DNA of 64,000 nucleotides from positions 124,001 to 188,000 of the forward strand of contig JAOQAI010000005.1 of NCBI GenBank assembly GCA_025963645.1, in the 5' to 3' direction. Of the stretch, positions 1 to 64,000 are shown piece after piece. The stretch comes from Flaviaestuariibacter sp. Lineage in GTDB: Bacteria > Bacteroidota > Bacteroidia > Chitinophagales > Chitinophagaceae. A model generated the notes under the pieces. That model saw only the letters and a list, made by a program, of their open reading frames with translations. It was not told the origin of the DNA and made no database searches. The position numbers and the translations under genes are program-made. Each line of letters opens with the position of its first letter. Position 1 is the first letter of the stretch.

Positions 1-630
1 CATGCGGGGGAACCATTGCGCTACTTCGTAAAGCCATCCATTGCTTGTTTTCATGCGTCCCATGCGGTCGGTGCCGCGCTCCGGTACCGTAAACTCATAC
101 GCAACGGTAATCGTTGCTTTGCTGCCAGCTGCTTTCATCGCCTGCGGCAGCCATACCTGCATGCGGGTATCTGTAATGATTGTTTTGGGTGTGCTCTTCG
201 CACCATCTATTTCAACCGAAATGGATTTAATAATATTGCCCTGTGTAAAGCCAGGATTTGCCCAACGGCCACCGGTTTGCGTAGTAGTAGCTGATCCCCG
301 TGAGCCTTGTTGGTAAATGTTTTGATCGAGTTGCAGCCACACAAAATCCAGGTCGTCGGGGCTATTGTTGGTATAGATGATCGCGGATGTGCCTGTTACT
401 TTATGGGCCGCTGTATCCAGCGTACAGGCCAGTTTATAGTCCGCACGGTTCTGCCAGTATTTAGGTCCGGGTTTACCGCTGGCACTTCGGTAGTCGTTGC
501 CGCTTTGCGGGTAAAACTGCGGGTTGAAGGCTTCGCGATGATTGTAAGTAGAGGTGGGAGAAGTCGTTTGTGCGGCGACACTCATACTTAATAGGACGGG
601 AGATAACAGTGCGATGATAAGTCTCTTCAT
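1..630 (-). CDS. M1-family metallopeptidase-like protein, N-terminal part (runs off window start)
   Basis: Reverse-strand reading from ATG at 628-630: MKRLIIALLSPVLLSMSVAAQTTSPTSTYNHREAFNPQFYPQSGNDYRSASGKPGPKYWQNRADYKLACTLDTAAHKVTGTSAIIYTNNSPDDLDFVWLQLDQNIYQQ...; signal peptide plus N-terminal pattern typical of M1 peptidases. Open to window edge. Confidence 0.75.
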   Translation of the reverse strand, partial: MKRLIIALLSPVLLSMSVAAQTTSPTSTYNHREAFNPQFYPQSGNDYRSASGKPGPKYWQNRADYKLACTLDTAAHKVTGTSAIIYTNNSPDDLDFVWLQLDQNIYQQGSRGSATTTQTGGRWANPGFTQGNIIKSISVEIDGAKSTPKTIITDTRMQVWLPQAMKAAGSKATITVAYEFTVPERGTDRMGRMKTSNGWLYEVAQWFPRM

Positions 631-801
631 TGTGGTTAAATCTGATTCCGAAATTATGTTTTTTGTGCGGGCTGAAGGAATTCTGTTGGCGTCTTGCAGT
701 CAGTTGCGTAGGACATGCCGCCGGCATATCCTAAACTGTTGGGTCTAATGAGAGAACCGTTTTAAGCTGAACTTGCCAGGAGGCGTGTTCCTATAAAATC
801 A

Positions 802-1515
802 TCAGGCGAATATTGTTTCGGCTTTTTCCAAACTCTCCGGTTTGCCTACATCCAGCAGTTTGCTTTCGCTGTGATCGAAGCTGGAGATCTTATTATCATG
901 CGCCAATGAGAGATATAAATCAATAAGCGAGAACTTTCCACTTAGTTGATTCAAGTCAAAAACCTTGGGTTCGAAAATAGCGATGCCACTATAAGCTTTC
1001 TGGAACATGTCCTTCGCTTGGAGTACGATCTTTTCTTCGCAGGTAGCGGTATTGCGCCAGCCGCACATCCGGTTGTATTTATTAAAAAGCAGGTAACGTG
1101 AGGTTTGGCGCTCTGTCGTTGCTACCGTTATCTCCGATCCATCCTGCTGGTGCGAAGCGAGAAATGCTTTGAGGTTAAGGTCTGTAAGAATATCAACATT
1201 GATGGTGAGGAAGGCTTCGTCCTTTAAGAAAGCTGCGGCTTTCATCAATCCACCACCTGTGTCCAGCAATTCGTCCCGCTCATTGCTGATGGTAATATTA
1301 CTGCCCCACCCCGACGTTTTATCAATGGCCTCCGTTACCTGGTCGGCAAAATGATGCACGTTCACCACCACATCTGTTATCTCGTATTGCTGTAGATATT
1401 CAATATTGCGTTGCAATAAGCTTTTACCATTCACAACTGCCAGCGCTTTGGGATGCTTGTCTGTCCAGGGTTTGAAACGTGTACCCAATCCTGCCGCTAA
1501 AATCATTGCCTTCAT
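802..1515 (-). CDS. Nucleotidyltransferase family protein (MurU-like NTP transferase)
   Basis: MKAMILAAGLGTRFKPWTDKHPKALAVVNGKSLLQRNIEYL: sugar nucleotidyltransferase signature; directly downstream of an AmgK-like kinase. Confidence 0.85.
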   Translation of the reverse strand: MKAMILAAGLGTRFKPWTDKHPKALAVVNGKSLLQRNIEYLQQYEITDVVVNVHHFADQVTEAIDKTSGWGSNITISNERDELLDTGGGLMKAAAFLKDEAFLTINVDILTDLNLKAFLASHQQDGSEITVATTERQTSRYLLFNKYNRMCGWRNTATCEEKIVLQAKDMFQKAYSGIAIFEPKVFDLNQLSGKFSLIDLYLSLAHDNKISSFDHSESKLLDVGKPESLEKAETIFA

Positions 1516-1516
1516 G

Positions 1517-3106
1517 CTACGTCAATTTATTGTTCCAGTTCTTAGCTTCCTGCACCACATGGCAGAGGTCGATCTTAACCTTATACTTGTTACGCAAATG
1601 CCTTGCCAGTGCGTCGGCAGCATACACACTGCGGTGCTGTCCGCCTGTGCAGCCAAAGCCCACGAACAGGTTGGAAAAGCCGCGCTGGATATAGGTTTCC
1701 ACTGATACATCCACCATATCAAAAACAGAGTTCAGAAACTCTTGCATGCGGGTTTGGCGCTCTAAATATTCCATTACCGGCTTATCTCTGCCGTGAATTT
1801 CTTTGTACTCATCGTGCCTTCCGGGGTTGTCAATGCCCCGCATATCGAACAGAAAGCCGCCACCATTACCACTATCATCCTGCGGAATACCTTTCTTGTA
1901 AGAAAAGCTGCAGATGCGCACCACAAGTGGAGTGGTTTCATCTGCTTGAATGGGGGTGAACCTTTGGATGATATCATCGCCCACACAAATAGCCAGCACC
2001 CGCTTAAATTCTGGCACAGAGATGCCAAGATTATTATTTTCAATAAACCATTTAAGGTTTTGTAAAGCCGCTGGTATGCTGGTGAGGAACTGTGCTTTAC
2101 GTTCGAAAAGCCCGCGGAAGCCATACGCTCCTAACACCTGTAACAACCGTATCAGTACGTAGCCGTTATATTGACTGCGAAAAGCATCGCGATCTAACGA
2201 AGCACCGATGACATCTTCAAAAGCGTTCATGTAATCTTCCAGCAACCGCTCTTTCCACGTGTCTGGTAGATTGGCACGAGCCTGCCAGATAAGGCTTGCC
2301 ACATCATATTGTGGTGCACCTTTCATGCCGCCTTGGAAGTCGATGAAGTGAACCCCACCCCAGCCTGCCCCTGCAGGGGTCGGGAGCGCCACCGCACCTG
2401 CCTCGCTTTTCGGCGACTCCGATTGATTGGCAACTTCTCCGGCTGGAGAAGGCTGTGTGCTGGCAAACTCCCCTTTAGGGGGTTTGGGGGTTTTCGTGAC
2501 CTGAATGTTTCGGCTTTGAAAATCGCGGAACATGAAGTATTTGAACTCGGTATGCGTTAGATAATTGCTCAGCGCTTCAAAGTCATAGATCAGTTGCTGC
2601 TTATCATATGGCTTTTGCAGGGCATCGAGAAAATAGTATTTGAAATACAGAAAGTCGGCCATGATAGCTTGTAGACCAAACTCTTTGTTGGTAAGGCATT
2701 TGTCATAATTAAGACCTTCATCTCCTAACACCTGCAGGCGAGCTAACTGATGCAGGCTGGTTCTAAAAAGCTCATAGACTTCTTCCGTAAAGCCTTTTTC
2801 TTCCAGTATACTCAACAAGGACACATCGCCAAAATCTTCCTGGAGGTAAATAGTGCGGTCGTAGCTCACCGCCAGTATCTGTGGGGTATGCAGGTCTTTC
2901 TTTGTGAAGTGATCGGCAAAATAGATAAAAGCCTCGTTCTCCGGGACGTTCAAACCATGTGTGCCGATCACTGTTTCGCCTGCCGCATTACGCAGCCGGA
3001 AATAGCGTCGGTCACTGCCCGATTGGTCGATCACCTCCACGTCTGCGGGGGCTTCGCCACTCCAGCTTTTATATAATTGCGATACCGCATTGATGATTGC
3101 CTGCAT
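1517..3106 (-). CDS. Aminoglycoside phosphotransferase-like (AmgK-like) kinase fused to RapZ C-terminal domain
   Basis: N-terminal APH fold with FRDFQSRNI catalytic loop and FIDFQGG metal-binding motif; C-terminal VVRICSFSYKKGIP...GFGCTGGQHRSVYAADALA matches the RapZ C-terminal domain. Confidence 0.85.
   Translation of the reverse strand: MQAIINAVSQLYKSWSGEAPADVEVIDQSGSDRRYFRLRNAAGETVIGTHGLNVPENEAFIYFADHFTKKDLHTPQILAVSYDRTIYLQEDFGDVSLLSILEEKGFTEEVYELFRTSLHQLARLQVLGDEGLNYDKCLTNKEFGLQAIMADFLYFKYYFLDALQKPYDKQQLIYDFEALSNYLTHTEFKYFMFRDFQSRNIQVTKTPKPPKGEFASTQPSPAGEVANQSESPKSEAGAVALPTPAGAGWGGVHFIDFQGGMKGAPQYDVASLIWQARANLPDTWKERLLEDYMNAFEDVIGASLDRDAFRSQYNGYVLIRLLQVLGAYGFRGLFERKAQFLTSIPAALQNLKWFIENNNLGISVPEFKRVLAICVGDDIIQRFTPIQADETTPLVVRICSFSYKKGIPQDDSGNGGGFLFDMRGIDNPGRHDEYKEIHGRDKPVMEYLERQTRMQEFLNSVFDMVDVSVETYIQRGFSNLFVGFGCTGGQHRSVYAADALARHLRNKYKVKIDLCHVVQEAKNWNNKLT
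2351..2497. repeat. 147-bp in-frame insert of palindrome-rich, repeat-like DNA within the kinase domain
   Basis: Contains CCCCTGCAGGGG (2368-2379), CTTCTCC-ggct-GGAGAAG (2434-2451) and CCCCTTTAGGGG (2470-2481); the last core also occurs in intergenic copies at 33948-33974 and 47006-47032. Encodes low-complexity Pro/Ala/Gly/Ser-rich peptide TKTPKPPKGEF...PTPAGAGWGGV. Confidence 0.7.
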
Positions 3107-3148
3107 GGGACAAATTTATTGGTTCGGGGGCAGATGCCATTCAAGGGA

Positions 3149-4051
3149 TTAAAACAGCTCGGGCGGAGCCTTCCAAACCGGGACAGGTAAATTAAGTCTA
3201 CATACTTCATTCAATCGCTCCGTTGCATAAATAGACAGTTCCGGTGTAAAGGTTTCGTCTTGCACATGGAGCATAAAGTACACTTCTTGTAGGCCATTAT
3301 CGAGCCAATAGCGAATACGTTCTGCCCAGGCATCAATGCGGGTATAATCAGTAGGATGAAGGCTATTCGCAACAAAACGAATCAATGCTTTTTTCACCGT
3401 TAGTTGCATATGACAACAATCGCGACGCCCCGCAACGTCCGTAATAACTGCACCAACATTCAGATCTTGCAAGGTGCGAAAAAGTTCTGTCTGCTGCGGT
3501 TCCAGGAACCAATCCTTATGACGAACTTCTATGAAGAAGTCTGTGCCCGGTGGCAGGGCTTCAAGAAAATCATACAACTCTGTTTGCCGCTCTGGACCAA
3601 ACCATTCCGGCAATTGCATAAAGATGGAGCCTAAATGTTCTCCAAACGCTTCGGCACTTTGCAAGAAAGCATAAAGCAGGTTATCGTGGTCTTTCAAAGC
3701 GCCCTTGTGAGTGATCTCTTGAAATAACTTGGGGCAAAATCGAAAGTGTTTGTCCGCTGCTCTTTCTGCCCATTTTTGAATCGTCTCCGGTGGGTAGATT
3801 TTGTAGTGGGTGGCATTTAACTCAATGCTATTGAAGTTCTTTACGTATTCATCGAGAAAACGGGTTGCCGGTGTGCCTTTCGGATAAATTTTGCCGACCC
3901 ATTCCTTTACGCCCCATTGTGAAGCACCCACAAACAGTTTGGTAATTGGTGCTTTTACCCCGGTTAGGATCGCCTGGTTTAATTTGGGTTCGGGCGGCAA
4001 CGCAAAATCTGTTATTTCTAATGCTGCTGTTGAAACTTTTCCGAACTCCAT
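3149..4051 (-). CDS. DUF72 domain-containing protein
   Basis: KLFVGASQWGVKEWVGKIYPKGTPATRFLDEYVKNFNSIELNATHYKIYPPETIQKWAERAADKHFRFCPKL is the DUF72 pattern. Confidence 0.85.
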   Translation of the reverse strand: MEFGKVSTAALEITDFALPPEPKLNQAILTGVKAPITKLFVGASQWGVKEWVGKIYPKGTPATRFLDEYVKNFNSIELNATHYKIYPPETIQKWAERAADKHFRFCPKLFQEITHKGALKDHDNLLYAFLQSAEAFGEHLGSIFMQLPEWFGPERQTELYDFLEALPPGTDFFIEVRHKDWFLEPQQTELFRTLQDLNVGAVITDVAGRRDCCHMQLTVKKALIRFVANSLHPTDYTRIDAWAERIRYWLDNGLQEVYFMLHVQDETFTPELSIYATERLNEVCRLNLPVPVWKAPPELF

Positions 4052-4091
4052 AAAGCCGCTTTTGTCAAAGATAGTGGCTTGCCGAAATGCC

Positions 4092-4121
4092 TTGAAACTG
4101 CACCCTTTTGACCTAATTTTG
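4092..4121 (+). promoter_or_regulatory. Putative Bacteroidota-type promoter upstream of icmF
   Basis: TTG (4092-4094), 19-nt spacer, TAATTTTG (4114-4121) matching the TTTG/TAnnTTTG -33/-7 type; ATG at 4143. Confidence 0.5.
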
Positions 4122-4142
4122 CGGCTTCACTTATAAAGCTAT

Positions 4143-7100
4143 ATGAGTTATCAACCCAATAATAAGGTCCGTATCGTTACCGCTGCTTCGCTGTTTGACG
4201 GGCACGATGCGGCGATCAATATCATGCGTCGCATTTTGCAAAGCAAAGGCGCTGAAATTATTCACTTAGGCCATAACCGGAGCGTACTGGAAATTGTGGA
4301 GTGTGCTATCGAAGAAGATGCGCAAGGCATTGCTATTACATCATACCAAGGCGGGCATGTGGAGTTCTTTAAGTACATGAAAGACCTGCTGGAAGAGAAT
4401 GGCTGCGGGCATATCAAAATCTTTGGTGGCGGTGGTGGAACGATCCTTCCTTCGGAGATTGACGAGTTACATCAGTACGGTATCACCCGCATTTATTCGC
4501 CGGACGATGGGCGTAAAATGGGTCTGGAGGGCATGATCGAAGATGTGATCAAGCAATGTGATTTTAACCTGAATGGAAATGGGGAATATGCTTCGCCAAT
4601 GACACTGGGCGAACTGAAAGATGTGCGCCAGGTTGCCCGCCAGATCACGAATGCGGAGAATGGAGTAGCATCAACGGCTAGTAACCAACTGACCACGGAG
4701 AAAAAGATACCGGTGCTGGGAATTACAGGTACGGGCGGTGCTGGCAAATCATCAGTAACTGATGAAATTGTGCGCCGATATTTGAACAATTTCACCGATA
4801 AAACGATTGCTGTTGTTTCTGTTGACCCTTCCAAAAAGAAAACAGGTGGTGCATTATTAGGTGATCGCATCAGGATGAACTCCATCTCTTCACCACGGGC
4901 TTATATGCGGTCACTGGCGACGCGTGACAGCGAAGTAGCCCTAAGCGCCCATGTGCAGGATGCCCTTGACATCTGCCGCGCTGCAGGTTTCGATTTTATT
5001 ATCCTCGAATCAGCCGGTGTAGGTCAAAGCGACGCATCCATCCTAGATTATTGCGATGTGAGCCTTTACGTGATGACGCCGGAATACGGTGCAGCATCGC
5101 AGTTGGAGAAGATCAATATGCTGGATTATGCCGATGTGGTTGCCATCAACAAATTTGATAAAGCGGGTGCGCTGGATGCCCTGGCCGATGTGAAAAAGCA
5201 ATACAAGCGCAATCACCATTTGTGGACCGCAAAAGAGGAGGAGTTGCCAATTGTGGGAACGATCGCAGCACAGTTCAATGATAGTGGTGTGAACGAATTG
5301 TTTGAGAAACTGATCACAACCATTTCAACAAAAACAGGTATACAGTTTGGTGACTTAGAACTGCATGCGCATACAACTGATACCACCAGCAAATCCCAAG
5401 TGATTCCTCCAAAGCGTGTTCGCTATTTATCCGAAATTTCGGAAGGAAATCGGCAGTACGATAACTGGGTGAAGGAACAAAGCACAATTGCAACCAAGCT
5501 TTACCAGATCAACGGCATCGTTGGAGAAAAAGAAGTAAGTGCCATTTCCGAATTGCAGGACCTGAAGAAACGCTATGAAGAAAGCTTGCATCCAGAATGT
5601 AAAAAACTAATTGAAGGATGGCCTGAAGTGCAGCAAAAATATACCGCTGATTTTTTTGAATACCAGGTGCGTGACAAGGTCATTAAGCAGCCGCTAACAG
5701 CGAAATCATTAAGTGGTACCCGCATTCCGAAAGTGGTGCTGCCGAAGTACAAGGACTGGGGTGATATTCTGCAATGGCAATTGCAAGAGAATGTTCCCGG
5801 TGAGTTTCCTTATACAGCCGGTGTGTTTGAGCTGAAACGTCAAGGCGAAGACCCAACGCGGATGTTTGCGGGAGAAGGCGGACCGGAGCGTACGAACCGT
5901 CGCTTCCACTACGTATCGGAAGGACAACCCGCAAAGCGCTTGTCCACTGCGTTTGACAGCGTAACACTATACGGCGAAGACCCGGCACCGCGACCGGATA
6001 TTTATGGAAAAGTGGGCAACTCCGGTGTGAGTATAGCCACAGTGGACGATGCGAAAAAACTTTACAGCGGCTTTGATCTTTGCGATCCGAAGACCTCGGT
6101 TTCGATGACGATTAACGGTCCGGCGCCTATGCTGCTGGCTTTCTTTATGAATGCCGCCATTGACCAGCAGTGTGAAAAATATATCCTGGAGAATGGCATG
6201 CGGGAAGAAGTGAATAAGATCATTGAAGAGAAATACGATTTAGATAGTTTGCCATTTTATATCGGCGTAGATGGACAGAAAGTATCCGCTCGTAAGGGCG
6301 AATTCCAAGGGAGCTTGCCTCGTGGCAATGATGGTTTGGGTTTACGGCTATTAGGTCTTTCGGGATCAGATGTTTTGCCAGCCGATGTGTATGAAAAAAT
6401 TAAAGCGCATGCGCTGACCCAAGTACGGGGAACCGTGCAAGCGGATATTTTGAAGGAAGACCAGGCGCAGAATACCTGCATTTTCTCAACAGAATTTGCA
6501 CTGAAATTAATGGGCGATGTGCAGGAGTATTTTATTGAGCAAAAAGTGCGCAATTTTTATAGTGTTTCTATATCCGGTTATCATATTGCCGAAGCGGGTG
6601 CGAACCCGATCACACAGTTAGCCTTCACCTTGGCAAATGGCTTTACGTATGTTGAGTATTACCTGAGCCGCGGCATGAACATCGATGATTTTGCGCCCAA
6701 CCTTTCTTTCTTCTTTTCGAATGGGATGGACCCGGAGTACAGTGTGATCGGCCGTGTGGCCCGCCGCATCTGGGCAAAGGCAATGAAGAACAAATACAAA
6801 GGCAACGACCGTAGCCAGAAGCTGAAATATCATATCCAAACATCTGGTCGGTCGCTGCATGCGCAGGAGATCGACTTTAATGATATCCGCACGACATTGC
6901 AGGCGCTGTATGCGATCTATGACAACTGTAACTCGCTTCACACAAATGCGTACGATGAAGCGATTACAACACCGACAGAAGAAAGCGTTCGCAGGGCAAT
7001 GGCGATCCAGTTGATCATCAACCGGGAACTGGGAACAGCTAAGAATGAGAACCCGAACCAGGGTTCTTTCCTAATCGAAGAACTAACGGAGCTAGTAGAA

Positions 7101-7526
7101 GAAGCAGTGCTCGCAGAATTTGACCGCTTGACCGAAAGAGGTGGTGTGCTCGGTGCCATGGAGCGGATGTACCAACGTAACAAAATACAGGAAGAAAGCC
7201 TGTTCTACGAGCATCAGAAGCATACCGGAGAATTGCCACTGGTAGGCGTCAATACATTCTTAAGTAAAAACGGTAGTCCTACCATTTTACCAACGGAAGT
7301 GATCCGTTCCACTACCGAAGAAAAAGAGCAGCAGATCACCAATTTGCAGGCGTTCTGGAAGCGTAATGAGGGTAGGAGTGAAGAAGCATTGCGACGGCTA
7401 AAAGTAGTGGCTATCGAAAACGGCAACCTCTTTGAAGAGTTAATGGAAACGGTGAAATGTTGTTCGCTTGGTCAGATCACCAATGCATTGTACGAAGTGG
7501 GCGGTCAGTACCGGCGAAATATGTAA
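4143..7526 (+). CDS. icmF: Fused isobutyryl-CoA mutase IcmF (B12-binding domain + MeaB-like GTPase + mutase large subunit)
   Basis: 1127 aa: N-term [39 protein letters not shown] (B12-binding), [13 protein letters not shown]-loop, and [58 protein letters not shown] (IcmF mutase core). Confidence 0.93.
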
Positions 7527-7570
7527 TCACAAACTGCCCTATATTAAAAGAACTTCATTTATATTTCTTA

Positions 7571-7596
7571 AAAGCCCTGTCCGGGGCTTTTTTTAT
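7571..7596. terminator. Rho-independent terminator after icmF
   Basis: AAAGCCC-tgtccg-GGGCTTT followed by T run. Confidence 0.7.
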
Positions 7597-7833
7597 TTGT
7601 AGTCCAATAGATTTTATTACTTTTAAAAAGTGATAATGCTTTCAACTGCTTACTTCTTAAAGCATTCATCACTTGTGCAAAGGTATTGTGACCTTCTAAC
7701 TGACTTTTCTACCTATTACGAACACCCCGATTTTATTGTGCCCTGACTATGTGCGTTTCCTATGAATGCTGACCGTTAAGAAACCGTGATGAGGATCGGT
7801 ATAACGCTACTATTCATTTAAAACTACGCATAT

Positions 7834-8904
7834 ATGAAACCAAAACAATTCGGGAAAGCAGCCATGCTGACCGTGGTACTGTTAGCACTTTTTATTGGTG
7901 GGTGGGAATGGTATTGGCGAAGCAAGGGATATGAAACCCTGTTTGATGATTCGGATGCGCTATGGGCAGACAAGCGTGCCATGGTGTATGACGCACCGGA
8001 CAAGTCCACTGTTTTTATTGGCTCCTCCCGCATCAAATTCGACCTCGATATTCCTACCTGGGAAAAAATCACAGGCGATAAAGCGGTGCAACTGGCGATG
8101 GTAGGTTCCAGCCCTTTACCGGCTTTGTATGATCTTGGTAACGATGAAAAATTTGGTGGCAAACTGGTGATCGATGTAACCGAGCCTTTGTTCTTTTCCA
8201 ATGCGCCGCCCTTTAACAAAACCCCAAAGGAGAATATTGAATATTATAAAAAGCGAACGCCCACGCAACGCTTTAGCTTTGAAGTAAACCACTTTTTAGA
8301 ATCGAATTTTGTCTTTCTAAATCGTGAATATCTTTCTACAAATGCCTTACTTGGCAAGCTACCGCTTACACGCCGCCCCGGGGTTTTTGTTTTTCCTGAT
8401 TTCCCCGAGCCGTTTGATCGGAGCTACTTTAGCCGGCAAAGTTTTATGGCTGATGAATTTGTAAAAGATACTAACCTCCAAAAGCAAATGCAAGCCAATT
8501 GGGCAATGTTGGGAGAAGCTGCGAAAAGGATGCCGCCTGCATCGGCTAAGGATTTAGAAACGATGTTTACATCTGCAAAAGACGCTATAGATAAAATCCG
8601 TAGCCGCGGCGGACAGGTTTTATTTGTCCGAACCCCTTCAAGCGGGCCCATGGGAGAAGGCGAAAAAATGGGCTTTCCAAGAGACCGGTTTTGGGATAAA
8701 TTATTGGCAGTGACAAAAACGGAAGGCGTTCATTTTGCCGACTACGCGGAGACTGCCCATTTTATTTGCCCGGAATGGTCGCATTTAAGCCCTGCAGATG
8801 CTATTACTTATACAAAGCTGCTGATACGGCAATTGGAACAAAAAGGCTGGGTGTTTCCGCATAAAACAGCCACCGCAAACCAATCATCCACATCAAAACT
8901 ATAA
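7834..8904 (+). CDS. SGNH/GDSL-like membrane-anchored protein, putative O-acylation partner of MBOAT
   Basis: Single N-terminal TM; TVFIGSSRIKFDLDIPTWEKITGDKAVQLAMVGSSPLPALYDL (GSS... SGNH-like block I) and late ICPEWSHLSPADAITYTKLL (D/H block); 3 bp upstream of MBOAT gene. Confidence 0.7.
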   Translation: MKPKQFGKAAMLTVVLLALFIGGWEWYWRSKGYETLFDDSDALWADKRAMVYDAPDKSTVFIGSSRIKFDLDIPTWEKITGDKAVQLAMVGSSPLPALYDLGNDEKFGGKLVIDVTEPLFFSNAPPFNKTPKENIEYYKKRTPTQRFSFEVNHFLESNFVFLNREYLSTNALLGKLPLTRRPGVFVFPDFPEPFDRSYFSRQSFMADEFVKDTNLQKQMQANWAMLGEAAKRMPPASAKDLETMFTSAKDAIDKIRSRGGQVLFVRTPSSGPMGEGEKMGFPRDRFWDKLLAVTKTEGVHFADYAETAHFICPEWSHLSPADAITYTKLLIRQLEQKGWVFPHKTATANQSSTSKL

Positions 8905-8907
8905 GTC

Positions 8908-10416
8908 ATGCTTTTCAACTCCTATACCTTCATTGTCTTTTTTGCCATTATGCTGGCACTGCATAACCTGCCTTTAAGCTGGAAGACGAAAAAAGTAAAC
9001 CTGCTTCTTGCCAGCTATATTTTTTATGCCGCCTGGAACCCTCCTTTCATATTGTTGCTATGGCTATCTACCGTGATCGATTATTTTGTCGGCAGGGCCT
9101 TGTATAATCAAAAAGATGGATACCAACGCAAACTGCTTTTAGTGATAAGCCTGGTGGGCAATTTAGGAATGCTGTGCTTTTTTAAATATGGTGGATTTTT
9201 ATTGGAAAATTTTGTTGCCGTCGTTAATGCGCTAGGGATCGATTATCAGCCTGCAGCACCAAATATTATTTTACCAGCGGGCATTTCATTCTATACGTTC
9301 ACCACGCTTTGTTATACGATCGATATGTATAAACGAAAAAGCGAACCGGTAAAATCATTGCTCGATTTTTCTTTGTTTGTCACTTTTTTTCCGCACCTAG
9401 TAGCAGGTCCGATTGTCCGTCCGCCGCAGTTAGTGCCCCAATTTGAAACACCCCGCACCGCCAGTCAACAACAATTATTGAACGGCCTGTTCTTACTGTC
9501 CTTAGGCTTATTTATGAAAGTGGTTTTGGCGGATGGCATGTTAGCGGGTTCAGCAGACCTGGTTTTTAATGCGGCGACCGCCTTACCAACCTTGGATGCG
9601 TGGATGGGCGTTTTGGCTTTTTCTGGACAGATATTTTTTGACTTTGCCGGATATTCTACTTGCGCCATTGGTATTGCTTCCTGTCTTGGGTTTACGCTCC
9701 CCGAAAATTTCCGCTATCCGTATGCCGCCATTGGCTTTTCCGATTTTTGGCGCCGCTGGCATATCACGCTTTCCACCTGGCTGCGGGACTATTTATACAT
9801 TCCGCTTGGCGGAAACCGGCATGGCGAATTCCGCACCTATACGGCTTTGATGCTTACGATGCTGTTAGGCGGTTTATGGCATGGCGCCTCCTGGACATTC
9901 GTGGTGTGGGGCGCACTGCATGGCATTTATTTATGCGTGGAGCGCCTGTTCCGGCCCAAACCATTAACTCCGGATCAGATAATTTTAGAAGCGATCAGCA
10001 ATAAAGAGGAAGCTGTTGAGCCGCCGGTGATAACCGCTTCCGCGTCCTTTGCGCCAGCTTTTTTACGAAATAAAGGCGCGACCAATTTTTTTGCGGCCTT
10101 GTTCACCTTCTTTTTAGTAAATGTGACTTGGGTGTTTTTCAGAGCTTCCGATTTTCCTACTGCAGGACGCTTATTGAGTTCCATGTTTGGCAACATAAAT
10201 GGCGGTGTGCCAGTGCTTACAACTTTAGCCATTCTTAAGGTTTCGGTAATCACGGTGCTGCTGGTGCTTACGCATTGGTTCATGCGTAATACTAGCGTGC
10301 TGCAAGTGGCGCACAAGCTAAAGTGGTGGCTGGTTGGTATCATCTGGGCGTTCATGCTCATCCTGCTTTTACTAAGCCAGGAGAGCAGCAGCTCTTTTAT
10401 TTACTTCCAGTTTTAA
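8908..10416 (+). CDS. MBOAT family O-acyltransferase (AlgI/DltB-like)
   Basis: Multi-TM; GISFYTFTTLCYTIDMYKRK, FWRRWHITLSTWLRDYLYIPLGGNRHG, LLGGLWHGASWTFVVWGALHG are AlgI/MBOAT hallmarks. Confidence 0.93.
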   Translation: MLFNSYTFIVFFAIMLALHNLPLSWKTKKVNLLLASYIFYAAWNPPFILLLWLSTVIDYFVGRALYNQKDGYQRKLLLVISLVGNLGMLCFFKYGGFLLENFVAVVNALGIDYQPAAPNIILPAGISFYTFTTLCYTIDMYKRKSEPVKSLLDFSLFVTFFPHLVAGPIVRPPQLVPQFETPRTASQQQLLNGLFLLSLGLFMKVVLADGMLAGSADLVFNAATALPTLDAWMGVLAFSGQIFFDFAGYSTCAIGIASCLGFTLPENFRYPYAAIGFSDFWRRWHITLSTWLRDYLYIPLGGNRHGEFRTYTALMLTMLLGGLWHGASWTFVVWGALHGIYLCVERLFRPKPLTPDQIILEAISNKEEAVEPPVITASASFAPAFLRNKGATNFFAALFTFFLVNVTWVFFRASDFPTAGRLLSSMFGNINGGVPVLTTLAILKVSVITVLLVLTHWFMRNTSVLQVAHKLKWWLVGIIWAFMLILLLLSQESSSSFIYFQF

Positions 10417-10430
10417 GGAATGATAGCAAT

Positions 10431-10460
10431 TAGAAATGCCCCGGAAAAGGGGCATTTCTA
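10431..10460. terminator. Bidirectional terminator between convergent genes
   Basis: Perfect 12-bp arms TAGAAATGCCCC / GGGGCATTTCTA, 6-nt loop, then T run. Confidence 0.8.
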
Positions 10461-10482
10461 ATTTTTTTGTTGCATTGTTGAA

Positions 10483-10980
10483 TTATTGGGAAACAACTCC
10501 AGACCGTTTTTCGTCAATTACATAAGTGTTGGTCCAACGGTCATGCCATGGATAAGGAGGTGCGCCTAATGCGCTGAAAGCATTAAAGGGCACCATTCGA
10601 CTCAGTCCTCTTAACAAGGCTGTTTTTGTAGAAATAGTGGAGCCATCTTCATTAACTGCCCTGGTGCCGGTTATTAGTTTTCCTAAAGACTTGCCTTTAA
10701 ATAACGCCTCAATGACAAACATATACAATCCGTATAGTACGAGCCCTAACAGGCGGTCTAACAAATTAAATCCGGTGGATTCTGTATCCAGTTCCTCTAT
10801 TGTCTCCGGACTAATTATAGCCCATATCATTCCAATGATAAAGAAAATGGCATAAAAGGAAATGAGATCGATAAGGTAATTTGCAAGCCGTTTGCCGCTT
10901 CCAGCTTGTTCTATCGTGTTTTCAAAACCAGCAAAGATATCTTCTTGCTCTGCTGTGTGTGTGCTCGGGTACGGTTCCAT
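10483..10980 (-). CDS. RDD family membrane protein
   Basis: GKRLANYLIDLISFYAIFFIIGMIWA...FKGKSLGKLITGTRAVNEDGS...RGLSRMVPFNAFSAL; start taken at MEPYPST within the longer ORF (to 11025). Confidence 0.85.
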   Translation of the reverse strand: MEPYPSTHTAEQEDIFAGFENTIEQAGSGKRLANYLIDLISFYAIFFIIGMIWAIISPETIEELDTESTGFNLLDRLLGLVLYGLYMFVIEALFKGKSLGKLITGTRAVNEDGSTISTKTALLRGLSRMVPFNAFSALGAPPYPWHDRWTNTYVIDEKRSGVVSQ

Positions 10981-11030
10981 GACTCTGTTAGTTTGATTAG
11001 CACACAAAATAGGGAATTCATGCATATAAA

Positions 11031-11054
11031 AAAAGCTTCACAAGTGAAGCTTTT
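11031..11054 (-). terminator. Terminator downstream of the desaturase gene
   Basis: AAAAGCTTCAC-aa-GTGAAGCTTTT; minus-strand T run follows. Confidence 0.65.
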
Positions 11055-11059
11055 AAAAT

Positions 11060-12181
11060 TTAGGCGGCATGTTCTGCCAGAGCAGGTTCCCGCTGCGGCA
11101 TTTTATGTTCTACAGGTTTTTGTCCTAAATGCTTCATCGTACGCACATGCGAAGCGATCGCCTCGCCAAGCGTAGGAAACGAATGATAAGGCAATCCAAA
11201 CTCTTCGCATTTGGCCTTTACGATCGGGCTTAATTGCGGGTAATGAATGTGCGAGATACGAGGGAAAAGATGATGCTCCACCTGGAAGTTCAACCCGCCC
11301 ACATACCAGTTGATGAATTTATTCTTCGGGGCAAAATTCGCGGTGGTTTTAATTTGGTGCACCGCCCATTCCGTTTCAATTTGCTTGTCTTCCAACCCTA
11401 CGGCATCAAACTCAGGTCCTTCCACGGCATGTGCCAGCTGGAACACATAAGAGATGACAACGCCGATAACGATGCCCATGGTCAGGTAACCCACTAACCA
11501 GGCTTGCCAACCCACCATAATGATCGGTAGGGCAATGTAAAAAAATGCGTAAGCGGCTTTGCTTACCCAGAAGATCACATGGTCCTGCCAACTCATAGGA
11601 GAGATAGGCGTATTGTAAACCTTCTTCTTGAAATACTTTTCAAAGTCGCGAACGCCTGCCCACATGAAAATAGTAAGTGAATAGGCGACAGTAAGATAGA
11701 TATGCTGGTAACGGTGTATCGGCCACCACTCTTGTGTAGGGCTTTGGCGAAGTAGTTTGCTTTGTGCAATATCGTCATCCACACCATGAATATTGGTATA
11801 GGTATGATGCAGGATATTATGCTTCAGTTTCCAGAAGAATGTGTTGCCGCCTACCGCGTTCAGCGTATAGCCAAAAAGTGTGTTCACCCATTTTTTTGAA
11901 GAGTAAGCGCCATGACAGGCATCGTGCATGATATTAAAACCAATGCTGCCGATGGACATCCCTAAAATGGCGCATAGAATCAGGCTAATGGCTAGCGGAG
12001 GCGTGTTGGTCAGCAGGATAATATAAATGGTAAGACAGAGCGGAATAAGGATCAGGGCTTTCGAGTAAAGCTTCCAGTTGCCTGTTTTTTTGATGTTGTT
12101 CGTTTTGAAATAATCATCCACACTTTTTTTCAAAGACTGGAAAAAGAGATTATTCCGGTTGTTAAAGGTGACCTTTGCCAT
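11060..12181 (-). CDS. Membrane fatty acid desaturase (acyl-CoA/acyl-lipid type)
   Basis: Histidine boxes HDACHG, HNILHHTYTN, QVEHHLFP plus multiple TM segments. Confidence 0.9.
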   Translation of the reverse strand: MAKVTFNNRNNLFFQSLKKSVDDYFKTNNIKKTGNWKLYSKALILIPLCLTIYIILLTNTPPLAISLILCAILGMSIGSIGFNIMHDACHGAYSSKKWVNTLFGYTLNAVGGNTFFWKLKHNILHHTYTNIHGVDDDIAQSKLLRQSPTQEWWPIHRYQHIYLTVAYSLTIFMWAGVRDFEKYFKKKVYNTPISPMSWQDHVIFWVSKAAYAFFYIALPIIMVGWQAWLVGYLTMGIVIGVVISYVFQLAHAVEGPEFDAVGLEDKQIETEWAVHQIKTTANFAPKNKFINWYVGGLNFQVEHHLFPRISHIHYPQLSPIVKAKCEEFGLPYHSFPTLGEAIASHVRTMKHLGQKPVEHKMPQREPALAEHAA

Positions 12182-12376
12182 TGTTTAAAAATCTTTAGTA
12201 CTAAAATTCAATAAATGCAATTCAGATACCATAAAGCCTCTATTGGCGAACGTACTGAATGCCAATGAAACAATTATCTGCCTTAAATGGTTACTAACTG
12301 CTTAAAGTAAATATAGAATTAAATGAACGGAGCGGGCGAATGTAGCCTTTTATATAACAGTTGCTACTGTTAAAGA

Positions 12377-12535
12377 CTAACTGCCGCGGTTAGCGCTGCC
12401 GGGCATGGTTTTCTTGCCAAAGCCGGATGATTTGATGTTCTTATTCAAAAATTTGGAGCCCTGTGCGGCTCCTTTCGGAGCGGCCGATCCGCCTTTCTTA
12501 TCGCCTTTTTTCCCTTTTGGTGTGAGCAATCCCAT
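12377..12535 (-). CDS. Unlisted small basic protein, 52 aa, unknown function
   Basis: Below the ORF-track cutoff; reverse strand ATG at 12533-12535, stop 12377-12379: MGLLTPKGKKGDKKGGSAAPKGAAQGSKFLNKNIKSSGFGKKTMPGSANRGS. Codons read directly from sequence. Confidence 0.6.
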   Translation of the reverse strand: MGLLTPKGKKGDKKGGSAAPKGAAQGSKFLNKNIKSSGFGKKTMPGSANRGS

Positions 12536-12584
12536 AGTGCGTTTATTTTATAATTTCAAATATAAAGGTTTTATCCTTAACCCG

Positions 12585-13634
12585 TTAGGCTTCGTCCACG
12601 TAATAGATCTTATAGTATTTGCGACCGTCATTATCCGTTCCTCTTTCAATGAGGTCGGTGCGGCCATGAATGTAAATATGAAAGTTCTTGTCAAGCTTCA
12701 ATACGCTTTTATAAACCCTTGCCTGCTTTTTTACGGCATCCGGTGAAATATCAAAATTAGAAGAAATATCATAATCGTTGCTTTCCACATACCGCGTACC
12801 GAATTGCCTAAAGGAGTGGATCATATCGTCATCGGCAAATACTTCGGATTGAAATTCATCGATATCAAAAGCGTCTTTCTCTTTAAAATAATTGATGGAT
12901 TTATTAAGAAGTTCCACCTGGTCGGTTTTGGAAACGCCTGCTTCGCCTTCTAACTGCTCGGTGATAAATTGCTTGGTGAGGGTAAGGAAGTGCGCCGTGT
13001 GGTGAAATTCGTTCTTTTGTGGCGTTAGTCCCAGAAATCCCTCCTTCCAATACTGCGCTTCTTCGCCGCGGTTCTGGTTGTCAAAAATCAACACATCATA
13101 ACCTTCCTCTTTATTCCGGTTAATGATCAGGCAACCTTTATCAATTTTGGTAAGTTCTACACCTTCTTTCATGGCTAACGCAAATCCATCTGCATCTTTG
13201 GTGACATCTAAGAACAGGGATTTATTTTCGGTTTTAAATAGGCCGATGGCCTTGTGCATCCTGCTTTCGATAGGCAAACCTTCAAAATAAGTAACATAGA
13301 ATTCGCCACCCTTAACTTTTGGATGGGTAGTAGCTTCGTAGAGCTGCCTTGCTATATTACCGGAAAGTTTTTCAAAGTTTTCGGGATCGGCAAAAAGCTG
13401 CTGACAGAAATTGTACACCTCGTGGTATTGCAACGAAGAGGGGTGGTGAAAGGAGAACTTCTCCGCTATACTTTTGAACTTGAATAACAAGCCTTCCTGT
13501 AGCTGCTCTACGGTCTGATCATCCAACTCCAAAGCTTTATCTGAAATAGTGAGCGGGTCCAGGTTATTCTTGCTGCCTACATAATGCAGGATGATCTTTC
13601 GGAGTTTGGCGGTGTTGTAATCGGCGGTAAGCAT
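12585..13634 (-). CDS. Nucleoid-associated protein (NdpA/YejK-like)
   Basis: Length, LRKIILHYVGSKNN start and KGGEFYVTYFEGLPIESRMHKAIGLFKTENKSLFL region resemble the 37-kDa nucleoid-associated family. Confidence 0.7.
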   Translation of the reverse strand: MLTADYNTAKLRKIILHYVGSKNNLDPLTISDKALELDDQTVEQLQEGLLFKFKSIAEKFSFHHPSSLQYHEVYNFCQQLFADPENFEKLSGNIARQLYEATTHPKVKGGEFYVTYFEGLPIESRMHKAIGLFKTENKSLFLDVTKDADGFALAMKEGVELTKIDKGCLIINRNKEEGYDVLIFDNQNRGEEAQYWKEGFLGLTPQKNEFHHTAHFLTLTKQFITEQLEGEAGVSKTDQVELLNKSINYFKEKDAFDIDEFQSEVFADDDMIHSFRQFGTRYVESNDYDISSNFDISPDAVKKQARVYKSVLKLDKNFHIYIHGRTDLIERGTDNDGRKYYKIYYVDEA

Positions 13635-13710
13635 GCTTTTGCCATTTTATTGGTGGCGCAAGTTACGGGAAGCGAGCCTCCTAATTTTTACATCTTACCC
13701 TCTGTCGCGA

Positions 13711-13830
13711 TCAACGGCTTACGCCATGTTCGCCCATATCGCTGCCTTCCGCTTTCTTTTTTGCGGCTTTACTTATAAACATGATGATAAATAGGATGGC
13801 CGCCACTGCCGCTATGAACATGATAACCAT
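13711..13830 (-). CDS. Unlisted single-TM micro-protein, 39 aa
   Basis: Reverse strand: MVIMFIAAVAAILFIIMFISKAAKKKAEGSDMGEHGVSR; hydrophobic N-terminal helix then basic tail. Short, so coding status uncertain. Confidence 0.45.
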   Translation of the reverse strand: MVIMFIAAVAAILFIIMFISKAAKKKAEGSDMGEHGVSR

Positions 13831-14049
13831 ATAATTAAGTTTAAGAATAAGGGCGCAAAACCATGCCATAGCAAACTCTACTTGCCCGTTTTTTAAATAA
13901 AAAAGCCTGAGCTTTTCCTAATTTTTTGCGATGTTATGCGATTTTTAAATATTGCTCAATAACCTTCAACTCTACCATTGGCGCAGATCTTAGGCGCTTT
14001 GGCCTAATGATTGCAAGTAAGGTTTATCATTTAACCAAAATCAAATAAA

Positions 14050-14295
14050 ATGAAACAAACAAGGAAGGTACTAGGCGTTTTAGCGGTAAGCTCATGCTTA
14101 TTTTTCACGGCTCCGGCTACTGCGCAAACAACCGATGGTACATCGACCACTACAACAAGCGTAACGGATGATGCAGATGACGATGGTGATGACAATGGTA
14201 AAATCGGGCTGGCTGGCCTTTTAGGGCTTTTGGGTCTTTTAGGACTTCGTAAAAAAGACGACCACCGCCACACGACTACAGTGCGCAGAGACTAA
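14050..14295 (+). CDS. Small exported protein with C-terminal GLAGLLGLLGLLGLRKKD tag (WGxxGxxG-CTERM-like)
   Basis: 81 aa: signal peptide (...FFTAPATAQ), Thr-rich and Asp-rich linker, Gly/Leu hydrophobic stretch, basic RKK; followed by terminator. Confidence 0.75.
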   Translation: MKQTRKVLGVLAVSSCLFFTAPATAQTTDGTSTTTTSVTDDADDDGDDNGKIGLAGLLGLLGLLGLRKKDDHRHTTTVRRD

Positions 14296-14302
14296 ATGAT
14301 AT

Positions 14303-14330
14303 AAAGCCCCACACTGTTGGGGCTTTTTTC
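14303..14330 (+). terminator. Terminator after the GLLGLL-tagged mini-protein
   Basis: AAAGCCCC-acactgtt-GGGGCTTT followed by T run. Confidence 0.75.
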
Positions 14331-14395
14331 TTACCTGTTTTACTCCTTCTTTTACATCCGTCGGTTTCCCGCCTACATCCTACTTTTGCCGGATT

Positions 14396-15859
14396 ATGGC
14401 AACAGACAGCAACAGGTTCCAGGCGATCATTGGCCACTGCAAAGAATACGGCTTTATTTTTCCTTCCAGCGAGATCTACGATGGCTTGGGTGCCGTGTAT
14501 GATTACGGCCAATGGGGCGCTGAACTCAAGAAGAACATCAAAGATCATTGGTGGCATAGCATGACCCGCCTGCATGAGAATATCGTTGGTATCGATGCCG
14601 CTATTTTTATGCATCCGACCACCTGGAAGGCGAGCGGTCACGTCGATAATTTCTCCGACCCGATGATCGATAACAAGGATAGCAACAAGCGCTACCGGGT
14701 TGATCATCTGATTGAAGCAAAAGCCGATGAGTTGGAAGCATCTGGTCAAAAGGAGCAGGCGGACATTCTCCGTCAGCAAATGGATGAGCTCCTGTCAACT
14801 GATAATTTTGAAGGATTAAAAACATTAATAGAAAATAATAAGATTGCTTGTGGCATCAGTGGTACCGTCAATTGGACGGATGTGCGCCAGTTCAACCTTA
14901 TGTTCTCCACTGAGTTTGGCGCTGTCTCTTCCGAAACGGAAGACAATAAAATTTACCTACGCCCCGAAACGGCCCAAGGCATATTCGTAAATTTTTTGAA
15001 TGTGCAGAAAACCGGCCGGATGAAGATCCCGTTTGGTATTGCGCAGATTGGTAAAGCGTTCCGCAACGAGATCGTTGCCCGTCAATTCATCTTCCGGATG
15101 CGGGAGTTTGAGCAAATGGAAATGCAGTTCTTTGTGCGACCCGGCACACAGGCACAGTGGTACGAGTTCTGGAAACAGGAACGCCTAAGCTGGCATTTGG
15201 CTTTAGGCATTTCGCCCGATAAATACCGCTTTCATGATCATATAAAGCTGGCACATTATGCCGATGCGGCTTGCGATATCGAGTATGATTTTCCGATTGG
15301 GTTTAAGGAAGTGGAAGGCATTCATTCCCGTACTGACTTTGACCTGAAGCAGCACCAGGAGTTCAGCAAAAAGAAGCTGCAGTATTTCGATAATGATATT
15401 GACGAAGCTACCGGAAAGCCTTATGGCAACTATATTCCGTACGTGGTAGAAACTTCAATAGGGTTGGATAGAACCGTAATGCTGTTGCTGAGCGAAGCTT
15501 ACGAGGAGCAGGACCTAAGCACGGAAGAAAAGAAAGACAGCCGCGTGGTGCTGAAATTCCCACCAAAATTTGCTCCTATTAAATTAGCTGTTTTGCCGCT
15601 TTTAAAGAAGGACGGTTTGCCGGAGATTGCCCGTGCTATTATGGATGACTGCAAGCCACACTTCAAATGCTTTTATGAAGAGAAAGACGCGATCGGTAAA
15701 CGCTACCGGAGAATGGATGCGCTGGGTACGCCTTTCTGTGTAACGATTGATCACCAGGCAAAAGAAGATAATACGGTTACGATCCGGTACCGTGATTCAA
15801 TGCAACAAGAGCGTATTTCGATAGAGCAGGTTCGGCAATTAGTTCAGGCGGCATTGTAA
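14396..15859 (+). CDS. glyQS: Glycine--tRNA ligase (single-chain, eukaryal/archaeal-like class II type)
   Basis: IIGHCKEYGFIFPSSEIYDGLGAVYDYGQWGAELKKNIKDHWW; RPETAQGIFVNF; FGIAQIGKAFRNEI; motif 3 near ETSIGLDRTVMLLL. Confidence 0.95.
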   Translation: MATDSNRFQAIIGHCKEYGFIFPSSEIYDGLGAVYDYGQWGAELKKNIKDHWWHSMTRLHENIVGIDAAIFMHPTTWKASGHVDNFSDPMIDNKDSNKRYRVDHLIEAKADELEASGQKEQADILRQQMDELLSTDNFEGLKTLIENNKIACGISGTVNWTDVRQFNLMFSTEFGAVSSETEDNKIYLRPETAQGIFVNFLNVQKTGRMKIPFGIAQIGKAFRNEIVARQFIFRMREFEQMEMQFFVRPGTQAQWYEFWKQERLSWHLALGISPDKYRFHDHIKLAHYADAACDIEYDFPIGFKEVEGIHSRTDFDLKQHQEFSKKKLQYFDNDIDEATGKPYGNYIPYVVETSIGLDRTVMLLLSEAYEEQDLSTEEKKDSRVVLKFPPKFAPIKLAVLPLLKKDGLPEIARAIMDDCKPHFKCFYEEKDAIGKRYRRMDALGTPFCVTIDHQAKEDNTVTIRYRDSMQQERISIEQVRQLVQAAL

Positions 15860-15877
15860 GTATCAGTTTTGATTTTC

Positions 15878-15909
15878 AAACCTCACAGGCTTTCAAACCT
15901 GTGAGGTTT
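15878..15909. repeat. Palindromic intergenic element / bidirectional terminator
   Basis: AAACCTCACAGG...CCTGTGAGGTTT between convergent genes; related to the element at 34026-34056. Confidence 0.7.
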
Positions 15910-15911
15910 TT

Positions 15912-16673
15912 TTATCCCTTGCCCGTGAACTTATAAACTATAGTTCCCAACAACTCTTTGATGAAATTGTCCCAGTTGCGTAAAGCTGTTGCCGAAGGAA
16001 GCAGCACATCTTCCATAAAATTATTGCCGCCGCCTTTTGAAATAAAGTCGCAGGGGTAAAGAACCACTGGCATACCTTGTTTAGTAAAGACTTTTTGAGC
16101 ACGTGGCAAGTGCATGGCTGATGAAATAAGGAGATAAGGTCCGGGCAGGTATAGGGAATCAATTATTTTTTTAGCATTCACTGCATTTTGCAAGGTGTTC
16201 TTTGATTCACCATCGGTATAAATGTCGGCAGCCGGAATACCCAGTTCCACCAGGTGCTGCTTAATAAAATCGGCTTCTTTGAAATGGTGTTTTACGATAT
16301 AACCATTCCCCGCCGCTATAATGATCTTTTGAATTGCCCCTTTCCTATAAAGAAGCACCGTTTGAATAAAGCGGTCGGATGCAGGATTAAAGTAGCCTTT
16401 ATCTTCTTTTAAATTATAAGAAACAAACCCACCTAACACAATGCCTGCCGCATATTTTGAAGTAGGCGTTAATTCCATGGGTGAAGGTTCGTAAGCAGTG
16501 ATAAGTTGGTTGATGATGAACGGGTTGCTGAAGAAAAGCAACGCGATAAGAGTGGCTATGAAGAGGCGGCGTTTGCGAACCGGCTTCTTAGTAAAAGCTG
16601 CCAACAAGAATAGGATGATCACCCATATCAGCGGACGAAATAAAAAGAGCAAGACTTTGAGCAGCACAAACAT
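15912..16673 (-). CDS. YdcF/ElyC family (DUF218) membrane protein
   Basis: AAGIVLGGF...FIQTVLLYRKGAIQKIIIAAGNG...DGESKNTLQNAVNAKKI...LLISSAMHLPRAQKVFTKQGM. Confidence 0.88.
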   Translation of the reverse strand: MFVLLKVLLFLFRPLIWVIILFLLAAFTKKPVRKRRLFIATLIALLFFSNPFIINQLITAYEPSPMELTPTSKYAAGIVLGGFVSYNLKEDKGYFNPASDRFIQTVLLYRKGAIQKIIIAAGNGYIVKHHFKEADFIKQHLVELGIPAADIYTDGESKNTLQNAVNAKKIIDSLYLPGPYLLISSAMHLPRAQKVFTKQGMPVVLYPCDFISKGGGNNFMEDVLLPSATALRNWDNFIKELLGTIVYKFTGKG

Positions 16674-16700
16674 GTTGGCGAAGAAAAGATAAATGAGCGA

Positions 16701-17441
16701 CTATCCGTAGAGTTCTAAATGAATGTCCTTTTTATCATACCCTAAATTTAGAATGCGGCCCTTGGCCTCATCTACCATTGCCCGCCAGCCACATAAATAA
16801 AATTGGGCAGGCGGAGGAATGGCATCGCCAGCCTTTTTTTGATGTACCAGGTTTTCATATACCGCATGCACATAGCCGCAACAGCCGTCCCAATCTTCGC
16901 GGGAGAGGGTAGGGATATAATGAAATCCTTCCACTTCTCCTTCCAGGCGCCGCATTTCCTCCAAATAAACCAGGTCTTCTCTTTTGCGTGTGCCAAAAAT
17001 AAGGTTGATATTCTGATGCGCAATACCGTGGCGCTGAATATGATGCACCATGCTGCGGAAAGGCGCAATGCCGGTGCCGGTGCAGATAAAATAAAGGTCT
17101 TTGGATAGTTCTTGGGGCAGCGTGAATACACCCTGCGGACCGCGCAGTGTTAGTTCCGATCCTTCGAATATTTCGTTGAATAAGTAGGTTGTTCCCAAGC
17201 CACCTTCTAAAATAACAATCAACAATTCAAAGGTATTGGTCCCATCGGGCCAGGAAGCAATGGAATAGCTTCTCCAGCGCTTGTTCGGCTTTTCATGTAT
17301 GGGCAGGTCGAGGGTCACAAATTGGCCCGGCACAAAATCAAAGGATTCTATTTCAGGAACGGTGATCCAGAAGCGGCGGGTATTATAGGTTTCCTGTTCT
17401 ATCCGGGTGACGATCCCTTTACGCCAGGGTTGCAAAGCCAT
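16701..17441 (-). CDS. FAD-dependent oxidoreductase (ferredoxin-NADP reductase-like)
   Basis: RWRSYSIAS flavin motif; ICTGTGIAPFRSMVHH nucleotide-binding motif; start taken at MALQPWRKG inside the longer ORF (to 17555). Confidence 0.85.
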   Translation of the reverse strand: MALQPWRKGIVTRIEQETYNTRRFWITVPEIESFDFVPGQFVTLDLPIHEKPNKRWRSYSIASWPDGTNTFELLIVILEGGLGTTYLFNEIFEGSELTLRGPQGVFTLPQELSKDLYFICTGTGIAPFRSMVHHIQRHGIAHQNINLIFGTRKREDLVYLEEMRRLEGEVEGFHYIPTLSREDWDGCCGYVHAVYENLVHQKKAGDAIPPPAQFYLCGWRAMVDEAKGRILNLGYDKKDIHLELYG

Positions 17442-17485
17442 AATGCAGCAGTTTGGTACAAGGTACAAAAAAACAGCGGAGAGGA

Positions 17486-17995
17486 TTACTGGTATAAAAT
17501 ACCTTCCAGTATTGTTCTGTTTTCTACCGGGTAAACAAAAGACTTTTCTTTCCAAATACCTGTTAATACGATAGGGTGTTTTTCTACAACAGTTCTGGCG
17601 GCAGTGTCAAGCGAAGCCGTGTGGTTTTCCGTCAAAAGCAATTGCCAAAGCTGGTTGCCTTCTTTCACTGTTATCGATACTTCCTGATTGGAATCCTTTG
17701 TCGTGCCAATGGTCACATTCGGCTGTGCTTTCACTGCCTGCACCGTATATGCTTTTTGATCAATCCAGGCAGTTGTAAAAACCGGAGGTTTCTCCATCGC
17801 GGTTTCTATGTAGAGCAGGTTTTCTCTTAGCCTGGTGGAACCGGCGGGCAGGTTATTGTCGTTCACTTGTTGGGTGCCCCGGTTAGACTCCCGCAGATAG
17901 GCTTTCGCACTATAAATGCCGTATTTAGGAGAACAAGCGCTAACCATAAGAAAAAGAAAAAAGGCAAAGGGTAGGATTTGTACAACTTTTTTCAT
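17486..17995 (-). CDS. Hypothetical lipoprotein
   Basis: Start at MKKVVQILPFAFFLFLMVSACSPKYG: lipobox VSAC; no recognised domain. Confidence 0.7.
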   Translation of the reverse strand: MKKVVQILPFAFFLFLMVSACSPKYGIYSAKAYLRESNRGTQQVNDNNLPAGSTRLRENLLYIETAMEKPPVFTTAWIDQKAYTVQAVKAQPNVTIGTTKDSNQEVSITVKEGNQLWQLLLTENHTASLDTAARTVVEKHPIVLTGIWKEKSFVYPVENRTILEGILYQ

Positions 17996-18067
17996 TCTGC
18001 AAACGTATTTATAATTTGTCAAAACATCTTTTAGGTATCTTTCCATGTCTAATCATAATTCTGTTTT

Positions 18068-20731
18068 ATGTTATATAGTATCAGCAAACCTGCACAGGTA
18101 GCCCTTCTCTGTTTTATAACTTTAAGTGCCTGCAAAAACGTGGTACCAAAAGAGAAAGGCAAGATGCCAAAGGAAGACCGCATTGAACTGGCCATGAAGC
18201 AGGAATTTATGATGACACAGGATCCTGCACTGGGTTATGTGCCAAAAGAACGCCTGGATATTGCCAAGGCGTATATCAATAGCCTGCTGGGCTCCCGGCT
18301 GACTGGACTCAACGCCTTGACCTGGACAGAGCGCGGTCCAAATAATGTGGCCGGACGAACAAGAGCCGTGTTGATTGACACGAGAGATGCCACCGGGAAC
18401 ACGGTCATTGCCGGCAGTGTTAGCGGCGGGATTTGGAGAGCTACCAATTTTAAAAGCACACCTGTTTGGACGCCGGTAGCGGAGCAAATGGGCAGCATTG
18501 CCATCAGTGCTTTAGCACAGCACCCAACGGCGCCTGATACGATGTATGCGGGCACAGGTGAAGGCTGGTTTAATGCAGATGCGGTAAGAGGCAATGGTAT
18601 CTGGAAGTCTGTAAATGGCGGAACCGTATGGACAAAGTTGGCTTCTACAGATAGTACGGTGGCTTCTTCAACAGGCAATACACTCCACCGGTTTGATTAT
18701 GTACAAGATATAATTGTCACTTCCAATAGCACTGTATTCGCATCGGCCCGTCCCTCTAAGTTTTGCAATGTGGGAGGAATCATGCGAAGCACAGATGGCG
18801 GTCTTACCTGGGGACAAGTGATTGGCACCTTAACGGCGCAAACCTGCGATAGTGCCTACAATTACTATGGTGCTGATCTTGAGTTGGCTTCCAACGGAGA
18901 CTTGTATGCCACCACAGGTTTCAGGGGAAGCGGAATCGTCAATAAAGGACGGATATTCAGGTCTCCCGCGGCTTCCAATGGTGCAGCGGGTTCTTGGGTT
19001 GACATTACACCAACCGGGGACTGGAAGCGTATCGAAGTGGCGGTCGCTCCTTCTACTCCGTCAGTAATTTATGCTTTGCTTCAAGGCACAGGTGATGGCA
19101 TTGGGGGGATCAGGAAATCCGTTAATTCAGGCGCTACCTGGACCGACGTGCCTTTGCCTTCCTGGTGTAACCAGGGCGCTACATCCAATGATTTCACCAA
19201 CGGTCAGGCTTTTTATGATCTGATAGTTCAAGTTGATCCAACGAACAGCAATAACGTAGTGATCGGGGGGATTGATCTGTTCCGATCTACAGACGGCGGC
19301 GCCACCTGGACTCAAATTAGCCAGTGGGCACAGAACTGCGGTTCGTTGCCGGTAGTGCATGCCGATCAACACAATGTGATCTTTTATCCTAACTCCGGAA
19401 CCGAATTTATTGCCACGAATGACGGTGGCGTATATTATACATCTAACAGCGGCACGGGATGGACGCCTAAAAACACCGGCTATAATGTCACCCAATTCTA
19501 CTCCGTTGAAATGCACCCAACGCAGCCCAACTACTTTTTAGCAGGTGCGCAGGATAATGGAACGCAAAAATTCACTTCTCCTGGTATGAACGCTACTACT
19601 CGTGCCACGGGAGGTGATGGAGGCTTTGCACATATTGATCAAACAGATGGCAACATCCAGCTATCGTCATTTGTTTATAATTATTATTTCTATTCCCGGA
19701 ATGGAGGAGCTTCTTTTACTAAAGTTCCAACGGATAACGAGAAGGGTATGTTCATCAACCCAACAGATTATGATGATGTAAATGATGTATTGTATTCGGC
19801 AAACAGTCCGGACCAGATAGGTGTGTTAACCAATCTGAACGGCATCGGCAATCCTGTTTTTAACGAGGTTAACTTAACAGACCTGGGTGGTCGTACCATT
19901 TCCGCTGTAAAGGTTGATCCGACAGTTAGCACAGGCGGAACAGTATGGGTAGCAGGCTATAGAGTTCCTACGGATGCGAGCCCAAATACTACTGTACCCA
20001 TTTTGCTGAAGTTGACGGGCGCCAATACATTAAGTCCAACCGTGGCAGCCTCTTCGTCTCCATTAAATGTGAGTGGAGCGTATATTTCTTCTATTGATGT
20101 TGACCCGTCTAATGCCAGCCACCTGTTGGTAACGGTTTCAAACTATGGTGTTGTGTCTGTACTGGAAAGTACAAATGGCGGAAGTTCCTGGAATAATATT
20201 GAAGGCAATCTTCCGGATGTGCCGGTACGCTGGGGAATGTTCCTTCCTTCCAGCACTTCGCTTAACGGAACAGCCGCCGGTGGAATTGTAGTGGGTACCG
20301 AAGTGAGTGTTTGGACAAAGCTTCCTGCCTCTTCTGCATGGGTGCCTGAAACGCCTAACCTGCCTAATGTGAGAGTTGATATGTTGAAATTCAGGGCTTC
20401 GGATAATACGTTGGCTGCCGCAACACATGGTCGTGGCTTGTGGACCACTACGTTGACGGCGCTCTCCACCGGATTACCAACGATTGTAAATACAAAAGAC
20501 TTTATCAGGTACACGGCGCCGTCCAACCAGCAGTTGTTCATTAAGATTGGAAACTTGCCAGCTACAAAAATGCAGGTACGCATCGTTGATATTAATGGCA
20601 GGCTCGTCAGGTCGGTTGATTCCAGGTATGCCGATCAGCACATCAGCCTGAACGGGCTTTCGAAAGGCTCTTATATTATAAAGATATTCGGAACGAAAGG
20701 GGAGCAATATACCCGGCAATTCGTTTACTAA
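18068..20731 (+). CDS. VPS10/sortilin-like BNR-repeat protein with T9SS type A C-terminal sorting domain
   Basis: Multiple STDGGxTW / S(V)NGGxxW BNR motifs; ATHGRGLWTT; terminal MQVRIVDINGRLVRSVDSRYADQHISLNGLSKGSYIIKIFGTKGEQYTRQFVY matches type A CTD pattern. Confidence 0.9.
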   Translation: MLYSISKPAQVALLCFITLSACKNVVPKEKGKMPKEDRIELAMKQEFMMTQDPALGYVPKERLDIAKAYINSLLGSRLTGLNALTWTERGPNNVAGRTRAVLIDTRDATGNTVIAGSVSGGIWRATNFKSTPVWTPVAEQMGSIAISALAQHPTAPDTMYAGTGEGWFNADAVRGNGIWKSVNGGTVWTKLASTDSTVASSTGNTLHRFDYVQDIIVTSNSTVFASARPSKFCNVGGIMRSTDGGLTWGQVIGTLTAQTCDSAYNYYGADLELASNGDLYATTGFRGSGIVNKGRIFRSPAASNGAAGSWVDITPTGDWKRIEVAVAPSTPSVIYALLQGTGDGIGGIRKSVNSGATWTDVPLPSWCNQGATSNDFTNGQAFYDLIVQVDPTNSNNVVIGGIDLFRSTDGGATWTQISQWAQNCGSLPVVHADQHNVIFYPNSGTEFIATNDGGVYYTSNSGTGWTPKNTGYNVTQFYSVEMHPTQPNYFLAGAQDNGTQKFTSPGMNATTRATGGDGGFAHIDQTDGNIQLSSFVYNYYFYSRNGGASFTKVPTDNEKGMFINPTDYDDVNDVLYSANSPDQIGVLTNLNGIGNPVFNEVNLTDLGGRTISAVKVDPTVSTGGTVWVAGYRVPTDASPNTTVPILLKLTGANTLSPTVAASSSPLNVSGAYISSIDVDPSNASHLLVTVSNYGVVSVLESTNGGSSWNNIEGNLPDVPVRWGMFLPSSTSLNGTAAGGIVVGTEVSVWTKLPASSAWVPETPNLPNVRVDMLKFRASDNTLAAATHGRGLWTTTLTALSTGLPTIVNTKDFIRYTAPSNQQLFIKIGNLPATKMQVRIVDINGRLVRSVDSRYADQHISLNGLSKGSYIIKIFGTKGEQYTRQFVY

Positions 20732-20737
20732 GTTTTC

Positions 20738-20766
20738 AAAAATCCCGCACTGGCTGCGGGATTTTT
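20738..20766 (+). terminator. Terminator after BNR protein
   Basis: AAAAATCCCGCA-ctggc-TGCGGGATTTTT. Confidence 0.8.
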
Positions 20767-20837
20767 TATTATACGCGATTATTTAACGCCATGAAGGGTT
20801 TGGCCGGAGATACAGCCTTTATCTTTGCGCCCTTCGA

Positions 20838-23800
20838 ATGAGTGTAGCCGCGTTGCTGGAAAAATATGGTCGATCCCCCCGCCTTTCTTCATTGGCGAAC
20901 AAGATCACCATGTCCACGCCACAACGCATCTTTGCGAAAGACCTGCGTGGCAGTTCGTCGCAATTTGTCGCGGCGGCCACTTTTCTTCACTCTTCCTGCG
21001 CCCACCTGAACCATGTGATTGTTTGCAACGACGCGGAAGATGCGGCTTACTTCCACAACACGCTGGAGAACCTCACCGAAGCGCTGAATATCTTTTACTT
21101 TCCATCTTCGTTTAAGAACCGGAAAAATTACCGCCTGCTGAATTCTTCACACGTCATGCTGCGCACCGAAGCTTTGACAAAATTCTCTTCGGGAATGGGC
21201 AACCGGGTTGGCGCTTTGGTCACCTACCCGGAGGCACTGTTTGAAAAGGTAGTGGTGTCAAAAGCTATTTCCGAAAATATTATCCATATAAAAACTGCCG
21301 ATACCATTGAGCCGGACAGCCTGTTTGAAAAACTGGTGAATTACGGCTTTGAACGAACTGATTTTGTTTACGAGCCCGGCCAGTTTGCAGTACGGGGCGG
21401 TATATTGGACATTTATTCGTTTGGCAATGAAAAGCCTTACCGGATCGAATTGTTTGGCAACGATGTGGATTCTATCCGCATTATTGACCCGCAAACACAG
21501 TTGAGTGAGCGGCGGTTATTGCAAGTGAATATCATTCCGAATGTGGACCTTCAGTTTGAGGACGAAGACAAGGTTTCACTCTTAGAGTTCCTGCCGGAAA
21601 ACACTGTGATCTGGATGCAGGACGAAGAGTGGACCCGGGAAAAATTGCTGACCAGCGAAGAGGAGTTGAGCATGTTCCTGCAGCTTCGTGCAGATAGTCC
21701 GCGCAAGGAAGATGAGGAGGAAGACCGGTTGAAAAAGCGGGAGGTAACCGCTGCGGAGTTTATTAATGCGGCAACCTTCTTTGAACAAATGCAAAGGCGG
21801 CATGTGGTACATTTTGGTCACCAGGCGCCGGTAGGCGAGGTACAGGAAATAGCTTTTGGGATCAAAGCGCAACCGGCTTTCAACCGACAGTTCGACCTGC
21901 TGATAAAAGACCTGAAAGACTGGGAGAAGAAAGGTTTTGAATTGAATCTTTTTGCCGAAAATCCAAAACAGCTCGAACGGCTTTATACCATTTTTAAAGA
22001 CCTGCGGGAAGAGATCAATTTCATGCCTTTAGCCACATCCATTCATGAAGGGTTTATTGATGAAGACCTCAAGCTCATTTGCTATACCGACCACCAGATC
22101 TTCCAGCGCTATCATAAATACAAGGTCAAGCAAGCCTACAATAAGAACAAAGCCATCACGCTGCGAACACTCCGCGAACTGCAACCCGGCGACTTTGTAA
22201 CGCATATAGACCACGGCGTTGGCATTTATAGCGGCCTGCAAAAGATGGAAGTGGGCGGACGTTTGCAGGAAGCCGTTCGTATTCTTTATAAGGATAGCGA
22301 TATTCTCTACGTAAATATCAACTCACTACACAAGATCGCCAAGTTTACCGGCAAGGAAGGCACCGTGCCAAAGGTGAATAAACTGGGCTCCGATGTGTGG
22401 TCGAAGCTGAAAGAAAAGACCAAGACCAAGGTAAAGGAAGTAGCCTTTGACCTAATTAAGTTATATGCGCAACGCAAGGCGCAGCAAGGTTTTCAGCATG
22501 CGCCTGACAATTACATGCAGACCGAACTGGAAGCGTCCTTTATTTACGAAGACACACCGGATCAAAGCAAAGCTACTGCGGATGTAAAGCGGGATATGGA
22601 GTCCCTTTCGCCAATGGACCGGCTGGTCTGCGGGGATGTAGGTTTTGGTAAAACAGAGATCGCCATACGGGCAGCGTTCAAAACCTGCCTGGATGGAAAG
22701 CAAGCGGCGATATTGGTTCCAACAACCATCCTTGCTTTCCAGCATTTTAAAACCTTTAGCGAAAGACTGCGTGATTTCCCGGTCACGGTGGATTATGTCA
22801 ACCGCTTTAAATCGGCAAAAGAAAAGAAAGAGACCTACAAGAAACTGGAAGAAGGCAAGGTGGATATCATCATCGGTACCCATGCCATTTTGGCTAAGGA
22901 TGTAAAGTTTAAAGATCTCGGACTCCTGATTATTGACGAAGAGCAGAAGTTTGGCGTGGGGCATAAGGAGAAGATAAAAACCCTACGGACAAATGTTGAT
23001 GCGCTGACCTTAACGGCGACCCCGATCCCGCGGACCTTGCAGTTCTCGCTCATGGGTGCCCGCGATCTATCCATCATTAACACACCTCCTCCAAACCGCC
23101 AGCCGATTCAAACGGAAGTAAAGGTTTTCCAGGAAGATTTTATCCGCGATGCGATTTACTTTGAAACCGAACGTGGTGGACAGGTTTTCTTTATTCATAA
23201 CCGGGTGCAGGGGCTGGCAGAAATGTCTGGCCTGATACAGGGTTTGTGCCCTGATCTCAGCATTGGCTGGGCGCACGGGCAATTGGAAGGCCATGAACTG
23301 GAAGAGCGCATCATGGATTTTATTGACAAGAAATATGATGTGCTGGTTTGTACAAACATCGTGGAAAGCGGTGTGGACATTCCGAATGTAAACACGATCC
23401 TCGTTAATAATGCCCACCAGTTTGGGTTAAGCGACCTGCACCAATTGAGAGGCAGGGTAGGGCGCAGCAATAAAAAAGCGTTTTGCTATTTATTGGCGCC
23501 GCCCATGAGCACTTTGCCGACCGATAGCCGTAAGCGTTTGCAAACCCTGGAACAGCACAGCGAGTTGGGCAGCGGTTTCCAGATAGCAATGCGCGACCTG
23601 GACATTCGAGGCGCCGGGAATATGCTGGGAGGGGAGCAAAGCGGCTTTATGGCGGATATTGGTTTTGAAACCTACCAAAAGATCCTCAACGAATCCATCC
23701 GCGAATTAAAGCGAACTGAGTTTAAGGATCTTTTCAAAGAAGAGATTCAGCAGCAGGACGATTTTGTATCGGATTGCACGATTGATACTGACCTGGAGAT

Positions 23801-24236
23801 ATTAATTCCTGATTCGTACGTTGAAAATATCACGGAACGACTTGCCTTGTATTCCCGCCTGGATAATTGCGAAACTGAAGAGGAACTGAAAGCAATGGAA
23901 GCGGAGTTTGTTGACCGTTTTGGACCTATCCCATCCGAAGTGCAGGACTTGTTCATTACGGTTCGCTGCCGTAAGCTCGCGGTGGAATTGGGCTTTGAAA
24001 AAATGTCGCTCAAAAGTGATACCATGCGTTGCTATTTCATCAACCGCCCCGACTCGCCGTATTTTGAATCGGAAACATTTAAAAAGATATTGGACTACCT
24101 GCAAACCGGTACTAATAAAGCCAAGCTGAAACAAGTAGGCAAACTGTTTATGCTGGTGTCGGAAAATGTGAAGACGATGAACGGGATGCATGCCTTTTTA
24201 CAGCGGATGCATGATGTGGTGGTAAAAGCCCAGTAA
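20838..24236 (+). CDS. mfd: Transcription-repair coupling factor
   Basis: 1132 aa; CarD-like RID region LQPGDFVTHIDHGVGIYSGL; helicase motifs DRLVCGDVGFGKTEIAIRAAF, IIDEEQKFGV, TLTATPIPRTL; TRCF C-terminal domain. Confidence 0.98.
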   Translation: MSVAALLEKYGRSPRLSSLANKITMSTPQRIFAKDLRGSSSQFVAAATFLHSSCAHLNHVIVCNDAEDAAYFHNTLENLTEALNIFYFPSSFKNRKNYRLLNSSHVMLRTEALTKFSSGMGNRVGALVTYPEALFEKVVVSKAISENIIHIKTADTIEPDSLFEKLVNYGFERTDFVYEPGQFAVRGGILDIYSFGNEKPYRIELFGNDVDSIRIIDPQTQLSERRLLQVNIIPNVDLQFEDEDKVSLLEFLPENTVIWMQDEEWTREKLLTSEEELSMFLQLRADSPRKEDEEEDRLKKREVTAAEFINAATFFEQMQRRHVVHFGHQAPVGEVQEIAFGIKAQPAFNRQFDLLIKDLKDWEKKGFELNLFAENPKQLERLYTIFKDLREEINFMPLATSIHEGFIDEDLKLICYTDHQIFQRYHKYKVKQAYNKNKAITLRTLRELQPGDFVTHIDHGVGIYSGLQKMEVGGRLQEAVRILYKDSDILYVNINSLHKIAKFTGKEGTVPKVNKLGSDVWSKLKEKTKTKVKEVAFDLIKLYAQRKAQQGFQHAPDNYMQTELEASFIYEDTPDQSKATADVKRDMESLSPMDRLVCGDVGFGKTEIAIRAAFKTCLDGKQAAILVPTTILAFQHFKTFSERLRDFPVTVDYVNRFKSAKEKKETYKKLEEGKVDIIIGTHAILAKDVKFKDLGLLIIDEEQKFGVGHKEKIKTLRTNVDALTLTATPIPRTLQFSLMGARDLSIINTPPPNRQPIQTEVKVFQEDFIRDAIYFETERGGQVFFIHNRVQGLAEMSGLIQGLCPDLSIGWAHGQLEGHELEERIMDFIDKKYDVLVCTNIVESGVDIPNVNTILVNNAHQFGLSDLHQLRGRVGRSNKKAFCYLLAPPMSTLPTDSRKRLQTLEQHSELGSGFQIAMRDLDIRGAGNMLGGEQSGFMADIGFETYQKILNESIRELKRTEFKDLFKEEIQQQDDFVSDCTIDTDLEILIPDSYVENITERLALYSRLDNCETEEELKAMEAEFVDRFGPIPSEVQDLFITVRCRKLAVELGFEKMSLKSDTMRCYFINRPDSPYFESETFKKILDYLQTGTNKAKLKQVGKLFMLVSENVKTMNGMHAFLQRMHDVVVKAQ

Positions 24237-24339
24237 TTATTGAGTACGCCGGTGAAGTTCTAAATGATTTCTGCGAGGTCTTAACCTTTAGCCGCATAAC
24301 GTTAATGCAATCCTTCCCCTTTACAAACAACAAAGGGCA

Positions 24340-24360
24340 GCTTTTGGCCACCCTTTGTTT
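24340..24360. terminator. Hairpin between mfd and the convergent small gene
   Basis: CAAAGGG...CCCTTTG inverted repeat in the intergenic gap; approximate coordinates. Confidence 0.5.
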
Positions 24361-24376
24361 ATAAGATGCGAATACT

Positions 24377-24577
24377 TTACCAGCCTTGTTTTGCTACGCC
24401 ATCTTTGATGGCTTGCAGTGCTTTGGCTTCATTACATAAAGTTGTGAGCTTATTGCCTTTGCCATCATGCCCTTGCACCATGTAAGCGCCTTTAGCTGTT
24501 TTTGTAACTACAGCATCCATAATAGGAACGCCTTTTTCTTTTGTCTTTACATTGTAAGCGGTAAGTTGATCTGCCAT
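24377..24577 (-). CDS. Small hypothetical protein, 66 aa
   Basis: MADQLTAYNVKTKEKGVPIMDAVVTKTAKGAYMVQGHDGKGNKLTTLCNEAKALQAIKDGVAKQGW; start moved inside the 85-aa ORF. Confidence 0.65.
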   Translation of the reverse strand: MADQLTAYNVKTKEKGVPIMDAVVTKTAKGAYMVQGHDGKGNKLTTLCNEAKALQAIKDGVAKQGW

Positions 24578-24676
24578 ATAGTTAAATTTTTGTTGGTTAG
24601 TAAAGACTAAATCTACGGCATTTAGGCAAAACAAAGCGCAAAAAAGTTTTTTTAGCCCTTTTTATGCTTTTTGTTT

Positions 24677-25672
24677 TTAGCGCAGAATCGTTTCGATCGT
24701 TTCTAATTCGGAGTGTGAAAAACTCAGGTTGTAAAGGCAGCGCACCGAATCCATCACTTGCTCTGCTTTGCTGGCGCCAATGATAACAGAGGTTATGCGG
24801 GGATCTTTCAACACCCAGGCAAGCGACATTTGTGCAAGGGATTGATTGCGGCCTTCGGCTACAGCCGCCAATTGCTTTACTTTCTGCAAAATTTGCTCAT
24901 TGATGGCAGACGGGTCTAAGGCTCCATTGCCACGGGCGCTGGCGGCCCGTGAATCTGCTGGAATGCCATTCAGGTATTTATTTGTCAGCAGCCCTTGCGC
25001 TAAGGAAGAAAAAGCGATACAGCCCACACCTCTTTCGCCCAACACACTCAGCAAACCCTCTTCTACCGAGCGCTCTAAAAGAGAATATTTAGGTTGGTGG
25101 ATCAACATCGGTGTGCCGAAAGCGTGAAGCATGTCTATCGCCTTCCGGGTTTCCTGTGGCGAATAACTGGAGATGCCAATGTAAAGTGCTTTGCCTTGCT
25201 GCACCATGCCATGTAAGGCACCCATCGTTTCTTCCAGCGGTGTGTCCGGATCGGGCCGGTGATGATAAAAGATATCAACGTAATCCAGTCCCATCCGCTT
25301 CAGGCTTTGGTCTAAACTTGCCGTCAGGTATTTTTTTGAACCAAGGTCACCGTAAGGACCCGGCCACATCGGATACCCCGCTTTAGAAGAGATAATGATC
25401 TCATCGCGGTAAGACCTGAAGTCTTGTTTCAGGATCTTTCCAAAGGTCTCTTCTGCCCCTCCGGCAGGTGGCCCATAATTATTTGCCAGGTCAAAATGGG
25501 TAATGCCCATATCAAAGGCCGTATGGACGATGCTGCGGCAATTCTCGTAATTGTCAGTAATGCCGAAGTTGTGCCATAGTCCAAGAGAAAGGGCTGGCAG
25601 CTTTAAACCGCTGTTGCCACAGCGGCGGTATTCCATGGTGCCGTAGCGTCCGGGTGAAGCCTGGTAATTCAT
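24677..25672 (-). CDS. Aldo/keto reductase (YghZ/L-glyceraldehyde 3-phosphate reductase-like)
   Basis: MEYRRCGNSGLKLPALSLGLWHNFG; HFDLANNYGPPAGGAEETFG; DYVDIFYHHRPDPDTPLEETMGAL; AFSSLAQGLLTNKYLNGIP. Confidence 0.92.
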   Translation of the reverse strand: MNYQASPGRYGTMEYRRCGNSGLKLPALSLGLWHNFGITDNYENCRSIVHTAFDMGITHFDLANNYGPPAGGAEETFGKILKQDFRSYRDEIIISSKAGYPMWPGPYGDLGSKKYLTASLDQSLKRMGLDYVDIFYHHRPDPDTPLEETMGALHGMVQQGKALYIGISSYSPQETRKAIDMLHAFGTPMLIHQPKYSLLERSVEEGLLSVLGERGVGCIAFSSLAQGLLTNKYLNGIPADSRAASARGNGALDPSAINEQILQKVKQLAAVAEGRNQSLAQMSLAWVLKDPRITSVIIGASKAEQVMDSVRCLYNLSFSHSELETIETILR

Positions 25673-25759
25673 CCGCTGAAATTAAGCTATCAGCTATTAG
25701 TAAAGAACTCATCTGTGAGCTGGTATTCTTCAGCCATCCAATACTTAACTCATAACCAT

Positions 25760-26953
25760 TTATTCCCGCTCGTTATAATCAAATGGTAACATCGTAGCCA
25801 CTTTTTCCGACCAGGCCCAATAGCCCAGGCTTAAGAAATCTGCCGGCATGTAATAGCTGCCGTTCGCCTGTATCTCGATGGGCTTGCCATTGATAAGCGT
25901 TACCTTGGACATAAGCGCCGTGCTGCTCTTTGGAAACTGTTGCCGGTATTCTAAAGGCGCTGATCCTTTTTTATAAATGATCAACAGGTAGTCTGAAAAA
26001 TCGAGCCCGGCGGTAGTGTTGTTCACCGCATAAGCAATGCTATCACCTGTCAATTTTGAGCCGATGATTTCAATCACATCTTCCTGCGCTAAGATGCGAT
26101 CATAATAAGCGGAACTGTCCTGAACGATTTCGGCAACCGACACATTATTTTTTTGGGTACGGATGCGCCTGTTGTTGACTTCACGTACTCTTGCTTTTTC
26201 GGCATTTGGCATTCGTTTAAGCGCATATATATCAAAATGTTCTTCCGCGATCTTATTCCGGAAAAGGCTGCGCATGAAATGCATCATAGAGCCATAATAA
26301 ACCTCCTGGCGAGCCTTTGCCCAGCGGCGTTCCCTGCCACCACTTCCTTCCATGGGTTCAAACAAGGGATAACCACCATAATACAGATAACGTGTCTTGA
26401 AATTATAGGAGAAGTCTTCCAACTGGTAACGGATAGAATAGCCTAACGCTTTATTCTCGATGATCAGCGGCTCTAAGGCAATGGCGGTTAATTCATCCGT
26501 TTTTTTGGAGCGGCGAAATTTAATCACATTCTTATTCTTGAGGATACAGTTGCGGGATTGAGCGGAGGTGCCGATGAAATTATCCAGGAAAAATTTGCCC
26601 CATTTATCCCAGCCGTCTTTCTCAAAAGGCTCAACGATGACGGTCGCTAATTCCTTAGCTTTCGGCGTGAGTTTGATGGTCATATGCTCAGGCAAATTCG
26701 TTGTAATAATCGTTTGATTAAAGGTTTCAAACCCGATCGAGGAAACGATCAGGTCATACTTTCCTTCCGGAACGGACAAGCTAAAAGCACCTTGTCCGTT
26801 AGCAGTTGTACCAACGGATGTATTGCTTAAAAAAACGGAAGCTCCGCCGAGTGGTTGGCCGTTTTCTTTATCAACCACCACGCCTCTGAGTAATTTTTGG
26901 CTAAAGCAAGAAAGGCTGAGAAACAGGCAGCTCAATAAAATGATGGGTCTCAT
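25760..26953 (-). CDS. Carboxypeptidase-like regulatory domain-containing protein
   Basis: Signal peptide then LLRGVVVDKENGQPLGGASVFLSNTSVGTTANGQGAFSLSVPEGKYDLIVSSIGFE (CarboxypepD_reg-like); start moved to MRPIILLSC. Confidence 0.85.
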   Translation of the reverse strand: MRPIILLSCLFLSLSCFSQKLLRGVVVDKENGQPLGGASVFLSNTSVGTTANGQGAFSLSVPEGKYDLIVSSIGFETFNQTIITTNLPEHMTIKLTPKAKELATVIVEPFEKDGWDKWGKFFLDNFIGTSAQSRNCILKNKNVIKFRRSKKTDELTAIALEPLIIENKALGYSIRYQLEDFSYNFKTRYLYYGGYPLFEPMEGSGGRERRWAKARQEVYYGSMMHFMRSLFRNKIAEEHFDIYALKRMPNAEKARVREVNNRRIRTQKNNVSVAEIVQDSSAYYDRILAQEDVIEIIGSKLTGDSIAYAVNNTTAGLDFSDYLLIIYKKGSAPLEYRQQFPKSSTALMSKVTLINGKPIEIQANGSYYMPADFLSLGYWAWSEKVATMLPFDYNERE

Positions 26954-27006
26954 ATAAAACTTCAATAACCTGAAAATACTATCGCCTTTTGGCAATGGGC
27001 ATAAAA

Positions 27007-27033
27007 AAAGTCTGAGTGGTTCACTCAGACTTT
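27007..27033 (-). terminator. Terminator downstream of gyrB
   Basis: AAAGTCTGAGTG-gtt-CACTCAGACTTT, minus-strand T run. Confidence 0.75.
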
Positions 27034-27060
27034 AAACAGGTTATAAATAGTTAATGTCTT

Positions 27061-29154
<2,094 letters not shown>

Positions 29155-29243
29155 TCACAGGGAATGCACATTTTAAGGATGAATTTTGGTTCATTGGTAA
29201 ACGGGAATCCGTTTCAAGAGATATAAATTCTATCTTTGAAATC

Positions 29244-29816
29244 ATGGCGCAACCAGCTATCAACTTTATAAGCTCAGAAGATTATTTAGCAACAGAAAGG
29301 CTTGCTTTAGAAAAGCATGAATATTATAAGGGGGAAGTATTTGCCATGAGCGGCGCTTCGTTCGAGCACAATGTCATCGAAGACAATATCCGGGGAATTT
29401 TATATGGGCATTTAAAAGGCAGGCCGTGCCGGTCATTCGGCAGCAATCTGAGGGTCCATATCCCATCAAATACACTTTATACCTATCCAGATGTATTGAT
29501 CGTATGCGAGGAGCCGGAGTTTTTGGATGGAGAATTTGATACCTTACTAAATCCTGCGGTTATCATTGAAATCCTTTCTCCCTCCACCGGAAATTATGAC
29601 CGCGGCGCTAAATGGGACCTTTACCGCGAAATTGAAAGCCTGAAAGAGTATATTTTAATTGATAGCACCGCAATGCATATTGTGCAGTATGTACGGAACA
29701 ACGATAAGACCTGGATATTATCAGAAAACAAGAAAGCTGATGCTCATTTTACTATCCAAGCTATTGGACTGGCACTTTCGCTGAGTGAAGTTTATGACGG
29801 AGTGAGTTTTTCTTAA
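29244..29816 (+). CDS. Uma2 family endonuclease-like (DUF820)
   Basis: EYYKGEVFAMSGASFEHNVI...YPDVLIVCEEPEF...LLNPAVIIEILSPSTGNYDRGAKWDLYREIESLKEYILID. Confidence 0.9.
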   Translation: MAQPAINFISSEDYLATERLALEKHEYYKGEVFAMSGASFEHNVIEDNIRGILYGHLKGRPCRSFGSNLRVHIPSNTLYTYPDVLIVCEEPEFLDGEFDTLLNPAVIIEILSPSTGNYDRGAKWDLYREIESLKEYILIDSTAMHIVQYVRNNDKTWILSENKKADAHFTIQAIGLALSLSEVYDGVSFS

Positions 29817-30865
29817 GCTCCCACCTTTTCAGCAACCAGTTGCTTAATGATCTTTTCCAATTCATAAATGCGCTTCTCCAGCTCAGGTAGATTACGAAAA
29901 ACCGCCTGGCTGCGAAGAGCGCTGGTGTAATCGCTGGCGGGAGAGCCGGTTACGGAAGAATAAGGTTCTTTCAGGGTTTTACTGACGCCACTTTGGGCAT
30001 TGATCTTGGAGCCATCGGCAATTTGAATATGCCCTACTAAACCGGCTTGTCCGCCGATCAGTACATGATTACCAATCTTGGTAGAGCCGCTAACCCCGGC
30101 TTGTGCCGCAATTACGGTGCTTTTTCCGATCTCCACATTATGAGCGATCTGGATCAGGTTATCCAGTTTGGCCCCTGCCCGAATGCAGGTAGAGCCGATA
30201 GTGGCACGGTCAATCGTGGTATTAGCGCCTATTTCAACATGGTCTTCAATAATGACATTACCGATCTGCGGTACTTTTTTAAAAGAGCCATCCGCCTGCG
30301 GCGCAAAGCCAAAGCCATCGCCACCAACTACCGTTCCGGCATGGATGACCACATGATTATGCAAGACGCAGTCGTGGTAGATCTTAACACCGGGGTGCAG
30401 AATGCAGTTAGCGCCGATTGTTACATTATCGCCGATGTAAGAACTGGGGTAAACTTTTGTGCCGGCACCAATGGTTACATTTTCGCCGATATAAGAAAAT
30501 GCACCAACAAAAACGTCCTCTGCCAACTTTGCTGAAGGAGCGATATGACTGGGCTCCTGGATGCCTTTCATTTGCTGGCTCACCATTTCCTGGTATTTGC
30601 TCAGCAATTGTGCGAAAGCCGTGTACGCATCCGCTACCCGAACCAGCGTCAGTGTTACGGGTTCCCGCAGCTCATAGCCTTCATTGATAATGGCAATAGA
30701 AGCACTGGTCGTGTATAGATAATCTTCATATTTAGGATTGGCTAAAAAGGTAAGCTGTCCCGCCTGTGCTTCTTCAATTTTCCCAAAAGAGGTTACCGCT
30801 ACATCAGCAGTTCCTTCAATCTTTCCGTTCACTAATAAGGCAATCTGGGCGGCGGTAAACTGCAT
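29813..30865 (-). CDS. lpxD: UDP-3-O-(3-hydroxymyristoyl)glucosamine N-acyltransferase
   Basis: N-terminal ITFLANPKYEDYLYTTSASIAII; left-handed beta-helix hexapeptides; HAGTVVGGDGFGFAP; NTTIDRATIGSTCI. Confidence 0.96.
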   Translation of the reverse strand: MQFTAAQIALLVNGKIEGTADVAVTSFGKIEEAQAGQLTFLANPKYEDYLYTTSASIAIINEGYELREPVTLTLVRVADAYTAFAQLLSKYQEMVSQQMKGIQEPSHIAPSAKLAEDVFVGAFSYIGENVTIGAGTKVYPSSYIGDNVTIGANCILHPGVKIYHDCVLHNHVVIHAGTVVGGDGFGFAPQADGSFKKVPQIGNVIIEDHVEIGANTTIDRATIGSTCIRAGAKLDNLIQIAHNVEIGKSTVIAAQAGVSGSTKIGNHVLIGGQAGLVGHIQIADGSKINAQSGVSKTLKEPYSSVTGSPASDYTSALRSQAVFRNLPELEKRIYELEKIIKQLVAEKVGA

Positions 30866-30873
30866 GTTTTATT

Positions 30874-30975
30874 AAAAGTAAAAAGTGAAAACTCTAAGTA
30901 AAAAGTATAAAAGAGCTTACGAAAGGTAAAGCAGGCTTATCCTATTCGGGTTTTAAGTTTTGACTTTTTACTTTT
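30874..30975. repeat. Intergenic inverted-repeat element (AAAAGTAAAAAGT ... ACTTTTTACTTTT)
   Basis: Perfect 13-bp inverted copies at 30874-30886 and 30963-30975 in the gap between two minus-strand genes. Confidence 0.6.
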
Positions 30976-30982
30976 GACTTCC

Positions 30983-32197
30983 TTAACGAAGATAACAAAG
31001 GTAATATTTTTTGACAGGGGTGGAAAGCTGATGATGTATCAGTGCATTATCTACTTTTGAAATATCCGTCACCACATTATCCTTGAACAGCACTTTTATA
31101 TGCTCATCGTTAGGATTATATGTAGTATTGGCGGCATTGCCGGTAAAGACAAAATACGCGGCTTCCTCCTCTGAAATACCAAGTTTCTGTGCTACTTCAG
31201 AGCGGTAGGTGGCAATCAATAGCGGATCGAAAGGCTCCGGCTGAAACTTTACCTTTAAAAGCTTGCGTTCCACAATGCCTTTGCATAACCTTGACAAAAC
31301 TTTATCAAAATGCCCGCACCAGTTTTTTATTGAGCACAGCACATCCGAGTCATCTAATTGCGTAAACTTTTCCAGGTGCTTTATAAAATTGCCATCGGGC
31401 TGGTGTTCTTTCATGAAGAAGTCAAGGTTGTTGGATACAGCATTCAGTTCAATGCCGGCACCAATCAGCTCCTGTGCTCTTTCAATGGTTTTTACCAGCA
31501 TTAATTCGGCAGCCATTACTGCTTTGTGCAGGTAAACCTGCCAGTACATGAGCCGGCGCGCTACTAAAAACTTCTCTACCGAAAAGATGGCCTTTTCCTC
31601 GATCATCAGTTCACCTTCATGCACCGTCAGCATTTTCAGGATGCGGTCGTAGCCAATCACGCCTTCCGATACGCCGGTAAAAAACGAGTCACGGGTCAGG
31701 TAATCCATGCGATCAACATCTAATTGCCCTGATACTAACTGGTGCAAAAACTGCTTCGGATAAGTATCGTTAAAAATGGCAATGGCGATATCTAATTGTC
31801 CACCCAGTTGTTCATTCAGCAATCCTAAGATGAGCGAAGAAATATCTTCATGGTGTACACCTTTGATGAGCTTGCGTTCCAGTGCATGGGAGTAAGGACC
31901 GTGTCCAATATCATGTAGGAGAATAGCAATCTTGGCGCCCCGCTCTTCCTCCTTTGTAATAGCTACTCCTTTATTCCGCAGTTCGTTCAGTGCCAATCCC
32001 ATCAGGTGGTAAGCGCCTAAAGCATGATGAAAACGGGTATGCACTGCGCCAGGATATACAAGTGAGGCAAATGCCATTTGATGAATGCGCCGCAGGCGTT
32101 GAAAGTAAGGATGCGAAACGATCTCGAAGATCAGCGGATCATCAATTGTAATAAAGCCATAGACCGGGTCGTTAATGATCTTGCGGACATACGCCAT
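30983..32197 (-). CDS. HD domain-containing protein (dGTPase-like phosphohydrolase)
   Basis: HPYFQRLRRIHQMAFASLVYPGAVHTRFHHALGAYHLM...ILLHDIGHGPYSHALE: HD metal-binding motif. Confidence 0.92.
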   Translation of the reverse strand: MAYVRKIINDPVYGFITIDDPLIFEIVSHPYFQRLRRIHQMAFASLVYPGAVHTRFHHALGAYHLMGLALNELRNKGVAITKEEERGAKIAILLHDIGHGPYSHALERKLIKGVHHEDISSLILGLLNEQLGGQLDIAIAIFNDTYPKQFLHQLVSGQLDVDRMDYLTRDSFFTGVSEGVIGYDRILKMLTVHEGELMIEEKAIFSVEKFLVARRLMYWQVYLHKAVMAAELMLVKTIERAQELIGAGIELNAVSNNLDFFMKEHQPDGNFIKHLEKFTQLDDSDVLCSIKNWCGHFDKVLSRLCKGIVERKLLKVKFQPEPFDPLLIATYRSEVAQKLGISEEEAAYFVFTGNAANTTYNPNDEHIKVLFKDNVVTDISKVDNALIHHQLSTPVKKYYLCYLR

Positions 32198-32387
32198 GAA
32201 AAGTACGATTTACGAAGTGTGAGGGACGAAGGTAATCGATTACTACTCTTACTTAAAGCAGTGCTGCGTATTGGCTACCTTTATGAAGCGTTAAGAAAAC
32301 CGCTGGAAATTAGACGAGGCTGTATATGGAATGATAATTTGTATATAAACGGGCATCGTACTTCGTAATTCATAAATCATACTTGGC

Positions 32388-33941
32388 ATGGCAGTAGCAA
32401 AGATACTTTGGGTAGATGATGAGATCGAGAGCTTGCAATCACAGAAGATTTTTTTAGAGAACAAGGGTTATTCAGTGCATACACTGACGAATGGTTTTGA
32501 TGCCATCGATTATATAAAAGAGAACATTGTAGATGTGGTATTGATCGACGAAACCATGCCGGGAATTACCGGCTTGGAAACTTTAGCCAAGATCAAGGAA
32601 TATAATTCAGGTATACCGGTAGTGCTCATTACGAAGAATGAAACGGAAAACCTAATGAACGAGGCAATCGGCAGCCAGATATCCGATTACCTGATAAAGC
32701 CCGTAAACCCCAACCAGGTATGGCTTTCCTTAAAAAAGATTATCGATAACCGGCGTTTGGTAGCGGAAAAAACAACCACCTCTTACCAGCAGCAGTTTCG
32801 CAATCTTTTCATGGCGCTCAATTCCAATCCTGACTATAACGAATGGATGGGCATTTATAAAGAACTCGTGCATTGGGAATTGAACCTACAGAAAAGCGAC
32901 AGCCCGGAAATGATCGAAGTTTTCCAATCGCAGAAGAACGAAGCAAACACAGAATTTTTTAAATTCATCTCCCGCAATTATACCTCCTGGCTGAAGCCCG
33001 GCGCCAAGAAGCCCATCATGTCGCACACGCTGATCAAAGAAAAAGTGCTGCCGCAATTGGAGAAAGGCGTTCCGGTTTTCTTTGTGCTGATCGATAACCT
33101 ACGTTTTGATCAGTGGCGAACGATCCAATCCATTTTCGCGGAGAGCTTTCGCATGGTGGAAGAGGATACGTTTTACAGCATTCTGCCCACAGCTACACAG
33201 TATGCCCGCAATGCCATCTTCGCCGGTATGATGCCGCTGGAGATCGAAAAGAAATACCCCAACCTTTGGAAGAACGATGAAGAAGAAGGAGGCAAGAATA
33301 TGAGCGAAGAAGATTTCTTCCGCGGCCACATGGCGGCTTCGGGTAAGGATGGCATGCGCTATTCCTACACCAAAGTGGTAAACAACGGCGCGGGGTTAGA
33401 CCTTGTCAATAATATTCATAACCTGCTGAATAACGATCTGAATGTGATCGTTTACAACTTCGTGGACATGCTCAGTCATGCCCGCACCGAAATGGAAGTA
33501 TTGAAAGAATTGGCAGGCGATGAGACCAGCTATCGGAGCATCACGGCTTCCTGGTTCGAGCATTCGCCGCTGCACCAGGCGCTTAAAAAGATCGCGGATA
33601 AAAACATCAAGATCGTGCTGGCTACTGACCACGGCAGTGTGCGGGTGAAAACACCGATCAAAGTAATTGGCGATAAGCAAACGACCACCAACCTTCGTTA
33701 TAAGCATGGTCGCAACCTGAACTACGACCCGAAGGAAGTGCTGGCTTTTAAAGACCCGAAAGAAGGCGGACTGCCCTCACCAACCATCAATTCCTCTTAC
33801 ATATTTGGAGGAGAAGATGTGTTCTTATGTTACCCAAATAATTACAATCATTACGTCAATTATTATAAGAACACGTTTCAGCACGGCGGGATTAGCCTGG
33901 AAGAAATGATCGTGCCGGTGATACAGATGGTGAGTAAGTAA
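32388..33941 (+). CDS. porX: PorX-type response regulator with PglZ domain (T9SS regulator)
   Basis: Receiver domain KILWVDDEIESLQSQKIFLENKGYSVHTLTNGFDAIDYI...VVLIDETMPGITGLE plus PglZ region FFVLIDNLRFDQWRTIQ...YSILPTATQYARNAIFAGMMP. Confidence 0.93.
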   Translation: MAVAKILWVDDEIESLQSQKIFLENKGYSVHTLTNGFDAIDYIKENIVDVVLIDETMPGITGLETLAKIKEYNSGIPVVLITKNETENLMNEAIGSQISDYLIKPVNPNQVWLSLKKIIDNRRLVAEKTTTSYQQQFRNLFMALNSNPDYNEWMGIYKELVHWELNLQKSDSPEMIEVFQSQKNEANTEFFKFISRNYTSWLKPGAKKPIMSHTLIKEKVLPQLEKGVPVFFVLIDNLRFDQWRTIQSIFAESFRMVEEDTFYSILPTATQYARNAIFAGMMPLEIEKKYPNLWKNDEEEGGKNMSEEDFFRGHMAASGKDGMRYSYTKVVNNGAGLDLVNNIHNLLNNDLNVIVYNFVDMLSHARTEMEVLKELAGDETSYRSITASWFEHSPLHQALKKIADKNIKIVLATDHGSVRVKTPIKVIGDKQTTTNLRYKHGRNLNYDPKEVLAFKDPKEGGLPSPTINSSYIFGGEDVFLCYPNNYNHYVNYYKNTFQHGGISLEEMIVPVIQMVSK

Positions 33942-33947
33942 GCCTCC

Positions 33948-33974
33948 TGTCCCCCTAAAGGGGGAACTCAGGTC
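33948..33974. repeat. CCCCCTAAAGGGGG palindromic element
   Basis: TGTCCCCCTAAAGGGGGAACTCAGGTC; inverted copy with 1 mismatch at 47006-47032. Confidence 0.75.
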
Positions 33975-34025
33975 AATGATACTTTTGTTTTACAGATAGT
34001 TTTCAAGAATAATAAGGCTGACGCA

Positions 34026-34056
34026 GACCTTACAGGTTTCAAAAACCTGTAAGGTC
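34026..34056. repeat. GACCTTACAGGTTT-caa-AAACCTGTAAGGTC palindrome
   Basis: Perfect 14-bp arms; related to 15878-15909. Confidence 0.75.
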
Positions 34057-34160
34057 TTTATGATGTTTTGCATTAACGGTTTGTCTGAAAGTATAGGATT
34101 TTGTTGGAAATGTGAATGCAGTATCCTGATTGATCAATGATACAAGTCGAATAGAAGTTA

Positions 34161-34430
34161 TTACTTTCCAAGTTGAAAAATAATCCATAACAGCAGAAAA
34201 ATAATCATTAACCCAACCAATTGTCCTACAACTAAATTCTTCTTCCCGGACTTCCAATCGGTTATTATATTGTAGCTTATTCCAATGACCATTAAGGGAA
34301 GGCCGGTGTAAACTAACCAATCGTAATTTTTTCCTGTAATGGTATAAGCTACGGATAGAAGTAATCCTATATAGCCCAGATTGCGTAGTAGCGGCTGTAA
34401 TTGTTTTATGCTAAAAAAGTTTGAGCCCAT
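34161..34430 (-). CDS. Small two/three-TM membrane protein, unknown (paralogue A)
   Basis: 89 aa; hydrophobic; shares WLxYxG / YxxIxDWKxGxK pattern with the next gene. Confidence 0.65.
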   Translation of the reverse strand: MGSNFFSIKQLQPLLRNLGYIGLLLSVAYTITGKNYDWLVYTGLPLMVIGISYNIITDWKSGKKNLVVGQLVGLMIIFLLLWIIFQLGK

Positions 34431-34491
34431 TTCGAGTGAATGACTTTAGTGCATTTCAAAGTTAAAGCTTTGCTTAATAAATTCTCGCTCC

Positions 34492-34773
34492 TTATGGGTT
34501 TCGCATTTTAAAATACCCAACAATAATACCTGCAATAATAGCTACCGTCAATATCAGCAGCCGGCTGCGCACTGCTTTCTTGTTGCCGCGCTTCCAGTCG
34601 CGGATCAGTTTATAAACATAGCTGGACAGAATGATAAGGGCGCCAAGGTAAAACAGCCATTGCTGCTCTTTGAAAGCCGTGCGGGAAAGGATTAATAAAA
34701 TCAATCCCAAAAATTCCAGCCAGCTGAAGGCTGCTGCTGTTTTATTTGATAGTTCCGTGTTTGTATTTTCCAT
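34492..34773 (-). CDS. Small membrane protein, unknown (paralogue B)
   Basis: 93 aa; WLFYLGALIILSSYVYKLIRDWKRGNKKA aligns with WLVYTGLPLMVIGISYNIITDWKSGKKNL of paralogue A. Confidence 0.65.
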   Translation of the reverse strand: MENTNTELSNKTAAAFSWLEFLGLILLILSRTAFKEQQWLFYLGALIILSSYVYKLIRDWKRGNKKAVRSRLLILTVAIIAGIIVGYFKMRNP

Positions 34774-34801
34774 AATAAGTGTTCTGGCATCTCTGGCAAA
34801 G

Positions 34802-35161
34802 ATGCAATATTTTTACCGCTCACTAAACGCTTCGCCAGAGGCGGAAAATGGTTACATGAAGTATACGCAAACCACACTCGATAAGATCGGGAAGATCGTA
34901 GAAGAAACCGGCTATATCGTTCGCTATGAACGCGGGTCATTTCAAAGCGGCTATTGTATTTTGGAAGACAAGAAAGTAGTCGTGCTGAATAAGTTTCTTC
35001 AGTTAGAAGGGCGCATTAATACGTTGATTGACCTGATTCCGGCATTGAAGATCGACGCCGAAACCTTATCCCCGGAAAGCCGCAAAGTGTTTGATGACAT
35101 CATGGGACGCTATCATACCTCGGGAGACATTGGTGAAGTTGATAAGTCGGAGAATGGGTAG
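34802..35161 (+). CDS. Hypothetical protein (~100-119 aa)
   Basis: MKYTQTTLDKIGKIVEETGYIVRYERGSFQSGYCILEDKKVVVLNKFLQLEGRINTLIDLIPAL; start at 34802 or 34856 more plausible than 34670; stop overlaps start of next gene. Confidence 0.7.
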   Translation: MQYFYRSLNASPEAENGYMKYTQTTLDKIGKIVEETGYIVRYERGSFQSGYCILEDKKVVVLNKFLQLEGRINTLIDLIPALKIDAETLSPESRKVFDDIMGRYHTSGDIGEVDKSENG

Positions 35162-35990
35162 CCTCACTTTTCAACCTTTCAACGAATCAACTTTTCAACT
35201 AGCTTCACCCAACGTGACCTGTCCTCCTTTAACCATAACCTTTCTTGGCACCGGCACCAGCAGCGGCGTACCCATGATCGCCTGCCGTTGTGAGGTATGC
35301 ACTTCCACAGATAAAAAAGACAATCGCCTTCGTTCCAGCATTTTGGTGCAGTCAGCTACCACAACAATTGTTGTAGATACCACGCCAGACTTTCGTTACC
35401 AGATGTTGCGGGCAAATGTGCGGCAGCTGGATGCCGTCTTGTTCACGCATTCACATAAAGACCATATAGCGGGATTAGATGATGTGCGGGCTTATAACTT
35501 CTTCCAGGATATTCCAATGAAGCTGTACGCTAATCAAATGACGATCGATGCACTGATGCGGGAATTCGCTTATGCTTTCGCCGATAAAAAGTATCCGGGT
35601 GTGCCGAACTTGGAATTGAACACCATTGATATGACGCCTTTTTTCATTGGAGATATCCCAGTTACTCCCATACTTGTCTGGCACTTAAAAATGCCGGTCT
35701 TTGGCTTTCGGTTTGGCGCTTTTACGTACATCACCGATGCCAACCACATTGAGGAAGAAGAAAAGCAAAAGATATGGGGCTCCAAAGTTTTGGTGTTGAA
35801 TGCACTCCGGAAGGAGAAGCATATTTCGCATTTTACCCTCGATGAAGCGATTGAACTGGCAAGCGAGCTGCAAATTCCGCAGGCTTATTTTACGCATATT
35901 TCGCATCAGTTAGGCAAGCACGAAACGATTAGTGGCGAGTTACCCGAAGGTATTCATCTCGCTCATGATGGGCTGGTTTTGAATGTATAG
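35154..35990 (+). CDS. MBL-fold metallo-hydrolase (PhnP-like)
   Basis: LTITFLGTGTSSGVPMIACRCEVCTSTDKKDNRLRSS; VLFTHSHKDHIAGLDDVRAYN; ITDANHIEEEE. Confidence 0.9.
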   Translation: MGSLTFQPFNESTFQLASPNVTCPPLTITFLGTGTSSGVPMIACRCEVCTSTDKKDNRLRSSILVQSATTTIVVDTTPDFRYQMLRANVRQLDAVLFTHSHKDHIAGLDDVRAYNFFQDIPMKLYANQMTIDALMREFAYAFADKKYPGVPNLELNTIDMTPFFIGDIPVTPILVWHLKMPVFGFRFGAFTYITDANHIEEEEKQKIWGSKVLVLNALRKEKHISHFTLDEAIELASELQIPQAYFTHISHQLGKHETISGELPEGIHLAHDGLVLNV

Positions 35991-36063
35991 TGTGGTATCC
36001 TGTTAATCTTTTTCATCTGCTAATCCGCGGTTCCTCCTTACTTTTGCCCCGCTCTTAAAACGA

Positions 36064-37212
36064 TTGCCCTTTATGAACTTCGAAACCGCAGAGATCACCC
36101 AACAGGTGGCGCAAACAGCTCGTGACTTCGCATTACAACACATTAAGCCACACCTGATGGAGTGGGACGAAAGCCAGGAATTCCCCGTACATATTTTTAA
36201 AGAGCTCGGTAAGCTGGGCATGATGGGCGTACTGGTGCCGGAAGAATATGGCGGTGCCGGCTTGTCTTATTACGAGTACAAAGCCATTATAGTAGAAATC
36301 TCCAAAGTATGCGGATCTATCGGGTTGAGTGTGGCAGCGCATAACTCACTTTGCACGGGTCACATCATGTATTTCGGCAACGAAGAACAAAAAAGAAAAT
36401 ATTTACCAAAGCTTGCAAGCGCCGAATGGATAGGCGCATGGGGATTGACCGAACCTAACACCGGTAGCGACGCCGGCAATATGAAAACCACAGCGGTGCG
36501 TGACGGCGATAACTGGGTGCTCAATGGCACCAAGAACTGGATCACTCATGGCAAGAGCGGCGATGTAGCTGTGGTTATTTGCCGCACCGGTGAACCTCGT
36601 GCTAAGAACAACGCTACTGCTTTTGTAGTAGAGCGAGGCACACCGGGTTTTAGCGGTGGCAAAAAGGAAAATAAGCTCGGTATGCGGGCTTCCGAAACCG
36701 CCGAAATGATCTTTGAGAACTGCGTAATCCCTGATGCCAATCGCTTAGGCGAAGTGGGTGATGGATTTAAGCAAGCCATGAAGATCCTTGATGGCGGACG
36801 TATCTCCATTGCTTCTCTTTCGCTCGGTATTGCCCGCGGTGCTTACGAAGCGGCTTTACAATATTCGCAAGAACGTCACCAGTTTGATAAGCCCATCTCT
36901 TCTTTCCAGGGCATTGCCTTTAAACTCGCGGATATGGCTACGGAAATTGAAGCCGCTGAATTGCTAACACTGCAGGCCTGCCATCTGAAGGAGAACAACT
37001 TACCGATGACCAAAGAAGCCGCGATGGCAAAATATTACGCCAGTGAAGTAGCCGTGAGAGTGGCAAACGACGCGGTACAAGTGTTTGGCGGCTACGGCTA
37101 TACCAAAGACTTCCCAGTAGAAAAGCACTACCGCGACGCAAAACTTTGTACGATTGGTGAGGGAACGAGTGAGATACAGAAACTAGTCATCTCAAGAGAG
37201 GTACTCAAATAA
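36064..37212 (+). CDS. Acyl-CoA dehydrogenase
   Basis: [73 protein letters not shown]. Confidence 0.96.
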
Positions 37213-37259
37213 AACCTCACCCTAACCCTCTCCTCGCAGGAGAGGGTTAGGGTGAGGTT
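37213..37259. repeat. Perfect 22-bp inverted repeat filling a convergent intergenic gap (bidirectional terminator-like)
   Basis: AACCTCACCCTAACCCTCTCCT (37213-37234) - CGC - AGGAGAGGGTTAGGGTGAGGTT (37238-37259); starts right after acyl-CoA dehydrogenase stop and overlaps the ABC transporter stop codon. Confidence 0.85.
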
Positions 37260-39072
37260 ACTTCACCTCCTGCATCTCCACCAGCCGGTGATAATACCCT
37301 TTCTTCGACAGCAATTCTTCATGCGTTCCACGCTCCACAATCTCGCCTTTTTGTAAAACGATTATTTCGTCGGCATGACGAATGGTGGACAGGCGATGTG
37401 CGATCACGATGGACGTCCGGTTCTGCATCATATTGTTGATGGCATCTTGTACCAGCCGCTCACTTTCCGTGTCAAGCGAAGAGGTAGCCTCATCCAAAAT
37501 AAGTATCGGCGGGTTCTTTACAATCGCACGGGCAATCGTCATCCGCTGGCGTTCGCCGCCGCTTAGCTTGTTGCCACGATCACCAATATTGGTACGAAAG
37601 CCAGCGTCTTTCTTTGTAATAAAATGATGCGCATTAGCAATATGGGCCGCATCCGCTATCTCGGCGTCTGTTGCATCCTGCTTGCCGATCTTGATATTAT
37701 TTTCTATCGAATCGTTGAAGAGGATTGGCTCTTGCGTGACGATAGATATCTGGTCTCGTACTGATTTCAGTGAATAGTCCTTGATATTCACACCATCTAT
37801 CAGCAGCTCGCCGCCACTCACATCATGAAACCGGGGCACCAGGTCTGCTAAGGTAGATTTACCAGCACCGGATGAACCCACCAGCGCCACCGTTTTTCCT
37901 TTGCTAACCTTCAGGTTGATGTTTTTAAGGATGGGCACACCGTCATAGTGGAACGATACATTGCGCAGTTCAATACTGCTTTGAAACGCTTCCAGTTTTT
38001 TACCCGAGGGGTTATCATCCACTGTATTCGGCGTTTGCAGCACTTCTTCTATCCGGGCAATAGCGGCGGAGCCCTTCTGCATATTGGAGAACGAAGTGGA
38101 TAGTGCTTTTGCGGGGGTAATAATATTGTAAAAGAGAATGAGGTAATTAACAAAAAGCGCAGCCGGCAAAGCTATCCAAGTGCTTCCGCTCAGCACAAGT
38201 CTGCCACCGAAATACAGGATACAACAAAAGACGATAACACCCATAGTCTCGGACATTGGTGAAGCAAGATCACGCTTATATCCCATGCGGTTTTTTGTAA
38301 GCAGCAGGTTCTGGTTAATGGTAAAAAAGCGGTTGCGCAGGAGGGATTCTACGTTAAAGGCTTTTATCACCCGCAGGCCCGTCAGCGTTTCGTCCAGCAC
38401 CGATATCGCATCCGAATTCTTTTGCGCCACTTCCGATGATTGGTGCTTCAGCGACCGGCTTACCTGTCCAATAATAAACCCCACCACTGGTATGAACAGC
38501 AGCACAAACAGCGTTAGCTGCGGGCTGATGAGGAAGAGCACCGTAAAGTTCAGGAGAATCGTCAGCGGATCCCGCACCCAGCCTTCCAATGCGCCTACCA
38601 CCGAGCCTTCCACTTCGCCAATGTCATTGGTCATCCGGCTGATCAGGTCGCCTTTCTTTTTCTCTGTAAAAAAACCGATAGGTAGGGTCAATATCTTTTC
38701 ATACAGTTCGGTGCGCAGCTGGTTCACTACTTTGTTCTTCAGCGGGTTCAGCACATAATAGGAGAGTACCAGGAACAGGTTTTTCAGCAAAATAGCGCCG
38801 ATCAAAAACAGGCAGATAATCCCTAGCGTATATACTTTTCCATGTTTCTGCAGCACCTCGTTTATCGATGCCTGAATAAAGCCCAGCGCCGGGTTGCTCA
38901 CCGATTTGGCGATGGCCGGCTCACCCACTTCAAAGATGAGATTAAAGAAAGGCATCAACATCCCGAGTGATACAATGGAAAAAGCGATAGTTAGCAGCGT
39001 AAACAAAAAGTAAAGGGCGATATCGCCTTTATACTGTCCAACGTAGCGAAAAATGCGTGAATATTTCTTCAT
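37258..39072 (-). CDS. ABC transporter, fused permease/ATPase (MsbA-like)
   Basis: TM domain plus ALVGSSGAGKSTLADLVPRF Walker A, LSGGERQRMTIARAI signature, PPILILDEATSSLDTESE Walker B. Confidence 0.94.
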   Translation of the reverse strand: MKKYSRIFRYVGQYKGDIALYFLFTLLTIAFSIVSLGMLMPFFNLIFEVGEPAIAKSVSNPALGFIQASINEVLQKHGKVYTLGIICLFLIGAILLKNLFLVLSYYVLNPLKNKVVNQLRTELYEKILTLPIGFFTEKKKGDLISRMTNDIGEVEGSVVGALEGWVRDPLTILLNFTVLFLISPQLTLFVLLFIPVVGFIIGQVSRSLKHQSSEVAQKNSDAISVLDETLTGLRVIKAFNVESLLRNRFFTINQNLLLTKNRMGYKRDLASPMSETMGVIVFCCILYFGGRLVLSGSTWIALPAALFVNYLILFYNIITPAKALSTSFSNMQKGSAAIARIEEVLQTPNTVDDNPSGKKLEAFQSSIELRNVSFHYDGVPILKNINLKVSKGKTVALVGSSGAGKSTLADLVPRFHDVSGGELLIDGVNIKDYSLKSVRDQISIVTQEPILFNDSIENNIKIGKQDATDAEIADAAHIANAHHFITKKDAGFRTNIGDRGNKLSGGERQRMTIARAIVKNPPILILDEATSSLDTESERLVQDAINNMMQNRTSIVIAHRLSTIRHADEIIVLQKGEIVERGTHEELLSKKGYYHRLVEMQEVK

Positions 39073-39138
39073 GAAGCGGTGCTAATTCGTAGCAAAGGCG
39101 CAAAGTAACTACTTTTACAGCCAATAAAAGGTAGCCAC

Positions 39139-39537
39139 ATGGAGGAAGGAAAACGCCAAAAGCAGATCGCGGGCTTGATGCAGGAAGAACTGAATGCGAT
39201 TTTTCAGCGGTTGAATATGAGTATGATGGATGGTGGCATGATCTCGATCTCCAGTGTGAAAGTGACTCCCGACCTGTTAGAAGTGCGGGTTTACCTTTCT
39301 CTTTTTCAAATTAGTGATAAAAAGGCTACCCTTAAAAAGATAGAAGAACGTGCCTGGGAGATCAAGAAAGAGTTGGCGGCCCGTGTAAAAACCCAGCTGC
39401 GCCGCATCCCCGAGCTGCGCTATTATTTAGACGATACGCTGGACCATGTTTTTAAGATGGAAGAGATTTTTCGGCAGATAAAGAAGGATGATGAAGGGGT
39501 TAGTGGGGAAGGCGCAGAAAAATTGCCGGAAGCATAA
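39139..39537 (+). CDS. rbfA: Ribosome-binding factor A
   Basis: QKQIAGLMQEELNAIFQ...ISISSVKVTPDLLEVRVYLSLF...VKTQLRRIPELRYYLDDTLDHVFKMEEIF. Confidence 0.92.
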   Translation: MEEGKRQKQIAGLMQEELNAIFQRLNMSMMDGGMISISSVKVTPDLLEVRVYLSLFQISDKKATLKKIEERAWEIKKELAARVKTQLRRIPELRYYLDDTLDHVFKMEEIFRQIKKDDEGVSGEGAEKLPEA

Positions 39538-39940
39538 ACTCTTCAAGTTCATACTGAAGCTTAGGCCTTAATAATAATCAGGTTATCAAATTCTCACGAA
39601 AGTGGATATGTCTTCCTTTGGTGTGACACTTTGCTGGATGCAGCATTTTCTGTACATCCTGCAGATGTTTATTTATAAACTCCAGGTAGCACCAAAATCC
39701 TTATAAAAGCACTACTCTCAAAAATAAACCCTTCTAACTATAGGTACCGTTCATCAAGAATAGCAGGCATGACAAACTAAAATTTGCACGTTCCTGTCGG
39801 CTACTTTCTGGAAACAACGCTTTTTTCGGTACCCGCATTCATATAATGCTTTCCGCTTAAATAATTTCTCTTAAATTTTCTTTTTTTAACAAATCGTTTT
39901 ATATTCGACCTGAATAAAGCTTATTCAATTACTAAAACCA

Positions 39941-42900
39941 ATGCACATGAGAAAAATTGTATTCAGCTTTTTGCTGGCAATGCTATGTTTTGCAATTGCT
40001 GGTAAGTCCCAAGTTTTAACCATCTCCGGTCGAATTACAGATGATCAGGGAGTACCCATTCCTTCGGCATCCATTGTCATCAAAGGAAAAACTGCAAGCG
40101 GTACTGTGTCAGATGCCCAAGGCAACTTTAAAATTGCTGCATCAAAAGGAAACGTACTGGTAGTGTCCAGTGTTAGTTTCGCCTCCCGCGAAATAACGGT
40201 CGGGTCTAACACAACCCTGGATATTACACTTGCTAGATCTTCTGATGCGCTATCGGAAGTAGTAGTGACTGCTATGGGTATCAGACGTTCTGAGAAGGCG
40301 TTAGGGTACGCTATATCGAAAGTAGATCCTACTACCATGCTACAGAAGTCCGAACCCAACATCCTGAATACACTAGCGGGGAAAGTACCTGGCGTAGATA
40401 TTAGGGCAGGCCAAGGCGCGCCTGGGGCGGCCACTCGCATTCAAATCAGGGGAGTATCCTCCTTCAGCGGATTGAATGAACCATTAATCATTGTGGACGG
40501 GGTTCCTTACAGTAACCCTATTGTAAATACAACCAATCCTTTTGCTGGCGGCGGTACTTATGGCTCAGGATTAAATAACCTTGATCCGAATGATATTGAG
40601 TCTATCAACGTATTGAAAGGGGCAGCAGCAGCGTCTCTTTATGGATCAAGAGGTGTAAATGGGGTAGTGCTGATCACGACTAAATCTGGTGCGCCAAAAA
40701 AAGGAGCCAAATCTCTTAATGTTTCCTACAGAGCCGGTTACAGCACCGAAAAAATAGCCGACATACCTAATTTTCAAAACTCCTACGGTGCCGGGGCTAA
40801 CTTCAGAACTCAGTCTTCTAACGGTTCATGGGGAGCAAAATTTGGGAAAGGAGTTATCTATGATGCCGGCGGTAATGTGATTGGTACGTCTGCCTCGGGC
40901 ATAGACTCCATTCCTGCCACTACATGGGCGACCATGTATGCCTCTTACCCGGAGCTTTTCCCAAATGGGCGCATAGCTTACAAAGCTTATCCAAACAACG
41001 TATCTAATTTGTTCAATACGGGTAGCCTGTCAGAACATTCTATTGGTCTGAATGGGGGGTCTGGCAATTCTCTTTTTAGCGTCACCCTTTCCCGTGTCGA
41101 TCAAAAAGGGTATATCACTAACTCGAGCTATGTAAAAAATAATTTTAGTGTAGGGGGTCAAACCGGCGTAGGTAATCTTACTATCGGAGCCAATATTTCC
41201 TATGCCAGGTCGAAACAGATCGGCGGATTTATTGGACAGGCGCAAAGCTTTTTAAGCCAATGGGGACGTACCTATACCATGGCCCGTAACTGGGATATCG
41301 TGGGATTCCCTTCTGAGAACAGGGCTGGTGCGCAGATCGGGTTTAACGATGGACAATATACCAACCCTGTATGGGCGGCTTACCACAATGTGATTACAAC
41401 CATTGATGACCGCATGGTGGCAAACCTGCGGGCTTCATACAAATTTGCCAAATGGATGCGGGTGGATTTTAATGCCGGCGTCAACAACTATGCATTGTTC
41501 AGGGATCAGATCATCGATAAATCTTCCTTGGGCAGTGCAGACAATGCATTAGGTACACTTACAGAAGTGATCAACCGGCAGCAGGAAATCAATGGCCGGG
41601 TAGTCGCCATATTCACTCCAAAGCTTTCCAGTGATTGGACTTTGGATGTTAACATAGGTTCTGAAATCAATGAAAGAAACAGCCGTGCTCAACAGGTTTA
41701 TGGTGTTGACTTTGTGATTCCGGGCCTGTTTAACCTCACCAATACCCGCCGGCAAACATTTAGCGGTGATAGCAGAACCAAAAGAAGGTTTGTTGGTTTC
41801 TTTGCCGACGCCACTCTTGGCTTCAGAAACTTTGCCTTTCTTAATACCACTGCCAGAACGGATCTCACTTCCACCCTTCCGTATGAGAATGCGCAGTATT
41901 TCTATCCCGGTATTTCAGGGTCACTCGTTTGGACTGATGCATTGGGTCTGAACCCCAAGTGGCTCGATTACGGTAAGATACGTGCCGGTTATGCCCGAGT
42001 GGGTAATGATGCGGGTCCGCATCAAACTCCTGTGTTTGCTCTGAATGCTGCGGGTTTCCTTGGTCAACCTCTTGCTACAAGAGGCGGCACTACTTACGAC
42101 CCGGGACTTACACCGGAATTTGCAACGGAATTGGAGCTTGGTTCTGATATACGCCTTTTTAAGCAACGGCTGGGCTTGGAAGTGACCTGGTATGACAAGA
42201 GATCTACAGGTTTGATTTATCCAATTGGTTTGCCTCAAACAGCAGGATACAGCTCTTTCAATACAAATCTTGGTGAGATTCGCAATACCGGCTGGGAATT
42301 AGGACTTGATCTTAAACCCGTTAGGCTTAAAAATTTCCAGTGGGATATACGAGGTATTTATACCAAGAACACGAATACCGTGGAGAAATTGGTGCCCGGT
42401 CTGTTGCGGGATCAGCTCGGCGGGTTCAACTGGATAGAAGCAGGTTATCCCTATGGTTACCTGCGGGGCTCTTACTCTGCCCGCTCAGAAGATGGTCAGC
42501 TATTGATCAATCCTAATTCAGGTATGCCTTTCCTCGATCCCAACCAGGGAATGGTAGGAGACCCGAATGCAGATTTCAAAGTTGGTCTTACCAACACACT
42601 TTCTTATAAAGGGATCCAGTTAAGTGTTTTGGTTGATGCAACAGTGGGTGGAGATTTTTATTCTGAAACAATAAGCAGTATGCTTGGACGAGGTGTAACA
42701 AAGGATACAGAGGATAGGGAAAAAAACCGCGTTATCTCAGGTATTTATGGAAACCCAACACCGGTGTTAGGCGCAGATGGGTTGAACCATTACACTCCTT
42801 TACTTGTGGGCGGAAAGCCGGTGCGAAACCAAACAAGAGTAACTACCAATGATTTGTTTTTTACCCAAGGCACAGGCGCCAGCTTTGCTACGAACGGCGC

Positions 42901-43177
42901 ATTTGAATACGCGGTGTTTGACGGAACCGTATACCGGTTAAGAGAAATATCATTAGGTTATAGTCTGCCTTCCCAGTGGATAAGCAAACTTAAATTATCA
43001 AATGTTACTCTGTCCCTAAGCGGCCGAAACCTTTGGTTCTTAGCTCCGAATGTGCCGAAACACACCAATTTCGATCCGGATATCAACTCGGTAGTAGGCA
43101 GCGGAACGCAAGGCGTTGAAACGGGCGGTGCGCCAAGTACGAAACGTTACGGTATCAACTTAAATGTAACATTCTAA
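39941..43177 (+). CDS. SusC/RagA family TonB-linked outer membrane protein
   Basis: CarboxypepD_reg-like N-term (ISGRITDDQGVPIPSASIVIKG), plug RIQIRGVSSFSGLNEPLIIVDGVPYSN, SINVLKGAAAASLYGSRGVNGVVLITTKSG. Confidence 0.97.
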   Translation: MHMRKIVFSFLLAMLCFAIAGKSQVLTISGRITDDQGVPIPSASIVIKGKTASGTVSDAQGNFKIAASKGNVLVVSSVSFASREITVGSNTTLDITLARSSDALSEVVVTAMGIRRSEKALGYAISKVDPTTMLQKSEPNILNTLAGKVPGVDIRAGQGAPGAATRIQIRGVSSFSGLNEPLIIVDGVPYSNPIVNTTNPFAGGGTYGSGLNNLDPNDIESINVLKGAAAASLYGSRGVNGVVLITTKSGAPKKGAKSLNVSYRAGYSTEKIADIPNFQNSYGAGANFRTQSSNGSWGAKFGKGVIYDAGGNVIGTSASGIDSIPATTWATMYASYPELFPNGRIAYKAYPNNVSNLFNTGSLSEHSIGLNGGSGNSLFSVTLSRVDQKGYITNSSYVKNNFSVGGQTGVGNLTIGANISYARSKQIGGFIGQAQSFLSQWGRTYTMARNWDIVGFPSENRAGAQIGFNDGQYTNPVWAAYHNVITTIDDRMVANLRASYKFAKWMRVDFNAGVNNYALFRDQIIDKSSLGSADNALGTLTEVINRQQEINGRVVAIFTPKLSSDWTLDVNIGSEINERNSRAQQVYGVDFVIPGLFNLTNTRRQTFSGDSRTKRRFVGFFADATLGFRNFAFLNTTARTDLTSTLPYENAQYFYPGISGSLVWTDALGLNPKWLDYGKIRAGYARVGNDAGPHQTPVFALNAAGFLGQPLATRGGTTYDPGLTPEFATELELGSDIRLFKQRLGLEVTWYDKRSTGLIYPIGLPQTAGYSSFNTNLGEIRNTGWELGLDLKPVRLKNFQWDIRGIYTKNTNTVEKLVPGLLRDQLGGFNWIEAGYPYGYLRGSYSARSEDGQLLINPNSGMPFLDPNQGMVGDPNADFKVGLTNTLSYKGIQLSVLVDATVGGDFYSETISSMLGRGVTKDTEDREKNRVISGIYGNPTPVLGADGLNHYTPLLVGGKPVRNQTRVTTNDLFFTQGTGASFATNGAFEYAVFDGTVYRLREISLGYSLPSQWISKLKLSNVTLSLSGRNLWFLAPNVPKHTNFDPDINSVVGSGTQGVETGGAPSTKRYGINLNVTF

Positions 43178-43198
43178 CCATTAAGTAAAACTTCAATT

Positions 43199-44875
43199 AT
43201 GAGAAGGAAATATTTCATATACTCATTTACAGTGTTACTCTTTGCTTTAGCAGGAGTTAGTTGTAAAAAATTTCTTGATGTAAATCAGAATCTTAATAAT
43301 CCCACGCCGGCCTCTGTGCAACTATCGTTTGTATTGAGTGCCGCGGAGCGTAATATTTCAAATAACCTTGCTTTAGGAACCGGGTTAGGTAATACTATGG
43401 CGGTGTACACTCACCAAATAACGGGTCGTGTGGCTGCTGACAGGTATGGTGCCGGCTCTTCTGGATGGGAGGGTTTATACGGCGCCATCTCTAATCTAAA
43501 CGTAATCATTAACCGCGGAACGGCTGAGAAGCGGTTTGTGTATGTAGGCATTTCCAAAATCCTGAAGGCCTATACATTTAGTATGATGGTTGACGTTTGG
43601 GGAGATGTGCCTTATTCTGAGTTTGATCGTTTTGAGGAAGGTATAACACAACCTAAGTTTGACAAAGGCATCGAGATCTACCCGAAGCTTATTGCGTTAA
43701 TAGATGAGGGCATTGCTGATCTTAATAATCCCACGGTCAACCCTTCTAAGCCGGGCGCCGACGATTATATTTATAAGGGTAATGTAACTAACTGGATCAA
43801 AGCTGCCAATACAATCAAGCTCAAACTTTACACACAAGTGAGGTTAGTACAGAATGTTCAGGCACAGGTAACGGCATTGCTGGCATCTCCCGCTACGTTG
43901 ATCAATTCACATGCAGAAAGCTTTATGATGCCCTATGGCCCGATCGGCGCTACCGATGACAGGCACCCTGCTTTTGGCGACTATAACGCGACACAACGGG
44001 GCGGACAGCTTTTCAGCCCATGGTTATATGAAATCATGAAGGGAAGGAATGCGACTATTTTAAACGGACTTACTGATCCACGAATTCCTTACTACGTATA
44101 TAACCAGAAATCTGCGCCAGGTGGTACAAACCCTACGCCTGAAAACTGCACTGACTTCCGTGACGGTGGTTTCATTTCGATCCTGTTTGGTTCTAATGGA
44201 AGTTGTCGCGATGGTTCTAACAGTCAAACCTATTCCCTGGTCGGCATCTATCCATCCGGTGGCCGCTATGATGATGGTGCGGCAAGAAGCATCAATTCGA
44301 TAGGAGCACAAAATGCCGGCACAGGCGCTCGTCCACATGAGTTTATTACATACGCAGACAGGCTGTATCTCGAGGCTGAATTAATTCACGCAGGGTTAGC
44401 TCCCGGAGATGCACGTTTAGCCTTTAGCAAAGCATTAGATGCGTCTTTTGCCCACGTTGACAACGTGATTGTCAACTTTGTAAAGCCGGGTTCTGCAGGG
44501 GCTGCACAAACCGTTCCGGCCATCGCTACCCTCCCCGCCACTACCACCTACAAGGCAGGTGTGCTTGCAGCTTATGACGCGGGTAATGCTGCAAAAAAAC
44601 TGGAGTATATCATGACAGAAAAATGGATCAACCGGATTGAAAATCCTGTTGATAATTATACCGATTACCGCAGAACGGGCTATCCAGTGTTGTTTGCACC
44701 TGCCCCAGAAGGAAATGTTACCAGCGTGACAGGTCCTAACGGCGTAGTTACGCCAGTGCAAAACGACAGAAAGTATCCCTGGTCCCTGCCATTCAGTGCC
44801 ACAGAGATTGGATTGAATTCAAACGCGCCACCGCAAAAAGTACCTGAATCATTTAAAGTATTCTGGCAGCCTTAA
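43199..44875 (+). CDS. SusD/RagB family nutrient-binding lipoprotein
   Basis: Lipobox LAGVSCKKFLDVNQNLNNPTPAS; follows SusC; VDVWGDVPYSEF, FITYADRLYLEAELI typical of SusD-like. Confidence 0.94.
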   Translation: MRRKYFIYSFTVLLFALAGVSCKKFLDVNQNLNNPTPASVQLSFVLSAAERNISNNLALGTGLGNTMAVYTHQITGRVAADRYGAGSSGWEGLYGAISNLNVIINRGTAEKRFVYVGISKILKAYTFSMMVDVWGDVPYSEFDRFEEGITQPKFDKGIEIYPKLIALIDEGIADLNNPTVNPSKPGADDYIYKGNVTNWIKAANTIKLKLYTQVRLVQNVQAQVTALLASPATLINSHAESFMMPYGPIGATDDRHPAFGDYNATQRGGQLFSPWLYEIMKGRNATILNGLTDPRIPYYVYNQKSAPGGTNPTPENCTDFRDGGFISILFGSNGSCRDGSNSQTYSLVGIYPSGGRYDDGAARSINSIGAQNAGTGARPHEFITYADRLYLEAELIHAGLAPGDARLAFSKALDASFAHVDNVIVNFVKPGSAGAAQTVPAIATLPATTTYKAGVLAAYDAGNAAKKLEYIMTEKWINRIENPVDNYTDYRRTGYPVLFAPAPEGNVTSVTGPNGVVTPVQNDRKYPWSLPFSATEIGLNSNAPPQKVPESFKVFWQP

Positions 44876-44905
44876 TTGTTCGCTTACTATTTAAACAAAC
44901 AGATT

Positions 44906-45433
44906 ATGAAACGTAGAAAAATAAACCTATTTACAGCCATTGCGTTTGGGGCTATTATTATTTTCACTGGATGTTCTAAAGATGATGGTGCTATTCCGGA
45001 AAGAATTACTATCGAAGATGTGCCTGTGATTTCCACTAATCTTGAAGCAGGGGGCACTGCCGCAAACATTACTTTCGGCAACCAGGCTGCTTTTCAGGGC
45101 AAGTTTAAAGTAGGACTGTTCTTTCCTGGAGCAGCGGCGCCGGCAAAGGTTGATATCGTCGTCAGGAAAAATGGTTCTGCTGGAAATGTGAAATTGTATA
45201 AGTCCGATGTGACGGCATTACCGGCCAACTTCACTGTAACGGCTGCCGAAATTGTAACGCTTTTTGGTGCGCCACTTGCGTTGAATGATACCTACGATTT
45301 TGCTCCGGATATTTACGTCGGGGCGAAAAAGTACGAGGCTTTTCCTGCAGTTGGCTTAGGTTCCGGTGCAGGAGTAAGCGGGATGTCTTCCGTGGGGTTT
45401 GGAGAATTTGTACGCTTTACGGTACGAAACTAG
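44906..45433 (+). CDS. Hypothetical SusCD-associated lipoprotein
   Basis: MKRRKINLFTAIAFGAIIIFTGCSKDDGAIPE lipobox; follows susD-like gene and precedes the terminator. Confidence 0.75.
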   Translation: MKRRKINLFTAIAFGAIIIFTGCSKDDGAIPERITIEDVPVISTNLEAGGTAANITFGNQAAFQGKFKVGLFFPGAAAPAKVDIVVRKNGSAGNVKLYKSDVTALPANFTVTAAEIVTLFGAPLALNDTYDFAPDIYVGAKKYEAFPAVGLGSGAGVSGMSSVGFGEFVRFTVRN

Positions 45434-45461
45434 TAGGCTATCTCTAAATCTGAAAAGCTTA

Positions 45462-45499
45462 GCAAATAGAGTGTGTCAAGTTTGATACACTCTATTTGC
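45462..45499 (+). terminator. Terminator of the SusCD operon
   Basis: GCAAATAGAGTGT...ACACTCTATTTGC, 13-bp perfect arms. Confidence 0.75.
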
Positions 45500-45612
45500 G
45501 TTTTCAGAACGTGCCAGTTAATACTTTTCTCTGCAACCATCTATTTGAGAAAGGAACATTCGTCAAGACAAGAAAATATTACGTTTTATAGCAAACTCTG
45601 TAATTTCCCCCT

Positions 45613-46836
45613 GTGAATTTCCTCTTTGCCTGGCGCTACTTTAAAGCAAAAAAATCCACCAATGCCATCAATATCATTGCATGGATCTCTATCGTAGCCA
45701 TTATGGTCGGCGCGGCGGCGTTGATATTGGTGCTGAGCGTTTTTAATGGCTTCGAGGATTTGGTAAAGTCGCTCTATTCTTCTTTTTACCCTGATTTTCG
45801 CATCACGCCGGTTTCTGGCAAAACCCTCACACTTACCCAGCAGCAATTAGCCAGAATTCGCGGTATCCGTGGCATCCAGGAACTGTCACTGACGGTGGAA
45901 GAAAAGGCCTTGCTTCAAAATGGCGAGTACCAGTCTATTGTCTATTTGAAAGGTGTGGATGATTCGTATAAGAGAGTGAATAATGTGGCGGATCATATTG
46001 TAAAAGGGGTATTTGAGTTGGGCACTGCCGAAGCGCCACTGCTGGTGCTGGGTGCAGGAGTGGAAAATGCTATTGGTGTGCAAAGCGACCGCAATCTTTC
46101 GCCGCTACTTGCCTATCTGCCACGCAAAGGCAGCGTAGATATGTCCGACCCGCTGCAGTCGGTCAGTGCCGACACCCTTAACACTTCCGGCGCTTTTGTT
46201 ATCCAGCAGGATTTTGATGATAAATATGCGCTTACCAACATCGGGTTTATGAAGGCTATGCTGGAGTTGCCGGAAGATGTATACAGCACGGCAGAGATCA
46301 GGGCGAACGTTACCGAGGACGCCGATGCGATTCAACAGGCTTTGCAGGCTACATTGGGTGGAAGCTATGTGGTGCAAAACCGTTACGAGCAGAACCGTAG
46401 TCTCTATGCTGTTATGCGGGCAGAAAAATGGGTTATCTATGCCATCCTTTCCCTGATATTAGTGGTGGCTGCGTTTAATATGATCGGCTCGCTTACCATG
46501 CTGGTGCTGGAAAAGAAGGAAGACATCAGTGTGTTGCATGCTTTGGGCGCCAGCCGCCGCACCATTCAAAATATCTTCATCAGCGAAGGCTTTTTACTGG
46601 CGGTTATTGGCGGCGGAGCAGGCATTCTTATCGCTCTTGGCCTGGCATTGGCGCAGATAAAATACAAGCTGATTCCGCTTACCGGCGGCTCCTTCCTTAT
46701 TGATTATTTCCCGGTTAAGCTCAACCCCTGGGATTTTGTGCTGGTCATTTCAACGATAGTCGTTATTGCTCTTGTGGCTTCCTACATTCCTGCCCGAAAG
46801 GCAGCACAGCAGCAGTTTTTATTGCGAGAAGAGTAG
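45613..46836 (+). CDS. ABC transporter permease, LolC/E (FtsX-like) family
   Basis: GTG start; NFLFAWRYFKAKKSTNAINIIAWISIVAIMVGAAALILVLSVFNGFEDLV; GSLTMLVLEKKEDISVLHALGASRRTIQNIFISEG. Confidence 0.92.
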   Translation: MNFLFAWRYFKAKKSTNAINIIAWISIVAIMVGAAALILVLSVFNGFEDLVKSLYSSFYPDFRITPVSGKTLTLTQQQLARIRGIRGIQELSLTVEEKALLQNGEYQSIVYLKGVDDSYKRVNNVADHIVKGVFELGTAEAPLLVLGAGVENAIGVQSDRNLSPLLAYLPRKGSVDMSDPLQSVSADTLNTSGAFVIQQDFDDKYALTNIGFMKAMLELPEDVYSTAEIRANVTEDADAIQQALQATLGGSYVVQNRYEQNRSLYAVMRAEKWVIYAILSLILVVAAFNMIGSLTMLVLEKKEDISVLHALGASRRTIQNIFISEGFLLAVIGGGAGILIALGLALAQIKYKLIPLTGGSFLIDYFPVKLNPWDFVLVISTIVVIALVASYIPARKAAQQQFLLREE

Positions 46837-46920
46837 AAGGAGCTTATTGATGATTGTTGGAAAAATGTTCAATAATCAATGCTCAATGTTCAAGGCACAA
46901 GCGGGCTTTTTTTTTAGCAT

Positions 46921-46993
46921 GAGATGGCTTCGTTCTTCGCCATGACGGGTCGCTTATATTTACGAGATTGCTTCGCGAGGTGCTCGCCATGAC
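46921..46993. repeat. Two imperfect tandem units of a GAGATnGCTTCG...CGCCATGACG element
   Basis: GAGATGGCTTCGTTCTTCGCCATGACG (46921-46947) and GAGATTGCTTCGCGAGGTGCTCGCCATGACG (46964 onward). Confidence 0.7.
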
Positions 46994-47005
46994 GAAGGCA
47001 TCTAC

Positions 47006-47032
47006 GACCTAAGTTCCCCCTTTAGGGGGACA
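47006..47032. repeat. CCCCCTTTAGGGGG palindromic element (inverted copy of 33948-33974)
   Basis: GACCTAAGTTCCCCCTTTAGGGGGACA; 26 of 27 nt match the reverse complement of 33948-33974. Confidence 0.75.
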
Positions 47033-47052
47033 GGGGGTGAGGACAGGAGCAT

Positions 47053-47886
47053 CTAATAATCTCCCAGCGTCTCCGGCAGCTGCTCGAACGCCCTTGCCAG
47101 TTGTTCGTCGCTCGGCGCCACGCCATGCCAGTTGTGGTCGTTTTCCATAAAGTCAACACCTTTGCCCATGATCGTATGCATGATGATAGCGATAGGTTTT
47201 CCTTTGCCTACCATTGCTTTGGCTTCGGTCAGGGTATGTACCACTTCATCCATATCATTACCATTCATTTCCATGGTGTACCAGCCAAACGCATCAAACT
47301 TTTCCCGGATATTGCCAAGCGCATTCACTTTATAAGTAGGTCCGTCAATTTGCTGCCCGTTCCAATCAATGATGGAAACCAGGTTATCCACGTTTTTATT
47401 AGGGGCAAACATGATCGCTTCCCAATTTTGGCCCTCCTGCAACTCCCCATCGCCATGTAGAGAAAAGACCACATTATTATCATTGTTTAGCTTTTTGGCC
47501 AAAGCCACTCCAATGGCCACACTCATCCCTTGTCCTAATGAACCGGTGGCGATGCGTACTCCCGGCAATCCTTCGTGGGTAGTCGGGTGACCTTGCAACC
47601 TCGAATTTATTTTGCGGAAAGTGTTTAACTCTTTCACATCGAAATAACCCGAACGGGCCAACACGGAATAAAAAACCGGTGAAATATGGCCATTGGACAT
47701 GATAAAAACATCTTCCTCCTTAGCATTCATATCAAAAGAAGGACTGTGACGCATAATGTTGAAATACAGTGCAGTAAGCAGATCGGCACATCCCAGCGAG
47801 CCGCCCGGATGCCCACTGTTCACTCCATGGACCATGCGTAAAATGTCTCTTCTGACTTGGCTGGCGATTTCGGGAAGGGTTGGCAT
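47053..47886 (-). CDS. Transketolase, N-terminal subunit
   Basis: VNSGHPGGSLGCADLLTALYF; GSLGQGMSVAIGVALAKK; SLHGDGELQEGQNWEAIMFA (ThDP-binding); IMHTIMGKGVDFMEN. Confidence 0.93.
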   Translation of the reverse strand: MPTLPEIASQVRRDILRMVHGVNSGHPGGSLGCADLLTALYFNIMRHSPSFDMNAKEEDVFIMSNGHISPVFYSVLARSGYFDVKELNTFRKINSRLQGHPTTHEGLPGVRIATGSLGQGMSVAIGVALAKKLNNDNNVVFSLHGDGELQEGQNWEAIMFAPNKNVDNLVSIIDWNGQQIDGPTYKVNALGNIREKFDAFGWYTMEMNGNDMDEVVHTLTEAKAMVGKGKPIAIIMHTIMGKGVDFMENDHNWHGVAPSDEQLARAFEQLPETLGDY

Positions 47887-48082
47887 AAAAATTATAAAGT
47901 TTAAACGCTGAATGAGAAGTAATTATGTAATCAGCGCTGCAAATGTGCAACCTTTTTCTTTTCTATTCATCTATGACGGTACAAATACTAAGTGGAAATC
48001 AATATTTATTGTTGATTTCATAACGAATCCTATTTTGCCGCCTGACCTTGAAAACTTACTTTTGTGACCCAAACCATACAGT

Positions 48083-49216
48083 ATGCTTAATGTGCTCTTG
48101 ACTGCGTCGGTTTCTTTTGTTATCACCTTCCTTGCCATTCCTGTTATTATTAGAATGGCGGAGCAAAAGAAATTATATGACCTGCCGGATGCCCGCAAGC
48201 TGCATACAAAGCCAATTGCCTCCTTAGGTGGCGTTGGTATCTACATCGGTTTTTCGTTGGCTTGTCTTCTCTTTGTTTCCTCCCAGGTCAATCCTGAATT
48301 TCAATATTTCTTCGCTGCAGCTTCTGTTATCTTCTTTTTAGGAATTAAAGATGACATCCTGATCCTGAGCGCTACCAAGAAGCTTATTGGCCAGATTGCT
48401 GCGGCAGCCATCATTATTCACATGGCGGACATTCGGATTACCAGCATGCATGGCTTGTTTGGTATAAACGAGTTGCCGGAGGCATTTAGTCTTGCTCTTT
48501 CCTACATCACATTTGTTGTCATTATCAATGCTTTTAATTTAATTGACGGCGTGGATGGTTTAGCCGGAACCTTGGGATTGCTCACTATGTGTGTTTTTGG
48601 CGCCTATTTCTATATGATAGACCAGGTAGCCTACGCTATTCTTTCTTTTGCTATGGCGGGAAGCCTGGTGGCTTTTCTTATCTTTAATTATAACCCTGCG
48701 AAGATATTTATGGGTGATTCCGGGTCGCTTTTGCTTGGGTTGGTTAATTCGATATTAGTGATCAAATTCATCGCGGTTGCCGATTCTCCGCTTGTTACGT
48801 TTCCGGTTCAATCGGCGGTAGCGGTTGGATTTGCCATCTTAATGGTGCCCCTGGCAGATACACTGCGGGTATTCAGCATCCGCATTTTCCATGGCCGCTC
48901 GCCATTTTCACCCGATCGTAATCACTTTCATCACATGCTGCTGGACAGGGGCATGAACCATAAATACGTAACATTCTGCTGCTTGCTGCTTAATATGCTT
49001 TTTATCAGCATCGCTTATTTCGGCAGAGGCTTAGGACCCACGTATGTAATGCTGACCATTTTGGCGGTGGCCTTAGGCGTTTTGGGTATGATCATGTATT
49101 CGAAAAGGGCGGAGCTTGCTACCGCCAGCCAAATGCAAACGAACGCCGAGCCTGTCTATCATTCTATTACTAAAGTAGTTCCCATTACTACCGAGGCAGC
49201 CGTAGCAGAGAATTAA
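48083..49216 (+). CDS. Glycosyltransferase family 4, WecA/TagO/MraY-like phospho-sugar transferase
   Basis: DLPDARKLHTKPIASLGGVGIYIGF; AFNLIDGVDGLAGTLG; FMGDSGSLLLG; RNHFHHMLLDRG. Confidence 0.93.
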   Translation: MLNVLLTASVSFVITFLAIPVIIRMAEQKKLYDLPDARKLHTKPIASLGGVGIYIGFSLACLLFVSSQVNPEFQYFFAAASVIFFLGIKDDILILSATKKLIGQIAAAAIIIHMADIRITSMHGLFGINELPEAFSLALSYITFVVIINAFNLIDGVDGLAGTLGLLTMCVFGAYFYMIDQVAYAILSFAMAGSLVAFLIFNYNPAKIFMGDSGSLLLGLVNSILVIKFIAVADSPLVTFPVQSAVAVGFAILMVPLADTLRVFSIRIFHGRSPFSPDRNHFHHMLLDRGMNHKYVTFCCLLLNMLFISIAYFGRGLGPTYVMLTILAVALGVLGMIMYSKRAELATASQMQTNAEPVYHSITKVVPITTEAAVAEN

Positions 49217-49275
49217 AAGTTCTGTGTTTTGTTTTGCAGGTGCATTAGTTTTGCACCACTAAATTTCTAATTTCT

Positions 49276-49839
49276 ATGTCTGAAGAAGTGACGCTGACGC
49301 TTGAAATGGCGGATGAAACAATGGTTAAAGCTTTGTCCCATTTAGAAACAGAACTGGTGAAAATTCGTGCGGGAAAGGCTAACCCGCAAATGCTTGATGG
49401 GATTACGGTTGACTATTATGGCACACCTACCGCGCTAAACCAGGTTGCCAATATAAGCGTCGCGGATGCCCGCACCCTCACCATACAGCCTTGGGAGCGT
49501 AATATGCTTCAGCCTATTGAGCGGTCTATTATTAACTCAAACATTGGGTTGAATCCGCAGAATGACGGAAGCATTATCCGCCTTTTCCTGCCGCCCCTGA
49601 CAGAGGAGCGGAGAAGAGAATTGGTGAAAAGGGCACAGGGCGAAGGCGAGAACTGCCGGATTGCTATCCGCAATATTCGGCGCGATGCCATCGAGAGCAT
49701 TAAGAAGGCTCAAAAAGAAGGGCTGAGCGAAGACATGGCTAAGGATGCGGAAGCTGATATCCAGGAAATCACAAACAAGAATATCGCATCCGTGGAGAAG
49801 CTGTTAATTGCCAAAGAGAAAGATATTATGGCAATTTAA
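49276..49839 (+). CDS. frr: Ribosome recycling factor
   Basis: ALSHLETELVKIRAGKANPQMLDGITVDYYGTPTALNQVANISVADARTLTIQPWE; IRNIRRDAIESIKKAQKEG. Confidence 0.97.
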   Translation: MSEEVTLTLEMADETMVKALSHLETELVKIRAGKANPQMLDGITVDYYGTPTALNQVANISVADARTLTIQPWERNMLQPIERSIINSNIGLNPQNDGSIIRLFLPPLTEERRRELVKRAQGEGENCRIAIRNIRRDAIESIKKAQKEGLSEDMAKDAEADIQEITNKNIASVEKLLIAKEKDIMAI

Positions 49840-49890
49840 TTCTGGTTGATAGTTCATCGCAAAAAGCTCCTTAGAATAAACTATTGACCA

Positions 49891-50763
49891 TCAACTACTT
49901 CTATTGCCTAAATAAACGCCGCCTAAAATAATAAAGAGACAACCGACCTGTACAATAGTTACCTGTTCGCCGGAAAGCACACCCCAAAAAATAGCCACTA
50001 CAGGAATGGCATACGTAACCAGCGATGCAAACAAACCGCCTGCACGTTTAATTAAAAGATAGAAAAGCGCCGTAGCAATAGCGCTGCCTACTATGCCTAA
50101 TAACGCACTGGCGCCAATAGCCCATCTTGCCCCTTCATCATACCGAAACATGGAAAACACTTCTTGCTGCCACGCCACAACAAAGGCAGGAATACCGACC
50201 ATTGCTAAGGATACTGTGGCCATCTTAAGCGGGTCAATGCCCTTCAGATAATAATTCACCAGGTTCACATTCAAACCATAAAAAAGAGTAGCCAATAAAA
50301 TAAGCAGTGCATAGCCATAATTACTTTCACTAAAGCCACTGGAAAGACTTAGCAACACCAGCCCTAAAAAACCAATCAGTACACCTATTATTTTAATCTT
50401 CGCCAGCTTTGCTTTAAAAAACAACACACCGATGATTATGACAAAAAGCGGTGTCAGGGAGTTTAAAATTCCTTCCAGCGAACTGTCAATTTTTTCAATT
50501 GCAATGGCAAAAAGAAAAGCAGGAAACAAATTGCCCAGCAAGCCGGAGAGCAGAATCAACGGCAGCTTGCGCAATGGCAGCTGGCGGATGTGAAACAGGG
50601 CAAACGGAAAGAACACCAGACCTGCCGAAAAGATGCGAACCGCCCCGATCTGGTAGCCATTCAGGTGTTCTTTGCCCAACTTCATCAGGATAAAAGAACT
50701 GCCCCAGATAAGCGCAAGTAAAATGAACAATAACCAATTAACCCCTTTTTCTTTTGCTACCAT
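49891..50763 (-). CDS. DMT family transporter (EamA)
   Basis: Ten hydrophobic segments; LLALIWGSSFILMKLGKEHLNGYQIGAVRIFSAGLVFFPFA. Confidence 0.9.
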   Translation of the reverse strand: MVAKEKGVNWLLFILLALIWGSSFILMKLGKEHLNGYQIGAVRIFSAGLVFFPFALFHIRQLPLRKLPLILLSGLLGNLFPAFLFAIAIEKIDSSLEGILNSLTPLFVIIIGVLFFKAKLAKIKIIGVLIGFLGLVLLSLSSGFSESNYGYALLILLATLFYGLNVNLVNYYLKGIDPLKMATVSLAMVGIPAFVVAWQQEVFSMFRYDEGARWAIGASALLGIVGSAIATALFYLLIKRAGGLFASLVTYAIPVVAIFWGVLSGEQVTIVQVGCLFIILGGVYLGNRSS

Positions 50764-50891
50764 TTCGCTGCAAAAGTGCAAAGGTTTAGATTTAAGAAGC
50801 TAATAATTTATGAAGCCCGGCTTTTAGTGGCAGAATAGAAGTGATACATTTACTTCAAATAAGCTATTTTGGTTTTACCAAAACGATCATT

Positions 50892-51311
50892 ATGGGTTTC
50901 ATAAAAGAATTTAGAGAGTTTGCGCTGAAAGGAAATGTACTTGACTTAGCGATTGGCGTTATCATTGGTGCTGCATTCAGTAAGATCGTTGACTCCGTAG
51001 TAAACGACATTATCATGCCTGTCATCGGCATTTTTTTCAATGCCGATTTTAGTAATCTTTATATACCCTTAAAAGGTTCTGTGCCAGCCGGGCTCACGCT
51101 TGCAGAGGCAAGAAAGCTCGGCCCTGTTCTGGCATGGGGCAATTTTATTTCTGTGGTCCTTAACTTTCTCATACTTGCTTTTGTGGTTTTCTTATTGATA
51201 AAAGCAATTAACCGTATGCGAAGGAAAAGAGAAGCTATTTCGCCGGCTCCGGTGGAGTTCACTCTTTCTGAAAAGCTTTTAATGGAAATAAGAGATAATT
51301 TAAAGAAGTAA
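50892..51311 (+). CDS. mscL: Large-conductance mechanosensitive channel
   Basis: [46 protein letters not shown] is the MscL signature; start inside the longer ORF. Confidence 0.97.
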
Positions 51312-51380
51312 TATTTATAAAAATCCATTATTTTTGGCTCTAGCCATTAAGCTAATTTTTAAAACCAACAACTGACTTAT

Positions 51381-52316
51381 ATGAGAAGAATACTCTTCGT
51401 AGCTCTTACTTTGTGTTCTACGTTCTTTGCTATTGCACAAACACCGCCTAAAAAAGTAAAGAATACAAAATGGAAAAATGGGGGCGTATTGAGCATTATG
51501 GGCGCTCAGACAGGTAGCCGCAACTGGACGGTTGCTCCTGAGAAGTTTTCGCTTACCGGTATTGCCTCTCTGAATTTATTTGCTAATAAAACCTGGGGCA
51601 GAAGCACATGGGATAATAATGCTGACTTTGCTTATGGCATTAGTAATACTCAATCCTCAGGCATACGAAAGGTAGATGACAAGTTAGATCTCTATACCCG
51701 CTATAGCTATGCGCTTTCCAAAACTTCTAACATGATAGGCTTTGGATTGGTAGGAAATGTTCGCACCCAGTTTAGCAATGGGTATGACTATTCTGAAAGT
51801 CCCCGCCGCCGCATCTCTGGTTTTTTCGCACCTGCTTACCTGTTGATTAGCCCAGGTTTCCATTTTAAGCCTGTAAAGAATTTGACCATTGCCGTAGGGC
51901 CTGCAGCCCGTTGGATCGTTGTTAGCAACAATCCTTATAGCTACAATTATCAGGGAGGCATCAAGCCTGATGGTGAGGTGGAGCAAACGATCGCTTCCAT
52001 TTATGGCGTTGACCCGGTAGAGACAAGCCGTTTTGAAGCGGGAGCTTTAATTAGCACTACGTATAAAGCAAACGTCATGAAAAATGTGGCTTACAGAGGG
52101 CGCTTAGATTTAATGTCAAACGCATTAGAGTCTGCAGGAAACATTGATGTGTATTTCACTAACAGCTTTACCATGAGCGTGAACAAGTGGCTGAAAGTGA
52201 CTTATAATTACGATATTGTTTATGACGATGATGTTAAGATATTCGGAGCGAACAAGAATAGCGCTGCCACGCAAATGCGTTCGGTTCTGGGTGTAGGACT
52301 CGCTTGCGGATTCTAA
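51381..52316 (+). CDS. DUF3078 domain-containing protein
   Basis: WKNGGVLSIMGAQTGSRNWTVAPEKFSLTGIASLNLFANKTWGRSTWDNNADFAYGISNT; predicted beta-rich exported protein. Confidence 0.8.
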   Translation: MRRILFVALTLCSTFFAIAQTPPKKVKNTKWKNGGVLSIMGAQTGSRNWTVAPEKFSLTGIASLNLFANKTWGRSTWDNNADFAYGISNTQSSGIRKVDDKLDLYTRYSYALSKTSNMIGFGLVGNVRTQFSNGYDYSESPRRRISGFFAPAYLLISPGFHFKPVKNLTIAVGPAARWIVVSNNPYSYNYQGGIKPDGEVEQTIASIYGVDPVETSRFEAGALISTTYKANVMKNVAYRGRLDLMSNALESAGNIDVYFTNSFTMSVNKWLKVTYNYDIVYDDDVKIFGANKNSAATQMRSVLGVGLACGF

Positions 52317-52336
52317 GCCGAAACAACTATTTTTGC

Positions 52337-52366
52337 AAAGTCCTGCGGCAGTGCTGCGGGACTTTC
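52337..52366 (+). terminator. Hairpin terminator after the DUF3078 gene
   Basis: AAAGTCC...GGACTTT with GC-rich stem followed by T-rich run. Confidence 0.6.
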
Positions 52367-52385
52367 TTTTAGTCAAAATTTTTCC

Positions 52386-53171
52386 GTGCATAACATTAAC
52401 TACCAGATAAAGCTTGCTCAGTTTGAAGGGCCGTTCGACCTGTTGCTTTTTTTTATAGAGCGGGATGAACTGGATATTTATAATATTCCGATCACCAGGA
52501 TCATTCAAGATTTCCTGGAATATATTCATGGGCAGGAGTCCTTGAATATTGAATTGTCTTCCGAGTTCATTCTTTTTATTTCTACCCTGATGCGTATTAA
52601 GGCAAAGATGCTTTTACCACGGAAAGAGGTGGACCCCCAAGGCAACGAAATTGATCCGCGGCAGGAATTGATAGACAAGATCCTTGAGTATAAAAAATTC
52701 AAAGAAGCTTCTGCAAAGATGGCGGAGCTGGAAGCAGAACGCATGCTGATGATTCGCCGCGGCAATATCCAAAAAGAGCTGATAGCAATTGGTGAGGATG
52801 CGAGCGAAGGCACAGAGGTACAAACTATTACCATGTTCAAGCTGATGAAAGCCTTCGAGCGGGTAATGCAACGCTATCATGACCGGTTCAATAAACCGGT
52901 ACACACGGTAGTGCAATATAACTACAGCATGGAGCTAACGAAATCAACTATGGTTTCGATAGCACAAAGTCATCGTACGCTTTCTTTTGAAAAGGTTTTC
53001 GAAGGGGCGGAGAACCGCGTTCACGCCATTTTCATCCTTCTTTCGATGCTGGAACTGGTGCAGCAGAAATTTCTGCGCATCATTATTGGCGAAGGCCGCA
53101 ATAATTTCATTATTGAATACAACGAATCAGAGGAAGGCTTAACCGATGAAGAGCATATGCGATTGCTCTAA
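52386..53171 (+). CDS. scpA: Segregation and condensation protein A
   Basis: GTG start; YQIKLAQFEGPFDLLLFFIERDELDIYNIPITRIIQDFLEYI is the ScpA N-terminus. Confidence 0.93.
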   Translation: MHNINYQIKLAQFEGPFDLLLFFIERDELDIYNIPITRIIQDFLEYIHGQESLNIELSSEFILFISTLMRIKAKMLLPRKEVDPQGNEIDPRQELIDKILEYKKFKEASAKMAELEAERMLMIRRGNIQKELIAIGEDASEGTEVQTITMFKLMKAFERVMQRYHDRFNKPVHTVVQYNYSMELTKSTMVSIAQSHRTLSFEKVFEGAENRVHAIFILLSMLELVQQKFLRIIIGEGRNNFIIEYNESEEGLTDEEHMRLL

Positions 53172-53172
53172 T

Positions 53173-54468
53173 TTATTTAAAACGGTATTTCAACGACGCA
53201 GAAAGGCCGTAGTTATAAATGTATTCGCCTACATTAAAAGTTACTTCCTGGTGAAGCAGGTCCGCGCTGCCACTGATCATCCATTGCTTGTTAAACGGGT
53301 GTTGGTAATTAAGTCCTAAGCTTTGCGACTTAAGGCTATAGAAGCCTTTACTGACTATGCCGGAAGCCGATTGAAAATTCTGTAACTCTGGCGAGAACCC
53401 TGCACTTACCCGAAGCGATACATAGCGTTCTGCTCTTGCAAAATATTTTCTGGCTGTAAGGGATGCCGATACACTGGTGCTGCCGCTATCCGGCGTAATG
53501 TTCGGCCGAAGGGAAAGCCAATAATTGCCTACATAATAACCTATCGAACCGGTATATACCGTAACCTTGCTTCCCTTGCCAAAATAAAGATGCCGCAAAC
53601 CAAGTGATGCTTCAAAACTATTAGGTAAGCTGGTAAAGATCTCTGCTCCTATGCGTTGTTTCGGAAACAGCTCACCATTTGAGAAGCCATAATTCAGGTA
53701 AGCATAAATGCTTTTAAAAATTTTAGGATACAGGTCGATTTCCGGCTGGAAAGCGGTTTTGCCAAAGCGGGAAGCATAATTGACACGGGCTAAGATAGAG
53801 CCAGCCCGCGTGATCTTGCTGCCTTGAATAAAACTTGAATACATGGCATCGTAATACTTGGAGAAGCCATCTAAAGTGATCCCTGCCGCTACACCGTTGT
53901 ACAGCAGTTGGCTGCGTAGCTCCTGTAAAAGTATATAGGTCGGTCCATGCTTTGAATCAACGCGGAGGACTTTATGGGTCAGCATTTTGGCATCAGCCAC
54001 CCTGCCGGTCAGTGCATAGAGTTTTGCCTTGCGATAAAGGAGCTCAATATCATCTCTAAAATAGAGCAATGCCTGATCAGTTAACTCTAAGGCTTGTGCA
54101 GGTTGCTCTGCCCAGCGTTCGGTATCGATCCAAGCGATATAATTATCCAGCAGCTTTGGTTCTGTAGTTGATACTTCCCGAAAGTATAAGCGTGCCGAAT
54201 CGTATGATCCCTCCCAGGCATAGGTTCTACCAACGAAAGTTTTGATCTCACTGTACGAAGGATATTTTGCCAGAATACGAAGCGCCAGGTTGCGGCCTTC
54301 CTGACGCTTACCCGAAAAAGTCAGTTCGCGGGCTGTTTTAAAAGCGGCATCGGGGTCAGTGATCGGCTCTTGTTGCGCCTTGGCTACCTGTGTGGAAAGT
54401 CCGGCTAAGAAAAAAAGCAGTGCAATTTGACAACTGCGGGAAAGGGTTTTAAATTTCTTCATAATCAT
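53173..54468 (-). CDS. YaiO-type outer membrane beta-barrel protein with N-terminal TPR region
   Basis: Signal peptide, TPR-like AAFKTARELTFSGKRQEGRNLALRILAKYPSY...GRTYAWEGSYDSARLYFREV, then beta-barrel pattern ending in SASLKYRFK. Confidence 0.85.
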   Translation of the reverse strand: MIMKKFKTLSRSCQIALLFFLAGLSTQVAKAQQEPITDPDAAFKTARELTFSGKRQEGRNLALRILAKYPSYSEIKTFVGRTYAWEGSYDSARLYFREVSTTEPKLLDNYIAWIDTERWAEQPAQALELTDQALLYFRDDIELLYRKAKLYALTGRVADAKMLTHKVLRVDSKHGPTYILLQELRSQLLYNGVAAGITLDGFSKYYDAMYSSFIQGSKITRAGSILARVNYASRFGKTAFQPEIDLYPKIFKSIYAYLNYGFSNGELFPKQRIGAEIFTSLPNSFEASLGLRHLYFGKGSKVTVYTGSIGYYVGNYWLSLRPNITPDSGSTSVSASLTARKYFARAERYVSLRVSAGFSPELQNFQSASGIVSKGFYSLKSQSLGLNYQHPFNKQWMISGSADLLHQEVTFNVGEYIYNYGLSASLKYRFK

Positions 54469-54521
54469 TCGGCTGCTTACGCACTGATCTGTTTTAGAGT
54501 TGACAAGATAAACGCCGTATT

Positions 54522-56867
54522 TTATCTTCGCGTTGCCAAAGCCCTTTCTCCTCTTTTTTTGATGCTATCACTTTGCGGCAATGCTATTAAAGCATTTGTC
54601 ACCAGCAATAGCGCTGAATCCTTATTGCCCGACCAAATCTCCGCATCGATCCATGCAAGATAAGCATCTTCAAAAGTTGGTTCACGTCGCAGGACTTCTT
54701 TAAAATAGGGGACAGAGGCAGCATATTTATGTTCCCACAAATAGGTTCTACCTAACAATACCCGAACACCATGGTAGTTCGGACTTTCCATCAGGATTTT
54801 GCGGCAAAGCAAGCGGGTGTCATTGTACTGATCGGATGCGGCCAAATTGCGGGCTTTCATAAACAGCGTATCGGGTGCATTGGAGCCGCCGCTTAACAAC
54901 GCTAATCTCTTTTCTTCTTCAGATGTAAAGGCGCTGAGGCTCTTGTTTCTTTCCGATGCACCTCCTTCTTCTATATAAATTTTATTCTCTGAACATAGGT
55001 AAACATTCAGCTGCCGAAAATGATCCAGCTTTGTCAGCATTTTTTCCTTCAGCTGGTTATTGCTCAAAGGCTCCAACGTCAAGCCATCTTGAAGGCGGTA
55101 AACCTGATCGCCGGATAAGAACCGGTCTCCTTCCATATAATCCATCAACATATTTTTATTTCGCATCAAGGGCATTTCATAGGCCGGATTGAAAAAAGAA
55201 CCTGTATCCAGACCCTTACCCATCCAGCTAATGGCAGCAGGAAATTGCATATCCGGATAATGCCGTAGCAATTGCACCAGCGAAGGGGTAATGTCAAGAT
55301 GTGAAGACAGCGCTTTAAAGGTGGATGGTCTCTTCAGCAGGGGCGAGTAGATGAGTAGTGGCACATGAAAGCGGCTGATGGCATTGCGCTCTTGCACCGG
55401 TATGAGCCGGTGATCACCGGTGATGATAAAAATCGTGTTCGCATAATCGGCTCGCTTTTCATAGCCTTTTATAAAAGAACGAATGCTTTCGTCGCAATAG
55501 CGCAATGCCTTCCAAACTTCTTTGTATGGGGCATACCTGGCTTTATCGCCGCTGGGTAATTGTGCTAATTTGGCATCGACCAATTTAGAATAGGACGCTT
55601 CGTTCGGTATTGCAAAAGGCTCGTGGGTGCTGAGTGTGAAATAGATATTTAATAATGGTTGTGCCTTTTGGGTGGATAGCATTTCCAACGATCGTTTATA
55701 CACATCACCGTCCCCAAACCCCCAACTGTATTTAGTACCAAAATCGCGGCTATAGCCGGCTCCGAACTTGTTTTCATCCAATATAAAATCAATGCCCTGC
55801 CGCTCCAGGAAAACGTCCTGGTGATCGAAATTCGCATTGCCGCCATAAAAAAAAGTGGACCGGTAGCCATTCGTTTTCAGCAGCCGGATAAGAGATAAAT
55901 GATCCGGCATATTCTGACCCAATTCATTAAAGCCTTTTTGGCTATACGGGAGAGAGCCAAAAATAGAAGGAAGCCCGGCAAACGAACGGCCGGCACTACT
56001 TAAGAAATTGGTCCATTGGAGCGAATGCCGTGCCAGCGAATCCAGGTAGGGAGTAAAGCCGCCATATTGGGCATTCGGCCCGGTAAAATCCCGGCCTAAG
56101 CCTTCGATGATCAGGAAAACGATATTGGGCTTTTCTGAACCAAGGTTAAAAAATGGTGTCAATGCATCTGTCGAGCCATCCGGACGCATCAGCGGATAGC
56201 CTTCAAAGGTGATTTTTTCAGAGGTAAAGGATGTTTTGTGCAGATTCGACTTGACAAAAAAAGCGCTCTTGTTCAGGGAAAGGGCTTCAGCCGCCGTACC
56301 GGTTTGTCCATGCACCCGATTGGCAGTAAAAAAACCTGCTATTCCTATGATTAATAAGACAGCGGTGAAACTGAGAGGTATCCGGAAAGAACGCTTTCGA
56401 ATTAGCCATAGCGAAAACGGTAATAAGACTAAGAGCAAGACCGGGATCAGATCCGTTAGTGCAAAAGAGGCAGACGAGGTAACCGTTGTCCTTATATCAG
56501 CCACGGAATAACCAAAAAGGTCGGCGCCCAAAAGCGTTTTGGTAGTAAGATAATAGCGGACTAACGTGGCATGGAGGATGAGAAAAAGAGTGCCAATTAG
56601 CCCAAAGAAAAAACTGGCGGCAGCGGGTTTCAAGATCCAAAATAAAAAAGTAGGGAAAAGTACAATCACTCCAAAGCAAAGGACTGTAAGGGCATCATTT
56701 AGTAACCCAAGGATCAAGGGACTAGCACCGCCTTCTTCAATAGTGAGCTGGCTTGAGAAAATGGCGTGCTCTAAGAAGCGGAAAAGAAAGACACTAATCA
56801 GGGTAGCTAACAGCCAGCAACCATAAACAGATAAAAAATTTTTAAGTCGTAAAGCAGTTGGACGCAT
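54522..56867 (-). CDS. LTA-synthase-like sulfatase/phosphoglycerol transferase with C-terminal TPR module
   Basis: N-terminal TM bundle; KPNIVFLIIEGLGRDFTGPNAQYGGFTPYLDSLARHSLQWTNFLSSAGRSFAGLPSIFGSLPY; FIITGDHRL; C-terminal ~110 aa TPR region. Confidence 0.9.
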   Translation of the reverse strand: MRPTALRLKNFLSVYGCWLLATLISVFLFRFLEHAIFSSQLTIEEGGASPLILGLLNDALTVLCFGVIVLFPTFLFWILKPAAASFFFGLIGTLFLILHATLVRYYLTTKTLLGADLFGYSVADIRTTVTSSASFALTDLIPVLLLVLLPFSLWLIRKRSFRIPLSFTAVLLIIGIAGFFTANRVHGQTGTAAEALSLNKSAFFVKSNLHKTSFTSEKITFEGYPLMRPDGSTDALTPFFNLGSEKPNIVFLIIEGLGRDFTGPNAQYGGFTPYLDSLARHSLQWTNFLSSAGRSFAGLPSIFGSLPYSQKGFNELGQNMPDHLSLIRLLKTNGYRSTFFYGGNANFDHQDVFLERQGIDFILDENKFGAGYSRDFGTKYSWGFGDGDVYKRSLEMLSTQKAQPLLNIYFTLSTHEPFAIPNEASYSKLVDAKLAQLPSGDKARYAPYKEVWKALRYCDESIRSFIKGYEKRADYANTIFIITGDHRLIPVQERNAISRFHVPLLIYSPLLKRPSTFKALSSHLDITPSLVQLLRHYPDMQFPAAISWMGKGLDTGSFFNPAYEMPLMRNKNMLMDYMEGDRFLSGDQVYRLQDGLTLEPLSNNQLKEKMLTKLDHFRQLNVYLCSENKIYIEEGGASERNKSLSAFTSEEEKRLALLSGGSNAPDTLFMKARNLAASDQYNDTRLLCRKILMESPNYHGVRVLLGRTYLWEHKYAASVPYFKEVLRREPTFEDAYLAWIDAEIWSGNKDSALLLVTNALIALPQSDSIKKRGERALATRR

Positions 56868-57156
56868 TTAGGGAAGGTTGATTCAAAAAAACCAAAAGTA
56901 TTGATTATGCAAATTTGCCGGAAAGCAGCTGCGAAAAGTGACTCTTTCGATTAGCCGCCACAATAAAGCGGTCATTGTTGGCTTTAGTAAGGCAGTTGCT
57001 ATCATCTGTAAGTAAAGGCTGAAATGAATAGCGGCTTGAGATCTCAGAAACAAGAAGTAGCCTTTTTCTTACACGGGAATATACAGGCGCCTTATTTCCA
57101 ATACCAAAAAAAATTTACTACAGCAAGCGCAGTCATCCTAGCGAAACAAAATCCAT

Positions 57157-59091
57157 TTATGGCGTTAGCAGTTCCGCTGCTATCTTTTCGCCGATCATCT
57201 CCCGAATGGCATCTGCAATAGCTTGCGCATCATAACCACATTCGCGGTGCAGCTCTTTAAGCGTCCCATGTTCTACAATCCGGTCCGGAATGCCAAGGAT
57301 GCGCACATCGTTCTTATACCCATGCTGCTGCATAAATTCCAATACCGCACTACCAAAACCACCTACTATGGTGCCGTCTTCAACAGTGATGATCTTAGTG
57401 TAAGTAGCTAATGCTTCGTGCAGCAATTCCTCATCCAATGGTTTTGTAAAACGCATATCGTAATGAGCTGGCGTGATACTATCGGCTCTCACATCTCGAA
57501 TAGCTGCCGCGGCAAAATTTCCGGGGTGACCAAAAGAAAGAATAGCGATGTCTTTACCATCTCTCAACTTTCGTCCCCTCCCGATCTCCACGGCTTCCAT
57601 GGGCTTGCGCCATTCGGGCATCACTCCTTCGCCACGCGGATAACGAATAACAAATGGAAGCCTGGTGCTTTCCAATTGTGCGGTATACATCAGGTTGCGA
57701 AGTTCCTGTTCATTCATTGGTGCCGAGATCACCATATTGGGTATGCAACGGAAGTAGGGAATATCATAGGCGCCATGATGCGTGGGTCCATCTTCGCCTA
57801 CTAAACCCGCCCTGTCAAGGCAAAAAATGACGGGCAGCTTTTGAATAGCCACGTCATGCACCGCCTGGTCAAAAGCACGTTGCATGAAAGACGAATAAAT
57901 ATTGCAGAACACCTTCATGCCTTGCGTGGCCATACCGGCGCTAAGCGTTACGGCATGTTGCTCGCAAATGCCTACATCGAAAGCGCGGTGAGGCATTTTA
58001 TCCATCATGAACTTAAGCGAGGAGCCGCTTGGCATAGCCGGGGTGATGCCAATGATCTTTTCGTTTTGTTCAGCGAGTTCAATGATCGTATGTCCAAATA
58101 CATCCTGGTATTTTGGAGGTTGGGGAAGGTCAAACTTCTTCTTGTAAATTTCGCCGGTGATCTTATCAAACAAGCCCGGTGCATGCCATTTGGTTTGATC
58201 CTTTTCCGCCAAGGCATAGCCTTTACCTTTCACGGTAAGAATATGAAGGATCTTAGGTCCGGGAATATTACGAAGGTCCGATAGCGTATCTACCAGCTTG
58301 GTGATATTGTGCCCGTCAATAGGACCAAAATAGCGCAGGTTCAACGCCTCAAAAAGGTTGCTGCTTTTGCTGACGATGCCTTTTACGCTGGCTTCGAGCT
58401 TGGAGGCCATTTCACGGGTAAACCGTTTGCCGATCGGCAATTTCCCCATCAGCTTCCAAATATCATCACGAACCTTATTATAGGTTTGAGAGGTTGTGAT
58501 ATCGGTTAAATATTCCCGCAGCGCACCCACATTCGGGTCAATGCTCATGCAATTGTCGTTCAAAATGATCAGCACATCGCTGTCGGCAACACCGGCATGG
58601 TTCATCGCTTCGAAAGCCATACCCGCCGTCATGGAGCCATCACCGATGATGGCAACCGATTTCCGGTCTTTCTCCCCTTTGTATTTTGCCGCCATTGCCA
58701 TACCCAGTGCAGCGGAGATGGAAGTGGAAGAATGACCAACACCAAAAGTGTCGTATTCGCTTTCGCTTCGTTTGGGAAAGCCGCTAAGCCCGCCGTATTT
58801 ACGATTCGAAGCGAAATTATCTCTCCTGCCGGTTAAGATCTTATGTCCGTATGCCTGGTGACCCACATCCCAAACCAATTGGTCATAAGGCGTATTGTAC
58901 ACATAATGTAAAGCCACTGATAATTCTACAACACCGAGGCTCGCTGCAAAATGACCGCCATGAACACTCACTACATCTACAATATATTGACGCAATTCAT
59001 CGCATACCTGGTGCAATTGGTCTTTTGATATTTTTTTCAGATCATCAGGAGTATGGATGTCCTGCAATAAAGCACCGGGATTGATTTGCAT
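57157..59091 (-). CDS. dxs: 1-deoxy-D-xylulose-5-phosphate synthase
   Basis: HGGHFAASLGVVELSVALHYVYNTPYDQLVWDVGHQAYGHKILTGRRD; AIIGDGSMTAGMAFEAMNHAG; DRAGLVGEDGPTHHGAYDIPYFR. Confidence 0.98.
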   Translation of the reverse strand: MQINPGALLQDIHTPDDLKKISKDQLHQVCDELRQYIVDVVSVHGGHFAASLGVVELSVALHYVYNTPYDQLVWDVGHQAYGHKILTGRRDNFASNRKYGGLSGFPKRSESEYDTFGVGHSSTSISAALGMAMAAKYKGEKDRKSVAIIGDGSMTAGMAFEAMNHAGVADSDVLIILNDNCMSIDPNVGALREYLTDITTSQTYNKVRDDIWKLMGKLPIGKRFTREMASKLEASVKGIVSKSSNLFEALNLRYFGPIDGHNITKLVDTLSDLRNIPGPKILHILTVKGKGYALAEKDQTKWHAPGLFDKITGEIYKKKFDLPQPPKYQDVFGHTIIELAEQNEKIIGITPAMPSGSSLKFMMDKMPHRAFDVGICEQHAVTLSAGMATQGMKVFCNIYSSFMQRAFDQAVHDVAIQKLPVIFCLDRAGLVGEDGPTHHGAYDIPYFRCIPNMVISAPMNEQELRNLMYTAQLESTRLPFVIRYPRGEGVMPEWRKPMEAVEIGRGRKLRDGKDIAILSFGHPGNFAAAAIRDVRADSITPAHYDMRFTKPLDEELLHEALATYTKIITVEDGTIVGGFGSAVLEFMQQHGYKNDVRILGIPDRIVEHGTLKELHRECGYDAQAIADAIREMIGEKIAAELLTP

Positions 59092-59393
59092 GTGAACGAT
59101 TTAAGCTATACAAAAATAACTGAAACTTGGCCAGAAATGCGGATGTGCTTATGCCTTAACAAAACGGAAGGAGATTGGTTGTGTATTGCTTCAGGAGAGA
59201 AAGGTTAATTGAACTTAGCATGCCGCAGTAGTATCCCATTATACTACCTCGGAGGTTTATCTTTTTTGCAAAATATTTTTTTATTTAAGCTTCCCCTGAA
59301 TACAAGCCACGAATAACCCCATTTGTAAAACCAATTTTCCATTGATATATTTACGCAGCCCGCTTTCCCATCACTCTCATTAGATTTGTTTCC

Positions 59394-60467
59394 ATGAGCC
59401 GTATAACGTTTTCGAGGTATTGGGCCTTTCAGGCAGCAGGCTGGGGCGCTTTCGTGCTCATTAATACTTTCTTCGCTTATTCCTTTCAGGCTTTAGAAAG
59501 ACCGGAAGATGCGGAACAATTCATTGGACGGCTGATCATTTTTATTTTTCTGGGTGTTTTCTTCACCCACTTGATGCGGTTTGTGATCATCCAGCTCAAT
59601 ACCCTTCAAAAGCCTTTTGACAAACAGATACTGCAATTTCTGGCCATCACAACGATCTTCTCCGTAGTAGGCGCCGCGCTTTATGTCTTTCTCGTGGGGA
59701 AGTTTCATTGGCTAAAGGCAAATGAGATTCCTTATTACCGCGACAATCCTTTTCTCCTCATACTGAATCATGCGTTTCTATTTTTTATTTACTTCTTTCC
59801 GTGGGTGCTTATCTATTTCATCTATCATTATGTAGTGAAAAGCCGAAAGCAGCAGATGGATACGCTGCAACTGGAAGCCCTGGTAAAAAGCCTTGAACTG
59901 CAGACCATCAAAGCGCATATCAACCCGCACTTTATTTTCAATGCGCTTAATAGCATTCGGGCATTGATAGATGAAAACCCCATCCGGGCCAGAACAGCGG
60001 TAACGGAATTGAGCAATATTTTACGTAGCAGCTTAAAGGCGGAAAAAGGGGAGACGGTAAGTTTTCAGGAAGAACTAAAAATTGTAAAGGACTATTTGGC
60101 GCTGGAACATATTCGTTTTGAAGATCGCTTGCAGGTGCAATACGATGTGGATGAAAAAACACTGGCTTGCGAGGTGCCGCCCATGATGCTGCAAACCCTG
60201 GTAGAGAATGCCATAAAGCACGGCATCAGCAAACTAATGAAAGGTGGCTTAGTAATGATCCGGTCCGACTTAAAAGAAAACTTTTACGAATTGGTGGTTC
60301 AGAATACCGGTCACCTGGACGGTGGTGCAAACAGGACTGGCTTTGGATTAAGCAGCACACAAGACCGGCTGCAGTTGCTTTACGGTGATAAAGCCCGCTT
60401 TGAAATAAAGCAGGTGAGCGCAGATTTAGTGGAAGCCAAAATATTAATTCCGAATTCATTAAACTAA
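59394..60467 (+). CDS. Sensor histidine kinase, LytS/YehU family
   Basis: TM N-term; LKAHINPHFIFNALNSIRALI-type His box (IKAHINPHFIFNALNSIRALIDENP); PPMMLQTLVENAIKHGIS. Confidence 0.95.
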   Translation: MSRITFSRYWAFQAAGWGAFVLINTFFAYSFQALERPEDAEQFIGRLIIFIFLGVFFTHLMRFVIIQLNTLQKPFDKQILQFLAITTIFSVVGAALYVFLVGKFHWLKANEIPYYRDNPFLLILNHAFLFFIYFFPWVLIYFIYHYVVKSRKQQMDTLQLEALVKSLELQTIKAHINPHFIFNALNSIRALIDENPIRARTAVTELSNILRSSLKAEKGETVSFQEELKIVKDYLALEHIRFEDRLQVQYDVDEKTLACEVPPMMLQTLVENAIKHGISKLMKGGLVMIRSDLKENFYELVVQNTGHLDGGANRTGFGLSSTQDRLQLLYGDKARFEIKQVSADLVEAKILIPNSLN

Positions 60468-60472
60468 CAAAT

Positions 60473-61210
60473 ATGAGAGCCATTATTATTGATGACGAAC
60501 GTTTAGCCCGTGCCGAATTGCGCAAATTGCTACTGGAATTTCCGGAGATTGAAGTAGTAGATGAAGCCGGAAATGTAGATGAAGGGATCGCGAAAATTGA
60601 TACCCATAGCCCCGACCTGATCTTTTTGGATATCCAGATGCCGGGAAAAACGGGCTTTGACCTTTTAGCTGAATTGGACAAAGCACCCCAGGTGATTTTT
60701 ACTACGGCTTATGATGAATATGCCTTAAAAGCATTTGAAGTAAATGCGCTGGATTATTTGCAAAAGCCAATTGAGCCGAAGCGTTTGGCAGATGCTATTC
60801 ACAAGCTAAAAAATGGCGAGAACAGTTCTGCTCCATCAACTTATGTAACTGGCGAAGGCACCAACCAAAGCCCGTTATCAGAAGACGACCAGGTATTTGT
60901 AAAAGACGGCGACCGCTGTTGGTTTGTGAAGTTGAGTGAAATTCGGTTGTTTGAAAGCGTGGGCAACTATGCCAAAGTATTTTTTGGTAGTAACAAACCA
61001 TTAATATTAAAATCATTGAACGCATTGGAAGAGCGCCTGGATGAGAAAGTCTTTTTCCGTGCCAACCGAAAGCATATTGTGAACCTGCGCCTCATTGAAA
61101 AGATCGAACCTTATTTCAACGGTGGGCTGTTGCTGGAACTAAAAGGTGGTGAAAAGATAGAAGTGAGCCGCCGGCAAACGGTGAAGTTTAAAGAGATGAT
61201 GAGTCTTTAA
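60473..61210 (+). CDS. LytTR family response regulator
   Basis: MRAIIIDDERLARAELRKLL receiver; DLIFLDIQMPGKTGFDLL; C-term FESVGNYAKVFFGSNKPLILKSLNALEERL...FFRANRKHIVNLRLI LytTR. Confidence 0.96.
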   Translation: MRAIIIDDERLARAELRKLLLEFPEIEVVDEAGNVDEGIAKIDTHSPDLIFLDIQMPGKTGFDLLAELDKAPQVIFTTAYDEYALKAFEVNALDYLQKPIEPKRLADAIHKLKNGENSSAPSTYVTGEGTNQSPLSEDDQVFVKDGDRCWFVKLSEIRLFESVGNYAKVFFGSNKPLILKSLNALEERLDEKVFFRANRKHIVNLRLIEKIEPYFNGGLLLELKGGEKIEVSRRQTVKFKEMMSL

Positions 61211-61234
61211 TTGGTTGATTACAAAATATAGAAA

Positions 61235-62506
61235 ATGAGAAAAATAGTTTTCGCTGCGACGATGATCCTTAGTGTTAGTGCTGTTGCACAAAAAGCGGAC
61301 GGGCTTATTTCAGCAAAAGAAGTAGAGCGGATTGAAACGGTGCTGGCGGCTGATGATATGGAAGGACGCCGGCCAGGTACACCGGGCAGCGAGAAAGCAG
61401 CGGAGTTTATTGCCACCGAATTCAAAAAAGCGGGCTTGCAGCCATTGCAGGGTAACTCTTTCATGCAGGAATTTCCGATTGTGCGTCCAAAGCTACTTTC
61501 AGTAAAGGGGGAGGTAGATGACGTGGAGCTCGATCCTAAAAATATCATTGTTAGTACGTCACAAGCCGATTTGAAAGTGAACGAGAAAATGGGTTATGCC
61601 ATCCAGCATATAACCACCAGCAACTTCCAAAACCAGGTGCAGGCTATTCGCCGGGCTAACCAAAATACGGTTGTCTTTGTAGATACGTCATTCTCAAAGT
61701 TGTTTCCTCGTTTAGGTGGCAGCCGCCCGGGTTTTAAATCGCCTGTTAATATCATTTTCATCCTGGGCGATGCGAATCCTAAAGAGTTTACCATCAAAGC
61801 CGAACACAGCTTTGAGGAAACAATGTACAAGAACGTAGTAGGCATTATTCCCGGTAAGAGCCGCAAAGACGAGCAGGTGATATTCTCTGGTCATTACGAC
61901 CATTTGGGCATAGGCAAACCGGTGAATGGTGATTCCATTTATAATGGTGCGAACGACGATGCAGCGGGCATCACAGCCGTTATCATGCTGGCTAATTATT
62001 ATAAGAAGATGGGCGGCGCCGAGCGAACGCTTGTTTTCAGTGCTTTCACGGCGGAAGAAAGCGGCGGCTTTGGAGCCACCTATTTTTCGCGGCAGTTAGC
62101 GCCGGAAAAAGTGATGGCGATGTTCAACATCGAAATGATAGGTACGGAAAGCAAATGGGGACGAAACTCGGCTTTCATTACTGGTTTTGAAAAGAGCGAT
62201 ATGGGCGCCATTCTGCAAAGGAATCTTGAAGGATCAGGCTTTACTTTTCACCCCGATCCCTATCCGCAGCAAAACCTTTTCTATCGCTCGGATAATGCCA
62301 CCCTGGCGCGGTTAGGTGTGCCGGCGCATACCATCTCCACTTCTAAAATGGATGTAGAGCCAAACTATCATAAAGTGAGTGATGAAGTGGGCACATTAGA
62401 CATGGAAAATATGGCCGCAATCATCTCAGCCATTGCCAAAAGCGCTACTTCGATCGTGATGGGAAAGGATACTCCAAGCCGGGTGAAGCCGGAAGGGCTG
62501 CAATAA
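61235..62506 (+). CDS. M28 family metallopeptidase (copy 1)
   Basis: VIFSGHYDHLGIG; YNGANDDAAGITAVIMLA; FTAEESGGFGATYF; FNIEMIG; PNYHKVSDE. Confidence 0.92.
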   Translation: MRKIVFAATMILSVSAVAQKADGLISAKEVERIETVLAADDMEGRRPGTPGSEKAAEFIATEFKKAGLQPLQGNSFMQEFPIVRPKLLSVKGEVDDVELDPKNIIVSTSQADLKVNEKMGYAIQHITTSNFQNQVQAIRRANQNTVVFVDTSFSKLFPRLGGSRPGFKSPVNIIFILGDANPKEFTIKAEHSFEETMYKNVVGIIPGKSRKDEQVIFSGHYDHLGIGKPVNGDSIYNGANDDAAGITAVIMLANYYKKMGGAERTLVFSAFTAEESGGFGATYFSRQLAPEKVMAMFNIEMIGTESKWGRNSAFITGFEKSDMGAILQRNLEGSGFTFHPDPYPQQNLFYRSDNATLARLGVPAHTISTSKMDVEPNYHKVSDEVGTLDMENMAAIISAIAKSATSIVMGKDTPSRVKPEGLQ

Positions 62507-62513
62507 TAAGCTG

Positions 62514-63500
62514 ATGGTTAGATCGCTTGTTTTTGTTATTGCTTTTGCCAACTCTTTTTTCAACGTATCTGCACAACCTGTTGCGGATACTATTGCGACT
62601 GCATTAGTGCGACAACATCTTTCCTACTTGTCGTCGGATAGTTTGAAGGGACGAGGCAATTACACAAAAGGCTTGCAAACTGCTGCTTTGTATATTGCCA
62701 ATGTTTATCGTCAGGAAGGATTGAATCTATTCCCTGGTGATAGTTCTTATTTCCAGCCATTTAGCTCTCTTAATCTTACTGCCAAAGACTATCAAGCGGA
62801 TGGTCAGGGTTTATACAACCCAGGAAAACTATTGCTCAATATAATAGGCGTACTTCCCGGAAAAACAAAGCCGGAGGAAGTAGTATTGTTTTCAGCCCAT
62901 TATGATCACCTGGGAACGAAAGCGAGTGGCGGCGGCGATTCTATTTATAACGGGGCAAATGACAATGCTTCCGGAATCAGTGGACTGCTTTCTTTAATTC
63001 ATTATTATTCATCGCGACAAGACAATGCCCGCACTATCATTTTTGCTGCATTTGCGGGTGAAGAATTGGGTCTGTTAGGTTCGCAAGCCTTTGTTCGCCG
63101 GCTGCTTCCAAAAGCGATAAAAGCACATATCAATATTGAAATGATCGGGCATTCAACGATTGGACCTAACGCTTTCTTTGTGACGGGTGCTGATCATTCC
63201 AATTTGGCTTTCATGTTGGCGAAGACCTTGCGGGGAAGTAAGATTAAAATAAAGTCGGAACCGGATATCAAACAGGAACTATTCAGGCGCTCCGATAATT
63301 ATCCTTTTGCATTGCAAGGGGTTCCGGCGCATTCGATCATGTGCAGTGATGATTCTTATCTATGCTACCATGCAGCCTGCGATGATATGTCGCAAATAGA
63401 TATTGAGAATATGGCTCGTATTATTCGGGCAGTTGCTACCGCTTGTCAACCAATAATTGATGGAAAACAAACCCCGAGCCGGATCAAGCGAATAAAATGA
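62514..63500 (+). CDS. M28 family metallopeptidase (copy 2, shorter)
   Basis: VLFSAHYDHLGTK; YNGANDNASGISGLLSL; FAGEELGLLGSQAF; INIEMIGHS; C-terminal KQTPSRIK parallels DTPSRVK of copy 1. Confidence 0.92.
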   Translation: MVRSLVFVIAFANSFFNVSAQPVADTIATALVRQHLSYLSSDSLKGRGNYTKGLQTAALYIANVYRQEGLNLFPGDSSYFQPFSSLNLTAKDYQADGQGLYNPGKLLLNIIGVLPGKTKPEEVVLFSAHYDHLGTKASGGGDSIYNGANDNASGISGLLSLIHYYSSRQDNARTIIFAAFAGEELGLLGSQAFVRRLLPKAIKAHINIEMIGHSTIGPNAFFVTGADHSNLAFMLAKTLRGSKIKIKSEPDIKQELFRRSDNYPFALQGVPAHSIMCSDDSYLCYHAACDDMSQIDIENMARIIRAVATACQPIIDGKQTPSRIKRIK

Positions 63501-63501
63501 T

Positions 63502-64000
63502 TTAGGAGACAACCGGCACCGAATGAATAGCCGCAGCTATTTCCTTAATTAAACTAGCGTCTTTCTCAATAGCATTGCCCACCACTATCACATCTGCACC
63601 GGCCTTACAATTACGATACGCTTTTTCCGCATCCCGGATTCCGCCCCCGATGATCAGCGGCACTTCGATATTCCTTGCTACAGCAGTGATCATCTCCTCA
63701 GAGATCGCTTTCTTAGCGCCGCTTCCGGCATCCATATAAATCAGCCGCTGCCCCAGCATTTCGCCAGCCATGGCAGTACACATGGCAATATCAGCCTTAT
63801 CAGCGGGTATGGGTGCGGCATTACTGATATAAGAAACCGTAGTAGGTGCCCCCCCGTCAATAACCATATAGCCGGTAGGCATGACTTCCAGTCCGCTTTT
63901 TTTTACAAAAGGCGCCGAGATCACATGTTGCCCGATCAGCAACTCAGGGTTACGTCCCGAAATAAGCGAGAGGTATAATAAAGCATCTGCGTGGTGACTT
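63502..64000 (-). CDS. Geranylgeranylglyceryl/heptaprenylglyceryl phosphate synthase (GGGPS family), C-terminal part
   Basis: Open to window edge: ALLYLSLISGRNPELLIGQHVISAPFVKKSGLEVMPTGYMVIDGGAPTTVSYISNAAPIPADK...MDAGSGAKKAISEEMI...LIIGGGIRDAEKAYRNCKAGADVIVVGNAIEKD. Confidence 0.92.
   Translation of the reverse strand, partial: SHHADALLYLSLISGRNPELLIGQHVISAPFVKKSGLEVMPTGYMVIDGGAPTTVSYISNAAPIPADKADIAMCTAMAGEMLGQRLIYMDAGSGAKKAISEEMITAVARNIEVPLIIGGGIRDAEKAYRNCKAGADVIVVGNAIEKDASLIKEIAAAIHSVPVVS

Follow-up and report, generated by a model that had tools for sequence, protein, structure and literature searches.

Selfish DNA that enters genes is normally spliced out of the gene product, and otherwise it kills the gene. 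To our knowledge, the Rickettsia palindromic elements (RPE) are the known exception to this requirement for splicing, and we know of no enzyme identified as their mover. According to a paper that describes them (PMC10969869, citing Ogata 2000, 2002), the RPE are palindromic elements of ~150 bp which encode a conserved peptide and are located in frame in unrelated metabolic genes.

The window, i.e. the whole stretch of 64,000 nucleotides of Flaviaestuariibacter sp. DNA analysed here, contains a comparable element within a kinase gene. Like the RPE, for which a length of 100-150 bp is typical, the element is ~145 bp long, quasi-palindromic and dispersed, and it is found in frame in many unrelated genes with its reading frame conserved. 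Unlike the RPE, it occurs in Bacteroidota, is built of two REP-like arms, and alternates at its host sites with versions bearing a DUF559 domain, a feature not reported for RPE in the literature searched. The proposal of the first-pass annotation that the kinase insert is a Bacteroidota analogue of the RPE is supported, in the sense of an analogy and not of homology.

Three other systems share part of these features. Mobile inteins and group I introns likewise exist in forms with and without an endonuclease at one site of conserved genes, with a patchy distribution across species, but in the present elements no splicing domain or ribozyme was detected, the sites are variable loops and the insert is apparently kept in the protein. 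REP/REPIN sequences and their RAYT transposases resemble the present family in their short hairpin units, which form inverted pairs and are partly intergenic, whereas the near-complete copies described here are mostly situated in open frames within genes and their abundance appears to follow DUF559 and not RAYT. Finally, I-Bth0305I and the Vsr-like (EDxHD) nucleases correspond to the predicted fold of the DUF559 model, although here the reading frame of a host enzyme encodes the nuclease domain, which lies between palindromic arms. DUF559 is described as frequent in Vsr-like PD-(D/E)XK endonucleases (PMC12907096). In the literature searched for DUF559 or in-frame palindromic elements in Bacteroidota, mostly non-subscription papers, no account of the present elements was found.

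The kinase gene and its 49-codon insert

The host gene (1517..3106, minus strand) encodes a protein of 529 residues, in which an APH-type kinase and a RapZ C-terminal domain are fused. Its catalytic loop FRDFQSRNIQV (residues 193-203; 2498..2530, minus strand), in which R194, D195 and N200 are invariant in 41 sequences, and the invariant metal-binding motif HFIDFQGG (residues 253-260; 2327..2350, minus strand) are separated by an in-frame mini element of 49 codons (residues 204-252; 2351..2497, minus strand), which is of low confidence or disordered in the structural model. The length of exactly 147 nt noted in the first-pass annotation is reproduced, as are its three hairpins: the 5' arm palindrome CCCCTTTAGGGG (sense: CCCCTAAAGGGG) at 2470..2481, the central hairpin CTTCTCC-GGCT-GGAGAAG at 2434..2451 and the 3' arm palindrome CCCCTGCAGGGG at 2368..2379. 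The match to the element profile described below covers model positions 12-156 of 160 and runs from 2346 to 2490 (minus strand), a slight offset from these boundaries. A nucleotidyltransferase gene (802-1515) adjoins the kinase-RapZ_C gene, in the order kinase then nucleotidyltransferase; judged from Pfam matches and general knowledge, the pair presumably resembles the AmgK-MurU system of peptidoglycan-sugar recycling.

Related kinases indeed have only a few residues at this site. The spacing between QSRN and the next motif amounts to 53 residues here and to 9-11 in 54 orthologues, except for two with 15 and 17 (G008 and G030), which carry single hairpin units at the kinase site (CCCCATTGGAAGGGG and CCCCCTCCACCGGAGGGGG). 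The site is empty in more than 50 kinase orthologues, which do not share a conserved 49-residue loop. Compared with the nearest empty relative, the kinase has gained a net ~43 codons, since 4-6 native loop residues belong to the site. The boundaries are not exact to the base, 4-6 native codons being replaced or changed. No target-site duplication was seen at the element boundaries and no DUF559-bearing element at the kinase site.

A long insert from the same element family is also present in the kinase of G015. In a kinase tree calculated with the insert removed, at least four state changes are required at the insertion site. The sister of the kinase of the source genome (G000) is that of G009, and the sister of the G015 kinase is that of G007, to which it is 94% identical; both sisters have an empty site, and both groupings have a support of 100. 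The mini insert has thus been gained at least twice independently at the kinase site.

The AlphaFold model of the kinase, based on 41 sequences, is confident (mean pLDDT 86.7), with pLDDT values below 50 confined to the last three residues and to residues 208-248, located between two short strands. In view of this low-confidence loop and the intact kinase fold, the P/G/S/A-rich insert peptide is predicted to extend a hairpin turn without breaking the fold. At the RNA level, the kinase insert folds weakly better than shuffled sequences (z -1.7), and z-scores of other copies range from -2.1 to -4.0.

A family of palindromic elements in unrelated genes

A protein search for kinase orthologues also matched a dehydrogenase E1 fusion, MetH and RlmD through the insert alone, and a DNA match added IspG to these unrelated hosts of a kinase-type insert; the host names were read from the sequences, with later Pfam support for most. 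BLASTn of the 147 nt against their own genome yields no second full copy, just arm matches of 14-25 nt, and it is with a DNA profile, built from nine copies, that further copies in the genome are found. Searched in 19 genomes of the genus, this profile has matches in 13, up to dozens per genome. G004, which is one complete contig, is among these, so that an assembly artefact is unlikely. In the alignment of the copies, the element is a quasi-palindrome of ~145 bp whose inverted arms are of the type GGCCCCCTCCGGCTCCCCCGGTGGGGGAG ... CTCCCCCACCGGGGGAGCCGGAGGGGGCC and whose centre includes CACAGCCC and TCGCAAAGCGAGG; the profile matches it on both strands.

Besides the kinase insert, the source genome contains nine profile copies, one at a gene boundary and eight in frame inside open reading frames, the hosts of which are, according to Pfam/NCBIfam models, MiaB, PurH, UvrA, NadB, acetyl-CoA synthetase, tryptophan 2,3-dioxygenase and an M23 peptidase, the eighth being an unassigned, methylase-like ORF. 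The flank of the latter resembles an Eco57I-type methylase of G004, which has a copy at the same place. The tryptophan dioxygenase gene of the source genome (L202:2445, minus strand) has a second in-frame arm unit, DLSSPTGGQGA, elsewhere in the gene.

Within the genus, 59 near-complete copies were examined. Forty-five of them are intragenic, in ORFs of 250 aa or more that extend for 60 aa or more on each side of the copy, and 43 of these 45 are in gene orientation; were every open frame equally suitable, 27.9 would be expected (p = 2.5e-7). This statistic is a guide and not proof of directed insertion, because stops may have accumulated in unused frames since insertion and some copies are not independent of one another. 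That the palindromic repeat is inserted in frame and leaves the frame open is well supported by the empty sites in relatives, the homologous inserts in unrelated genes and the two independent gains at the kinase site. The first-pass annotation had regarded the insert as an intergenic repeat tolerated in frame; the in-frame part of this description holds, but most near-complete copies are intragenic and in gene orientation, and the family is not mainly intergenic.

DUF559 domains between the arms

Two loci have a DUF559 (PF04480) domain between the two halves of the element, and in four loci the profile recognises element arms to either side of DUF559. When searched for across the genus, DUF559 is found in frame within long host ORFs, with palindromic arms as borders. 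The hosts comprise LeuRS (G000, G005, G018 and G008), IspG (G000), MetH (G013 and G018), M23 peptidase (G015, G004 and G016), tryptophan dioxygenase (G007 and G010) and RecQ (G001), and N-terminal fusions join DUF559 to an apparent ArgB and an apparent small cysteine-rich protein. In the hosts scanned with Pfam, host domains are present on both sides of DUF559. Among strong DUF559 matches, 44 of 85 in the wider family and 18 of 69 in a phylum sample occur in ORFs of at least 400 aa; further likely hosts, named from reading the flanks, are chorismate synthase, MetG, CinA and restriction subunits. One LeuRS-type ORF of 1315 aa (L404, G031 C90) contains two DUF559 domains ~1.2 kb apart. The DUF559-bearing LeuRS of the source genome (L321, G000 C10) has a second small insert, IPNPSPQAEKGTDSGEAATPLSNFVGEGLGVR, at residues ~740-772, which is like the arms of its DUF559 element, as well as a variable region near 867-956.

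The same host sites occur in empty, DUF559-bearing and mini states. At the LeuRS site, between GAEI and TTRPDT, most of the 19 genomes are empty (31-35 residues), while the DUF559 hosts listed above, a kinase-type mini in G001 and a short remnant in G011 represent the occupied states; the LeuRS tree needs six state changes. The IspG site after VKRY is occupied by DUF559 in G000, by similar arms lacking DUF559 in G001, G015 and G018, and by a kinase-type mini in G004. A mini in some genomes and DUF559 in others are also observed at the tryptophan dioxygenase, M23, MetH and RecQ sites. Arm types vary between hosts, and some minis can therefore not be traced to a DUF559 element. All eight mini-rich genomes have DUF559 in hosts, compared with 3 of 11 others (Fisher 0.003, with genomes counted without correction for relatedness).

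In the predicted structure of the DUF559 domain, the domain itself has pLDDT values of 70-94 and the arms are disordered. Its structural matches, with TM-scores normalised by target length (TMt), are NGO0050 (3hrl, TMt 0.90), the catalytic domain of I-Bth0305I (3r3p, TMt 0.81) and Vsr (1vsr, 0.49), and the model suggests a homing-endonuclease fold of the EDxHD/Vsr-like type.

Taken with the three states of the host sites, these data make it probable that the kinase insert belongs, as a mini copy without the nuclease, to a homing-type family of mobile elements, situated in frame in permissive loops of conserved genes and translated, not spliced. Each element would have two palindromic REP-like arms in inverted orientation, which in the full form enclose a DUF559 domain read in the host frame and in the mini form do not. 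Homing introns and inteins suggest the likely cycle: DUF559, as a putative relative of I-Bth0305I, would drive mobility by cutting the empty allele or a similar site, after which repair would copy the element into the cut. The element would persist by being translated as part of the host protein, and the insert probably remains in the mature product. Mini elements presumably arise when the nuclease is later lost, and would then decay to short P/G/S-rich loops.

The broader proposal, for which the balance is about even, is that these elements represent a new class of Bacteroidota mobile elements: arm-bounded, homing-type DUF559 cassettes which invade essential genes in frame, are permanently translated without splicing, and leave lasting mini insertions, and which would so drive loop evolution in core enzymes. 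With elements in dozens of genes and many genera, and with a candidate for the moving enzyme, this would be a broader case than that of the RPE. It would also explain why LeuRS, IspG, MetH and other annotated enzymes have disordered inserts and DUF559 fusions. Since the same genes exist naturally as empty, full and mini alleles, mobility and tolerance are directly testable.

Intergenic REP units and alternative explanations

Another conceivable origin is a palindromic element, RPE-like or of MITE/REP type, that is mobilised by a different enzyme, such as a RAYT Y1 transposase, with DUF559 as a passenger captured between REP arms. The arms are indeed REP-like hairpins arranged as inverted pairs, and pairs of this unit are also found between genes. 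The motif CCCCTNNAGGGG occurs four times in the window (0.04 expected); the 2.57-Mb genome has it at 25 positions, and a reversed control pattern at none. Two solitary intergenic REP units in the window, GACCTGAGTTCCCCC..GGGGGACAG (33947..33974, minus strand) and GACCTAAGTTCCCCCTTTAGGGGGACAGGGGGT (47006..47038, plus strand), are of the repeat type of the 3' arm of the ispG DUF559 element. Both of these window copies (33952 and 47017) are examples of a 30-nt unit, GACCTAAGTTCCCCC..GGGGGACAGGGGG, which is found in inverted pairs between genes in the source genome. The same unit makes up the 3' arm of the ispG DUF559 element and its relatives, where it is in frame and encodes the peptide LSSPTGGQGA. 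The 30-nt unit is thus both intergenic and part of an in-gene element, and the intergenic and in-gene repeats therefore form one superfamily of arms but different elements. The earlier observation that the core of the kinase insert recurs between genes is correct as far as the presence of the repeats is concerned, but their arm type differs from that of the insert and the element profile misses 33952 and 47017. A reading of the intergenic CCCCTnnAGGGG pairs as copies of the kinase insert was rejected because the profile misses them; they represent the unit that forms the 3' arm of the ispG-type DUF559 element.

Six intergenic inverted pairs of the 30-nt REP unit in the source genome (C3:59228-59379, C3:66443-66620, C6:47790-47969, C12:95870-96055, C13:21359-21540 and C21:1177-1347) enclose ~130-165 bp of mostly unrelated sequence and often start directly after a stop codon.

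RAYT genes are present in 14 of the 19 genus genomes, including some that are rich in minis, but none is found in the source assembly, which is 63% complete, and their presence shows no association with mini abundance among the genus genomes (Fisher 0.34). RAYT is for this reason not favoured as the mover. Moreover, DUF559 recurs between the arms across many hosts and lineages, and host sites are reused, as in homing; a different mover with DUF559 as a passenger is consequently rather unlikely.

A second possibility is that the host enzyme never contains the element, which would be removed after transcription or translation as an intein, a self-splicing intron or by translational bypass. For most bacteria with LeuRS and IspG, both enzymes are essential. 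In the source genome one copy of each was found (the assembly being 63% complete), both with an insert, so that the interrupted protein must be functional unless the insert is removed; the resemblance of the endonuclease to those of introns and inteins is also in line with removal. Against this, Pfam scans of the host ORFs detect no intein family or Hint domain and Rfam gives no intron match for nine loci, the copies are stop-free and in frame, the sites are variable loops instead of active-site sequence, and in the kinase model the low-confidence loop leaves the fold undisturbed. Removal of the element is accordingly improbable, and a homing-type element that stays in the protein is preferred.

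Ordinary lineage-specific growth of a low-complexity loop would fit the P/G/S/A-rich, fast-evolving peptide (26-54% identity between orthologous E1 inserts versus 70-93% in their flanks), but is hardly credible given that the same 145-bp inverted-repeat DNA is present in unrelated genes and some intergenic places and that nearly identical relatives differ by a whole element.

At a locus of G008 (L095, C227, ~1516-1640), a copy of the element forms the end of a gene, the host frame meeting a TAA inside CCCCCTAAAGGG.
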